Assembly (NCBI GenBank): GCA_001687465.1
Contig: LVLI01000563.1
Location: 1 to 57,127 of the forward strand
DNA length: 57,127 nucleotides
Direction: 5' to 3'
Source of the DNA: Halocafeteria seosinensis
Lineage: Eukaryota; Sar; Bigyra; Bicosoecida
Made by a program: the position numbers and the translations under genes. The first letter of the stretch is position 1; each line of letters opens with the position of its first letter. Below, one piece after another: positions 1-57,127 of the stretch. The notes under the pieces were generated by a model that had not been told where the DNA came from, ran no database searches, and was given only the letters and a program-made list of their open reading frames with translations.

Positions 1-1265
1 ATTCTGTGTATCACCATCGTACAACCAGATATCCTTCGGCCACTGAGGATATACTACTGGTCCATTCTGGGTCAAACTCCGAATGTCATCAGAGTTTCCA
101 ACTTTGCTAACAACACTGCCTCCACTCTCGTCTATGCCAATGATGCTATCGCTTCCGCTACCGTTATATACGCAATGGTCAATTTCAATGTTCTGAGCAC
201 TGGGATCAATGTGCCCAATGATACCTCCACTATCTTGTCCTTGTATTATACCGCTTGCGTAACAGTTCCTGACGATTACGCTCCCCCCACCGTGATCACC
301 TTTGGCCTGACCGCCCGTATTCCGGCCGCATATCCCGCCACTTTCGCGACCGACTAGATTTCCCCGAGAATAGCAGCTTTCGATAACAACGTAGCCTTCC
401 TCCATCGCCGACGAAATTCCGGCAACCATACCACCGCTACCCACACCAACCATATTTCCCAAGGAGTAGCTCTCAAAAATGAACAACTGCCCCTGTGTAG
501 CGGCTTCATAACCACCTGTAAACCCTCCAGCTCCCACACCTGAAATAGTTCCTGATGAATGACACTGCGAGATGTAAACAGTTCCACGAGTTTGACCGAC
601 TCTGTGTCCACATAACCCACCAGAAAATTCACTGGCGATTTCTCCATGGGAGGAGCACCTGGTTATGTTCACAGTGCCACCATGGCGTCCACACTCACGA
701 CCAAGAATACCATTAGACGTGCGGCCTATCATATCACCAGTAGAATAACAATCTGACACTCGAATTTGCCCATCTTGACCGCCATGCTCCCCAGCAATGC
801 CACCTCCTCCATGATAGCCTCCAGATGATCCTACCCCTCCGATATTTCCCGTGGAGCTACAAAAGTCGACGTCAAAAAAACGTTGGTGGCTACGTACAAT
901 AAACCCCCCTCCTACACTTGTTTGCCCCCCGCGAGCGTGTACCCGGGTGCTGCTTCGAACGAAGAGACGTCATTATCAATACAAAACAGGCCCTCAACGG
1001 CATTTAAGTCAGTCATATCCACCGTAAAATCATTGCCATCGAACTTCTCATGCGCCTTCAAAGTGAGGAAATCGTCATTCCCTGTCCAAGTGACGCTGCA
1101 AGTTTGCGAGAACAGTAGTGCGTTGTCGTTATACGTAAAGCAATCTAAGTTCCCTTTGACGATATCTTCTCTGAAATCAGTTCCACTACATGAATCACAC
1201 CCAGCAATTAAGATTACTGAGGCCTGCACGAGGATAAACCACCATCTAGAACATCTGAGCTCCAT
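1..1265 (-). CDS. Secreted GLUG-repeat protein, 3' truncated by window edge, one frame break
   Basis: This is the 5' part of a gene running off the left edge. The chosen start (1265) opens a signal-peptide-like stretch (MELRCSRWWFILVQASVILI), followed by a Cys-containing N-terminal domain. From about 930 down to 1 there are at least seven GLUG-type repeats, each with a C/S-Y-S-x-G core followed by S-G-G-I/L-x-G (for example SCYSRGNL then SGGICG). GLUG repeats are known from surface and adhesin-like proteins, where they are expected to form a beta-solenoid. The N-terminal frame stops at 912, but the repeats continue in the next frame. One extra G in the six-G run near 930 would join them without a gap. 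It could be a sequencing error or a real mutation. The closest relative in the window is the decayed copy at 41398-42906. Function in adhesion or cell surface is inferred. Confidence 0.62.
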
Positions 1266-1718
1266 TCCAGCTCGATTCCAGAGGTGGCCATCCTTTCTCC
1301 AGTCTCTCATCGAAGGTTGTACAGTCGGTTTGTGGCACTCCATTCCAAGGAGAATCACCTCTCGGTATATACTAACTTTTAAAGTGAGTCCGCCGTGCTC
1401 AGCTGCCTTATGTTGTAGAGTCCAAGAATTCGTAGAGCTCCTAGTCGGGAAGTTCAGCTGCCCGTGAGCTCCGTGTTGAACGCCGATGCAAGAGTAATAG
1501 ATGATCGTGATGGAGAGCAAGAATGTATCTTTGGTTTTACGTTGAGTATACAAGCCAAGTAAAATAACACTTTGGGAATTCGCAAGTTTCCGTGCAGAAC
1601 CATAGTGACGATGTAGTACAGGCAGGTCGCACCCGAGCGGTGGGCTTTGAACGCATGCATGGAATTCTGAGCAGAAACATGTGCGAGCATGGGAGAATTT
1701 TAGCACTGATCAAGGAAT
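1266..1718. other. Intergenic region between divergent genes
   Basis: The stretch lies between the GLUG gene start and the RNase H-like reading frame. It probably holds both promoters. An in-frame open extension upstream of 1265 has no domain features, and I see no other gene, tRNA or repeat. Confidence 0.4.
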
Positions 1719-2735
1719 ATGATTGCGGAATGGAGCAACAACGATTGCATGAAAAATGACAAGGGTTTAGAGGATTCAAGGTTACAGCCTTCCCGGCCAT
1801 GCCCCTTGTGGACAGAGCCATCTGTTAAAACTGGAACTATAAATGTTCCTCACTACGTATTTTACCAAATAGCACAAACTCCTTGTGATGAGATATACAT
1901 TTTCGATGGCGCTTCCGTGGGCACCCCAGGGCACGCAGGAGCTGGAGCTGTATGCTACAGGGTTGGGCCAGTTGATACTAAACTCCAGTTAGGCCTCTCA
2001 GTTAGGCCAGTACGTAGGGCCACACAAGACTAACAACGAAGCCGAATACGAAGGCCTGCTGCTGGGATTGAAACTGGTCTTTGATGAGCTTGACGCATCC
2101 CCAAGTGAGCTACCAGCCCCGGTGGACGTCCGCTTGGAATGCGACTCACAAACGATGGTGGATCACATGAATGGCGAAGCCAAGTGCCGCAAGGACAAGC
2201 TCATCCCGCTCTTTGAGAGGGCACGGACTGAATGGTTCCACCTTAAGAACCTCCTAATGGTGAGGAGCGCAGAGATTAGGTTCATACGCGGGGCTTCAAA
2301 CTCGACTGCCGACCGCTTGGCTATGACCGCGTCAAACAACCCAATGGGCAATGGCTCCTCTTGCTTAGACTGGCTACGCATACGGTAGATGATGTCGAGA
2401 GGTTTATCGACTCCCGGCTCCACGACAAGCGGATTCTCGTCCACTGGAAGAGCTCCCCAGAGGCAGCACGGACGTGGGAACCGGTTTCGTGGCTTCAGAA
2501 AAACCTGGGCAGCCGCACCTTCTTCGACCTCGAGCAGGAGATGTACTTTAATCTGGGCTATGATGACGAAAATGAGGTGGCGGAACTCCTGGGGAGCCAC
2601 CTCCCGCGTCAGGTGGTGGCTTGTCATTGGTCACAACTGTTGCGTCTGGACCAACACTTAATCCTGCCTGCGCTGCTGCAACCGGTCCTGGCGTCGGCGA
2701 GGCTCACGGTCTTCACCTGCCAGACTGAGCCTTGA
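1719..2735 (+). pseudogene. Broken RNase H type 1 domain followed by a chromodomain
   Basis: Three overlapping frames make one protein-like stretch. The first (1719-2033) carries the RNase H start with the FDGAS catalytic Asp. The second, to 2388, carries NNEAEY (Glu), ECDSQTMVDHMNG (Asp) and NSTADRLAM (last Asp), so all four catalytic acids are present. The third (2361-2735) carries a chromodomain: VDDVERFIDSR, then ILVHWKSSPEAARTWEP. The first break coincides with a 13-bp tandem duplication at 1986-2008. Removing one copy restores a continuous RNase H frame. The second break lies between about 2320 and 2390. RNase H plus chromodomain recalls chromovirus LTR retrotransposons, but no reverse transcriptase, integrase or LTR is visible here. 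It may instead be a host RNase H fusion. Recognition of both domains is firm; gene status is uncertain. Confidence 0.6.
1986..2008 (+). repeat. 13-bp-period tandem duplication breaking the RNase H frame
   Basis: The 10-mer CAGTTAGGCC occurs at 1986-1995 and again at 1999-2008, separated by TCT, a period of 13 bp. Thirteen is not a multiple of three, so the duplication shifts the frame exactly where the RNase H domain breaks. Confidence 0.85.
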
Positions 2736-3315
2736 CGTACCCCTGACATCGTGGGCGCAGGCATGGCTCCTCTTCCGATGCCTCCTGAGCAAATCCAGTG
2801 TTGTGTTCCCTCACGGCGCATGTCAGCAAGGCTGCAGGAACAGCGGGCCCGTCGCTGCTTAACACGGGCGCATACCGCTCCTCGTTAAGAGGATGCCGCA
2901 TGCGGTCAATTCCCGGGCCGGTGGGCTATCTGTCACATTTGTGTGAGTGCACAAAGCCCAGGACTTAAGCCATATTACAGGAAACGCACACTATACAACC
3001 AGAGGTACCACACAACATAACTACCCGGGTTGTGGGTGCCCGTATTTTCCTGCCCCAGAGTTGTTGATCTCGTGTCAATTGCTTGGCAAAGCGCGTGTAA
3101 CTATAATGCATGTAACACCACGCTTTGCTCATTTTGCAACACCGCCGTCAGGACTAACCCTGGTACATATGTGTTGCCCTGGGTAACTTACCCACAGAAG
3201 CATCGCCAGAGCAATGACGTTTCTACTTCTGCTGCGATTGAAGCTTTCTCTGTAGTCCCCCGTCGACGGTCCACATACGCAACTACAGATGACGCATCCG
3301 AGCACAAGTGTTGCA
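2736..3315. other. Intergenic region, nothing recognised
   Basis: The stretch follows the chromodomain frame and precedes the convergent 3' end of the ankyrin gene. Short open frames occur on both strands but show no domain, splice pattern or repeat that I can support. Confidence 0.4.
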
Positions 3316-5253
3316 CTAGTGCACTGGACGAGACTTCCGCTCCTCAACCGATGCTTCGGCATTGCTTGGGACACTCATGTCAAACAAAGTTTCGTACTGA
3401 CGGAAAAAGTATTGATATAAATTGAATTGCCTGGTTTCCACCAAATGTTTCAGAACAGTTTTCTTCTCTCTGTCCACGATATTCGGATCAGCGCCAATTG
3501 CAAACAACGTATCAGCAATTGGTATGCTTCCATTCTCAACTGACAAGTGCAGTAACGTTTTGCCGTTACCATCCTGAATATTGGGATCGATGCTGATATC
3601 TTCATCTTCCAAAATTGCTTTAGCAACAGAGTGTTCGTCCAAGCTATCTCCTTTCAGAAGTTTATGAAGGAGAGTGTTTCCCGCCGCATCAGTCGTCCGA
3701 AGACAGTCAGAAGAACTGGCCATCGACCTGATTGTATCAAAGCTACGACTCTTCGCGGCATTGAAGAGCTTCATCACCGTCTTCGGGGCACAGCGAGACT
3801 TAGCCGGTGTTCTTTCTTCGGTCGACGGGGTGTGTTGAACAGGGGTGCCTGGTAGGTACTCCGTCGTAGCATCGTATGCTGGCGGAGTAATTGTCCCGGG
3901 GGAGGCAGCTGCTGATAGTACAGGAGTTCTCTCCACCACAGTTGATGGTATCGTCTCCTCATTAGAGTAGGATCCCGTTGCCCTTGTGCTGTTTCCCAGA
4001 CTCACGTCCCGCAATGAAGAGACAGACTTTTGTGGCGTCATTGAGTGATCATCTGCAACATCAAAAAGATACATTTGAACAAGGTAGTATACGATTCCGT
4101 ATGTGCATGGTGTATCTGTACCTGCATTCGAACCGCTCGACGGAAACTCCCTGTGGCCAGTCGCCTCGCTAACTGGCTCAAACGCTGTAGCTTAACGAAT
4201 TAATGTGATCACCAATCAAGAGCAAAAGGCAGAAAGAGCATCATAAGTTTTCATGACTTACACTCTAACTCATCAAACTCTGTTGCCTCATTTTGCTCTC
4301 TCTTACTCTTCCCAGCTGCAAACAGGGACAGTCAATTCTAGAAATAAGGAGCACTGTCTGTCTCTGAAACATACATGTTCCCTCTGTCGGTCCTTCCTCC
4401 GAAGATTTATCATCCCTACTCGGGCGATTCCTTTCCCGCGCCGATGGGAAATTATCTGAGCCGTTTTGCTGACCATTGTCCCTTCCTTCTGTGGAAATCA
4501 ATCAAGGGCATTCGAGTAAGGAGTTACGTACGATAGTCCCCATAGGCCGCCACCCACCTGAAGTGGTACCCTTAGAATTGGAACCCCTAGCATCTTTGGA
4601 GCGGCCCAGATTGCGTTTCTGTCGCGCATCCTCCCTAACTGCATGATTCATGTATTGCCGTTAAATCGAATAGCAAGGTACCTGACTGGTAGTGCAGGTC
4701 CACATACCATTTGCTGGAGTAGCGCGTGTTGCATCGTACTTCGATCCTCGGAGCGAATGCTTTCTGTCTGTTTCAGAGCGAGCCTCATTGGTTCTATGTC
4801 GTCCTGCTACCAGCCTTAACGAGCGGTTCGGGCTACCATTTAAATTTTGCGGCTCTTCAAGTGCATCCTGAGAATCAACATCATTCCCTTCTTCAAAGCC
4901 ATAAAGAGTGCTTGCAATTGTCGAGTCTTGGCCGGATTGCATCGACACATTTTCGTCCACTTCGTCGAGCGTGTAAAACGGTTGGCTAGATTCCACCACT
5001 TGCCGCGAGGATCGGGCTGCGCTCTGTTTGTTACCCGCGCGTTTGGAACCCCCATGCTCTGATTCAACGAGATTATCAGTCGATCGTGCACCCAGTTGTT
5101 TTCCACGTCGAGAGTATTCTCTCCCCGTATTTTTTCGATGTCCTTGTTTTGTACTTCTCCCAGCCGATACATTATCTGCAACTACAAATGTTAACCATTT
5201 GCCATTGGGGCACGTGTCTAACACCACATCTACTCACCATATCTGCGCGACAT
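3316..5253 (-). CDS. Ankyrin-repeat protein, six exons
   Basis: Exons: 5253-5238, 5175-4708, 4638-4558, 4488-4375, 4184-4122, 4052-3316, giving about 492 aa. Every intron has GT-AG ends and every one is phase 1. The first coding exon is only 16 nt (MSRRY plus one base). The N-terminal two thirds is hydrophilic, rich in Ser, Arg and acidic residues, and probably disordered. The C-terminal third (about residues 365-470) holds ankyrin repeats, with AGNTLLHKLL, GKTLLHLSVENGS and GADPNIVD as the clearest helix and turn signatures. No catalytic domain is visible. Ankyrin repeats bind other proteins, so a scaffold or adaptor role is likely, but the partner is unknown. The 4121-4053 and 4374-4185 introns were placed from frame and splice consensus only. 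Confidence 0.7.
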
Positions 5254-5778
5254 ACTACTCAATGATCTAGTTTTCATTGACTCCGGGCCTCGCGATCCCT
5301 GCCTGTTGGACGTAATTCTTTGAGATCCTGCTAGCAAATGTAATTAACATTCTTATATGTCCAAAGCATATAGACATAAGCGGCTGTAAAGCAGCACCCA
5401 CCGTTTCTTTTACTCATTCCCTCTCTCTTGTCTGCAACTAGCCGATTGAGGATGGGGCATGCGTGACTGCTGATACAGTGAAGTAACAGTGTATCATGAA
5501 AACGTACTTCCATGATATTTCCTCCATCTTTCCGTTGCGCTCGATGCGTGAGAACGGGTCGCTGCACTCGATTGAGGATTAGAGCAATAAAAAAAATACG
5601 AACAGTTCGATTAAACGCAACGTACAATATCGTCCTTTATTAGGATGTTCAGACTTCCCGTTCCGAGAGTTTGCTCCGGGAAACACGACGAAAGACGAGT
5701 AAACGTTAGACCGAGCTTCATCCAACGATGTCCCTGCGACGATAACGTTGAACGGGATAACCCAGCGAAGCACGTGAA
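5254..5778. other. Intergenic region between ankyrin and TPR genes
   Basis: The stretch holds the presumed promoter of the ankyrin gene and the 3' end of the TPR gene, both on the minus strand. No further gene or repeat is recognised. Confidence 0.4.
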
Positions 5779-6315
5779 TCAATTGTCGAGAGCTTGCTCC
5801 TTACTTTCCGAAGTCTCTCCCTCCCAAAGAGCAGTTTCCGATGCCTCCTTGTTTTTCTTCGCCGTTTCATATTCTGGGTCAATCGTGAGGGCTTCTTCGT
5901 AGCATTCAATTGCTTTGGAATACTCCTGCCGCTCATGGTGAGTAGCTCCTTTCAGATTATACGCATTCTTGTACTCCGGATCCAGTTCGATAGCGTGAGA
6001 ACAGCAACTAAGAGCTCGTCTGAACTCCTGTTGGGCATGGAGTGCCACTCCTTTGTTCAGATAGGTCTGTTTGAGATTTTTGTCACAGTTGAGGGCTTTG
6101 TCGAAGTGTTTTACTGCGGTATCGTATTTCTGCATGGCACTGTATGCCATGCCCTTGATGTGGTAAGCATATGCATTCTCCTCATCGTACTCCAGAGCCG
6201 TGATACAAAGTTCCACCGCAGTTCGGTTGTCCCCTTGGTTGAACGCCTGGACAGCTTTGTGCAACGTTTCATTCGCCTTCCTCTGCTTCTTCCCTTTCGA
6301 AGCACTCGTTCCCAT
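5779..6315 (-). CDS. TPR-repeat protein with possible N-myristoylation signal
   Basis: A single-exon frame of 178 aa. It starts MGTSASKGKKQRK: Gly2 and Ser6 with a following basic patch fit an N-myristoylation signal, so membrane association is possible. Residues about 14-150 form four TPR units with the usual small/large spacing (for example YAYHIKGMAYSAMQKYDTAV and AYNLKGATHHERQEYSKAIE), and the Pro of each DP/DPEY turn is visible in the last two. A short charged tail follows. TPR arrays bind peptide partners such as chaperone C-termini. No clamp-type specificity can be assigned from sequence alone. The start is the only in-frame Met before repeat 1. Confidence 0.85.
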   Translation of the reverse strand: MGTSASKGKKQRKANETLHKAVQAFNQGDNRTAVELCITALEYDEENAYAYHIKGMAYSAMQKYDTAVKHFDKALNCDKNLKQTYLNKGVALHAQQEFRRALSCCSHAIELDPEYKNAYNLKGATHHERQEYSKAIECYEEALTIDPEYETAKKNKEASETALWEGETSESKEQALDN

Positions 6316-7777
6316 TGTGGCGCACTGCCGTCTAGCCCGTTGGTCGTTGAGCTCCCACTATGCTCCAAGCAGCCAACGACGACACTTATCTATGCCACTG
6401 GGTATCCCTCCTGCTTATATCACGTGCGTCATGTTCACGATCTGTCGCCTACAAGAGTCATGAACAATGGTAAAAGGGAAACCAGCCATCAACAGAAGTG
6501 GTTTCGACGCCTTCCGCTCGGCCTCGCATACACACTGTCTGTGTCGCTGTCCGCAAATTTCGGGTCAATACACTGTTGTGCGTCACTTGTTGAGGCGGTC
6601 AGAACTGTCCCCAACAACTAACCCGTGCTTACTATGTCTAACCTGGTGAAATGACAACGGGATAGCATAACATTCTCACCAAGGTCGCATACATGTAGTC
6701 GCACTACCGGTCCGAGAGTCTCTGACCGAGAGTCCGAGTAGCACGACATTGTGACTCTGACTATGGCCATTGGCCGGGTGCTGCATGCTGAATGTTGAAT
6801 GTCGAAATGGGTACAGTAGACGGAGACTTCCCCCAACAGCAGGTCGGTACGTATCGTTGTCAAGAGCATCGGTCCAGATGTCGAGGTCCAATTCTTGAAG
6901 CATGAACCATGGTAATTATCGGCCAGGAACGTGAATGATTGGCTTACTGTACACTCGTACTGTACCTACGTGTGTGGTGTTCCAAGAAGCAACGGGCTCT
7001 AAGAACCAACCAACGGGGTAAGCCAAGTTTATGAACAACACTTAAACCCATCTGCTTCTTCTGCAATCAGGCTGCAAAGACAGGTAAACACACGTTGCCT
7101 TGCAACTTGCCAGCAACGCTACCTCTACGACGTCTACGTCCAAGCTGATAACTTCAAGTACTACCACTTGGTTGCAAGTTGAACTTCAACGCCCTCGGAG
7201 GCTCGGCCCATCCCGACGCCCGAGCGTACACGTCATAAAGCAGTCAGCAGAGGAGATTGCCGAGGTTGACCCAGTCGATCCGTGTATCTGTCAACCTGTG
7301 GTTTGGTTTATTTTTCAGACAGCACTACCTTCTTGGTGCGCTTATTTCTGGGGGGGAAGACGGCGTAGTATTCTCCCCTTGCTTGAAGGTATTCAATTAA
7401 TTACCTTGTGTTATACAGCGCATTGGTGGATAAGGCACCATCACTAGGCTACATAGTAAATAATTTCAACGCTGCTGCATCTCTAGCAGGGTGCAACAGA
7501 AACAGGACTGCACTGGAGGAGGAGGACCGTAGTGGAGTGCAGAAGACGGAAGGAACCCTGGGGTCTGGCTGGCTCGTTCCCGTGGAAGGATCCCTTAGGA
7601 CGACTTTTTTTATAAAAAGCAACACACGAAACACATCGTACCTATCTTGTGCGTGGTAAAGGTGAGGTGAGTACGCTTCTACCTCTCTGGAATGACTCCT
7701 GGTACTGGAGTAAAGAAACATTTTCACGTGCTATTTGATTTTGCCTGCAGCAGTTCTGAACGCCTAACCGCAGTGCA
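6316..7777. other. 1.46-kb intergenic region, divergent promoters
   Basis: The stretch separates two divergently transcribed genes (TPR, minus; RING, plus). Open frames on both strands lack recognisable domains. No tRNA, repeat array or transposon signature was seen. Confidence 0.4.
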
Positions 7778-9299
7778 ATGGGGAATCGTCTGTTCCGTCC
7801 CAATCATCGGTGCGATGACGGAGGATCATCAGGCAGAACCCGCACCGCATCTGGGCACGCCACTTCATCTCGCCGACGGGGCCCATCCCGTTCACTGCGA
7901 CATAGTCAGGAAGTGCAAGAGGGACCCCGACGAGACTTGGAGTACTACGTACAGCGATTCGAGGGTAAAAGCTCGGATGAAATACGCGACGAGCAACGCC
8001 GACAAAGTGGCAAGAATGATCAGAACAGCAGCCGCTCACGAGCAAATACGGCGCCGGCTGTTCCTTCCGTTGAACATTTCTCCTCTCCTACAGGGGTGCA
8101 TAATCACTACAAGTGGTCCAGCACAGTCATGCGTACCTTAGTCGCAAGATTAAAGGTATGCCCAATGTTCCCGGCTTCGGATGAAATCGAGATTGATACT
8201 GAGAGGAACACTAAGGGCTCCCTTGAATCAGATTACGATTTTTGTTCGGAGTTTTCTTCTGCTAAAGAAACACCGTCATCAGACTGTAAAGGAGTAGCTT
8301 GTTCTCCTGATAAAGAAGGAGCAGAAGGTAATAATATCTCTATCTCTGAGGCGTCAGCCGCCCAAACGTCATCCTCCGATATTTCTGTCACTCAAAGTGT
8401 GAGTACGGCTTCTGTCTCTGCTATGACGCCTGAACAGAAGAAAAGCTCATTCGGGGAAAGCTTAAGCGAGCAAAAGGCAAAAGGGCCTAGAGGGGGCCTT
8501 TCGAAAATACAGGAGATAGAATGCCCGGTGTGCTTCAACGATTATCCGTGTGAACTGAATGTTACGTCGTGCTGCAATCAAGAAATTTGCACAGAGTGCT
8601 TTTTCAGTCTCCAAAATATGGAATTTAATTCCAGGTAAGTCCATAGGCAATAGATTACCGCCTGCCAATATTTTCTCCCCGACTGACTAATTTGGTATCC
8701 AGTTGCCCGTTCTGTTCCACTGAGCATTTTCGCACATGCTTCAAGGCACACTCCAGTGCAAAAGAGACAGCAAAGTTTCTGAGCAAAAACATGAAGAATG
8801 TGAAGAGGAACGAATTCACAACTCCCGATTTGAGCTCTTTGACACGGTCTGTTTCTGAACGCCAGGCATTGGCACATCAAATATCGGAACAGAACGAGTC
8901 GCAGTTATGGAGAAGTACATTCAATTTGCCTCCTGCTGCTTCGTCGACACCAATGCCAGACGAAGGAAGGCCGAATCGCACGGCAACAACGCCGGCTCAT
9001 TTGCAGGCCTTAAGAGCGTTGTACGGCTCAGGGTCATCCTCCTCGATGCGGGCAATACAAGAGCGAGAACTGGCTGTTATGGAGGAGTTAATGGTACGTG
9101 ATAGTTGCACTAAGTAAACAAGTATGGCGTCGCGGTGTATTATGTTTAAGCACCTATGCAGCTTTATGAAGCCATGAGAAGATCGTTGGATGAGGGTGGC
9201 AACGAAGAAAATGACGGCTCCGGTGGCTCGGAAGTCTCGACTACACAAGCGACAACGGCGACCTCTACCTCACAATCGTCAGCAACGTCCCATTCATGA
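7778..9299 (+). CDS. SIP5/DA2-type RING finger protein
   Basis: Exons: 7778-8634, 8703-9093, 9162-9299, about 461 aa; intron phases 2 and 0. The protein begins MGNRL, with Gly2 as a possible myristoylation site. It has a short conserved N-terminal block ending near CPMFPASDE, a Ser-rich acidic linker, then a RING at about residues 247-290: ECPVCFNDYP, then CCNQEICTECF, then CPFC. The first intron splits the RING between its second and third Cys clusters, and splicing restores the last CPFC pair. A Ser/Thr-rich tail containing a QEREL..EELM..EAMRRSL segment follows. The family includes yeast Sip5 (Snf1-interacting) and plant DA2, a growth-limiting E3 ubiquitin ligase. E3 activity here is inferred from the RING. 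Confidence 0.82.
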
Positions 9300-9530
9300 A
9301 AAACTGTGCTCTATTTCGTTGCAACTGACAATTCGTTCGAAGGATAGGATACTATATCATTACAATACATCAGAACCAAAAAAGGAACAAAAAGCATGTA
9401 TATGTGTTTGCGTAGAACTCTTCCTAGTGTCACCGTTGGTAAAACGAGGCTATCCAACACGCATCCACGTGAAAGTCACAACCCAAACCTTTGGGTCCTG
9501 TAGATCTAAAACACCAGCGGAACCCATATT

Positions 9531-9904
9531 TCACTTTTTGCTGACGGCGGAAGATGATGCCGACGCACTTGCACCCGAGGAGGCTGAAGCCCCTGCCCCC
9601 GCTTCTGCGGCTCTCTTGCGTTCGATTTTCTCCTGCGCGTTTCAGACGGAGACGTGCCGTCTACCATCCGCCAACCGAGTAGTGTTAAGTGCTACTTACT
9701 TGAAGAGCCTTGGCGTCCCTTTCCTTCTTAGCTGTGGGGTCTCCTTTGGAAGCGGATTCCTTGCCTTTGTGTTTGGCGGCTCGATTGGCAGCCCGTTGAC
9801 GATCCACGTCTCCTGTACAACCCGCACATCCAGACAGTCATTCAACCCGGTCACTTCTAGTAATGCAAAGCACATCAACACCTACTCCGATTTCCCCGGC
9901 TCAT
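9531..9904 (-). CDS. SERF: Small EDRK-rich factor (SERF / 4F5 family)
   Basis: Exons: 9904-9886 (19 nt), 9812-9700, 9632-9531, giving 77 aa; intron phases 1 and 0. The protein starts MSRGNRRDVDRQRAANRAAK, the typical 4F5 opening (M-x-R-G-N-x-R-x-x-x-R), then a Lys/Glu-rich helix with KERDAKALQ and EKIERKRAAEAG. It ends in an Ala/Ser-rich tail. SERF proteins are small, charged, partly disordered factors that bind nucleic acids and aggregation-prone peptides. The micro first exon explains why only fragments are seen as open frames. A run of GTTT repeats sits just upstream in the 5' leader. The long plus-strand frame over this locus is a shadow. Confidence 0.85.
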
Positions 9905-10375
9905 TGTTTGTTTGTTTGTTTAGCCCAATATACTGTTGTACCAGTGACGCACTCGCTTCAACCAGACCAATCGACGAATTGACACAGCATCAAAATTCAA
10001 TGGACGAATCAATGAATGAAGAACACTGGTTATAAAAATAAAAAAAATAAAAAATCGGCTTTGATGCCAGATACCTATATCGGAATGAACAAACCCGTGA
10101 TAGACATGATCGACCGTATTGGCCACCGCCAANCCGCCCTCCCGACTCGAGTCGGGGATCCGCTACGTGCACGGTTAAGGTGATGGTGATGGTTAGAGTC
10201 CTATAGTATGGTATCTATGTATCGTGACGATAACTTATCGGGTTGTTGTTGGCCAGGCTGCTGGGAGCGAAGACGAGTACTAAGTCCAGCAGTTCCATCC
10301 ACCCACCCACGCACGCATTGGTTATAATTGATTAATTATACAACATTGGTGTATGGGGTGAATTCCACCAGGAGG
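9905..10375. other. Intergenic region, divergent promoters, one ambiguous base
   Basis: The stretch lies between divergent SERF and isochorismatase-like genes. It holds an A-rich tract near 10035-10055 and an N at 10132. No gene is seen. Confidence 0.4.
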
Positions 10376-11235
10376 ATGAATCGAATTGGGAAGCTCGATG
10401 CTCGGTCATCGGCGCTCTTTGTATGCGATATCCAGACTCGTTTTCAGCCTCTCATTTACCAAATGCCGTCTGTCATTCACTGCGCGCATACCATGATTCA
10501 CGTCGCCAACATGCTGGAGCTCCCCATGGTGGCCACCGAGCAATACAGCAAGGCCTTTGGGGCGCTGGTGCCCCATTTCAATGCCTTTCTGGACAAGACC
10601 CATGCTGATATAGACTACGCCACGCCGACGGAGGAAGACACTGAACTCATCCAGAAACTTGCCACGCCGAAACAGAAAGCAGAGGATATTCCTCGGATGC
10701 CCGTGTTTCCTAAAACTCAGTTCAGCATGCTCACCCAGGATGTGCAGGAATCCATTCAAGCGCAACAAAGTAAGCGCACCGACGTCCAAGGCCCCGTCAA
10801 GTCAGTCATTCTACTCGGTATCGAGGTGAGTTATCCTTCCATTCCCCTCCGTTGGGTTGGACTGACTGATAGAATTATTGTGTGTGCGTGTGTTCAGGCC
10901 CACGTATGCGTGCAGCAAACAGCACTGGATCTGCTGGAGAATGGCTACGAAGTACACATTGTGGCGGATGCTACGTCCAGCCAACGACCTAAAGATAGGA
11001 CATATGGATTGAAGGTACGGTACAAGGAGCGCTATTTCGCATACTGTGACGTTTTTTTATGTGGCTATAATCTTTTGAGGCCTGGCACGAACAGAGAGCG
11101 GCGGCGTCAGGAGCTTTTCTTACCACAAGCGAGAGTATTATGTTCAGCTTGGCACGCGATGCTTTGCATCCGAAATTCAAAGACATTTCAGGCCTTCTCA
11201 AAGAACACAACAAATTCCCAAACGAGCTGCACTAA
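10376..11235 (+). CDS. Isochorismatase-domain hydrolase (ISOC1/ISOC2-like)
   Basis: Exons: 10376-10825, 10898-11014, 11095-11235, giving 235 aa; both introns phase 0. The cysteine-hydrolase fold is complete: ALFVCDIQTRF holds the catalytic Asp near the N-terminus, ATEQY follows the next strand, and AHVCVQQTALDLL carries the nucleophile Cys at about residue 154. The C-terminal TTSESIMFSLARDALHPKFK matches the ISOC1/2 branch rather than bacterial nicotinamidases. The substrate is unknown in this branch. Upstream in-frame codons precede Met 10376, but the conserved fold starts only about 10 residues after it. The gene is convergent with MTR4, only 51 bp away. Confidence 0.88.
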
Positions 11236-11286
11236 ACAAAACAAAAAACCAGCGGGAAAGGAGGAAGACGTGTCCAAGCAAGCTTT

Positions 11287-14200
11287 TCAAAGGTACAATG
11301 AAGCGGCAAAGATAATATCACGACGCATCTTCTCTGATGAATCGGCAAACTTTTCCTGTAGTTTTGTATCTCCAATACTGCGAGCAGCATCCGAAAGTTG
11401 TCGGAGCAGCTCTTCCAGACGTCGCATGACTCTTACGATCGAGCCTTCAAACACCTTCGTCATCTGGCAAATGTCTGCAAATTTAGACCCCATTACCCAT
11501 GCGTACACAAGTTCCATGATATCAGGCTTAAAGCTGTTGACGTATTCTTCAATGTCAATATCAAGCTTTGCTTCTTTGGATACTGTGGCGATCCTCCTGG
11601 CTGCTTCCTGCAGCTTCCGGAACGGTTCTGCTAAATGATGGGGAAGCTGAGGAGGATCGTCATTGTTCCGCTCGGTATAGACCAAACAGCTAAGCAGAGC
11701 AGCAGTTTGGGCCGGTGTAAGATCATTGAACACACCGTTGAAAATCAATTCCGTCACCAGCAATTCATCCGCCGTGTTAATTTCACAAGCTGTTTTCCCT
11801 TTCATTTGAACGATATTATCATCATCAATGTGCTTTAACCTACGTAACACACGCTTCATTCTCCTGAGGGTGTCTTTCATAACCAATGTCTCCGTTCCTT
11901 TAATAGCTTCCTTCAGATACTGGATCTGAGATTGTAAGCTTTGCTTCTCCTCATACTGTTGGTATCGTTTATTTCGGTCGTCCTTCGATAAACTTTGCAC
12001 ATAAGACTTGGTTATCTTATCTTGCAGTGACCCTATTTTTTTCACCAGCTTCTTAAACTTGTCGTCTTCAATTCGCATGTCGTTTATCGGGTCAAGTAAG
12101 GGTAACGAATTGGGGTATCTTTTCTTTATTTCGGATACCCGTCGTGCTACTTCTTGCCTTGCTTCACTCGGCCTTAAATCTTTTGGCAGATAAACCCGCA
12201 ATTGGGAGAATCCATCAAGGAGTGAAAGCAGAACAGGAACAACGCGTAGCTCACCTCTTCCCTGTGCAGCCAATTCAGGAGGACACGGCTTAGGCTTTTC
12301 TCGCCGCTGAATCGACCCAGCCGATCCTTCTTTAACTGGGTCACAAAGGAGAAGACAATCTAATACCACAGATTTCGGATCATTCTCATTTTTCTTTCCC
12401 TCTGTATTTTTATTTCTCTGATAATTCACGATGACTCCCCATCCCCAGTCTTCTTCCTTGTCTCGAACGCGCACCAACCTTCCCGGCTGAAGAAAAGGCA
12501 GAGAATACGCAGGCTGATTGATATATTGCCTCATCGCAGCTCGAAGCTTAGCCATTTGACACGTCATTTCATAATACTCTGAGACTTCCTTTTCGTCGTC
12601 AATCTGTATATCTTCCATCTGTTTTTCCAACTTCTGCAATTCTCGTTTCATTTCCGGCGCAGCCTGCCGATTTTGAAACTGATGCAAACTTTGTTCCATT
12701 ACTTTTTCAGGATCCACATCTTCTACACGTAGGAGATTAAGTAGCATATTGTATCCTAAATGAAAGCTGGAGTTTAGGGGATCCGGAGTGCCTTTCATAA
12801 GCTGTTTAGCAGAGGAGGGCTCCATCTTCTCGTCTACAATCTGAATTACGATACCTCGGTCGTCTATACCACGACGTCCAGCACGTCCTGACATCTGTAT
12901 GTATTCTCCAGCAGACACTAGTCGAAAAGAACTTCCGTCGAATTTGCGACACGCAGTAAAAACGACAGTTTTCGCAGGCATATTAACCCCCATAGCGAAT
13001 GTCTCTGTAGCAAATAGCACTTTAATTAAAGACTCTTGAAATAAAATCTCCGTAATCTCTTTTAGAATGGGCAAAAGACCACCATGATGAATCCCAACTC
13101 CCTTTTTAAGCAATGGAAGAATTGCGTGGATTTGCGGAAGCTTTTTATCGTCCTCCGAAAGCCCATCAATGGCATTATTGAAAACCGTTTCGATTAGTTG
13201 CTTTTCATCATCGGTGGTAAAATCTAAGCGAGATATTTGTAGGGCATATGATTCACACTCTCGCTTGGAAAAGCTGAAAACAATGACAGGGTCATAATTG
13301 CGCTCCATTATCATTTTCAGCAAGCGATATAGATCTGTCTGACCAGATTTTCCTTTCGATTGGCTTTTTTGTTGCTTCCCTTTCTTTTTGTTTCCCTTAC
13401 CTCCCGAATCCTCGCCCATCTCTTCCTCCTCCAGTTGTGCCATTGCTTTAGAGAAATTATCTTCCCGGAAACGACCCTTTTCATCCACTACTAAATAGAC
13501 ACCATCACCACCAGACGGGAAAACATAATGCTGAAGTGGCGTTGGGCGGTAATCCGTGTACACGACGTGGCAAGGTTGATGCTTTACCGAGGCGATCCAT
13601 TCAGCGAACTGTTTTGCGTTCGGAATTGTGGCCGAAAGGAACACAAATCGAACCTGAGGGGGAAGCATAATGATCGACTCTTCCCATACCACCCCTCGTT
13701 CCTTGTCGCGCATATAATGCACTTCATCGAAGATCACCCATTTTACTTCCCGTGTAATTTCACTTCCTCGATATAGCATGGACCGAAGAATCTCTGTTGT
13801 CATTACAAGACACGACGCATTAGGACTAATCGATACATCTCCCGTCATTAGTCCAACATCAGAAAACTCCTCGTAGAGATCTCTGTATTTCTGGTTGCTA
13901 AGCGCTTTGATCGGTGAAGTATAGATGACTCGCTGTTTGTCTCTGAGAGCCATCGCAATAGCATACTCAGCAACGACAGTCTTACCAGCTGCACCGATGT
14001 AGAAAGAGAAGAAAAAATAACGTGAAAGAAGTATGCTATATTCGCCAAAACACCTCCAACAATCCTTACCCGACGTATGTGCTGCAACAAGCACACTTTC
14101 GCTTCGTTCCAAGCAGGCTATCGACCGCCTTTGGAAAGGGTCCAAGTCAAACTTATACTCCTTCGCCATTTTGGATGGTAGAGAGTCATCAAGTTCATCT

Positions 14201-14649
14201 GGCTTTGCTCCCCCTTGCTCTCCGCTATCCTGTGTTTCCTCTTCAGGGCGTGCAACGTCATGAATTGCTTCCTTGGAGGCTTCCCCGACTTGGGAGCCAG
14301 CTTCATCCAACTGGGACAGCAAAGTAACTTGTTCGCCCTCCACTTTTGGTCGCTTTGCACCATTCTGCGTCTCCCCATTATCCTCATTATCCTCCTCGTC
14401 TCGTGAAGTCTTCTTGTTTATCCTTGTATTGGCAGCAGAAGATGGTGTCTGCTGCTGCTCCTCCTCCTCCTGTGCTTGCTCCCAAATCTGTTTAGCACCC
14501 TTACTAGGTTCATCCTCCTTCTCTGTCTCTTGCACAGGTTTATCGTCATCATTGGGTTGACGCGTTTGTCGATTATACTGTGCTAAAAGCTTTTCTTCCT
14601 CCTCTTCATCAACCTCCTCCTCTTCATTGAACACGTCAAACGCATCCAT
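11287..14649 (-). CDS. MTR4: Exosome-associated DExH RNA helicase MTR4 (SKIV2L2)
   Basis: Exons: 14649-14070 and 13988-11287, about 1093 aa after removal of an 81-nt intron. The intron has GT-AG ends, is a multiple of three and contains no stop, so it looks coding. Splicing restores the Walker A motif AAHTSAGKT. An acidic disordered N-terminus (about 165 aa) precedes the helicase core: DEVHYM box, LSATIPN motif III, QMSGRAGRRG motif VI. The arch/KOW insertion follows, then the DSH helical bundle ending FAASLYL, as in MTR4. LLDPINDM and KGKTACEI also favour MTR4 over SKI2. MTR4 feeds nuclear RNA to the exosome as part of TRAMP and related complexes. A Lys/Gln-rich insertion near residues 400-425 is unusual. 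Confidence 0.95.
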   Translation of the reverse strand: MDAFDVFNEEEEVDEEEEEKLLAQYNRQTRQPNDDDKPVQETEKEDEPSKGAKQIWEQAQEEEEQQQTPSSAANTRINKKTSRDEEDNEDNGETQNGAKRPKVEGEQVTLLSQLDEAGSQVGEASKEAIHDVARPEEETQDSGEQGGAKPDELDDSLPSKMAKEYKFDLDPFQRRSIACLERSESVLVAAHTSGKDCWRCFGEYSILLSRYFFFSFYIGAAGKTVVAEYAIAMALRDKQRVIYTSPIKALSNQKYRDLYEEFSDVGLMTGDVSISPNASCLVMTTEILRSMLYRGSEITREVKWVIFDEVHYMRDKERGVVWEESIIMLPPQVRFVFLSATIPNAKQFAEWIASVKHQPCHVVYTDYRPTPLQHYVFPSGGDGVYLVVDEKGRFREDNFSKAMAQLEEEEMGEDSGGKGNKKKGKQQKSQSKGKSGQTDLYRLLKMIMERNYDPVIVFSFSKRECESYALQISRLDFTTDDEKQLIETVFNNAIDGLSEDDKKLPQIHAILPLLKKGVGIHHGGLLPILKEITEILFQESLIKVLFATETFAMGVNMPAKTVVFTACRKFDGSSFRLVSAGEYIQMSGRAGRRGIDDRGIVIQIVDEKMEPSSAKQLMKGTPDPLNSSFHLGYNMLLNLLRVEDVDPEKVMEQSLHQFQNRQAAPEMKRELQKLEKQMEDIQIDDEKEVSEYYEMTCQMAKLRAAMRQYINQPAYSLPFLQPGRLVRVRDKEEDWGWGVIVNYQRNKNTEGKKNENDPKSVVLDCLLLCDPVKEGSAGSIQRREKPKPCPPELAAQGRGELRVVPVLLSLLDGFSQLRVYLPKDLRPSEARQEVARRVSEIKKRYPNSLPLLDPINDMRIEDDKFKKLVKKIGSLQDKITKSYVQSLSKDDRNKRYQQYEEKQSLQSQIQYLKEAIKGTETLVMKDTLRRMKRVLRRLKHIDDDNIVQMKGKTACEINTADELLVTELIFNGVFNDLTPAQTAALLSCLVYTERNNDDPPQLPHHLAEPFRKLQEAARRIATVSKEAKLDIDIEEYVNSFKPDIMELVYAWVMGSKFADICQMTKVFEGSIVRVMRRLEELLRQLSDAARSIGDTKLQEKFADSSEKMRRDIIFAASLYL
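13989..14069 (-). other. Stop-free 81-nt intron inside the MTR4 P-loop
   Basis: Donor GTAAGG and acceptor GTGCAG flank 81 nt that translate without a stop. Retention would insert 27 residues into Walker A and destroy the A-G-K-T sequence. Confidence 0.85.
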
Positions 14650-15889
14650 TATGGACCACTACTACCCACTGTATCCCCGATGATGTACCTCTTCTTTGTT
14701 ATAAGGTACACTCAGTGACCTACATACAATTCGTTTGTTTCATGTTATGTGGTATACAGTAGAGGGAGGAAGGGGGGCTGTGAGTATGGTGTCAGTCCGT
14801 CCTCGGTCTGGCTGAGCAAGGCGTGCGGCCGGGCCGCCGTGACAAGCACAAGACTTGGTTCATTTCGTTAACCGGAGAACGTCGTGGCGTTTCAGAGATG
14901 GAAGCAACATAATGGGATGCCGAAGTGGTTGATTACGCCAATGAGAATTTCTTATGCAAATAAACGTGGAACGGGGAATTCACACCGGTAGTAACTGAGT
15001 GTAACTACACACACTGTAGCAACTGCTGGTGGGCCATCAGTCACATTTTCGTCGACACTGTACTACCATACGTCTGAGATGAGATGATCAAATACGGTGT
15101 ATGGTATGCTCTCACGCCACACCATACACTGCATACAGAGACATGGCAGATAAGTCCACTATCCGTCGCACCCGTCCAAAGACCTCGACACTCAACACAT
15201 ATATTCCGAACGGTGAAAGTATTTCGACTTTGACCAAATATACGATGCTGCATGCCCCTTTGTTCTGAATAACAATCAAATATACATATGTAAAATGCTC
15301 TAAGAATTAATAATATCGTTCGATACTCGTTCATTGTGCGATGGTATCTGACGAAAATAACTTGGAATTACAACTAAGATTCTCCGCGTGTGAAAGAGCT
15401 CACTTGATGGCCAAATAAGCATATACGGGAACATAAGCCATATATTCAAATATTAAAATATGATTTTACGGATTGAATAGCAGCTCTGTGTATGAATTAT
15501 ACTGTAAACGGTCGTGATTCCGAAGTGCGGAATTCGGAAATGACAGCGTTTATTCAAGGACTTAAACGACGGTTAAAATCACTAAAACAGAGCGCAACGT
15601 CAGCATACAGTTTACATTACACATAAAATGTTTTTTTGAGGGAGAAATAACCACCATATCGGCAATTCTTGTATTGTTGAAACAACTTCCACTGTGCTAC
15701 AAGTGGTTGGTCCTGGGTTATTTCAATGTGATTTCACGTTGATGTGGTATACCAAAGTGTGTGCAATTATTTACTGAATATACCCACATTTGTTTTGTTG
15801 CAAAGCGTTAAATAATAAAGGTACTAAGTTGACTCAACAAAATGGAGCCGGGAGTTCTTTGCGACCCCATGTACAATACAGTACGTAGA
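14650..15889. other. 1.24-kb AT-rich intergenic region
   Basis: The stretch separates MTR4 and RPN7, both on the minus strand. It becomes AT-rich after about 15200. No coding exon, tRNA or repeat array could be supported. Confidence 0.4.
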
Positions 15890-17457
15890 CTATATGTGAA
15901 CACTACGGGACAGCCCTTGCACCCTATTAAGGAGCATATCGCCGTGCTTAATGACCTCCTGATACTGCGCGTTCTTGGCGTCTGGCCGAGTGGTCTCGAT
16001 GACACCTCGAATCTTATCGATTCGAGCATTCAGCCGGCGGGCGGCTATGAACCGTGAAAGTTCAGAATCCAGGAATTGCACGCCTATGCCAAATGCTTTG
16101 GCCATACCTTGCATCGTCACACTCTTGTATGCATCCAGAAATTGTGAATACGCACGAATGCGCATTTCACGAATAAGATAACTGGCATGGTCGGCCAGGT
16201 ATCGCTCTCTACGGAGGTAAGGCTCGATGGACACCAGGGATTCCATGAACTTTGCATATCTACATTCATATAAGGAGTTGAGAAATTCAGAAAGATGGGG
16301 TACCTCCAATATGACGCTCAAGATGTCAGGCGAATCGACAACCTCTTTTTTCAAACGCACACGATCCAAACACGTCATTGCAACAAGGACTGTATAAAAG
16401 ACGAATGACTTGTAATCGTACATTTCCGTTGCCGTAAAGACAGCAACAGAATTTAGTAGCAACTCGGACGCTTTCTCAAAATCTCGTGTAATCAGATAAT
16501 AAGTCCCTTCGAACACCTTCAAACGGTTCCGTCGATCCCAATCGCCACCTTGATCGTTGAGCCTGCAAGACTCCGAAACAGAATAACTCACGTTGCAGAA
16601 ACAGCGACGGAGAGGGACTACTCTTACTCTTTGGCTTTTTCAGTTTGCTCTCGAATAAGCTTTGTGTCAAAATGGAAAAACCCCGTTAGCGCTTTTTTCA
16701 TAGCCACGTCAACCATTTGTCCTGTTGACAAATGCTTTACTTCTTCAAGAATATCATCGAGAGATTTTATCGCATTTTGTTTGTCTCCTATTCGAATATA
16801 TACGTTTGCGATTCTCATCAGTGCGTCCAAGATCTCAGTATCCCCGTAATTCTCCTTAGCATCCTTCAAAGAATCGCGTTCCTCTTGGAGTGCTTCTTCG
16901 TTGGCTTTCCTGCAATATCAAACAAACGAGGAAGACCCACAACCAAAATTTATCGCATCATGTACTCCTGGTATTTGAGAGTGAAATTCATACCTCATTT
17001 GCTGCAGAAGCGTTTGATCGATGTCGATCCCAGCTTCGTGGCAGATCTTCTCATAGTAAGGGGACATATCTGTATCACAACATTAATTGTTTCAAATCTT
17101 GAGCAGTGCGCACTTCATAAACACGCTATCTGACATACTCTCTTCTTTGACATAGTTCATGAATTGCTCATATACCTCTTGTTTGTTCGGGACAAGGCGT
17201 TCATGTTCTGTGGACAGCACCAACCGATGCCCACAATTGGCTACATGGAAGAGTTTATTGAGCTTCTCGTCCGATTCATTCAAGCTCATCTCCGACGACT
17301 GTTTGGCTTTCTTCTTCTCCTGAGGTGTGCGCCCCGAGGAGGCCCCATCTGAGGCAGCAGCGGCTGCAGCAGAGGAGGCATTGTTGTGTGTGCCCGACAT
17401 GGACACATCTTCCTCCTCTTTCGCACTGTTTTTCTTCGAGCCCTGACGACCCGGCAT
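15890..17457 (-). CDS. RPN7: 26S proteasome regulatory subunit RPN7 (PSMD6)
   Basis: Exons: 17457-17139, 17069-16994, 16909-16628, 16562-15890, about 449 aa; phases 1, 2, 2. The joined exon 1-2 border reads EENMSPYYEKIC, matching the family's NNMAPYYE. GGDWDRRNRLKV and SLYECRYAKF are family landmarks, and the PCI domain at the C-terminus has MRIRAYSQFLDAYKS, LSRFIAARRL and GDMLLNRVQGLSR. RPN7 is a lid subunit of the 19S particle and contacts other PCI subunits. The N-terminus carries roughly 60-80 residues of Ala/Ser/Lys-rich sequence absent from animal RPN7. The start at 17457 is the first Met and fits this extension, but a later start is possible. Confidence 0.93.
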
Positions 17458-18779
17458 TCTCTACGACTGTATGACTTTGTCAATGAGATAATGGAGACTA
17501 GTATACACTACTTCCAAGTGACAAATCCTTTGTCTACGGCATAATATGGCACTCTAAAATGATTTCAGTAAGACATACTGAGGGACACATCAATCTTTTC
17601 TGCCATCGCCTCTTCAAGAGTTGAAACTGTGAAGAGAAAAGACTGCGGACCGCACAGGCCACAGAAAACACGCGAAATCAGAGAAACCTACACATGTGTT
17701 AATAATACTCTAGAGGCAGAAATTTTAAGGAACCCAGCGTTTTACCGTACAGTATGCGTGTACAATGAGTCAGTGGACATGCTTCGAGTTTATCATCGGC
17801 GCGCAGGGCAACTGATCACTCCCGAGTTTTCTGCGCGTGGGGTGTATGTAGAATGGAGAAAAGAATGAATCCGTTGGGTAAGCAAAGTGAAAAAAAAAAA
17901 AAAAATAATAATAATAAATGATATGGGTGTTTGCGCTGACCAGGTGCGGAAACCGTTTGTGTGTGGTATGCAAGCATCGAAGGGAATTGTTTTCCCGGCA
18001 AAGCTTGCCGTCAGCGTGGCGACACTGACCTTAGGACATTCGACCGTATAGGTGCGTGGCGGTTTGCACAATTGAAAAGCAAGCGACATCGTTACGGCAC
18101 CGTAAACGACGCATGATCAATTTCAGGGCTGCAGTTCCACAGATGCTAGGTCGATAGATTTCGCTCTCACGGCTGGCATAGCCGTAGCTATATCTAGCGT
18201 AGCACGTAGGCTAGATTTCTTCTGTAGGAGCAACAGTATTGTAACACACAGGTCCACACTCCTCAGTACAGTGCAGTTCAAGAGCAACAAACAAGCGAAC
18301 TCCTGAACTTTCAGGGGACTTCCAACCCTGAGGGAGGCTCGTCGTCTTGCTTGCGTATAAGGAAAGTGCTCTTCCATTTCAAAATCTACATTTTTCTCAG
18401 AACAACGGACAACGTGCGTTGCCTGAATAAACTCTTGTCAGGTTCACAGCTCTTGACGGTTATGGAGAAAAACAAAAGAACACTCCGGTCCGGACTCCGG
18501 CAAGGAGAGAACCGATACTTCAAGTTGTGGCCAACCGGCCACAAAACACAAGAAAAACAATGGCAAAATTACTCTACTCTTGCGTCTTGTCTACTGTTTC
18601 TACTATAGAGTACATACGACACGAAGAAGAAGAAGAAACTGCATTGGAAAGGACAAACCTGTGTGCATCCTCGGACTTCGGGCAAAGGTAAAAGCAAGGC
18701 ATTACACACTCATAGAATGCACGAGGACCCACTAATGCAATAGATACTAACAGTAATGCTTCAAATGCATTGCAGGAAG
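17458..18779. other. 1.32-kb intergenic region, divergent promoters, poly(A)/TAA tract
   Basis: The stretch lies between divergent RPN7 and an orphan secreted-protein gene. A 16-nt A run at 17890-17905 continues as (TAA)n to 17917. A TTGCAG acceptor just before 18776 suggests a 5'-UTR intron of the next gene. No coding exon is recognised. Confidence 0.45.
17890..17917 (+). repeat. Poly(A) run followed by TAA microsatellite
   Basis: Sixteen A residues are followed by four TAA-type units. This is a simple low-complexity tract in intergenic DNA. Confidence 0.9.
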
Positions 18780-19217
18780 ATGAAAGCGCTCAGAACACTG
18801 GCTCTCGTGAGCATCTGTGGGGTAGCCTGGACTATAGGCGCACAGTCCCAGGAATGCGAGGACTCTCTAGCACGCACAACAGCGGAAGGGGTACTAACGG
18901 GGATTCGCGACAAACTGGAGGAGATCGCAACTATAAAGAAAGAGGTGTACGAAAAAGTGGCAATTGCAAACGCCCAGGTAACTACAAAGTTTGAGGGAGC
19001 CCAAACTACTCCATTCCCCATGCCCAACATGACAGCCCAAGAAGCAGACAACTACAAGAAAACGGAAGTGAACGATATTGACTGCTGGCATTACGACCCT
19101 AACGATGCTTATCCCTATCTAACCCAGCTCCAGAAGAGACTGAAAGACGAGGAGACAGAGCTGAATGACGTGCTGTCCAGTATTCGACAACTGGTGGAAG
19201 ACATAAACGCAAAGTGA
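18780..19217 (+). CDS. Small secreted orphan protein
   Basis: A single coding exon of 145 aa. The start MKALRTLALVSICGVAWTIG followed by A-Q-S is a good signal peptide. Met 18780 is preferred over Met 18756 because a TTGCAG-G splice acceptor lies between them, so 18756 is probably in a 5'-UTR intron. The mature part is about 122 residues, mainly helical and charged (LEEIATIKKEVYEKV, LQKRLKDEETELNDVLSSIR), with two Cys outside the signal (ECED and DCWH) that could pair, and one N-glycosylation site (NMT). It looks like a secreted helical hairpin. No family is recognised. Confidence 0.6.
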   Translation: MKALRTLALVSICGVAWTIGAQSQECEDSLARTTAEGVLTGIRDKLEEIATIKKEVYEKVAIANAQVTTKFEGAQTTPFPMPNMTAQEADNYKKTEVNDIDCWHYDPNDAYPYLTQLQKRLKDEETELNDVLSSIRQLVEDINAK

Positions 19218-19471
19218 ACAAGCTGAAATTGCCACTGTAAAACTACGTGCACTGGTGAACTGAATGTATCCAAATTGTTTGCTGGTATCTCTTAAATATA
19301 TTATGAAGCTCGAATTAAGCCTTATAACCTGCATAATCAACATGCCGAGTATCGCTTCTAGTAAAGTAGTATCCAAGGAGTCCATCACATTTTTATGTCC
19401 GTTCCACTGTGTTCGAAAATTAACCCACTTGGCGCGTATTACTGAGACCAAGAAACTCGTGCTCTAACGTG

Positions 19472-21270
19472 TTAACTGGTTACACGCCTCACAGCCACTC
19501 GCAGCGACGATTCTAGCAATTCTTTGAGATCCCAAACTCCCGAGAGCCACCCCCCTGTAATGAAAAGAGATATAGCGTCAGAATGAAGTCGTACCGTAGA
19601 ACGGAGGATGTTTCATACCAGAGCGGAGTAAGAACTGGCCTATCCTCTTAGGACCGCTTAAATTATTTTCCTTAGAGAAGTCTTGAACTGACATGTTAGA
19701 AATGAGGGAAGTGATGTATCCCCAGTTGTCAACAAGATACGTGACGTATTGCCCGATAATTACAATGCCGCCTAAGCACGCTAGTACGATAAGAATGGTC
19801 GTCCTTCTCATGCGCAAAATACACATCAACCAATTCGGGCATTTTATGTAAGCTATGAGCACAAGCGCCACCGCAGCAACAAGTATGGTCCTGTTAAGCA
19901 TAAGACGTCAACTAATATCTTCCATAGAGCCATTGAAAAGAGACTGAAACTTACAGCGGTAGAGATGCTTGAACAGTTGCCAAATTCTTGCAGCCATCCA
20001 CACTAGAGAGAGTGACGAATGCTATGTACCATATGTTGGAAGAGAAAAGCCGTAACACATTAACCATCTTAGGCACTGCAGCAACATTTCTATACTTCCA
20101 GTTGAGGAGCCATATGTGAAATCTCTCATTTCCATCGTAATCTTTATGCTTTATCATTCTGACCATTTGGAGTTCGATCCCAAACCCGTAGAACGCAAAT
20201 AAAAGGCACGTTGTTATTGTTACTATCAGGGCGAGTCCTGGTCCAATACCGTTGCCCGACACCCATGCGGTTAAACCACAGGTATCTTCCTCCGTCAATT
20301 TGACTAGGCTATCCTTAGGTGAAAAGTCGTCGTTATTTTTCAGACACTGCTGGATGGAGACGTTACTTCTCCGTAAGTTAGTCTCATACGGTTCCGTCGC
20401 TCGCTTGCGAAAATTGATAAAGGTGACATTGAACTGTTTTGAATTGAAGAAAGCGGAAGCATTATATCCTATTAAGTTGCATGTGGGGCTTTTCATTGCT
20501 GAGCTCAATGCGTCATCAAATGCCTCAGTCGAGCATAAGATGGTTCTCGGTGTAAACATGAGGTCACCGAACGCTTTTGCTTCCACATTTTGGGGGAAAT
20601 TCTCAAACACTCCTACGGGAGAGTATACAAAGCAGTTTTCATTCAGAATCTCTCCCGCTTCTATGTAAGCACCCAGCACACTGGCCAACACAAAAGTCGC
20701 GCGAATTATCAACAGGGCAAGCGCTTTTCTATGGTTTCCTAGGATAGCATTGTAATAAGGGTTGGTCAACAGCGCCAAGCGTTTTACACAAGTGGAGTCG
20801 GGTTCCTCATATTCCACCACTCTTACTTCCTCAACAGTCTGCTCAGTGTCATTCTCCGTGTCTCGTTCCTTTTTGCCTTCATCTTCTGGGCTTTCCGAAG
20901 TCTGTCTTCCCTTTTTTGGATCCTCTACTTGGATTTCTACTTCATTGGTGCTTTCGTCTTCCGCTGTCCTGTAAATGTGCGCTGCTGTCAACGAGGCGGG
21001 AGTGGTAGGTAGTCTTTCAGCATCCACACCATTGAATTGTAAGGCATTCCCTTCCTCTGCCTTACTCATTTCGGTGTCGTCCTTCTTAGCTCGACTATCT
21101 TCTGCTATCTTGTAGACCTGATGTCGACTCTCTTCTGACTTCTGCTCCACGGAGGCGCTGTTGCTACGAATGCCGTTCCTCGCGCCATCGGCCCCATCAT
21201 TGCTTCCCGCTCCTCCAGAGGGAGTCCCATTTGCGTTTGTATCATAATCGGCCGATGATCCGCGAGTCAT
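19472..21270 (-). CDS. Multi-pass membrane protein of unknown family
   Basis: Exons: 21270-19955, 19890-19619, 19554-19472, about 556 aa; phases 2 and 1. The first about 165 residues are hydrophilic, acidic and probably disordered. A membrane helix follows at about 190-210 (ALLIIRATFVLASVLGAYIE), then an about 130-residue loop with several Cys and N-glycosylation sites (NAS, NVT, NVS), which should be luminal or extracellular. Further helices are GLALIVTITTCLLFAFYGFG, a weaker one near WYIAFVTLSSV, TILVAAVALVLIAYI, and TTILIVLACLGGIVIIGQYV. The C-terminus GGWLSGVWDLKELLESSLR comes from the last exon. I recognise no transporter, receptor or channel signature. Confidence 0.6.
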
Positions 21271-21525
21271 TCGCGGTCGGGCCGAATCCGCAAATTCAAG
21301 TTGAATTATTCAACAACCTACCTGAGGTGGGGTGTTTGAGACTCAGAGGTATACGCACGCGGTATACACCATTTGTTGCGTTCGAATACTTGATTTGCAT
21401 GTCTATGTATGAGCGAATTTTAAAATACTTCAACCGGGTTTTCTTGCCCTATAAACGAGCCAGTTCCAGAGACGTGCGCCAAAAGTTGGCCCAAAACTCT
21501 TTCTCTTTCTTAGCACCCCCGTGCG

Positions 21526-21566
<41 letters not shown>

Positions 21567-21629
21567 GGGGATTCATGACAGCAGTGTGCGTGTAGGTAGC
21601 TATCTATATATCTGGGTGCCGCTGGTATT
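21271..21629. other. Divergent promoter region with AC microsatellite
   Basis: The stretch lies between the divergent membrane-protein and REEP genes. The only notable structure is the AC repeat at 21531-21565. Confidence 0.5.
21531..21565 (+). repeat. AC dinucleotide microsatellite
   Basis: About 17 AC units run without interruption, 65 bp upstream of the REEP start codon. Confidence 0.95.
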
Positions 21630-22429
21630 ATGGGAAATCACTGGAGCTTCTATGTCTCGCGCATTGTTTGGTAAGCAACACTGCAACTTCCTTGTTGAGG
21701 AGCTTCCCAGTATACACTCGTGTGCTTTCCTTTGCAGCAACATAGTGGGCAATGTGTACCCAGCCTATGCCTCCTACAGAGCTGTATCGACAGGATCCCC
21801 TAGTGAGCACAAGCAGTGGCTAACGTACTGGATCATCAACACCTTCTTCACGATATTTGAAATCGTAGCCGATGTATTAATATCATGGTAAGTACCAAAC
21901 TGGCAGACTGCATAAGGCCATGCATTGCGAGTTTCACCCCCTGTTGTAATGCAGGGTACCACTCTACTATGAAGCGAAAATCGCGTTTATCCTTTGGTTG
22001 ACCTTGCCTAGGTTTCGAGGTGCTACGTGGCTCTACGAGAAGGTTGTAGCGAAATATTTGGAAGCCTACGAGGCCGACATCGATGCCCATTTGGATACGT
22101 TACAAAGAACAGCTGGAGAAAGGATAAATCACATTACGAGGCAAGGATCCGAACACATTCGGCAGAAGAGTGGACAGATTCTAAGCATGATGGCCACACT
22201 GGTTGCCCAAGCTGGTCAACATACACCCCAGGAAGGATTACAAGCGCCCTCCCTAACTTCGCCAACGGAAGCGGGGGCTAACACGGCACCTGCATCATCC
22301 GTATCGACAGCTCAACAGTCTCGATCGTCCTCCTCGGTACCAGTTTCCAGCCCAAAGAGTCCAAGCACAGCTCGAATCGAAGAACGCATGAGGCATCGAA
22401 GGGGACAAAGTGGGTTTCCAGCAGAATGA
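21630..22429 (+). CDS. REEP / TB2-DP1-HVA22 family ER-shaping protein
   Basis: Exons: 21630-21670, 21738-21887, 21955-22429, giving 221 aa; both introns phase 2. The start MGNHWSFYVSRIVCNIVGNV followed by YPAYASYRAV matches animal REEP1-4, which also begin with a short helix and Y-P-A-Y. Landmarks: QWLTYWIINTFFTIFE, then ISWVPLYYEAKIAFILWL formed across intron 2, then RGATWLYEK. The about 110-residue C-terminal tail starts with an amphipathic helix and ends in a Ser-rich, basic segment. These proteins sit as wedge-shaped hairpins in ER membranes and bend tubules. The first exon is only 41 nt, so a longer upstream frame at 21586 is a misleading alternative start. Confidence 0.9.
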
Positions 22430-23218
22430 TTTTGAATTTACTTAAGGATACAGAGAGGGATTCCCTCATGTCTTGAGCTGGCATACCGCCACCACGTCTC
22501 ATCAGGACTCTCCTTTCTCACTGAGTCGTGTCGCACAGTGTCTGTGGTCGAGAAATTTGACGAGAATGCTCAAAACTGCTAAGCCGTGGACCCTCGAAGC
22601 AATATTAATATTTGCTGGCGGTAATCAAAAAGGAAAGAAAAACACTTATTCATTTCGCAATTTCGCCTTTCTGGCGAATTTTGTCTGAGGTGCGCCCAAC
22701 TTCAAGGAGTCTTCGGGGTACGAATCGTCCTTCTCACGCGTTAGTTTAGCAAAATCAATACGTATTGATAGTCTGCACGGAGTCCGCCTTACCGGCCCGA
22801 TCGCAGTGCGGAAGCATAAACTACTGCAAGGAAGGTTCTTTCCTCTAACGTTTATTCGCATCTGTACCCCCTTTTTCATTAGGTATGTGTACCACACTCA
22901 AATTTTTTCCGTTTACTTTCCCCTCCAGGGGCCACAAGGCCCTCTTTACGAATCACAAAAAGACTCGGGTACCGCCCTTCCCCTTGACTCCCCCTGGCCG
23001 TTGGGCCTAAGGGTCTCTCGAGGGTTTGCTCTGCTTGTACGCATCATACAAGTGAAATAGGGTACCTTAAATACCTTATGTAGATTCTTTTTCTAATAAC
23101 CCTTGTATATGTTGGATTATTGCAGAATTTTACATGAAATAGAGCATTCAAACACGAGTGAAGTTTTGGAAACGACGTCTGGAGCAGCAAACTTCTGCCG
23201 TTGATTGCTTGTATACGC
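22430..23218. other. Intergenic region with small hairpin
   Basis: The stretch lies between tandem plus-strand genes. A perfect hairpin, TTCGCC (22662-22667) with GGCGAA (22673-22678), lies about 230 bp past REEP. A GC-rich patch lies at 22926-23020. A TTGCAG acceptor near 23125 may end a 5'-UTR intron of the bromodomain gene. Confidence 0.4.
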
Positions 23219-26200
23219 ATGTCAGAAGCCATGAACACCGAATCGATGGATACTTCGGCGCCGTCATCAAATAGTGATGCTCCTGTGAAAGAGAGCTCCA
23301 GTACAAATACTTCTGAGAACGCTACACACGCCTCCACCAACAACGTCGACGCTGCCAAGACGGAGGAGACGTCCAAGAGTATAGAGGTAACTGGTACCAC
23401 AGATGGCCCCCATGCAGCTGGTATGTCGTCTACGGACACAAACGGGAATAATGCAACGTCTACTGGCCCTACGGGGGTGCACACGAGTGCTGGGAGCTTG
23501 TCTGGGAGCGAAACAACAGGACAAACTTCATCGAGCTCCCACACTGCTACTGATACAGGGATCACAAGCTCCCAGAATCATCAGCGTAGCGAAACAACGA
23601 CGACTTCTGGAGAGGGAGAGGATGTCACTATGAGCGGTTATGCTGGTGCCGGTACGACAGCAGCGTCGGAACCGGGCGCTGCGCAGAGCTATTCTACTGC
23701 GTCCTCGACTGTGCAACCGTCTCAAGGATTCTCCAGTGCAACATATACTCAACATTCTCAGCCACCTACTAGTCTAAGTGAGCATAGAAGAAGAAATGAA
23801 CCACGGGCTAACTCGGATAATGGGGCAAAGGCGATTATGGAAGGGGATTTCTTGCTTGATCGATCCAACAAGTCGGTACAGTTCAAAGGAAAATGGCACA
23901 TGTATGGAGACACAACAACGGCGGAGTTCGAATACAAGAGTTCGGGTGTGGAAAGTTTTCCTCAAGATTTTATCAGCAAGGAGGTATCTGCATCAGTATC
24001 TCTGGCTGGCTACTTTTACTTTCTCTCTGGTCCAACTCCGGAAAAGATTGAAGAGAGTGATATACAGCTTCGGATTGGCGGCCCCGTCCCTGCTGACCAA
24101 GATCCTCAAGCGAAACTTGGCCTTCAACAGTCTGATTCCATAGTAGCTTTGGGTGGAACAGGGAAAAATAAGTTTGGTCAATTTAGTTTAGTAGGAGAGT
24201 ACGACACTCGATCTTCAAAAGCAGTGCTCCTCAAGAAGTATGAGCTTGGACCGTCATCGCCTGCGCCTCGACGCGTGGAGAAGCCGAAAACGCCGAAGCC
24301 ACAATCTAATGCTCCACCCCCTGTGCGCGTAACCAGAAAGCATCGTCCCAAGAAGCCTCCAACGAAATTCACGTCTGACGACACTGAGAGCCCGCTATTT
24401 AGCATGAGTCCAGAGATGAGGGACTGCTACCAGGTACTCTCGGAGTTGATGTCCAGAGTTGAAGCCCAGTGGTTTCTTCGCCCTGTTGATGATGCCCAGT
24501 TTCCTGATTACTATGACATTATAAGGCGGCCGATGGATTTTCAGACGATCCAGAGCAATTTGCTATCACAGAGTTACAATGATGTTCGCGATTTTTCCTA
24601 TGATGTTCACCAGGTTTTCAAAAATTGTTTCCAATATAACCCTCCCAATAGCCCCGCTTATGAACATGCGACGATTTTGAAGAATGCGTTTGAAGACAAG
24701 CTCGCCAAGATGCATGAAGAGCAACGCCGACGTGATTCGGAAAGCAAGCGGCGTGCTGCCGAACAGAACAAGGTCGCTGCCAAGTCAATGGCTAACAACA
24801 AGACGCCGACCACCACGAAGAATACATCCACAGGCACGTTTTCATCGTCTAAATCAGCACCTGGCAAGGGCGCTGGCAAGACGTATCAGAGCCTTTCTGG
24901 TAGTTCATTTAGTGACCTGAACAAGAAACAAGTAAAGCGTAAGCGAGATGATGATTCTTCAGTTGGTAGCTTTGGTAAGAAAAAGGCAAAGGATGGATCG
25001 GGCTCATTCGCTCGATCCGAGTCAGGAAGAAAAGGTGCAATGGATCAATCTAATCCCAGCATCGCAGACTTGACTAAGCGGGTGCGAGAATTGGAAGACA
25101 TAGTGATGAGGCAGTCCAGGGACATTGAGGAACTTCAAGGCATGATATCAATGCCTACCAAAGCCGAAGAGGCACCATTGGTAGGACCAGGTAGTGTTTA
25201 TGACACCGACGTTCCCTTGGATTTGTCGGAGAAGCAACAGCTGTCTGAAGACGTGAATAACCTAAACGCGGAACAGATCCAGCGCTTACTGGAAATTGTC
25301 AAGGAATACTATCCGATGAACAATCCTGAGAACGAAAATGAATATGAAATTGACTTGAACTCGGTGAATACCCCGGGGCTCCGACGTCTCCAACAGTATG
25401 TGGATTCGTGCCTTGGACGTTCCAAGAGTAGTGCCGCCACACGGAAGAATCAGCCTAAAGCCAAGCAAAAAATGCCGAAGCAGCCTGCTAGCAAAGGGCG
25501 TGGAAGAGGCCGAGGTCGAGGTCGTGGAAACTCGAACGTGAAGCGACCCTCTGGACGAGGGCCGTCGTCATCGTCTTTGGGATACAGACCTTATAGTACA
25601 TCTGCGTCCAGACCTTCGCCTCGTCCTTGGCCTCAAAGCAGTGCTTCTTCTTCTTCATATGCGTCCCATGCTCCCAGGACAGAACCAAATGAGTCTCGAT
25701 CGGCTCAACAATCATATTCACACAGTACAGAGACGACTTCTTCGCAGCCGCCAGTGACCGAGGCTCCACCGCCGCCTACGCAGTCTGCCACGAGTGACCA
25801 AGGTGCTGAGAGTTTGTCCAATGCGGCAGGCCTAGGCGATAGTGGTGGCAATGGAGAAGAAGGTAACGAGGAGGTGCAGGATCGCACCAATTCTCCCCTC
25901 AATCTGGATGTTGAGGAGAATGATCAAGACGACTTTGACGTGGATTGGTCTGCTTGGGAGGGAGCTGCCGCCACCACAAGTGAAACAGATACAGAGACGC
26001 ACCGGCAAACAACGGGTGAGACATTAACTGCGGAAGCCAAGGACTTAATGTCTGCAGAGGCTGTCGTGGAGCAGCAACGCGAGGAGGAGTTAAAGAGCCA
26101 TCAGCATAAGCGTTTGGCTACTCAAGAAGCTGCTCGTCAGAGTATGCAAGAGCAAGAGGAGGAGGAGAAAGAGCGCCAGCGCCAAGCCGAAGAGGAGGAA

Positions 26201-26365
26201 CGTAAGCGTCGTGAGGAGCAAGAGCGTGAGAAAGAGGAGGCTCGTCGTAAACGGGAAGAGGAGATTGGCATAGGCGCCGGCAATAACAGTGACGACGAAG
26301 GGGACGAATTCGGCGATGATCTTCTCGAAGAAGAAGATCTATCTCATTGGATGGACCAAGAGTAA
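23219..26365 (+). CDS. Bromodomain plus ET-domain protein (BET/GTE type)
   Basis: A single exon of 1048 aa from the first ATG, 23219; the frame is open upstream but without Met. Order: Ser/Thr-rich region (1-200); an about 130-residue conserved-looking domain of alternating beta-type sequence (about 205-340) that I do not recognise; bromodomain (about 400-495) with FPDYYDIIRRPMDF and the acetyl-lysine-binding Asn in FQYNPPNSPAYEHA; coiled coil (about 620-645); ET domain (about 665-735) with LSEKQQLSEDVNNL and EYEIDLNSVNTPGLRRL; an RG-rich patch; Ser/Pro-rich linker; a DFDVDWSAWEG motif; and a long KER-rich coiled coil with acidic end. One bromodomain plus ET matches plant GTE proteins rather than animal two-bromodomain BETs. 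It should read acetylated histones and recruit transcription factors. Confidence 0.92.
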   Translation: MSEAMNTESMDTSAPSSNSDAPVKESSSTNTSENATHASTNNVDAAKTEETSKSIEVTGTTDGPHAAGMSSTDTNGNNATSTGPTGVHTSAGSLSGSETTGQTSSSSHTATDTGITSSQNHQRSETTTTSGEGEDVTMSGYAGAGTTAASEPGAAQSYSTASSTVQPSQGFSSATYTQHSQPPTSLSEHRRRNEPRANSDNGAKAIMEGDFLLDRSNKSVQFKGKWHMYGDTTTAEFEYKSSGVESFPQDFISKEVSASVSLAGYFYFLSGPTPEKIEESDIQLRIGGPVPADQDPQAKLGLQQSDSIVALGGTGKNKFGQFSLVGEYDTRSSKAVLLKKYELGPSSPAPRRVEKPKTPKPQSNAPPPVRVTRKHRPKKPPTKFTSDDTESPLFSMSPEMRDCYQVLSELMSRVEAQWFLRPVDDAQFPDYYDIIRRPMDFQTIQSNLLSQSYNDVRDFSYDVHQVFKNCFQYNPPNSPAYEHATILKNAFEDKLAKMHEEQRRRDSESKRRAAEQNKVAAKSMANNKTPTTTKNTSTGTFSSSKSAPGKGAGKTYQSLSGSSFSDLNKKQVKRKRDDDSSVGSFGKKKAKDGSGSFARSESGRKGAMDQSNPSIADLTKRVRELEDIVMRQSRDIEELQGMISMPTKAEEAPLVGPGSVYDTDVPLDLSEKQQLSEDVNNLNAEQIQRLLEIVKEYYPMNNPENENEYEIDLNSVNTPGLRRLQQYVDSCLGRSKSSAATRKNQPKAKQKMPKQPASKGRGRGRGRGRGNSNVKRPSGRGPSSSSLGYRPYSTSASRPSPRPWPQSSASSSSYASHAPRTEPNESRSAQQSYSHSTETTSSQPPVTEAPPPPTQSATSDQGAESLSNAAGLGDSGGNGEEGNEEVQDRTNSPLNLDVEENDQDDFDVDWSAWEGAAATTSETDTETHRQTTGETLTAEAKDLMSAEAVVEQQREEELKSHQHKRLATQEAARQSMQEQEEEEKERQRQAEEEERKRREEQEREKEEARRKREEEIGIGAGNNSDDEGDEFGDDLLEEEDLSHWMDQE

Positions 26366-26493
26366 TAAAAATAAACACGCACATCCATTTATCATGTGGA
26401 GTAGTAGAGTAAAAATACAGTCCGTGTTCCCATTGGTATTGTTAGTCTCCTTCCCATACCACAGCTAGGCCAATTTGCGTGGCCAATACGACA

Positions 26494-29154
26494 ATGAATG
26501 AAGAGGATATTGGCATCCCTGTGAATGGTGGGGCCTCCTCTACTTCCTTGCGCAAGGGGGAGGAGGGCCCTCAAACACCACAGCGTATATATACACAGGA
26601 CAAGGGGACTTCATTGGACCGACAACGCCAAGATCTGCCCATTTACGGCTACCGGGGGCTGATTCTGGAGACAGTCCGTGCACATGAAGTGGTGGTGTTA
26701 GTGGGTGAAACAGGCTCTGGGAAGACCACGCAGGTCCCTCAGTACCTTTACGAAGAGCGCCTTCACCGGCACGGAGTGTCCCGGCAGCAGCACGGCAAAG
26801 GGGGCAGTACCACCATTGCCGTCACACAGCCGCGACGTGTGGCCGCTATTACAGTCGCGGATCGGGTAGCGCAGGAAATGAAGTCGACAGTGGGAGATAA
26901 AGTAGGCTACAGTGTTCGGTTCGATGAAAAGAGTGGCCCGAAAACGAGAATCAAATTCTGCACGGATGGCATGCTTCTTCGCGAAGCACAATTGGACCCA
27001 CTGCTTCAAAAATACTCGATCATCGTTTTGGATGAAGCGCATGAACGGACGCTGCAGACGGATATTTTGTTTGCCGTCGTTAAACAAGTCCTTGTTGAAC
27101 GCAGAAAGCACAACAACGATGATTCAACAGTGGAGGATGTAAAGAAGAAACACCTACCACCTCTCCGCGTGATTGTTATGTCGGCCACCTTGGATGTGGG
27201 CAAGTTTTGTAGGTATTTTGGAGGGACAAGTTTATACATCCCCGGACGACAACATCCGGTCAGCGTTTACTATGCGTCAGACACACCATCTGACTATATC
27301 GACGCTTCAGTGTCATCTTGTTTGCAACTTCACTGGAATTATAGTCTCCAAGCTATCCAGGGCATAATCACGCTCGTAGATAAATGGCTGCATATTCTAC
27401 GGCGGGCATGGAAGCGAGTACGATCCAGTCCTGACAGCATTGAAGAAGCAGATATATACAGCGCGCTGAAACAAGTAGAAGCAAACACTGATTCAACGCG
27501 TTTGGACGGCAAAGACATACTCGTGTTTTTGCCTGGTCAGGATGATATTGAGAATACCAAATCAGCTCTTGAGAAGCGGTTCGACGAATTACAAGCCTCC
27601 TTTCGCGACTATGTTCGCACTCAAATTGTGTACTCCTGCCGCTATATTCTAGATGATCAAGAGATGAATTTGCAAGGGTTTCATTTTAGCGAAGCCGTGC
27701 CAAAACTGCCTTCCATGCTCCAAGGTCCCGTCAACTATATAGATTCGGCTTTGGATCTACCTGGTATTAAAGTTCTCCCTCTGTATGCTTCCATGGCTTC
27801 AGAGGCCCAATTGAGTGTATTCAATAAGGTATCGCCACAGGAACGGAAGATCATCTTGGCTACGAATATTGCTGAAACGTCAATCACTATCCCCGGAGTA
27901 GCATGCGTAGTAGACCCTGGTTTCGTCAAAGTACGAGCCTTTGATCCACGATCAGGGGTGGAGACTCTCCGTCCAGTCCCTGTGTCTCAGGCACAAGCAT
28001 GGCAAAGAGCTGGAAGAGCTGGGCGAGAGGGTCCAGGAGAATGCTACAGACTTTACACGGAAAGCGTTTATCTCGAACTCTCACCGCAGCCAGTTCCTGA
28101 AATCCAACGGGTTCTGCTGAGTGAAGCGTTGTTGTCTCTTTTGTCAATGGGTGTGCCTGCCCCCAAGCTACACAGGTATCCGTTCCTAGATCCCCCCTCG
28201 GAAGTATCTCTGCGACGTGCGCTGTCGCAACTAATAGATCTTGGGGCCGTGAAACGTCAAGACCCCAGCGTCGATACATCTACGGACAACCAGCTTTTTT
28301 CTGCATCACATACATGGTTGACCAAACTGGGCCGAAAACTTGCGACGCTTCCTTTACCTCCAATCCTATCATCTATTTTGGTAAGAAGCATTGATTTCGA
28401 GTGTCTTATTGAGGCAGCGACCGTGGTGGCCATGCTCAGCGTGGACGCAATCCTGATAGTACCGCGCTCGCAAGAACGCCAAGCCAGAAAGCAGCATAAA
28501 CGGTTTTCGAGTTTTGAAGGGGACCACTGGACCCTGGTCAACATTTTCAGGGAATTCGAAAAAATGTGGCGGCAAAGCAGTAAGGACGATGATCAGGCCC
28601 ACACGGTAACACTTGCTGAAGAGGACGATACTTCACCCGCGCAGAAATTCAAAGATAACATGAAGACAAATAATTCTCAATATTCATTACCGAGACTATC
28701 ACGGAAAGGAGCTAACATCGTGTCCGAGTGGTGTAAGACGAACTTTGTGCATTCCAGAAACATGCACACGGCAGCAATGATTCGGACCCAACTGCTGGAC
28801 CTTATCACCTCGTCAACTGAACTCTTTGGTGACCTCTCTGTTTCTACCTGTTATAATGATACGGATAAGCTCTCCAAGACTTTGGCGGCTGGTGCATATC
28901 TCCATGTGGCCAAACGCGTGCAGCAAGTTGGTGGCCAAACAACCCGACCACTTTATCGGACAGTCACAGATAACAGAGAAGCAATGATTCATCCACACAG
29001 TGTTTTGTACACGCGCACTCCTCATCCGAATTGGATCGTATACGGCGAAGTAGTTACAACCTCAAAGACATATCTGAGAACTGTCTCTCGTATCGAACCG
29101 GAGTGGCTGCTCCAGTACGCTTCTTCCTGGTTCAAGATAAAAGGTGGCGGCTAA
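26494..29154 (+). CDS. DEAH-box RNA helicase, DHX33-like
   Basis: A single exon of 886 aa from ATG 26494. Motif I GETGSGKTT (about 71), QPRRVAA, TDGMLLRE, motif II DEAH (about 182), motif III MSATLD, TNIAETSITIPG, and motif VI QRAGRAGREG are all intact. The HA2 and OB-fold regions follow, with HPHSVLYTRTP near the end. SLLSMGVP, LSVDAIL and the short N-terminus before motif I fit DHX33 and its relatives best. That family acts in rRNA synthesis and ribosome assembly, and in animals also in translation initiation. An insertion of about 100 residues sits between the two RecA domains around ILVFLPGQDD, longer than in animal DHX33. No splice sites convincingly remove it. The gene follows the bromodomain gene by 128 bp on the same strand. 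Confidence 0.88.
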   Translation: MNEEDIGIPVNGGASSTSLRKGEEGPQTPQRIYTQDKGTSLDRQRQDLPIYGYRGLILETVRAHEVVVLVGETGSGKTTQVPQYLYEERLHRHGVSRQQHGKGGSTTIAVTQPRRVAAITVADRVAQEMKSTVGDKVGYSVRFDEKSGPKTRIKFCTDGMLLREAQLDPLLQKYSIIVLDEAHERTLQTDILFAVVKQVLVERRKHNNDDSTVEDVKKKHLPPLRVIVMSATLDVGKFCRYFGGTSLYIPGRQHPVSVYYASDTPSDYIDASVSSCLQLHWNYSLQAIQGIITLVDKWLHILRRAWKRVRSSPDSIEEADIYSALKQVEANTDSTRLDGKDILVFLPGQDDIENTKSALEKRFDELQASFRDYVRTQIVYSCRYILDDQEMNLQGFHFSEAVPKLPSMLQGPVNYIDSALDLPGIKVLPLYASMASEAQLSVFNKVSPQERKIILATNIAETSITIPGVACVVDPGFVKVRAFDPRSGVETLRPVPVSQAQAWQRAGRAGREGPGECYRLYTESVYLELSPQPVPEIQRVLLSEALLSLLSMGVPAPKLHRYPFLDPPSEVSLRRALSQLIDLGAVKRQDPSVDTSTDNQLFSASHTWLTKLGRKLATLPLPPILSSILVRSIDFECLIEAATVVAMLSVDAILIVPRSQERQARKQHKRFSSFEGDHWTLVNIFREFEKMWRQSSKDDDQAHTVTLAEEDDTSPAQKFKDNMKTNNSQYSLPRLSRKGANIVSEWCKTNFVHSRNMHTAAMIRTQLLDLITSSTELFGDLSVSTCYNDTDKLSKTLAAGAYLHVAKRVQQVGGQTTRPLYRTVTDNREAMIHPHSVLYTRTPHPNWIVYGEVVTTSKTYLRTVSRIEPEWLLQYASSWFKIKGGG

Positions 29155-29431
29155 CACAGCAGGAGCATCTATAATACTTCCCCAGACGCATGTTGCGGAG
29201 ATATATGACTCAGTCTCAAATGGTTGATCGAATGAATTCAGGATGCGTTAGCGCTAATGTCTACTAGCAACCAACATGTTTAAAATAAACACAAACTGCA
29301 AAACCGAACAACTAGCCAAGTATATTATTTTTCGAGGGAAGCATAATCAAAGAAGCCGAGGTGGGGTTGGTTTGCCAACATACACCGAAATTCCATTAAC
29401 CAGAGTAGTGCTATGCAATATTGCCAGCACT

Positions 29432-30049
29432 CTAACGGTAACGACGTAGCGAGAGTGTGTTCCTGCGCTTCCAAGAGCCTCTTTCGGAAGATCCCTTGAG
29501 ATGAGTGGCACGGTGGCCTGGTTTCCTGAGACCACGGCCAGAGCGTCCAGCCGAAGTTAATCCACGCTGTTCACGGTGTTTGTGTGTCGGTCTGCAGATC
29601 CAGTTCATTCTGGGATCTCTCCTGACGGCGTTGTGGAAAGGATCAACCAGGATAACTTCAAAGTATTTGTAGGTCGAATCCGAGTTCACCCAATACGAGT
29701 TGAGTACCCGCAAGTTGGAGCACTTGCGTCCGACTCTTTCTTCGGCTACACTGCGCAGATTACGAGCGAATTTCAACTGTGTGATACCTTGGTGTTTGGG
29801 CTTTCCGTACACAATCCCCTTGGCAGCGGGGCGCTTCCTCCCTCCACAGCGGACGGCCACACGGTAGACCAAGAATCCTTGCTTGGCCTTGTAGCCTAGG
29901 CGACGAGCCTTATCCGGACGAGTGGGGTGGGGCACACGGTGAATATTAGGCCATTGACGGTATTCCCATGCACGCACACGAAGCAAGAAACGGAGGACAT
30001 CGCTCTGTTTCTTACGCCACAATTCCTCCAAATACTTGTAAGCTCCCAT
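29432..30049 (-). CDS. RPL15: 60S ribosomal protein eL15
   Basis: A single exon of 205 aa, the normal family length. [36 protein letters not shown] and [18 protein letters not shown] are near-invariant eL15 segments, and the basic C-terminus (RKPGHRATH) is complete. It is a structural protein of the large cytosolic ribosomal subunit that contacts 28S rRNA near the base of the L1 side. The gene is convergent with the DHX33-like helicase gene (277 bp). Confidence 0.97.
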
Positions 30050-31508
30050 TTTCCCTTCAAATAATGCTGATCAATCGATCAATCTGTGTAAAACACCAAA
30101 TAAAATACACAAACAGACTAGATCAATGAATGAATGAGTAGAGAATCCAAGGGACTTTCCATAGGGGGCACTCAAAGGGAACAAAAACATCTAGGGACTG
30201 TGCGAGTCACCCCCTGCACCCATATGGATGGATACAGACGCCCCTCATCGCAAGTATACACCTAGATACAGGAACGAGACACAACCATAGCTATATCATC
30301 AGTCCTGTGTCCATTTGAAGGTACCCTTCGCTCATCTGAGGGCTCTGAATAGACACAATCCAGAGCGAAGGTCCCCCAGGCCTGGACCTCTCCACTGCGC
30401 TTGTGTACAAACTGCTATGCACATCGGCAGAACATACCTGTTGATACACTGATCCCTCTCACTATCAACATAGAATGAGACTAGTCCCAATCCTCGGCTC
30501 TCTTAGGCTGTACGCAGATGCATGTACAAAGGGGAGGCAGACAACCCGGGCCGAAAGCCCGGCCGGGTGAACCGCCCGGGGGCGAAGAAGCCGAAGATAT
30601 GTGGTACAAAGTACAGTGTTAAACCATTACGTCGGGAAAGAAAGAAAAGGGTACTTAAGATTTCAAAGCCTATATCGCGAGCTCTGCAGCTTCTGCCCCA
30701 GGCCGCCAGGTTCTCCACCAGCAGCCATATTGCGCGGCGTTGCTTGGTGCTTGGCAAGTACAACTGTAGACACAGATACTGATACCTGTTTAACCATTCC
30801 CTAGCACACAGGTCGTTGCCCAATTTCAAGCTGGTATCTAATCGTGCTTGCACACATGTAAATGAAATCACCGCTACCAGTAGTGTATTGAATGGAAACT
30901 AAGTCAGTCATTTATTGCACCTGGAAACGACATACAGTAGAGTCCAAGAGCGAACCCTCCAGGCCAGCCTCGCTGACGTGCGTCGGGGAGGTACTCCACA
31001 CTGGTGGTGCTCTGGTGGCATCGGCGGTGGCTCTGTGCCTGCCACAGACAAGTCAGGGTAACTTGCGTGCGTCAGTGACTCAGACAAGGTGTGTCCGTGA
31101 TTGCATTCTGTAATGCGTAATACAGCGTGGATGCGTGGCCTGAGCTAACGGGCAATTACCTACTATACAGTAGCTGAAGTTGAATACATGCATGTCTCTT
31201 GTGGATTTTACACTGTTCGAGTGGCGGGCCATTCACTGGCCGCAACTCTGTTGCGGTCGCACAGATCCCAGGGAGTAGTAGCCTCTAGAGTATTCAAATA
31301 CACCAAGATTGTCGGCACGACGATACTACAACCCATCGTGTGCTAGAAACTTTGGTAGTACTGATTCATTCCGTCCCTGTGGTCGACAGAGGGAGAGAAC
31401 GCTAGAAAACACGCTGCATTTGCTGGTGGAAATCGGCGGAGTTGGCGTGTTCTACAAGCTCCAGTGTGTATACAGAGGGGGCTTCCATTCCAGGTGGACG
31501 GTGCATCA
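30050..31508. other. 1.46-kb intergenic region with clustered hairpins
   Basis: The stretch lies between divergent eL15 and ABC transporter genes. Between 30325 and 30580 several perfect inverted repeats follow each other: CCTTCGCTC/GAGCGAAGG, AGGTCC/GGACCT, GTTGATA/TATCAAC and a CCCGGGC/GCCCGG pair. No coding exon is recognised. Confidence 0.45.
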
Positions 31509-34500
31509 ATGGCTACTCGAGAAGACGAGGTGGTCGTCGCCGAAGGCACCGGCAACGATGAGGAGCAAACACCTGACATAGAGAAAGGGGCATCTCCTGA
31601 GAAGGGCCAGGCGCAGCAGGATCCCACCCCCAATCCTTCAAACGAACGTGGCGGTGATGATTCCAAGGCAAACGTTGGCTTCTTCGCGCTATTTCGATAT
31701 GCCTCGCTGACAGAAAAATTCATGGCTGTCATTGCAGTCTTCTGTAGCATGGCGTTTGGAACTGCGTTACCATTATTCTCTCTAGTCTTTGGACAACTAC
31801 TGGATAAGTAAGTGATAAGTTGTGCCACACTTCATAGTAACTATTGGGGGGAAACTCTTCTTTCCTTTGATGCAGTTTTCAAGATGAAGATGATCTCATT
31901 GATGGAGTTTCACAAGCTGCCGTGTACTTTGTGTATATCGCGTTGGGAGCGTTTGTCACTTCCTACTTGTCCGTAAGTCTCAGTTTGCGGTGACCCTCTC
32001 CACGATGAGTTGTAGGTACGCAAGAATTTTTCCTTGGACTTCTCAGATCATGCTACTTCAAATTGTAGCTGAACGACAAGCGTACCGGGTACGCGAAGCG
32101 TATTTTCATCACATCCTGTATCAGGTACGAATCTGCGAGGTTACCCATATGTAAGGACTCTATAGCCATACTTGACTTCCTTTCTGCAGGACATTGGATG
32201 GTTTGATCTCAACGATCCTAACGAGATAACGACCAGTTTAGCAGAGGATGTCGCCACAATGCAGAAAGCAATAGGAAGTCACTTGGGAAATGCAGTTCAA
32301 CATTCTTCCACATTCATTGCTGGTACGAGCTTCCCCAGTAAAGTTATTAAACCTTGTTCAAAGTAGAATTATTACAACCCGATTGTTGTGGTACTCTGCA
32401 GGACTAATCGTTGGATTTGTTCAGGGGTGGAAATTGGCCTTCGTGATTCTGGCATTCATGCCGCTATTGGCGGGTAGCACTGCTTCACTACGATACATAA
32501 TGATGAAGCTCCAGAAGACTATTCAAGAGGCTTATTCCAGAGCCGGAGCTTTTGTTACTGAGGCCATTGGTTCAATTCGAACGGTCGCCTCGTTTGGCGG
32601 AGAAGAGCTGGAGATTGAAAGGTACAAAAGCGAACTATCTTTTGCAGAGAGCAAAGGCATTCAAACGGGGGTAATGTTGGGAGCAAACGTTGGTCTCATG
32701 TTTCTTACTCTGTACTCCGCGTATGGCGTAGGACTTTGGTACGGATCTGAGCTTATTGCTGAGGACCGTGACGAGAATCCAGCGTGCAGAGATGTAGCCG
32801 ATACAGATGGTTGCTTTACTGGCGGAAATGTGATGCAAATCTTTTTTGCTGTGCTAATTGGCTCTTCAAGCATTGGACAAGCCTCCCCGGATTTTAATGG
32901 TATTTCAAGAGCTACCACAGTGGCCTCCAAAGTGTACGCCAAGATTGACAGCAAACCGGCGATACCACCGGACGCAGGAAAGCACAAGTCATCAACCAAA
33001 GGAGAGATTGAGTTCCGAAACGTGGAATTCGAGTACCCTTCCAGGCCAGGTCAGAAAGCATTGGCTGACGTATCGTTTCACATTGACAGTGGCGAAACCG
33101 TGGCTTTTGTTGGACCATCCGGATGTGGTAAGTTCTTGTGTTGCTGCAATTCTTCATGTTCACGGATAAGCATCTGCTCGATGGGTTCTGTACTGCAGGA
33201 AAATCTACTTGTATCTCGCTTCTCCAGCGGTTTTATGACGTGACTCGTGGAGAGATCCTGCTTGACGGAGAAAATATCCGAGAACTTAATCCAAAGAGCC
33301 TGCGAAGCTTGATCGGAGTAGTCAGCCAAGAACCGCAGCTCTTTGCAACTACCGTCGGTAAAAACATTGCGCTAGGGTCACTTGAAAAATCCCTAAGCTC
33401 TGACAAGGAAGGAAAAATCCAAGAAGCTGCCAAGGTTGCTTGTGCTCACGACTTCATCAAGGAACTTACTGAAGGTTATGACACGCCAGTGGGAGAAAAA
33501 GGTGCTCAAATGTCCGGTGGCCAGAAGCAACGAATTGCCATTGCACGCGCCGTGTATCGAGAACCGCAGATTGTTTTACTTGACGAAGCCACCAGTGCTC
33601 TTGACACCGAGAGTGAACGGAAAGTTCAGGCAGCCATCGATCAAATGTTGTCTCAAAGGTCTCAGAAACAAACAACCATTATCATTGCTCACCGTTTGAG
33701 TACTGTGCGAAACTGTGACCGCATATTTGCTTTTGATGGTGGAAAGCTGGTTGAGAGTGGTACTCACAATGAATTATTAGACAAGCCTGATGGACTCTAT
33801 CGGAAGCTCTATAGACTACAAGGAGGAGACGACGTGGAGGAAAGTGAAGAAGGGCAGTCATTAAGTCCGGTCTCACCTCAGAAGATGCGCGCTTCCAGTA
33901 CGGGTAGCAAGGACGGCGGAGAAGAAGCATTCAACGAGGATGACAACAACAGTAGCAAGAAACCTGAGGAAACGGAGGAACCGTACGATGTACCGTGGAA
34001 GCGAGTCTGGGAATATCAACGTCCTGAAAAATGGCACATTGTTGCAGGAACGTTCTTTGCTGCGATAGACGGTGCAGTCATGCCTTCATTTGCTATATTG
34101 CTGTCTGAGATGATATCAGTCTTTTTCAACCCCGACACTGACGAAATGCAAAGCGATGCCACCAAACTAATGGGCGGATTCATTGGTCTAGGAGTATTGA
34201 CCCAAGTAGCGAGGACATTCCACACTTATCTATTTGAACATGCCGGTCAAAAGTTGATCACTCGATTGCGTATTGCTACGTATGAGGCCATTCTCAAGCA
34301 GGACATTAGCTTCTTCGATTTCCCTGAAAACTCTCCTGGGAGATTGGCCAACAGGCTAGCATCAGACGCTTACTATGTGAAAGCCACTGTGGGAGAACGC
34401 ATCGGTGTTCTCGTGCAAGTGCTTGCGTCAATTTTAACCGGTCTAATCATCGCATTTGTCTCCTCGTGGCAGCTTGCGTTTGTGGTAGTGGCAATCACTC

Positions 34501-35825
34501 CGTTGTTTCTGCTCAGTGGGATCATAGAAGCTAAAGCTTTCGGCACTTTCTCAAAACAGGGTGAGAGTGACCGCAACGAAGCGGGGCAGGTATCTCAAGA
34601 ATCGCTTACCGGTATTCGGACTGTTCAGAGTTTGAATCTCCAAGAATACTCCATTGAACGGTATCGTGCGGTACTGATAGCCCCATATCCCCTTGCCGTG
34701 AAGGGTGCACACGTTTCTGGAGCTGCCAGGGGAGCTGGACAGCTCATAATATTTTGTTGTTATGCGTTGACGTTTTACGTTGGTGCCCAGTTCATTGATG
34801 ACGACATTCTTAACTTCCGCGACATGGTCCGAGTGTTTTTTGCCTTAGCTATGGGGGCAATGGGAGCAGGGCAAGCAGCTGCCTTTGGTTCGGATGCAGC
34901 GAAAGCAACCTCAGCGAGAAGAAGCGTATTTCAACTAGTTGACACTGAACCGAAAATCAATGCTCTTGATAGTTCCCGGCGATTGAATGAAGCCGAAGAG
35001 AGACCCGCACCTTTAGAGGGAAATCTGGAATTGGAAAATGTCAGTTTCGCCTATCCAGTTCGGCCCGAGATCGACGTACTCAAGTCCGTAAACCTTAAAA
35101 TCAACGCTGGGCAAACGGTGGGCTTTTGTGGGAGCTCAGGGTGCGGTAAGAGTACAGTCATTCAACTTCTTGAACGGTTCTATGATCCGACCGAAGGAAG
35201 TATCAAGATTGATGGTACGGATCTGCAATCCCAGAACATAGCATGGGTTCGGCGCCATATAAGCCTTGTTGGACAGGAACCTCAGCTGTTCTCGGGCACC
35301 CTCAAATACAATATTGCATACGGAAGAGCAGAGAACAAGCCGCGCCCTAGAAGTGAGGTAGAATCTGAAGTATTTTCAAAGCAAGAAGCGGACGTAGGTG
35401 GGGATGAGGATATTATTCAAGCAGCACGTGATGCCAATGCTGAAGGTTTCATCCGATCCTTCCGTGATGGTTTCTTGACTCATGCTGGAGATGGAGGTAA
35501 CCAATTGTCGGGAGGTCAGAAACAGCGAGTAGCCATTGCTCGCGCTTTGGTCCGTCAACCTAAAATTTTGCTTCTAGACGAAGCTACATCTGCGTTGGAT
35601 TCAGAGAGCGAAGCGGTGGTGCAAGCTGCGCTGGATCGGTTGCTAGAAGAGCGCCGCGGTCGTACAACTATCGTCATTGCCCATCGCTTAAGCACTATTC
35701 GAAACTGTGATTTTATCTGTGTTTTCGACAAGGGAACCCTATCTGAGGTTGGAACTCACGATGAACTAGTTTCCAAAGAGAAGGGTATTTATCGCAAACT
35801 AGCTGGAGCGCAAGGTTTGGTCTAG
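31509..35825 (+). CDS. Full-length ABCB-type multidrug exporter
   Basis: Exons: 31509-31807, 31876-31972, 32047-32124, 32190-32322, 32402-33127, 33199-35825, about 1319 aa; phases 2, 0, 0, 1, 1. Architecture is TMD1-NBD1-TMD2-NBD2, as in P-glycoprotein. NBD1 has Walker A GPSGCGKST (about 442, assembled across the last intron), signature MSGGQKQR (about 548), Walker B IVLLDEATSALD and an H-loop AHRLS. NBD2 has GSSGCGKST (about 1090), LSGGQKQR, ILLLDEATSALD and AHRLS. Both ATP sites look catalytically complete. Six helices per TMD are expected. An acidic N-terminus and a charged linker (about 630-680) are probably disordered. It should export lipids, hydrophobic toxins or metabolites; the substrate cannot be read from sequence. 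The early introns lie between TMD1 helices. Confidence 0.94.
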
Positions 35826-36374
35826 CTTGATTCTTCGTCTTCTCGCAGTGTTCCCGCAGCATGTAGCTAGAATCTTCAGTGTCTTCCTTGTAGCGTGGTC
35901 TAGTCCGCACTTCCCAGCACAAGCTAGCATCTGATGAATGTGAACACCTACTTCTTTCCTTGTTACCCACCACCTATCTCTGTGCTAGCCTGTAGCTGGT
36001 CCAGATACATCCAGTATTCCATTCCGCATCAAACACAACACAAGTGAGGAATTACAAACTAGAATTCACAAAACCGATTATAGCGATAAACTCAATGTTC
36101 AACCCTCTTCCCGTTCCACTTTCAACTTGACTAAGTCAACTGACTTCCTCTGTCGGCAGCCGTTGTTGACGTAGCGCTGAGCGGCTGAACAGATTTCTCG
36201 ACAACGTTCACGCAAAAGAGTACCCTCTAGCATTGCGGTTTGTGTAGTTATATTTGAACAAGGGTGGGAGACAAAATTATTCCCAGGTTGGATGCAGAGG
36301 ATTGGCCTGGAGAACCACACACATCGCCCCATAGGCCACTGTTTCTCAGTCAAATGGTTGATGGACTATTGAAC
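35826..36374. other. Intergenic region, nothing recognised
   Basis: The stretch lies between the ABC transporter and EGF gene A, both on the plus strand. It should hold the promoter of gene A. No other signal is supported. Confidence 0.4.
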
Positions 36375-37830
36375 ATGAAGAATCTGGCCTTATTATCAGG
36401 TGTTCTAGTCTTTGCCACGTCCATTTTTATTGTGGATGGTGCTTGTCGTAAGTTGGTCGCTGTGCATTCGATCTGCTTTGGCGAACGGGGCATATTTTTT
36501 GCTGTGTTTTCCTTAAGCGCAGCAAACCAGTGCTCAGGACATGGACGATGCGATGATACGGACAGATGTGTTTGCTTTCGACGCTTTCAGAGGGACGGGT
36601 GGACAGGACCAGACTGCTCACTTCGTATGTAATGAAATCACCGTGGTTCTGATTTTACTGTCCGCAACACTTCTTCGGTGCGCCGGCTACTGCAGGAACA
36701 TGTCCCTATGGTACAGCATGGGGAACTCTTTCTACGCAACCAAATGATGTTATTAAGTCGAGATATCTCCCTGTATTGGACAGTATGTCCAGGAGCGATA
36801 GCCCATTTACTTACGAAATCCCGGGAAAGCTTAATGTCAAAGAAGACTTCACACTAACTCTGGAGATAACTGCGGTGGAAGAAGTTGCAGGTGAACCTCA
36901 CGTCAGCTTTAGATGGGACGTCGGGAACGATGTCAAAACATTTCCAGAGGTAGGTTCATTCCACTCACATCGATAGTCTGTTCTCTAATCTATGGTGTGT
37001 TTCTTCCAGGTGACGGCGTCTGAAGATGGATTTTACAATTCCTTGGCAACGGCAGCAGAAATAACCATTGACGGTGTGCGCACAAATATGTTTGTTTACA
37101 TCAATAACCTTGACGGAAGTACCACCGTAGCAGACTATAAGACCGGCGACAAAGAAGTATGTGCTTACCGAATAGTTGTGTCTTTGACAAGGCCCTATCG
37201 CAACGCGTGCAATGAAACCGTGAATGCAGATCGTCACAGTTTTTGCAAAGTCACACTGGATGTCAACAGATGACAACTCAGCTCATCAGCCAGTAGAATG
37301 TGGTGGAAACGGGGTTTGTGATCGCTCCTCCGGCCAGTGTAAATGCTTTGGCAGTTTCGACGGAGATGCATGTCAAAAGTGTAAGTTCTGCTCCGGGACG
37401 CGCATAAGTTTTCTCCAAATATGAACGAGTGAAGTGATCGCAGTGAGGTGTCCACGATATTGCGGAGGCCACGGACAGTGTATTGGCCAAAGAACTTTGG
37501 CACAAGAAGGAGACAGCACGTACACCAAGGCATGGGATGCAAAGTTGACGTACGGTTGTGTTTGCGATGATGGATATCAAGGAGCGGACTGCACTTACCG
37601 TAAGTCATGCATCGCGGCTTTGGGTCGTTTCACACTTTCACCACTACATGCGTATGTGCTTAACATGTTCAGGAAGATGTCCTTCCGGAGAGGATCCCAG
37701 TGGAGGCCCTGGAGGAAGCGAAGCCAGAGAGTGCTCTGGTCGTGGTCGGTGTAACATGTTGGTTGGGAAGTGTATTTGCGCTAAAGGATATGTAGGCGCC
37801 GCATGTGACAAACATGCAACATCGGTTTAA
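36375..37830 (+). CDS. Secreted EGF-like modular protein A
   Basis: Exons: 36375-36447, 36523-36624, 36696-36949, 37010-37156, 37230-37380, 37444-37599, 37673-37830, giving 346 aa; phases 1, 1, 0, 0, 1, 1. MKNLALLSGVLVFATSIFIV is a signal peptide; an upstream Met at 36354 is an alternative. EGF-1 (QCSGHGRC, CVCF, DCSLR) is one phase 1-1 exon. Then comes an unrecognised about 160-residue domain beginning TCPYGTAWG, then EGF-2 (ECGGNGVC, CKCF), EGF-3 (YCGGHGQC, CVCDDGYQGADC), and EGF-4 starting RCPSGEDPSGGPGG (ECSGRGRC, CICAKGYVGAAC). No membrane helix or GPI signal follows, so it is probably soluble or matrix-bound. The layout is the same as gene E, 14 kb away. Confidence 0.82.
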
Positions 37831-37924
37831 TAATCACAGAGCCACCTCTGGTGAACGTCCATAGTATTGTCCTTGCTGTAGCTTGGCAAGTAGTACTTGG
37901 GGCTCTATTTGGTATCACTCGCAT

Positions 37925-38695
37925 TTACCTGCCGGTTGGACAGTACCCATCACCATTCTTCATTAGATACTTCTGGTGGTACTCCTCTGCCGGCCAGAAC
38001 TTCGATGCTTTCTGAATCTCAGTGACAATGGGTCTCTCGAACTTTGGTTGCCATCGCTCAATAGCGGCTGGAAGCAAAAAGACCAATACCGTGAGTTGAG
38101 CCATTTTTAAGTATACAATTTCCCCCCCAACATACCTTCGGCTTCTTTCCGTTGGTCGTCGTCATGACAGAAAATAGCGGATCTGTATTGAGTTCCTACA
38201 TCAGGTCCTTGTCGATTCTTCGTCGTGGGATTATGCGATTCGAAAAACACGTCCAGAAGAGTTGCATATCTGCATCCCACCCAGCCACTATTCAGAGACA
38301 ACATTTTTCAGACGCGTCAATCCTGCAACATACGAAGTTTTCTCCGGATCATATTCCATCTGCACGGCCTCGGCGTGTCCCGTATCTCCCTTACACACCT
38401 GAAGGAAGCGAAGAAGCAAAGTTGGACGTGGACGTCGACCTGAACCAGACTACATGTACACCACCCTCTTTGCCTTACCTGCTTATACGTCGGGTTCTCC
38501 GTCACTCCTCCCGTGTACCCGACCTGAATTCATTACGCGGTGTCGAGAGTTTGCGGTAGGGCCTCGTCTCGTCCAACGTGCGCTTACCTGGGTGGAGAGG
38601 ACCCCCGGGGTGCGGTAGAACGCCATCTCGACGCCCCAGAAGCATCCTGCCGCAAACGTAGCCAAAGGGCGCGTCGTAGCACTTGTTCCCGACAT
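37925..38695 (-). CDS. MSRA: Peptide methionine sulfoxide reductase A
   Basis: Exons: 38695-38588, 38523-38479, 38398-38334, 38269-38136, 38067-37925, giving 164 aa; phases 0, 0, 2, 1. The catalytic motif GCFWGVE (Cys at about residue 18) is followed across intron 1 by [15 protein letters not shown], then [32 protein letters not shown], and near the C-terminus [12 protein letters not shown] and GYCPTG. The enzyme reduces methionine-S-sulfoxide using thioredoxin. The CPTG Cys is a likely resolving residue. Upstream of 38695 the frame stays open with an extra Met at 38827, so an organelle-targeting extension is possible; two N bases at 38951 and 38955 blur this region. The gene is convergent with EGF gene A, 94 bp apart. 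Confidence 0.92.
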
Positions 38696-38965
38696 ACTGG
38701 CTCCCGATACGAGTAATCCTAGTCCTAACACTGTGGACGAAAAAACAGTGTGGGCTTTGATGGATGGAATACGCGTGCTCTGCAGGACCTGGAACTTACA
38801 GAGAGCAAGGGAATACACAAGGTTCATAGGCGACTTGACAGCACAAGGGTATGTGTGTTGTCTGAAAAAATTGTAGCTCAATCTCTTCCGTATAAAATGT
38901 ACTATTTTCATTGAGAATGACGTCAGAGCAGCAACTTCAATCTCAGCTACNTACNTAGACACCAA

Positions 38966-40751
38966 CTACGCCGAGGAAGAAGTATGGCTTTCGGAAAAAT
39001 GTGGTTGCCAGAGGAGACCGACCTCCTCGCCAGTCTTTTCCGTACTTTGAGCGCTGGAAGCTTGGTTCATATCGAAGGCCAGATTATTGAGACCTTCTTC
39101 TGGGATTCCACCATATGGGACCTGATGTTGCTGCATCGAAAGATGGTTATAGTAGGGAGCCTGATGCACCATGTTCTCTTCTCCTACACCCATATCATAA
39201 GGACTATCCGACATGTACGTGGGCTGTCCTTGAAAACCCATCCATGGGTAATACATTTGATTCATTCCTTGCATATTCTGGTGAACAGGGAACGCTTGTT
39301 GCGGAGGCTGATACAGCATGCCCTCAGCGACGAAGCCACCCGTCCCTGACTGATTAGGTACGTCAGTTCCATACTGTTGTTCTTCCTCATGCTGGAGTTC
39401 TTCCTTTTCAAATATTTTCGCTCTCATTTCTTCGTACGACGCTTCCTTTCGAAGAACCACAGCCGGTCCTTCGTCGGAGTTCTTACTGTTCTCCTCTTTC
39501 CCTTCGCCGCCTTCTTCGCTGTTGGGCGACTTTGCAGTAGCACGTTGCTTGATCTTGATCGATCCTTGGTTCAACCCAGTTCCTGGGCGCTCCAGTCTTT
39601 CCTGTAAAGCTGCACGGACTGGGCTAGTTGTGTCCGTAGCAGCAAACCCTTTCTTCCGTGGGATAAAGTTGTACGCTATTTCCTTCTGTTGCAAGTCTGC
39701 TGGCCCTGAGCAGCGTATAGCTGCAGGATGTTCTCCTCGTTGTTTGCTTTCTCTTGGCACGAATTCACGGCTTTTAATCTTCAATCCTGCAGGCGACGAT
39801 TGAGGTGAAGCAGACTCCATCTCACCTAAAGTCTCCCAAACTACTTGATTCTGTTCACACAAATCCATAAAATGCGCTAAGCTAAAGGAAGGAAAAGTCG
39901 ATGCTTCGCTTCGGAAAACACGCAAACCATGGTGTGTGTTACTTCCTTTTCCCTTTCGCTGTTGATCCTGCTTGTCGTCGAAACCCGAATTCTTAAGTGT
40001 TTGCCGCTGTAAACCGTACCAGTCACACATGCGATGCAAGATCAGGCGATGATAAGATGTCAAGGACTGATACTCTAAGTTTCTTTTGCTGCATTGAAGC
40101 AATACATGATACACGAAATTGACGGCATTAGTACGACTTGACAGTGTCACACGGTAACGTACTTTGAGTCTCGTAGCAACTCCTTGAATTCTTGCTCAAC
40201 CAAGAGCATCCATTTCCTATCTCTTTCTTGTCGGCACGCCTGCACTAGAGCTCGATCTAACGTCGAAAGCATGGCTGCAGAAACAAGGCAAAACAACAGC
40301 CCAGATGATAGCATCAACGCTCTTTCATTGAAACTAGGTCCTTCAACGTACTTGACAGGTCGAATTTCGATTCCTCTTGCTCATGTTTTGCATTCTCGCC
40401 ATTATCTTCTGCAGATGCTTCATTCTTTACAAAGTTGGGTTCAAGTCTATTCGTGTCGTCACTTTCATCTCCTAACCCTAATGAAGACAATGTTCCTGTC
40501 AAGGCAGTGGTGTCACGCCCATTGCACACCTGTTGCGACGGGGAGACTCGCCGTTCATAGTCCATATGAGGGTTCTGGGACTGAGATTTCATCTCCTGAA
40601 CATTCACTTTGCGCTGGGGCTCAACTCCGTTCATACTCATAGACATTGCATACGAGGAAGAACAGGAGTATCCCGGCTCGACAGACGAAGTTTTAGGTGG
40701 AGTTTTCACTTTAATACGCATTTTCCCCGTCCCCTTTTCACTTTGAGACAT
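38966..40751 (-). CDS. R3H-SUZ domain RNA-binding protein
   Basis: Exons: 40751-40319, 40274-40163, 40088-38966, about 555 aa; phases 1 and 2. Intron 1 would be only 44 nt and starts GTTGAT, so its exact donor is less certain. The R3H domain (about 165-235) forms across intron 2: QEFKELLRDSN, then LEYQSLTSYHRLILHRMCDW, with the R-x-x-x-H signature in HRLILHRMC. A SUZ motif follows at about 385-415 (SYEEMRAKIFEKEE) after Ser/Lys-rich linkers. A Gln/Met/Pro-rich tail with many Tyr is typical of mRNA-binding proteins. R3H-SUZ proteins (R3HDM, Encore) bind single-stranded RNA in cytoplasmic mRNPs. The gene lies 270 bp upstream of MSRA on the same strand. Confidence 0.85.
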
Positions 40752-41397
40752 TCTCTACCTAAAGAAAAACACAATCAGAAAATAACTACGGAAAAATATC
40801 CGCTTGGAAAGAGACACAAGCCTCGTATTCACTTGAGAAAGAGGGACTCATTTCGACTGGTGAAAGTGGCGAAACAGGCCGTCTTTTGGTTCTTCTGCTC
40901 CTTCTGCATTCTCACCATTTGCTTCACCCTTCGAGATCAGCAAACTTTAGACAATAATAAAGCTAATCGAACTTTTTCTATTTTGCAAAGACCTCTACCA
41001 ACTTCAATACAAGGCTGGGTAACATGGTGTCTCTTCTTGCTTTTTTCAAAACAGCAACACAGCAATCTTTACTTCTACTTTCCGCTGCGGGAGAAGCGCC
41101 GTTTCGTGGCCACAGTTGCTGCGATTGTGCACCATTAGCTGTAGAAAGAAACGCATTCTCCAAAGCGGCAGCTCTCAACTGGAACTTCTGTAGGACGTCC
41201 TGTTCAGCCGCCTCTTATTTGGGTTCCCCGGAAACCAACGTTTCCCGCTCTACCGCCAACTAGCTGGAGGTCTGTCGAACCAATCATGACTCCCGAGGAG
41301 ACACGCATGAGGCGAGGATCGCTGCGCACATCAGTTCGAGATCCGGCGGCGTCATTGGGTGCACTAGCGCTGTCATGTATGTTATGGACGTCTATCC
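40752..41397. other. Intergenic region, possible 5'-UTR exon of R3H gene
   Basis: A CTTTAG acceptor lies just upstream (minus strand) of Met 40751, so a noncoding 5' exon may lie here. No domain-bearing exon is seen. Confidence 0.35.
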
Positions 41398-42906
41398 CTC
41401 GCGGCGGATTTGTGAAGCAGAATCATAAGAGGAGAAGAAGACTGCTTTCGTTCTGTGGAACTATTCCAGCTGACTTGTAGTACGCTGTCATGGAGAACGA
41501 AGAGATACACAGCCGAGAGTTTCATTTCTCTCAGGCCAAACGAGGTATTCAAAGGTGGGGGAACAAAGTCGATTTGACAGGCATTACCTTATTCAGAGGA
41601 ATGTTTAGAATAATGCATACTGATTAGGAATCTACGAATCGAGAGCGGGCAAGCAGCCCTGCATGGTGGATTCTTTGTCCAGAAGGAGCAACGGTAAATC
41701 CATGTGGATTCATGTAGCTCCACCGGATTGATCAATACTTTCGGAGAGCGGTTTGTGGTGCTCGGTCGGAAGAAGCTGGCAAAATCGGTATGTCGAATTC
41801 CTACTCCACTGGAGTGATATCGCAAGATGGTGTTGGCATCTCAGGAGGATTCGTCGGGATAGATCGGGGGATTGTATATAGGCTGTTATTCCACTGGTCA
41901 CATTGCAGGACGAAGGGCAGGAGGTATTGTTGGAACTCAAACTGGTAAGAGCGAAGGTCACGTCCATATCACCCAATCATACTCCACAGACAATATTCTG
42001 GATAGTGGCAGCATTATCGGTTACTGGGCCGGAGTTTCCGGAGGAAGTGTGTACATACAGAACTGTTATACAATGGGAGAAGTTTCCGCAATGTCTACCG
42101 GCGGCATTTGTGGACACTGTGCACCGAAGACAACAATGGTGTATATCGAAGACTCCTATGCGCGGGGAGCGACCACTGGTGACGACGGTTGGAGACGCCG
42201 GGGGATACCATGGATCCGACGAAAGTAGCGCAGATACTGTCCTCATTACCAATCGTACGCTTCCGCTTTTGTTATGGCTTCTTGGGGGGCGGAATCGTAG
42301 GAAGCATCGACAGGAACTCAATTGCTTTGGTTCAAGTAAAACATTCGGTGTACAATAACGGCGATGACGGTACATCGCTCGTGGGATACGACTTGAAGGT
42401 TATAGCAAAAGATATCGAAAATTCTGGAGACTTGCAGGACATAAAGAGTCAACTCTACGTATGTCAGGGATGTGACGAGACCGAGCGATGGAGCAATGGT
42501 ACCTGGGCTGTAAACGGCACAAATAACTTAACCATGCTTCGTTTCCAAATACCGTGTTTCACTCCCACCTCGACCACAACAGCTACAGTCATTCCGTCTG
42601 GCTCCACAACACCGACGACATCAGCGTCAGTATCGCCATCGAGAAATGACCATCCCCACATACTCGCAGTCAAGCACTGTATCTCCAACTCGTACGAGTT
42701 CAAATACTGCTACCAGTACCAACACAGTATCCACAACCAGTTCTCCCCCAGGCCCAAGCGCCACAGCAACAGTTACCACTACTGGTACTGGAACTCAGTC
42801 CCTGCCACCGGTCGTCAGATCGAGAGACTTTCTTCGAATACAGTTTCCCGGAGATCGGTTAAACAAACACCTAGGTGGTGTGAGCAACAGACGCCGTGAA
42901 AAATAG
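41398..42906 (+). pseudogene. Decayed GLUG-repeat gene, paralogue of the gene at 1-1265
   Basis: GLUG repeats and flanking blocks of the left gene recur here in order, but spread over all three frames with stops. RGGFVKQNHK (about 41402) and GGFFVQKEQR (about 41665, then a stop) both resemble GGGFIVRSHQR of the left copy. Repeats such as NSYSTGVIS, GCYSTGHIAGRRAGGIVG, NCYTMGEVSAMSTGGICG and GGGIVGSIDRN follow. The block VKHSVYNNGDDGTSLVGYD aligns with IDHCVYNGSGSDSIIGID near position 100 on the minus strand. A Thr/Ser/Pro-rich stalk (about 42550-42800) ends the gene, with another frameshift near 42640. At least four breaks are needed, so sequencing error alone is unlikely. No signal peptide is found upstream. 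Confidence 0.72.
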
Positions 42907-43394
42907 AGTAGGGGATCGGTGTAGATTAAAAAATACTCCGTTGGAGGAATAATAATATGCCCTCGTCCCGTCTTTTCTCATTACGGTTCTGTCCCGCGCG
43001 ATTTCTTTGCTTTCCCCTAGCAACTCAGGTAGACTGGATCGATAACACTAGGTTAGAGCATTCAAGCCCAGAATTCCACCAAGACGGTGAGAGATCACCG
43101 CCTCCGTAATAGAAGGAGTTGCTGCTGTCCAACCTATCTTCACTGCACTTCAGTTTTCAGACATCTCTTATAGTGATTCCTCTAAGGAAGCATAACAAGT
43201 TGCCCCATAGTTCACATTGGACGCTTTGCCGACACTGTTGTCAGAATCAGACGCGATATAGCGCCATATGCCGTATCCCTCAACTTCCGCTCAATACGAA
43301 TTAGGATCATGATCATCGCTACGTTCATGAGGTTGATTTTACCGGTTCTCCGCGATCAATACTCTCCAAAGTAGGCTAATTTTGCCGCTTGCCC
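42907..43394. other. Intergenic region, nothing recognised
   Basis: The stretch lies between the GLUG pseudogene end and the convergent thymidine kinase stop. No feature can be supported. Confidence 0.4.
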
Positions 43395-44274
43395 TCAATC
43401 AATACTTTTCAAACTGTCAAAGACTCTCTCATTCCACTCACGGAGAGACAGCGGTCGTGAAACAAAGTGCTGCGGACAAGCAGGTTGATATCTCTCGGCG
43501 TCCCCAATAGACACGATATCCGATCCACCACTCTCAAGACGCTGAGTATATGGTGCGGGAGCACCACATACGGACCCTGTAGCATCCACATGAGTGCAGT
43601 TAGACACAAAATGATTACTCTCCCCTGGTATTTCACGAGAGCCTTTCAACATATGACAGATGTCTAAAACATGACCGAAGCGTTCTCCCCGGAAGTCTAA
43701 ATCCAATCCAGCGAAATACAAAGCAGGGTCTGAACCATCCCCCCGAAACTCTTGTTCATACCGCTTCCAAAACCTAATCAGTGATTCGTCAAAAAATTGA
43801 GCCTGCACGAGAGTTGAACACTTGAGTTTAACTGAGTGAAAGCCTGGCTGACTTCTTACATACTTCGTCGATGGCGTATACCGTGTGCGGCATTAATTCC
43901 AGGGAATCCAAGGTTGACAGAGGCAACGCGTGATCAATCTGATGCCCATCCCGAGAGCGAATAACTGTCGATGGAGTCCGCGTATCAGCTGAATGCTTCA
44001 CTGCCACGACTCGATGGAATCGTGGGGAGGATACCGAGGGTGCTCGGGACGCTGCTGCCTGGTTATAAGGCGAATGATACAAAATGCAATCTTGCGTTTT
44101 CCGTATCAAGTGCGATGTCTTCCCACTGCATGACCAGTAAAAACGCATAATTACTAACCATGTACACGGATTTCCGACTTCATACCTCCACATGGGTCCA
44201 TAAAAGACTCGTACGAAGTCGAACACCGAGGTTGACTTCCTCGCCGACATCGCCCATCCATTGACAGGGCTCAT
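43395..44274 (-). CDS. Thymidine kinase, type II (TK1-like)
   Basis: Exons: 44274-44186, 44125-43864, 43802-43395, about 252 aa; phases 2 and 0. The P-loop FYGPMWSGKTSHLIRK is assembled across intron 1. YAIDEAQFF (Walker B and catalytic Glu) is assembled across intron 2. FAGLDLDFRGERFG is the conserved strand and lasso lead-in. CGAPAPYTQR plus YQPACPQHF give the zinc-site and nucleoside-binding lasso, with C-x-x-H replacing the usual C-x-x-C/H variants. The enzyme phosphorylates deoxythymidine in the salvage pathway. The start is uncertain: 44274 and 44250 are both in frame, and the exon is open further upstream without an ATG. Length fits the cytosolic type. Confidence 0.88.
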
Positions 44275-44629
44275 GTTCGAGCACGTGTTACGGACTCGGC
44301 ATTTCCAAATATGAGCATTCAATTTTGCTGGTTCCTTCTTCCAAACACGCAGGATAATGATGAAGTAAATACTTACTTCAACCAGAGTGTCACTTTCTGC
44401 AGCATGAACAATACTTAATAGCTACCTTGGTCATAGACCGCATTTGGAGATTTCGAAAGAAGGAATGGGAACATAAACACAATTTATGACAAAATAGGAG
44501 CTAAATAGATACAGACAGTCTAGTAGAAGTTGAGTGTTTACGTTCATCGTTCATTTGTCTTGCAGCTTATCATAGGACAGGTGGCCAATATGACAGTGAG
44601 TGCTAACTAGTATCCCCAGTAGGAAGTCT
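44275..44629. other. Intergenic region between uL16 and thymidine kinase genes
   Basis: Both neighbours are on the minus strand; the uL16 gene lies upstream and this stretch should hold the thymidine kinase promoter. Nothing else is recognised. Confidence 0.4.
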
Positions 44630-45402
44630 TTAGAACCCAAGAGGTCCTTTCTGCTTGATTTCCTTAACATGTACTCCATCGGGTACCAAAGTGCCTTCGT
44701 TACGCATCTCCTGGTAGGTATCGCGGTTGTACTCTGTGAATCCCCACTTTCTGGACATAATGGTTTTCTGACGGCCGGGGAATTTCATCTTAGCACGGCG
44801 CAAAGCTCCAATGATGGATTCTTTATGCTTATCGTGAGATCTGACACTCATCAAGATCTGTCCAATATGTACGCGTGCAACTTTTCCCGCTGGCTTACCG
44901 TAGGCATGGCGCATACCAGTTTGGAGCCTATCGGCACCAGCACATGACAACATTTTGTTGATACGAGTCACATGGAAAGGGTGAGCGCGAATTCGGAGAT
45001 GGAATCCGTCCTTACCACAGAACTTGGTCAAGTTCTTGTTGCATGCAATACGAGCAGCCTCGAGAGCTTCACTGGAGATCTGTTCACGTTCATCAGAAAC
45101 CAAGTGAGCGACGAAGGGGAACTCATCTACATCGGCTTTCTTATGACCGTTGTCGTAAATGCGAATCTTGGGGTCTGTATATACAATTGGGAAAATGGGT
45201 AAGAAGTGAAGCCCATCTCCTTCAGGAAACACAAGCCCTCCACGGGAGCCTTCCCACGGCTTCTGACCCGGGGGATCAGGAGGCCATGGGACGTCCACAT
45301 GTATCAGGACCCTCACATACCTGGCACACCGCGCAAGTACCTGGATTTGATCCATGGTTTGTTCTTGCAGTAGCGGTAGCAACGAGCTGGTCGACGTCCC
45401 AT
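44630..45402 (-). CDS. RPL10: 60S ribosomal protein uL16 (RPL10, QM)
   Basis: Exons: 45402-45321 and 45174-44630, giving 208 aa; one phase 1 intron of 146 nt. [20 protein letters not shown] followed by [15 protein letters not shown] is the canonical start, recovered only after splicing. [20 protein letters not shown] (the P-site loop region), [16 protein letters not shown] and GQILMSVR complete the fold. The C-terminus GPLGF is slightly shorter than in animals. uL16 sits at the corridor between A site and peptidyl transferase centre and joins late, in the cytoplasm. Confidence 0.97.
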
Positions 45403-46121
45403 TTTTGCTGCTTGCTAGAAGTCTATTGATACCTTCTTTCCAAATGTTGGCTGCACACACATACCCACAAACGCACAATTCAAGTAAATTCGGTCGATTT
45501 ACCTATAATGGTTGCGCGTGGCATGCAAATAAAGAGCCAAGCTGCACTCGCAGAGACACCCCCACAGGACTCCAGACCCCTCTCCCCGTAGAATTCCCCT
45601 TGCAACCCTTTTTGTTACAGTCGCCCCTACAGCCCCGAACAAAAGGGACCGGGTGGGTAGCTTCGGGGGGCGACCAAGGGGATAAACCACCGTGGGGTCA
45701 CAAGGGTCATCGGCGCTATAACACAAGTAGATACTCTACTTGCATGCCACGCATACGCAATCACTCGGCTATCAACATAGTAGAATTGAATAAATTACTT
45801 ACCCTGTCCTATGCACAATCCAACCCCGACGATGATGATGTGTTATACTGTGTGGCCTTGAACCAGAGCTTTTCCGGATTGTAGGAAGTTTTCGGGCCGA
45901 ACACGCCCGAACAGTGGAATTCAAAAGCCATAGTCATAGTTTGTAACCACGTTGTATCCATAATAAGTACTTAACATGATGATCCTTGACTTGCAAGTAA
46001 TAAAGAACGATTTTCTAAGCTTGTGCGGTTCGTTTTTTTGTATGCAATGTTTGCACTGCATTCTGTGAATAGGGCCATTCTGGAAGGAAGGAAGTGATGA
46101 TAGCTAAGACTACCTATGTAC
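45403..46121. other. Intergenic region, nothing recognised
   Basis: The stretch lies between the uL16 promoter side and the 3' end of EGF gene B. A pyrimidine-rich stretch around 45550-45640 and short open frames are present without support as genes. Confidence 0.4.
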
Positions 46122-47756
46122 TTATGAAGCATCTCCATCCTGCGTATCTGACAAAGTCTCAGATACGACAGAATCTTGACTTACACCTCCGTTGGACTGG
46201 GCAGATTCCTGCTGCTGTCGGTTCCTGACGCCTTCACCTGACCTCACTTTGCCTGCTGCAACGTCCTGAACAGAACAATCGAGGAAAGTGTATCCAGGAA
46301 AGCAAGAACACAGGCCAGTTCGATGATTGCAAAGCCCACGGTTTGAACATGGAGACCTTTCTTTATTGCCAACTTGATCACTGCGGATGTCGCGAGGGAT
46401 TACGATAACTGGCTCGCCATCTTCAAACGCTGCGGCTTTCCACGAGTTACCGTAGTGGTTGACTTTTAGAGGATAAGCTACTCCCGTAGGTCTAATGAAC
46501 TCAATAGTAATATGAAACAGCTGATCCTCTCCTGTCAGCTGAGCGCTTCCACATGAGCTGCTCAAGTCATCTTCTACCGTGTGGCACGTAACCTTAACAT
46601 TTTGCACAACATTCCCTGGTATTGACTCCAGAGACTTTTCGACGAAAACAAGAAGATCTGTTGCTGTAGAATTGAAGTTAGCTGGATGCAGTCTATGCCC
46701 ATAGGTCTCCCATTCAGTCAGGAAGTGGTCGGTGAACACAAGAGCAAACATGCCAGGTTCGGTTACTGCGAAATGAAGCCACATTCATTTTACTTTCATT
46801 CACCTCCAGAACCCTAGCCAGAAGCTAAGCTCTTACCTGTAATCCTCATATCAAATGTTATAGTTTGTTGGTGGTTTCTACATTTTTCGCCTCCACAGGT
46901 AAAAGCTTCTGATGTCAGTGGGTCGTCTCCGCGCGGACAGTCTCTCATGGAGCAGTCCATTCCAAAGTATCCTGGGTCACAAATGCACGCATATTGCATA
47001 TCCCGATCCCATGATTCATATTCGAAGGCTTGTTGGACTCCTTCAAATTTCCGTTCACCAGCCACGGCATCAACTTCCCTTTTATTCAAAGCGCCGGCAG
47101 CGATGTCTCCTACTGATCTGCAGGTCCCGTGGCCGTTGCATTGACTGGGACATGTGCCTGCACAGCCAAGTGAATATAATTTATCGAGTGTCAATTTAAT
47201 TCCGTAGTGTTCTCAGTTAGACATACTTCTTTGGCAGGAAGATCCTGTGTAGCCTTGAAAGCACCTACACAATCCTGTTTCTCGTTGGCAAATCCCCTTC
47301 GCTGAGCACTCCTGATAAAAGTGTGCTTCATTAGGGTCTGCTTGAAACCCTCCTTTGTCCTTCTTAGTCGGAAAGAATTCCGGGATTTCTAAGTTGGTAT
47401 TTCTGCGCTCATCCATCACATATGCTTCATCTGACAGAGCCTGACTGCCATCGTGGTTTAAGTCTCCTTGATGAACATCAGTCCAGGCAAATCCAAAGGG
47501 ACACAAGCGCTGACTGCAGTCACCCCCAGTGAATCCCTTATAGCATTCGCAGCTATCGTGAATACCACAGACACCATTTCCAGAGCATGTATTTGCTGCA
47601 GCAACGACTCGAGAGGGTGTGCACAGATCAGGAAAGGGTATCCACCGGCAATCACTTACGACATTCTGCTATTGCGTTCGTGGCGAAGCACAAGAGCAGT
47701 ATGGATATAAACACCAGCGCAAGCACGCTGTTGTTTGATTTAGTACAAGGCTGCAT
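46122..47756 (-). CDS. Secreted EGF-like modular protein B
   Basis: Exons: 47756-47660, 47595-47227, 47157-46837, 46765-46122, giving 476 aa; all introns phase 1. The signal peptide contains SVLALVFISILLLCFATNA. EGF-1 (TCSGNGVC, CECYKGFTGGDC) leads into RLCPFGFAWTD and an acidic spacer. EGF-2 follows (ECSAKGIC, CRCFQGYTGSSC). The third module starts TCPSQCNGHGTC, has a helical insertion with ALNKREVDAV and ends ACICDPGYFGMDCSMR. Then DCPRGDDPLT opens an unrecognised about 150-residue domain with beta-type sequence and N-glycosylation sites, followed by EGF-4 (PCSNRGLC, CSCFPGYTFLDC). The tail is acidic and Gln/Ser-rich, with no membrane anchor. The gene is head-to-head with gene C. Confidence 0.85.
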
Positions 47757-48187
47757 TGTTGATGCTTCGATTAGATCACTGCGCAGCACATCATCTTTTG
47801 CTCTCCTGTACTAGTTTTCTCGCACCGCTATGTTCTGAATTCGCGCAAGCTTCACCATATACTCAATCCATAGATGGATCTAATTCTCACATTCCAATAA
47901 CGACTCTGTGTATTACTTAGTTGCAGCATGTCTCTTTTCAGTATCGTTGAAAGAAGAGAGTCGACGAGCCGCTCAGTGGCAAACCGTTGAATACCGACTA
48001 CATCAACCGGGCGTTGCCTCCAGTTCATTACAGCACCGTATGTATAGTACAGTGTCAAATATAATGCTCACAGAGATAGACTAAAAATGCATCTCCATCT
48101 CCTGCTTCCTTCTAGGAGACACTGATAAATGGGAGCATAAAGATATTGTAGACTGCGCTGCATTTTTGGAACGACGTCGAGCTGACA
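47757..48187. promoter_or_regulatory. Shared bidirectional promoter region of EGF genes B and C
   Basis: The 431 bp separate the start codons of two divergently transcribed paralogues. No TATA or other element can be assigned with confidence, but joint regulation is plausible from the arrangement. Confidence 0.45.
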
Positions 48188-49674
48188 ATGAAAGTGTTTA
48201 AGCATTGTGCTATCATTCTATGTCTAGCAGAAGTAGTCTTTGCTGCTTGCCGTAAGTACATCTTATGCACTTAAATTGACGTCTTCCCCTCTAACGCACT
48301 CGTCTCTGATACAGCACGTGGATGCACGGGACATGGTGAATGTGGCAAGCACAACGCGTGCACTTGTTTCCCTGGATACATTGGACATGGTATGCTTGCC
48401 TAGAGTTAGAGCATACCCAATGTACTAAAGAGGAATATCGTACTGGTTTGCAGACTGCGATCAACGCCTGTGCCCTCAAGGACTTGCCTGGGCAGATCTT
48501 CCTCGAGGAGACTTGAACTACGATGGTGTCGTCACACGGACGGGCATAGACCAATACGTGTCTGTCCCTTGGTCAAATGTGCTTGAATATGAAGGATTTC
48601 CTTCGCAAGACGTCTCTGGAGCTCCTTATTCTGCAATGGATGACGAAGGCCATTTCTATGCAGAGTGCAGCAATCGCGGGAGATGCCTTCGGTTCTCCGG
48701 AGAATGCGACTGCTTCGATGGTTTCAGCGGGCATGCTTGCCAACGAGGTACGAGAAAACGCTGCTATTATATGCCTAGCTCATCCACTCTAATTGCTGTT
48801 GCCCCCTTGCTGACGCTCAGAGCCGTGTCCGAATAATTGCAACGGCCACGGAAAGTGCCGTACAGCTAGAGAAATCGCCAAAGGCAAGCTGAATAAGAGA
48901 AGGGAAGTTTCCGAAGCAGGATTCATAAGGACATCAGGGGTGACACAGGCTTTTGATTATAATTTGTGGGATGCGGACAAAACGACATCTTGTGTGTGTG
49001 ACCCGGGATATACAGGAATTGATTGTGCTCTGCGAGAGTGTCCTCGCGGTTCTGATCCGCTACTATTTAAGCGACGGTTTTGTGGAGGTAATGTGTGTCA
49101 CTACGCAATGGTGACGTTTCAGCTGGGAGTGGCCGTGGGGACCCTGCAGTTCTCCTTTGTAGACCATACTCGCGCCCGACATTCAGTTTTTGTAGACGTC
49201 GACACTACCAGGGACGCTCATGGGCTTATCCCAGCAGAACAAGCAAAGACCCGTATTCCTACTCCAGACACAACTGCCGGAAAGATCATGGCAGCATTGA
49301 GAAACAACTACCCAGGCAGGCTTTTATCAAGAATTGAAGTGAGAGCCGTCGATGGTATGGCAGGCGGAGAATCCACATACCATATCACGTTCACCGGAGT
49401 TCCCGGGAAACAGGAACTCATTGAAATTACAGGCGAACCCACGGAAGGCACCGGAATTGATGCCCCATCATTCGTTAAGAGTGACGACCCGTTTATACAA
49501 AATGTCGAGGGTGGGAAATTCTTTGACTCAACAGAAGCGATAACATATGATGGCAACCTGGACGAATCACAGTGCTCCGGAAGAGGCGCATGTGACTACA
49601 GCACGGGGATCTGTCAATGTTTTGCAGGATATTCTGGAGGATCTTGTGAGACCCAAAACGTACGCGTATTCTAA
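48188..49674 (+). CDS. Secreted EGF-like modular protein C
   Basis: Exons: 48188-48251, 48315-48389, 48454-48747, 48821-49674, giving 428 aa; all introns phase 1. MKVFKHCAIILCLAEVVFAA is the signal peptide. EGF-1 (GCTGHGEC, CTCFPGYIGHDC) is split by an extra intron just before its last Cys. RLCPQGLAWADLPRGDLNYDG parallels the B spacer. EGF-2 (ECSNRGRC, CDCFDGFSGHAC) and EGF-3 (NCNGHGKC, KLNKRREV, CVCDPGYTGIDCALR) follow, then ECPRGSDPL and the unrecognised beta-type domain, then EGF-4 (QCSGRGAC, CQCFAGYSGGSC) and a very short tail. It is the closest paralogue of B and is convergent with D (52 bp). Confidence 0.86.
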
Positions 49675-49726
49675 ATTAGTTCTGCCTTTGTTTATTACAA
49701 TTAAATATTATAAATGAAGTAGACGC

Positions 49727-51756
49727 TTATCCCAAGACATCTTGTTCGCTACAAGAAAGACCGCTGAAGCCGGCAAAGCACTCACATTGACCTGTCGAAT
49801 AGTCACACAGTCCACGTTGTGAGCATTCAGCGTTTTCCACATGTCGACTCACAGTCTCAGAGTTCTCAGGATCTTCAGATACATGTGCGGTAGAGCACTT
49901 TGGCAGTTTGTACATAATTTCAAAAAGTCGGGCTTCTCCTTGATCCACCATATCGGCTGAAGGAAGGCGAACCCAAACCCCAGGGAGATTGGGAATTGGA
50001 AGACGCTTGTATGCATCTCCTGAAGTGGGGATATTACCCATAAACGTATAACCTGGAGGTACTCGGGTTGCAGATTCCCCGATATCTGGCAATGGTGGAG
50101 ATGCATGCACATCTCCCGGCTCCATTTGTCCGTTTAATTCTTCCAGAGCTAAAGAGTTCTCACCGGCATTGTTGCCTCCAACATGAGCATACCACGAATC
50201 GACTCCTCCTTTCTTGTCAATGAGAAGCAAGGAGATCCTGACATCGAATTCCTCGTCTGCATTTACGACCCATCCTTCTCCAGCAGGGAGACCTGGATCG
50301 GACTCAGGATGTAATAAGACCACTTGTTTCGCATCCCATGCTTGTTGTATCTGGGAGTTGCGGTTAAGCGGTGCAGCATCAATCGGTATCGAAGCGCCCG
50401 AGGTATTGAAAGCACTCAACGGGAAAGATCCTGTAGAGACGTAACGAACGGCATACGGTATCTTCACTCGAGGCTTGCATCCTGGTTGGCTGCATGCAAA
50501 TGGAGCGACGCACTGCAGCAAGTTCTTATTCCCCACCAATAGTCCATTTTTCGTGTCCGGAACGTAGTCAACTCTAACTCGTACAATCGGAGTGGCACCC
50601 CCGGAGTCCGTTTCATCGAAATCGTCATCGAACCAGTTTTTCGTCACTTGTACGTTAACCTCTTGGACTGCAAAAGACGGGAGACTCTCTAAAGCATTTT
50701 TCAGGTTTTCACTAAAGTCTCCATTGGGGTTTATAATTCGTTCAACAGCAGGTGCGTCCCATCGCTGACCGAAGCTGTCTTCAAACCTTAGGAAGATGCG
50801 CTCATCATATTCGTCGTGGGTATCAGCACTGATTCTGATACGGGAACTCAACGAGGCATCACCCACCGTGGTAAGGGGCCTGTCAGTAGATGTCTGCTCA
50901 TTCGGTCCTACGACAGTCATCGGTATCGTATATTCTATGATCTGAGATACGAAATTTTTGTCATGCTGATGCACTAAATCGCCATCCTCATTAACGAACG
51001 TTGTGCAGTGGGTTCTTGGATCATCCCCCGTCGGACACATGCCTGCGAAACGGACTCCATGTTAGTGGAATTTTGCAAGCGGTAACGCTGTCTCGAAACT
51101 CACGTTTGCTACAGTCGCTTCCAGTGAATCCAGGGTCGCAGACGCATTTGAAGATTCTATCCGCCTCCCATCCTTCGTCGCTGGCTACGTTGGGCAGGCA
51201 ACTGACAGAGCTGCACCGACCATGTCCACTACAATCGTTGTGGCATTTTCCTGCAGACTCCAGTTCCTTACAGGTCACCATCACCAGTTAACATTTTGCA
51301 TACATTTCTTACTTCTTTGACACGCGTTACCAGTGAATCCCGGCTCACACTGACATTCTCCTGTGCTACGATCACACACTCCTTTGCCTGAGCATTCTTC
51401 ATACCAGTGTGGATCTGCAGCATCTTTTCCCCAAGACCTCCAGAACGGGCACGTCCCTGGTGTGTCGACAATGCAAGGGGTGCATTAGGAAAGACGAACT
51501 ATTTACATGCAGGAGTCTTACTCTGGCCACAATCCCCATTCGTAAATCCTGGCCAACACACGCAAAGTCCATCATCGGTGCATTCTCCTCGTTGGTTACA
51601 GTTGTTTACTGCAATGTGATCATATCACACTAAGCACCGTGTTCGGCACAGTAATGGCAAATGCTGAAGGCCACACGTACCGCATGCACCGTGGCCAGGA
51701 TTCGCAATAGCCAACGCTGTCAAGAAGACCGTGTATATGATGTTATAGCCTTTCAT
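49727..51756 (-). CDS. Secreted EGF-like modular protein D, largest of the cluster
   Basis: Exons: 51756-51681, 51608-51522, 51456-51313, 51250-51104, 51042-49727, giving 589 aa; all introns phase 1. MKGYNIIYTVFLTALAIANP is the signal peptide. EGF-1 (NCNQRGEC, CVCWPGFTNGDC), RTCPFWRSWGKDA, EGF-2 (ECSGKGVC, CQCEPGFTGNAC) and EGF-3 (DCSGHGRC, CVCDPGFTGSDCSKR) are each coded by one phase 1-1 exon. The last exon starts MCPTGDDPRTHC and encodes an enlarged central domain of about 370 residues, about twice that of B or C, then EGF-4 (ECSQRGLC, CECFAGFSGLSC). No membrane anchor is seen. The enlarged domain has repeated beta-type segments and a W-R-L-P-type end; I cannot assign it. Confidence 0.85.
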
Positions 51757-52208
51757 GTTGCACTTCTGCTTTCCGAGATGCCATACAAAGTGTTGATGAA
51801 GGGTATCCTAGCTGTGTTTTAGGTCACCCATGTTTAAGATACCGTGGAATCTGGCGCTGAGTGATAGAGATCAGATATAATTCGGCCAACAATACAATTC
51901 TAAAACATTCCACCGTAGCATCTATTCACGCACCGCCTATGTAGCCAGTGTTGGAGGTGGTTTACTTCAGCTTTGAGCGCTCAGACCGCAACGGCCTGCT
52001 CAGCGGCTCACGCACCGATCGACTTCATCCACTTGACTGCACAGAAGGTAATACAATTACCGTGTATTGTGTTGAAAATTACTATAACTGCAATTAGAGC
52101 TTGGGTTTTGGAAAACGATGGGGCTGTTTATGGAGCTGAAGAAGTAGCAATATCCGTTGACTTTGCAGCCTCGTCATGCTTCGTCAACCATCATGGCAAC
52201 GCCATGGT
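51757..52208. promoter_or_regulatory. Divergent promoter region of EGF genes D and E
   Basis: The 452 bp separate the start codons of D (minus) and E (plus). No further exon or repeat is recognised; promoter function is inferred from the arrangement. Confidence 0.4.
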
Positions 52209-53482
52209 ATGGGCTATTACCTGGGCCTGCTTTCAGTTGTGTCTCTCTGCACACTAGTATTGTCTAAATGCCGTAAGTAAAGCGGCTGGTTTGAACACGT
52301 TTGGGTATCCTGCAAACAATGAGAGCTTCTGATTGCAGCAAATCAGTGCAATGGCCACGGAACCTGTGGCACCAACGACAAATGCAGATGCTTTAGGCAA
52401 CCTGGAACAAAATGGGAGGACACATTCATGTTCGTCGGAGCAGATTGTTCAAGAAGAACGTGTCCACTGGGTCGATCGTGGGATCAACTACAAACGAACG
52501 GCATGAATGCCACAAATATTCAGTTCTCACCAGCAAAGATAAAAGGAGCAGACTCATCACTGAACTATTTGAGATTTTACACGGACTGGATTGAGCGAGA
52601 TATCAAGCGAGACATTGATGTCGAAGTATTAATAATAGACGATGGAAAAGATGGGGACCCTTCTTTCGTCTTCAAATGGCAGGATGATCCCGAATTCGGT
52701 AGACCACACAGAGTTCTTGACCACCGGACTATTACCTCGGCTTTAGGGTTACAGCAAGTATTCGCTCAAGATAAGGACGCAGGTATATATATTTGGTTCG
52801 ACCCTTCGGCAGATCCCGCTTTCGATGAAGAGAACCCACAGTACTTCCAACGCATGTATCAGAAGGACAGATACACATTTACTGTCAAATACAACTATGG
52901 AGTCGTTTTCAACGCTGGGGATCCCAACACTGCCCATCAATTTATCGAATGCTCAGGTCGTGGCACTTGCGATACCACAACGGGAACATGCAAATGCGAT
53001 GTACATCATGACGGGGCAGCATGCGATAGAAGTATGTGTAATTTCGGTTTTCGGTTAGAACCCAAATGTTGTCATTACTAATTATTAAAAATTGCAGAGC
53101 TGTGTCCTAATAAGTGCAGCGGTAGGGGAGTCTGCCAAAGTCTTCAGCTGATGATTGACGATATTAAAAACTCAGATTTCGTTTACGATAAGCCATGGGA
53201 CGCTCAGTTGGAAACGGGATGCAAGTGCGATCCAGGGTTTACTGGACCGGACTGTTCTTTGCGTACGTTTTCAAGTTTGAACTCCCAATCTTAGAAAAAA
53301 CGACAGTCGATTCGTTTCTTGCAGGCGAGTGCCCATCGGGCAGCGATCCAATGGGAGGTTTAGGCGGAGCGAACGGTCGAGAGTGTTCTGGAAGAGGAAC
53401 GTGCAACCGAGTAAAAGGTACATGTACCTGCTTTAAAGGTTTTACAGGAGAGAAATGTGGAACGCAAACGAATTTTCAATAA
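52209..53482 (+). CDS. Secreted EGF-like modular protein E
   Basis: Exons: 52209-52272, 52339-53031, 53098-53262, 53325-53482, giving 359 aa; all introns phase 1. MGYYLGLLSVVSLCTLVLSK is the signal peptide; two other ATGs just upstream are out of frame. EGF-1 (QCNGHGTC, CRCF, DCSRR) runs directly into TCPLGRSWD and an unrecognised about 150-residue domain with DIDVEVLIIDDGKDG, all in one exon. EGF-2 (ECSGRGTC, CKCDVHHDGAAC), EGF-3 (KCSGRGVC, CKCDPGFTGPDC) and EGF-4 (ECPSGSDPMGGLGG, ECSGRGTC, CTCFKGFTGEKC) follow. The order matches gene A, with CPSG-DP-GG-GG before the last EGF in both, so A and E form one subfamily. Confidence 0.86.
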
Positions 53483-54745
53483 ATACATCAACTGCATTAT
53501 GAACACTACAGCTTTTCACCATCAGCATCTGATACAAATGAGTTTAGTAATACCTTCTTCGTTCCCTCCGTTTCTCTCCATACGTAGACAGCGCATTTGC
53601 AAGAATCTCAAAGCAGTACCTCGGGACCCTCATCTCAACAGTGTGCGGCGGATAACTATCCACCATTGAAATAAAGGGGCTCCCAAGTGTACATGAGCGT
53701 TCGCTGCATAGGCATACTGAGTTCGCATGAAGACGGCCCGGAGGGATGTTTCTAGACCTCATCATGATAAATGTCAGAGGCCTTTTAGATATTGTTGATC
53801 ATCATTTGGCGAAAACTAAACAAGAAAACAGGAGTCTGAACAACAAGCGTTGCATTACTAATGCAGCGTTAGCTCTCCAACCGGCGGTCTTTCCTTTCAC
53901 ACTCGAATCAAATCCATCATGCATGCGTTCACAACCGACAACTCAATGCCGAATTGTCCCAATGATTATGCGCAGGGTACCAGAGCACATGAAATAAGCC
54001 CTTAATGATTCTGCCAGACGATAATGGAGCAGCTTTCCCGTGAGACTCTCGCTTGTCAGAAATTTGAATACCTTCTCTCTGTGCTCCGAGTTCCCACAGT
54101 TATACTCCGTCAAGGAGACACTGCCCCACCACCTTGGCAATTACTGGGAACAAGTTTCTCGTCCTCGGTACGACAGGGTACCTCTGATTTGGCTAAAGTA
54201 AGGCATTCATAGTCTGGGCGGCTCCAAGTGCTCCCTCCTTTACACACCACAGGAGTACTACTCCTCATGCAATAAGCTGATCCAGAGGATGAAGGCTAAT
54301 CCCTCTCCGCCTTCTCCCATCAGGGAAAAGGGTTGTATGGAGAGCAACAATGCCGTCAATGACCGTCATTAGCAACTTGGACCGTCCGATCCGCCTCCGG
54401 ACGACCATGATCCGGGCCGGGTCCGCCTCCCCCCTCTGGCGGACCGGATCGGATCGCATCTGCTTAAGCCTTCAGACTGCTTGTACTGTACATTGTACAA
54501 GTTGTAGGCAACTTGTAGCAACTGTTTTTTTTTGTTTTTTTTTTTGACGACGACGACGTGTATATTATAGGCCTACGGGCAAAGAGAGCTACGAAAGGAA
54601 AAGAGAACAGCTACAAAACCAGCTACAATGAGGAGTCACTATCCATGCTTTCCCGTTCGCTCTGCGTACTGTCATGACAGTGTCATCCCTATGCGCCGCC
54701 TCGAAGGTGGTAAACGGGGCCTCCGGGTTTTGCGCTAGGGGATGC
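53483..54745. other. 1.26-kb gene-poor region with GC-rich hairpin
   Basis: No coding exon is recognised after gene E. A long GC-rich stem-loop lies at about 54409-54451, and a T-rich tract followed by (GAC)n at about 54525-54558. Confidence 0.45.
54409..54451. repeat. GC-rich inverted repeat / stem-loop
   Basis: GGTCCGCC (54420-54427) pairs with GGCGGACC (54438-54445) over a C-rich 10-nt loop. The stem extends through GATCC/GGATC outside a small bulge. Confidence 0.7.
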
Positions 54746-55153
54746 TGTGTTGTGCTAGGGGATTTACCCGTGCCGTGGCGGGGCATGTCCGTGCCCGCCC
54801 GGTATTGCCCGGCCCTCTCGCCCTGCAAGCCGGCGCTCAAAGGGGGTAATCTTACAGAGGAATTGCAAGACATATGCTACGTGTAGTGAATGACTACCAT
54901 GGCAGTTATGTTCTGCTTTCCATTCTTATTAGATCACGAATTGATGCATTTCTATTCACCAAGGGATAGGTGTTTTCCGATACTTTGAATCTAGCGTCAC
55001 AAGGGCGAGCGTTTAGAAGAACGATGGCGCATAGTAGGCTTAGATACTAAAACCAGGAGGATTTCCGTGGTATTACAAAATGGAAATACGTCCAACGCAT
55101 CCAAACAATTGCCTGAGAGACTGTCCGTCCGCTTACTACAGACGGGAGATGCG
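54746..55153 (+). repeat. Left arm of a 408-bp inverted repeat
   Basis: The arm matches the reverse complement of 55648-56054 almost base for base. I see only a handful of substitutions and two small indels (a missing about 7 nt near the outer end and a 12-nt insertion near 54823). The arms include a GC-rich outer part and an AT-richer inner part. Confidence 0.92.
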
Positions 55154-55220
55154 TGTTGTACAAGCCGAGTTCTGAACTTCTGATACATGCATCGAACTTG
55201 GTACAGAGATACCCCAAGCT

Positions 55221-55590
55221 ATGAGGAAACAGAACGCACAATGCAGGTGGATTTGGTACGCAGTCTTGCTTCCTTTAGCTCCCGTTCTCTCGAGGCCAAT
55301 TCTCATTGGCCATAGAGAGCCAGGAAATCGATCGAACTACGATGGACGATGGACTTCCCAAGATGTTGACCACAAGAAAGTTGAAAGCGATAATAGCCCG
55401 GCAGCAAACGACGCTCTTGATGGCGCCTGTATATGTATTAAGGGAACATGAAACACCAAGTGACCCTAAGCAGATGGTTGCGTACGTTCCACAGAAGGAC
55501 GCGAGATACACAAAGGAAACGATCCGCCACAGGACGGAACTCATCGCCTCACTGGTTACACGAGGTGTTTCTTACTGCATGGAGCCATAA
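55221..55590 (+). CDS. Doubtful small open frames in the inverted-repeat core
   Basis: Two overlapping frames fill the core. The first (55221-55451, 76 aa) begins with a signal-peptide-like stretch, IWYAVLLPLAPVLS. The second (55306-55590, 94 aa) is basic and helical (TTRKLKAIIARQQTTLL). They may be one frameshifted gene, a captured host fragment or chance frames. No family is recognised. Confidence 0.25.
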
Positions 55591-55647
55591 TTAAATTGAA
55601 TGCACTTAAGTCTCCCCTCAAAAGCGTGCGTTTCAGCTTCACCAATG

Positions 55648-56054
55648 CGCATCTCCCGTCTGTAGTAAGCGGACGGACAGTCTTTCAGGCAATTGTTTGG
55701 ATGCGTTGGACGTATTTCCATTTTGTAATACCACGGAAATCCTCCTGGTTTTAGTATCTAAGTCTACTATGCGCCATCGTTCTTCTAAACGCTCGCCCTT
55801 GTGACGCTAGATTCAAAGTATCGGAAAACACCTATCCCTTGGTGAATAGAAATGCATCAATTAGTGACCTAATAAGAATGGAAAGTAGAACATAACTGCC
55901 ATGGTAGTCATTCACTACACGTAGCATATGTCTTGCAATTCCTCTGTAAGATTACCCCCTTTGAGCGCCGCGAGAGGGCCGCGCAATACCGGGCGGGCAC
56001 GGACATGCCCCGCCACGGCACGGGTAAATCCCCTAGCACAAGTTGCACAACACA
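55648..56054 (-). repeat. Right arm of the 408-bp inverted repeat
   Basis: This is the reverse-complement partner of 54746-55153. The match ends at the GGGAGATGCG block on the inner side and at the TGTGTTGTG block on the outer side. Confidence 0.92.
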
Positions 56055-56120
56055 TAGGGCGTGGGGCACAACTTTTTTCCCCCGTGCCACCCTGGCAGTG
56101 CCACGCCCGCCCAAAACACT

Positions 56121-56143
56121 TGGCATGCCAACGTGGCATGCCA
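56121..56143. repeat. Pair of perfect palindromes TGGCATGCCA
   Basis: The 10-bp palindrome TGGCATGCCA occurs at 56121-56130 and again at 56134-56143, three bases apart. It lies between the inverted-repeat element and the hAT relic. Confidence 0.85.
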
Positions 56144-56601
56144 AAATTTCAAAATGTTCTCAAAGTATGTAATGCGGCGCGTTTTCGCCGGTACTTTGTA
56201 TTGTTGGTCTATTTTTGTTTCGAATTTTTAGCTAGAAGCGCCTCGACAGTCCAATCGTACTCGTCCTGTAGTTTTCCTTCCTTCTTCCTGCTCCGCTGCC
56301 TCTGTGGAGCTAATCCCAATAACCAGAGGATGGGCTAGGTCAACAACATCTTCCGATGTAAATTTAGTACGCTTAGTCATCCCTTCAAGAATGAGCGCAA
56401 CGTTTATCTCTATACCCGTTTCCGTTTGTAAAATAGCTTGGTCGGCACCCGCTTAGTCGGAGGAAGTGAACGCCTCTTCATTGTCGGGCCCGCTGCTGTT
56501 CAAAGAAGGTGACGTTGCCGAAGCCGACTGGCTCTTAGAAGAGGAATTTCAAGTCCTCCAATTTATCAGCCGAGACAGAGTCACCGTCATGTAGCAATGA
56601 A
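56144..56601. other. Gene-poor stretch between palindromes and hAT relic
   Basis: An acidic frame on the minus strand (ending at 56535, with DKLEDLKFLF) may be the displaced C-terminal tail of the hAT relic. Nothing else is recognised. Confidence 0.35.
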
Positions 56602-57127
56602 TCATCGGCGGCATCTTCGGCTTCGAGTGATTATCGTATACAGCCAAGATAGATTGGTCACTGTCTTCTTCGCATCTTCAGCCACATAGAAGAACTTACT
56701 TTGAGCAAGCATTTTCAGTTTCTCAAGTTTTAGACTGCTTTGTGAGTCTGTGTGTATCGCGCCGAGGTGGCTGAGCAGCCGCTCAACTTCGACGCTAGTC
56801 GGCTTTATTTTGAAGAGTTTGAGAGCAAGTGCGCGTAGAGGACCGCCAGTTCTTTCATCAATTTGTTCCCAGTATGTAAGGGCGTCATAATGCCACCACT
56901 TTGCTCATGTTTTCCATCCATTTCTGCATGACATTGGAAGTCACATTGACAAGCTTTCGGAGCTGTGGTACTCCTTCGAAATATCGACGACATTTAAAAC
57001 GCGGGATGTTCACCTATCTTGCCGATGTTGTATCCATTTAAGCTTCTTCGTTTTTTGTCACTCCAACCATCAAGCTGCAAAGTGTATCCTCCATCACTTT
57101 CACGGATATCTGACCACATTACTTGCC
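56602..57127 (-). pseudogene. Decayed hAT-superfamily transposase, cut by window edge
   Basis: Three frames on the minus strand carry transposase pieces in the right order. At the right edge, GGYTLQLDGWSDKKRRSLNG matches the catalytic-core L-x-x-D-G-W-S/T-D motif and runs into a stop. FEGVPQLRKLVNVTSNVMQK follows in another frame. The C-terminal hAT dimerisation region then comes in a third frame: YWEQI, PLRALALKLFKIKPTSVEVE, RLLSHLGAIHTDSQ. This end is quite well preserved, with the usual S-x-x-x-E-R pattern. At least two frame breaks plus the stop make it non-functional as read. Its 5' part lies outside the window. Confidence 0.72.

What the first reader, a model, noticed from the sequence alone, without database searches (positions are those of the whole stretch)
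36375..53482. Family of five secreted EGF-like modular proteins with an unrecognised central domain
Genes A (36375-37830), B, C, D and E (46122-53482) share a signal peptide, four EGF-like modules and a Cys-Pro-x-G-x-D-P-type linker next to a central domain I cannot assign. None ends in a membrane anchor. Two layouts exist: A and E place the central domain after EGF-1; B, C and D place it after EGF-3. B-E sit on alternating strands as head-to-head and tail-to-tail pairs, which points to local duplication with inversion. This could be a lineage-specific matrix, adhesion or mating-surface system.
Basis: partly seen in the sequence, partly recalled or inferred. Interest (0 to 1): 0.78.

Follow-up and report, generated by a model that had tools for sequence, protein, structure and literature searches.

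The report
Flagellar-hair (mastigoneme) protein gene cluster
The five secreted EGF-type genes belong to the known family that builds the stiff tubular hairs on the swimming flagellum of stramenopiles, so they are relatives of a described system rather than a new adhesion or mating system, although the likely host organism has, as I recall, been described as hairless.

Summary
All five gene models rebuild cleanly (19 GT-AG introns, no internal stop) and share one scaffold: N-terminal signal-like stretch, EGF1, CPxGx(A/S)W, EGF2, EGF3, CPxGxDP, EGF4. The "two layouts" are two insertion sites; inserts at the two sites show no detectable sequence kinship.

The interpretation changes. A profile of A-E matches the six chains of a solved tubular mastigoneme, PDB 9ufe (OCM proteins), at E 1.3e-49 to 3.1e-71. 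All 18 organism-named rows of 240 listed relatives are stramenopiles. Best reading: subunits of the stramenopile tripartite flagellar hair. A and E score closest to 9ufe_DA and OCM3, B and C to the other four chains, D is undecided; a short tree agrees for E and B/C but puts A and D elsewhere. Recent local duplication is not supported.

Possible surprise: the host is probably Halocafeteria seosinensis (MTR4 98% to a GECG01 transcript; that accession's identity is recalled). I recall it as described without mastigonemes, and full-length A, B, C and E were not among the listed database hits.

The parts
36375..37830 (+). Gene A, 7 exons, 339 aa: SP-EGF1-[site-1 insert]-EGF2-EGF3-EGF4; scores closest to 9ufe_DA (209 aa) and OCM3, but the tree does not place it with them
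46122..47756 (-). Gene B, 4 exons, 476 aa: SP-EGF1-EGF2-EGF3-[site-2 insert]-EGF4; scores closest to OCM6 (9ufe_FA)
48188..49674 (+). Gene C, 4 exons, 428 aa: site-2 layout; 9ufe_BA, AA, EA and FA within 8 bits
49727..51756 (-). Gene D, 5 exons, 589 aa: site-2 layout with a long (~390 aa) insert; 9ufe_EA and AA best, class undecided
52209..53482 (+). Gene E, 4 exons, 359 aa: site-1 layout; 9ufe_DA and OCM3 best, same clade in the tree
36722..37283 (+). Site-1 insert of A (spread over exons 3-5, introns included)
   Evidence: bounds worked out by hand from the exons
52482..52931 (+). Site-1 insert of E, inside exon 2; beta-rich model (whole exon mean pLDDT 83.6)
   Evidence: bounds by hand
46359..46918 (-). 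Site-2 insert of B (intron 46766-46836 included)
   Evidence: bounds by hand
49060..49566 (+). Site-2 insert of C; alpha/beta model (whole exon mean pLDDT 72.4)
   Evidence: bounds by hand
49841..51016 (-). Site-2 insert of D
   Evidence: bounds by hand
47757..48187 (.). 431-nt region between the starts of B and C, candidate two-way promoter
   Evidence: function inferred
51757..52208 (.). 452-nt region between the starts of D and E, candidate two-way promoter
   Evidence: function inferred

Best explanation
A-E are members of the stramenopile tubular (tripartite) mastigoneme family (OCM / SIG / MAS) and encode subunits of the stiff hairs of the anterior flagellum. Shown here: anchorless proteins with a hydrophobic N-terminus, the four-EGF scaffold with its two linkers, and strong scaffold kinship to the six chains of a solved tubular mastigoneme. 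Inferred: the proteins enter the endomembrane system, the disulphide-knit EGF scaffold packs subunits side by side and end to end into the hair, and the inserts at site 1 or site 2 give each subunit its own place or surface; the hair is then exported to the flagellum, where (reported for Phytophthora) it enables thrust reversal. E would be an OCM3/OCM4/SIG3-class subunit, and A by score and layout; B and C belong with the other OCM chains; D is undecided. Divergent gene pairs would help make partner subunits together.
For: PDB profile search: all six 9ufe chains (names: tubular mastigoneme protein, OCM3, OCM5, OCM6) at E 1.3e-49 to 3.1e-71; next best teneurin-2 at 6e-13. Each protein alone finds all six chains, best E 1.3e-47 (A), 3.1e-56 (B), 2.7e-46 (C), 9.8e-35 (D), 1.8e-53 (E). 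[quoted passage not shown] The genome has the flagellar-transport gene IFT46. Family matches on 12 other contigs with C and a 13th (C170) with E; a second head-to-head pair joining both layouts on C76.
Against: The kinship rests on the EGF scaffold: the inserts of E, B and D alone (that of C was not tried alone), and an eight-row profile of the site-1 insert, find no PDB chain. In the 95-column tree a 97/88 branch sets A and D, with the two-module database proteins, apart from all six OCM chains, E, B, C and the C76 pair, although A's scores and layout point to OCM3 and 9ufe_DA. No transcript or protein evidence: full-length A, B, C and E are not among the 240 listed hits, where their own scores should have put them, while this organism's MTR4 is in the same database. 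If the organism is Halocafeteria seosinensis, I recall its description as lacking mastigonemes. Some family matches elsewhere in the genome lie in much longer open frames (up to 2000 aa) and need not be hair subunits.
Confidence: 0.8

Rival explanations
1. The genes are relics or re-used copies: the lineage lost its flagellar hairs and A-E serve another extracellular role (feeding surface, adhesion, gamete contact) or are fading.
For: Recalled description of the likely host as hairless; a bicosoecid, Cafileria marina, has smooth flagella without hairs (PMC6723347 passages) and bicosoecids come with or without tripartite mastigonemes (PMC6492006 passage); no transcript-derived match for A, B, C, E among the listed hits.
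Against: All five frames and 19 splice sites are intact and 24 cysteines are invariant among diverged paralogues, which does not fit decay; the host identity and the hairless description are recalled, not tested here. No dN/dS test was run.
Confidence: 0.17
2. A lineage-specific matrix, adhesion or mating-surface system unrelated to flagella.
For: EGF-rich modular proteins without membrane anchor; Sig genes were first found as sexually induced genes of a diatom (PMC8027222, passages).
Against: Scaffold-wide match to all six chains of a solved mastigoneme, far above the best animal EGF protein (E 3e-71 against 6e-13); named relatives in oomycetes, brown and yellow-green algae, diatoms, bolidophytes, pelagophytes, Cafeteria and Hondaea.
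Confidence: 0.03
3. On the origin of the cluster (not a rival on function): it arose by recent local duplication with inversion inside this window.
For: Alternating strands with head-to-head and tail-to-tail neighbours.
Against: E groups with OCM3, the 209-aa OCM chain and SIG3 (98/92), B with C76minus from another contig (99/91); identity of B, C, D, E to A is 36-41%. The tree has only 95 columns; no smaller supported set holds A or D.
Confidence: 0.08

Closest known systems
Tubular mastigoneme subunits of PDB 9ufe (OCM proteins; recalled to be Ochromonas)
   Same: EGF1, EGF2-EGF3 core and EGF4 with the same linkers; A and E align with 9ufe_DA to their last EGF
   Different: In the printed alignments 9ufe_DA and OCM3 have about 14 residues between the AW of the first linker and the first cysteine of EGF2, where A and E have 141 and 156; the inserts of B, D and E are too diverged to match any PDB chain alone
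Sexually induced (SIG) proteins of diatoms and Tribonema 'sexually induced protein 3' (P0299)
   Same: E matches P0299 at 9.7e-53 and groups with it
   Different: P0299 is 212 aa with no long site-1 insert
Stramenopile EGF proteins of about 700 aa (Tribonema P0024, Cafeteria P0041, Triparma P0051, Pythium P0057; also Phytophthora P0111)
   Same: Same EGF2-EGF3 core, found twice in the first four and three times in P0111; the Ectocarpus row P0094 showed one
   Different: A-E carry one module each
Unnamed environmental proteins P0241-P0293 and others
   Same: Same layout as E: 62 of the 240 listed proteins carry a site-1 insert by a length rule, e.g. P0242 with 43% identity over 98% of E
   Different: Organisms unknown; 0 of 18 organism-named rows carries the insert
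Teneurins and other EGF_Teneurin proteins
   Same: EGF module type (Pfam; teneurin-2 E 6e-13, angiopoietin-1 receptor 3.6e-7)
   Different: Teneurin chains are ~2400 aa and are matched over single EGF modules (best stretch 17-60 of the profile)

Membership tests
Stramenopile tubular mastigoneme proteins (OCM/SIG/MAS) | Sequence kinship over the EGF scaffold to proven hair subunits | tested here: met
   All six 9ufe chains, E 1.3e-49 to 3.1e-71 with the profile; each of A-E alone. Which OCM class: clear for E, by score only for A, undecided for D
[quoted passage not shown]
   (signal peptide by hydropathy only, weakest in D)
Stramenopile tubular mastigoneme proteins (OCM/SIG/MAS) | Host is a flagellate stramenopile | tested here: inconclusive
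   IFT46 present; MTR4 98% to GECG01005718, recalled as Halocafeteria seosinensis, a bicosoecid (taxonomy); ectoine synthase matches on two contigs fit
Stramenopile tubular mastigoneme proteins (OCM/SIG/MAS) | Inserted (central) domains of the same fold as in the solved hair | tested here: inconclusive
   Inserts of B, D, E and a site-1 profile: no PDB sequence match; fold searches do not list 9ufe; B's insert gives a weak profile match to the site-2 region of the database proteins (hhalign 59%)
Stramenopile tubular mastigoneme proteins (OCM/SIG/MAS) | Protein located in the hairs of the anterior flagellum | not testable with these tools
   Needs microscopy or proteomics
Teneurin / tenascin-like EGF adhesion proteins | Kinship beyond single EGF modules | tested here: not met
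   Teneurin best stretches cover about 40 profile positions, E 6e-13 at best against 3.1e-71 for 9ufe

The most novel reading that the evidence does not exclude
A hypersaline bicosoecid described as having no flagellar hairs keeps an intact, multi-gene set of hair subunits, arranged in head-to-head pairs and with an extra insert in subunits related to OCM3/4. Either it builds hairs in a stage or salinity not yet examined, or it uses the EGF-scaffold polymer without a visible hair.
Probability: 0.35. Interest if true: 0.62.

Novelty: new member of a known kind. Interest (0 to 1): 0.4.

Why it matters
The hairs give stramenopiles their name, and a solved structure (9ufe) now lets subunits be recognised by sequence. 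This window supplies five intact genes from a poorly sampled branch, shows that two layouts are one scaffold with two insertion sites, and shows diverged subunit genes side by side. If the host is the bicosoecid described as hairless, it makes a direct test possible of whether the 'loss' of the defining organelle is real, stage-dependent, or only an observation gap.

Tried and rejected
Central domain as one shared domain: rejected. Profiles of 62 site-1 inserts match E (83 bits) and A (44.5 bits); site-1 against site-2 gives hhalign probability 0.1. The site-2 profile gave B 9.8, D 5.7, A's site-1 insert 3.2 and C 0.2 bits, so common ancestry of the three site-2 inserts is not shown; that profile may hold EGF edges, since C76minus matched it in three pieces and part of C76plus in two.

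Shared promoter motif: CTGAGCGGCTC with up to one mismatch occurs four times in the window, three of them upstream of A, between B and C, and between D and E; but I spotted it by eye in those regions first, the stretch upstream of C76plus has none (GAGCGGCT with one mismatch), and shared 8-mers among four upstream regions were no more than in random stretches (1 against a mean of 1.12). Not claimed.

Modelling of the other family members was not done except for the C76 pair (by eye); a motif scan of 13 fetched stretches and the window gave only partial pictures.

Not in print: I do not claim it. The listings of eight paper searches showed no title on the 9ufe structure or on mastigoneme genes in Halocafeteria, but 9ufe was not used as a search term and most subscription journals are not held.

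Mended on re-reading: I had left out that the tree sets A and D apart from the OCM chains, had put D with a class, and had given odds that overlapped; the best explanation went from 0.88 to 0.8 and the re-use rival from 0.25 to 0.17. Family membership as such I hold at about 0.95.
Full report
Observation. The five models were rebuilt from the sequence. Exons: A 36375-36447, 36523-36624, 36696-36949, 37010-37156, 37251-37380, 37444-37599, 37673-37830 (+); B 47660-47756, 47227-47595, 46837-47157, 46122-46765 (-); C 48188-48251, 48315-48389, 48454-48747, 48821-49674 (+); D 51681-51756, 51522-51608, 51313-51456, 51104-51250, 49727-51042 (-); E 52209-52272, 52339-53031, 53098-53262, 53325-53482 (+). 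All 19 introns are GT-AG and 60-94 nt long; 17 of 19 are phase 1. There is no internal stop. This is far beyond chance: Pfam EGF_Teneurin and EGF_2 match all five and 24 cysteines are invariant.

One scaffold, two insertion sites. The alignment of A-E shows the same order in all five: hydrophobic N-terminus, EGF1, a linker of the type CPxGx(A/S)W (CPFWRSW in D), EGF2, EGF3, CPxGxDP, EGF4. A and E carry their long insert after the first linker (site 1), B, C and D after the second (site 2). The inserts of A and E are related to each other and to the site-1 region of 62 database proteins; no relation between site-1 and site-2 inserts was found, and kinship among the three site-2 inserts was not shown either.

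What it is. A profile of A-E against the sequences of solved structures finds all six chains of PDB 9ufe, named tubular mastigoneme protein, OCM3, OCM5 and OCM6, at E 1.3e-49 to 3.1e-71, and then a drop to teneurin-2 at 6e-13. Each protein alone finds all six. A and E score highest with 9ufe_DA (165.5 and 185 bits) and OCM3 (145.7 and 161.9), above the other four chains (at most 120.5 and 112.1). B is highest with OCM6 (194.5; then 154.7-161.9 for three chains, 107.5 and 93.6 for 9ufe_DA and OCM3). C scores 153.9 to 161.5 with four chains and 118 and 94.1 with 9ufe_DA and OCM3. D is undecided: 102.8 to 123.4 with five chains, 9ufe_DA among them, and 90 with OCM3. Papers seen in passages agree on the family: Sig proteins lie on mastigonemes (PMC3879662; [quoted passage not shown] infestans genes are low in hyphae and induced at sporulation or in sporangia (PMC3471859).

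How it probably works. Inferred from family knowledge and anatomy: secretion, disulphide-locked EGF units packing into a tube, export to the anterior flagellum, thrust reversal (the last reported for Phytophthora, PMC12223298 passage). The inserts would give each subunit a specific position or surface. The head-to-head pairs B/C (431 nt) and D/E (452 nt) and the second pair on contig C76, one site-2-type gene and one site-1-type gene facing apart (the plus gene scores 100.9 bits with the site-1 profile), suggest shared promoters; this is inference, and a search for a common motif was negative or biased.

Origin of the cluster. In a tree of 48 core segments (95 columns; the program warns of few columns) E lies with OCM3, the 209-aa OCM chain, Tribonema SIG3, one environmental protein and two short proteins that I take for diatoms (Leptocylindrus P0318 and P0297, the latter from its gene prefix only) (98/92); C76plus lies with environmental P0241 (95/73) in a group of proteins of E's layout (94/81); B with C76minus (99/91), C next to them (98/72). 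Against a simple reading, a 97/88 branch sets A and D with the two-module proteins, apart from E, B, C, the C76 pair and all six OCM chains, so A's OCM3-like scores and layout are not borne out by this short alignment. The tree does not support recent local duplication with inversion for E against B and C; for A and D it is open. The family has further matches on 12 other contigs with C as query and one more with E, in exon-size pieces; some lie in open frames of up to 2000 aa and need not be hair subunits.

Which organism. The window lies in a 30.6-Mb, 605-contig assembly. Its MTR4 helicase is 98% identical over the whole length to a EukProt entry from transcriptome GECG01 (next best 61% over 85%). 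I recall GECG01 as Halocafeteria seosinensis; no paper listed confirms it. Ectoine synthase matches on contigs C33 and C93 fit, since ectoine genes are reported in that species (PMC5924519 passage); P2X-receptor matches on three contigs, one of six over the cut-off, fit weakly (PMC5447177 passage). I also recall from the abstract of the species description (Park et al. 2006; not held) that it had no mastigonemes. Bicosoecids are described as with or without tripartite mastigonemes (PMC6492006 passage) and Cafileria lacks flagellar hairs (PMC6723347 passages).

Expression. No full-length A, B, C or E is among the listed database hits: against my own rebuild of the query profile they score 522, 381, 383 and 546 bits, above the 344 bits of the last listed row, E alone was the query, and the highest identity over more than 100 residues to any of the 360 fetched proteins is 55%. 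D (215 bits) is not testable this way. The only positive control is MTR4. This hints that the genes were not expressed, or not assembled, in that transcriptome; it is weak evidence, as the tool's profile may score a little differently, and fragments outside the length limits would be missed.

Verdict. A well-described family, correctly spotted anatomy, wrong novelty claim. Family membership I hold at about 0.95, a working role in hairs of this organism at 0.8. What stays open and interesting is whether a supposedly hairless flagellate uses these intact genes, and what the site-1 insert, seen in 62 unnamed but 0 of 18 named relatives, adds to the hair.

Noticed in passing
54750-56041: Large near-perfect inverted repeat: arms 54831-55168 / 55633-55970 (338 nt, 97%) and 54750-54821 / 55970-56041 (72 nt, 99%) around a 464-nt centre; looks like a foldback or terminal-inverted-repeat mobile element close to gene E. 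The centre holds a 103-aa open frame without Pfam match.
   Followed up: partly
56605-56904: Minus-strand 100-aa frame near the window edge that by eye resembles the C-terminal dimerisation region of hAT transposases; no Pfam match at 0.001, so a lead only.
   Followed up: partly
L039 (contig C76) 2338-5826: Second head-to-head pair of the same family: a site-2-type gene on the minus strand and a site-1-type gene on the plus strand.
   Followed up: yes
contig C134 near 337789-339078 (L040): Mastigoneme-like core with CPHGDDP inside a 2000-aa open frame; may be a giant member of the family.
   Followed up: no
41863-42228: Open frame with repeated Gly-rich segments followed by a Thr/Ser-rich stretch (to about 42900), perhaps a surface protein; the 121-aa frame has no Pfam match.
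   Followed up: no
43398-43892: Minus-strand frame with a thymidine kinase match (Pfam TK, E 8.9e-07).
   Followed up: no
36177, 47966, 51999: CTGAGCGGCTC-like 11-mer upstream of A and in the middle of both head-to-head gaps; found by eye first, so possibly chance.
   Followed up: partly
38951 and 38955: Two undetermined bases (N) in the assembly.
   Followed up: no
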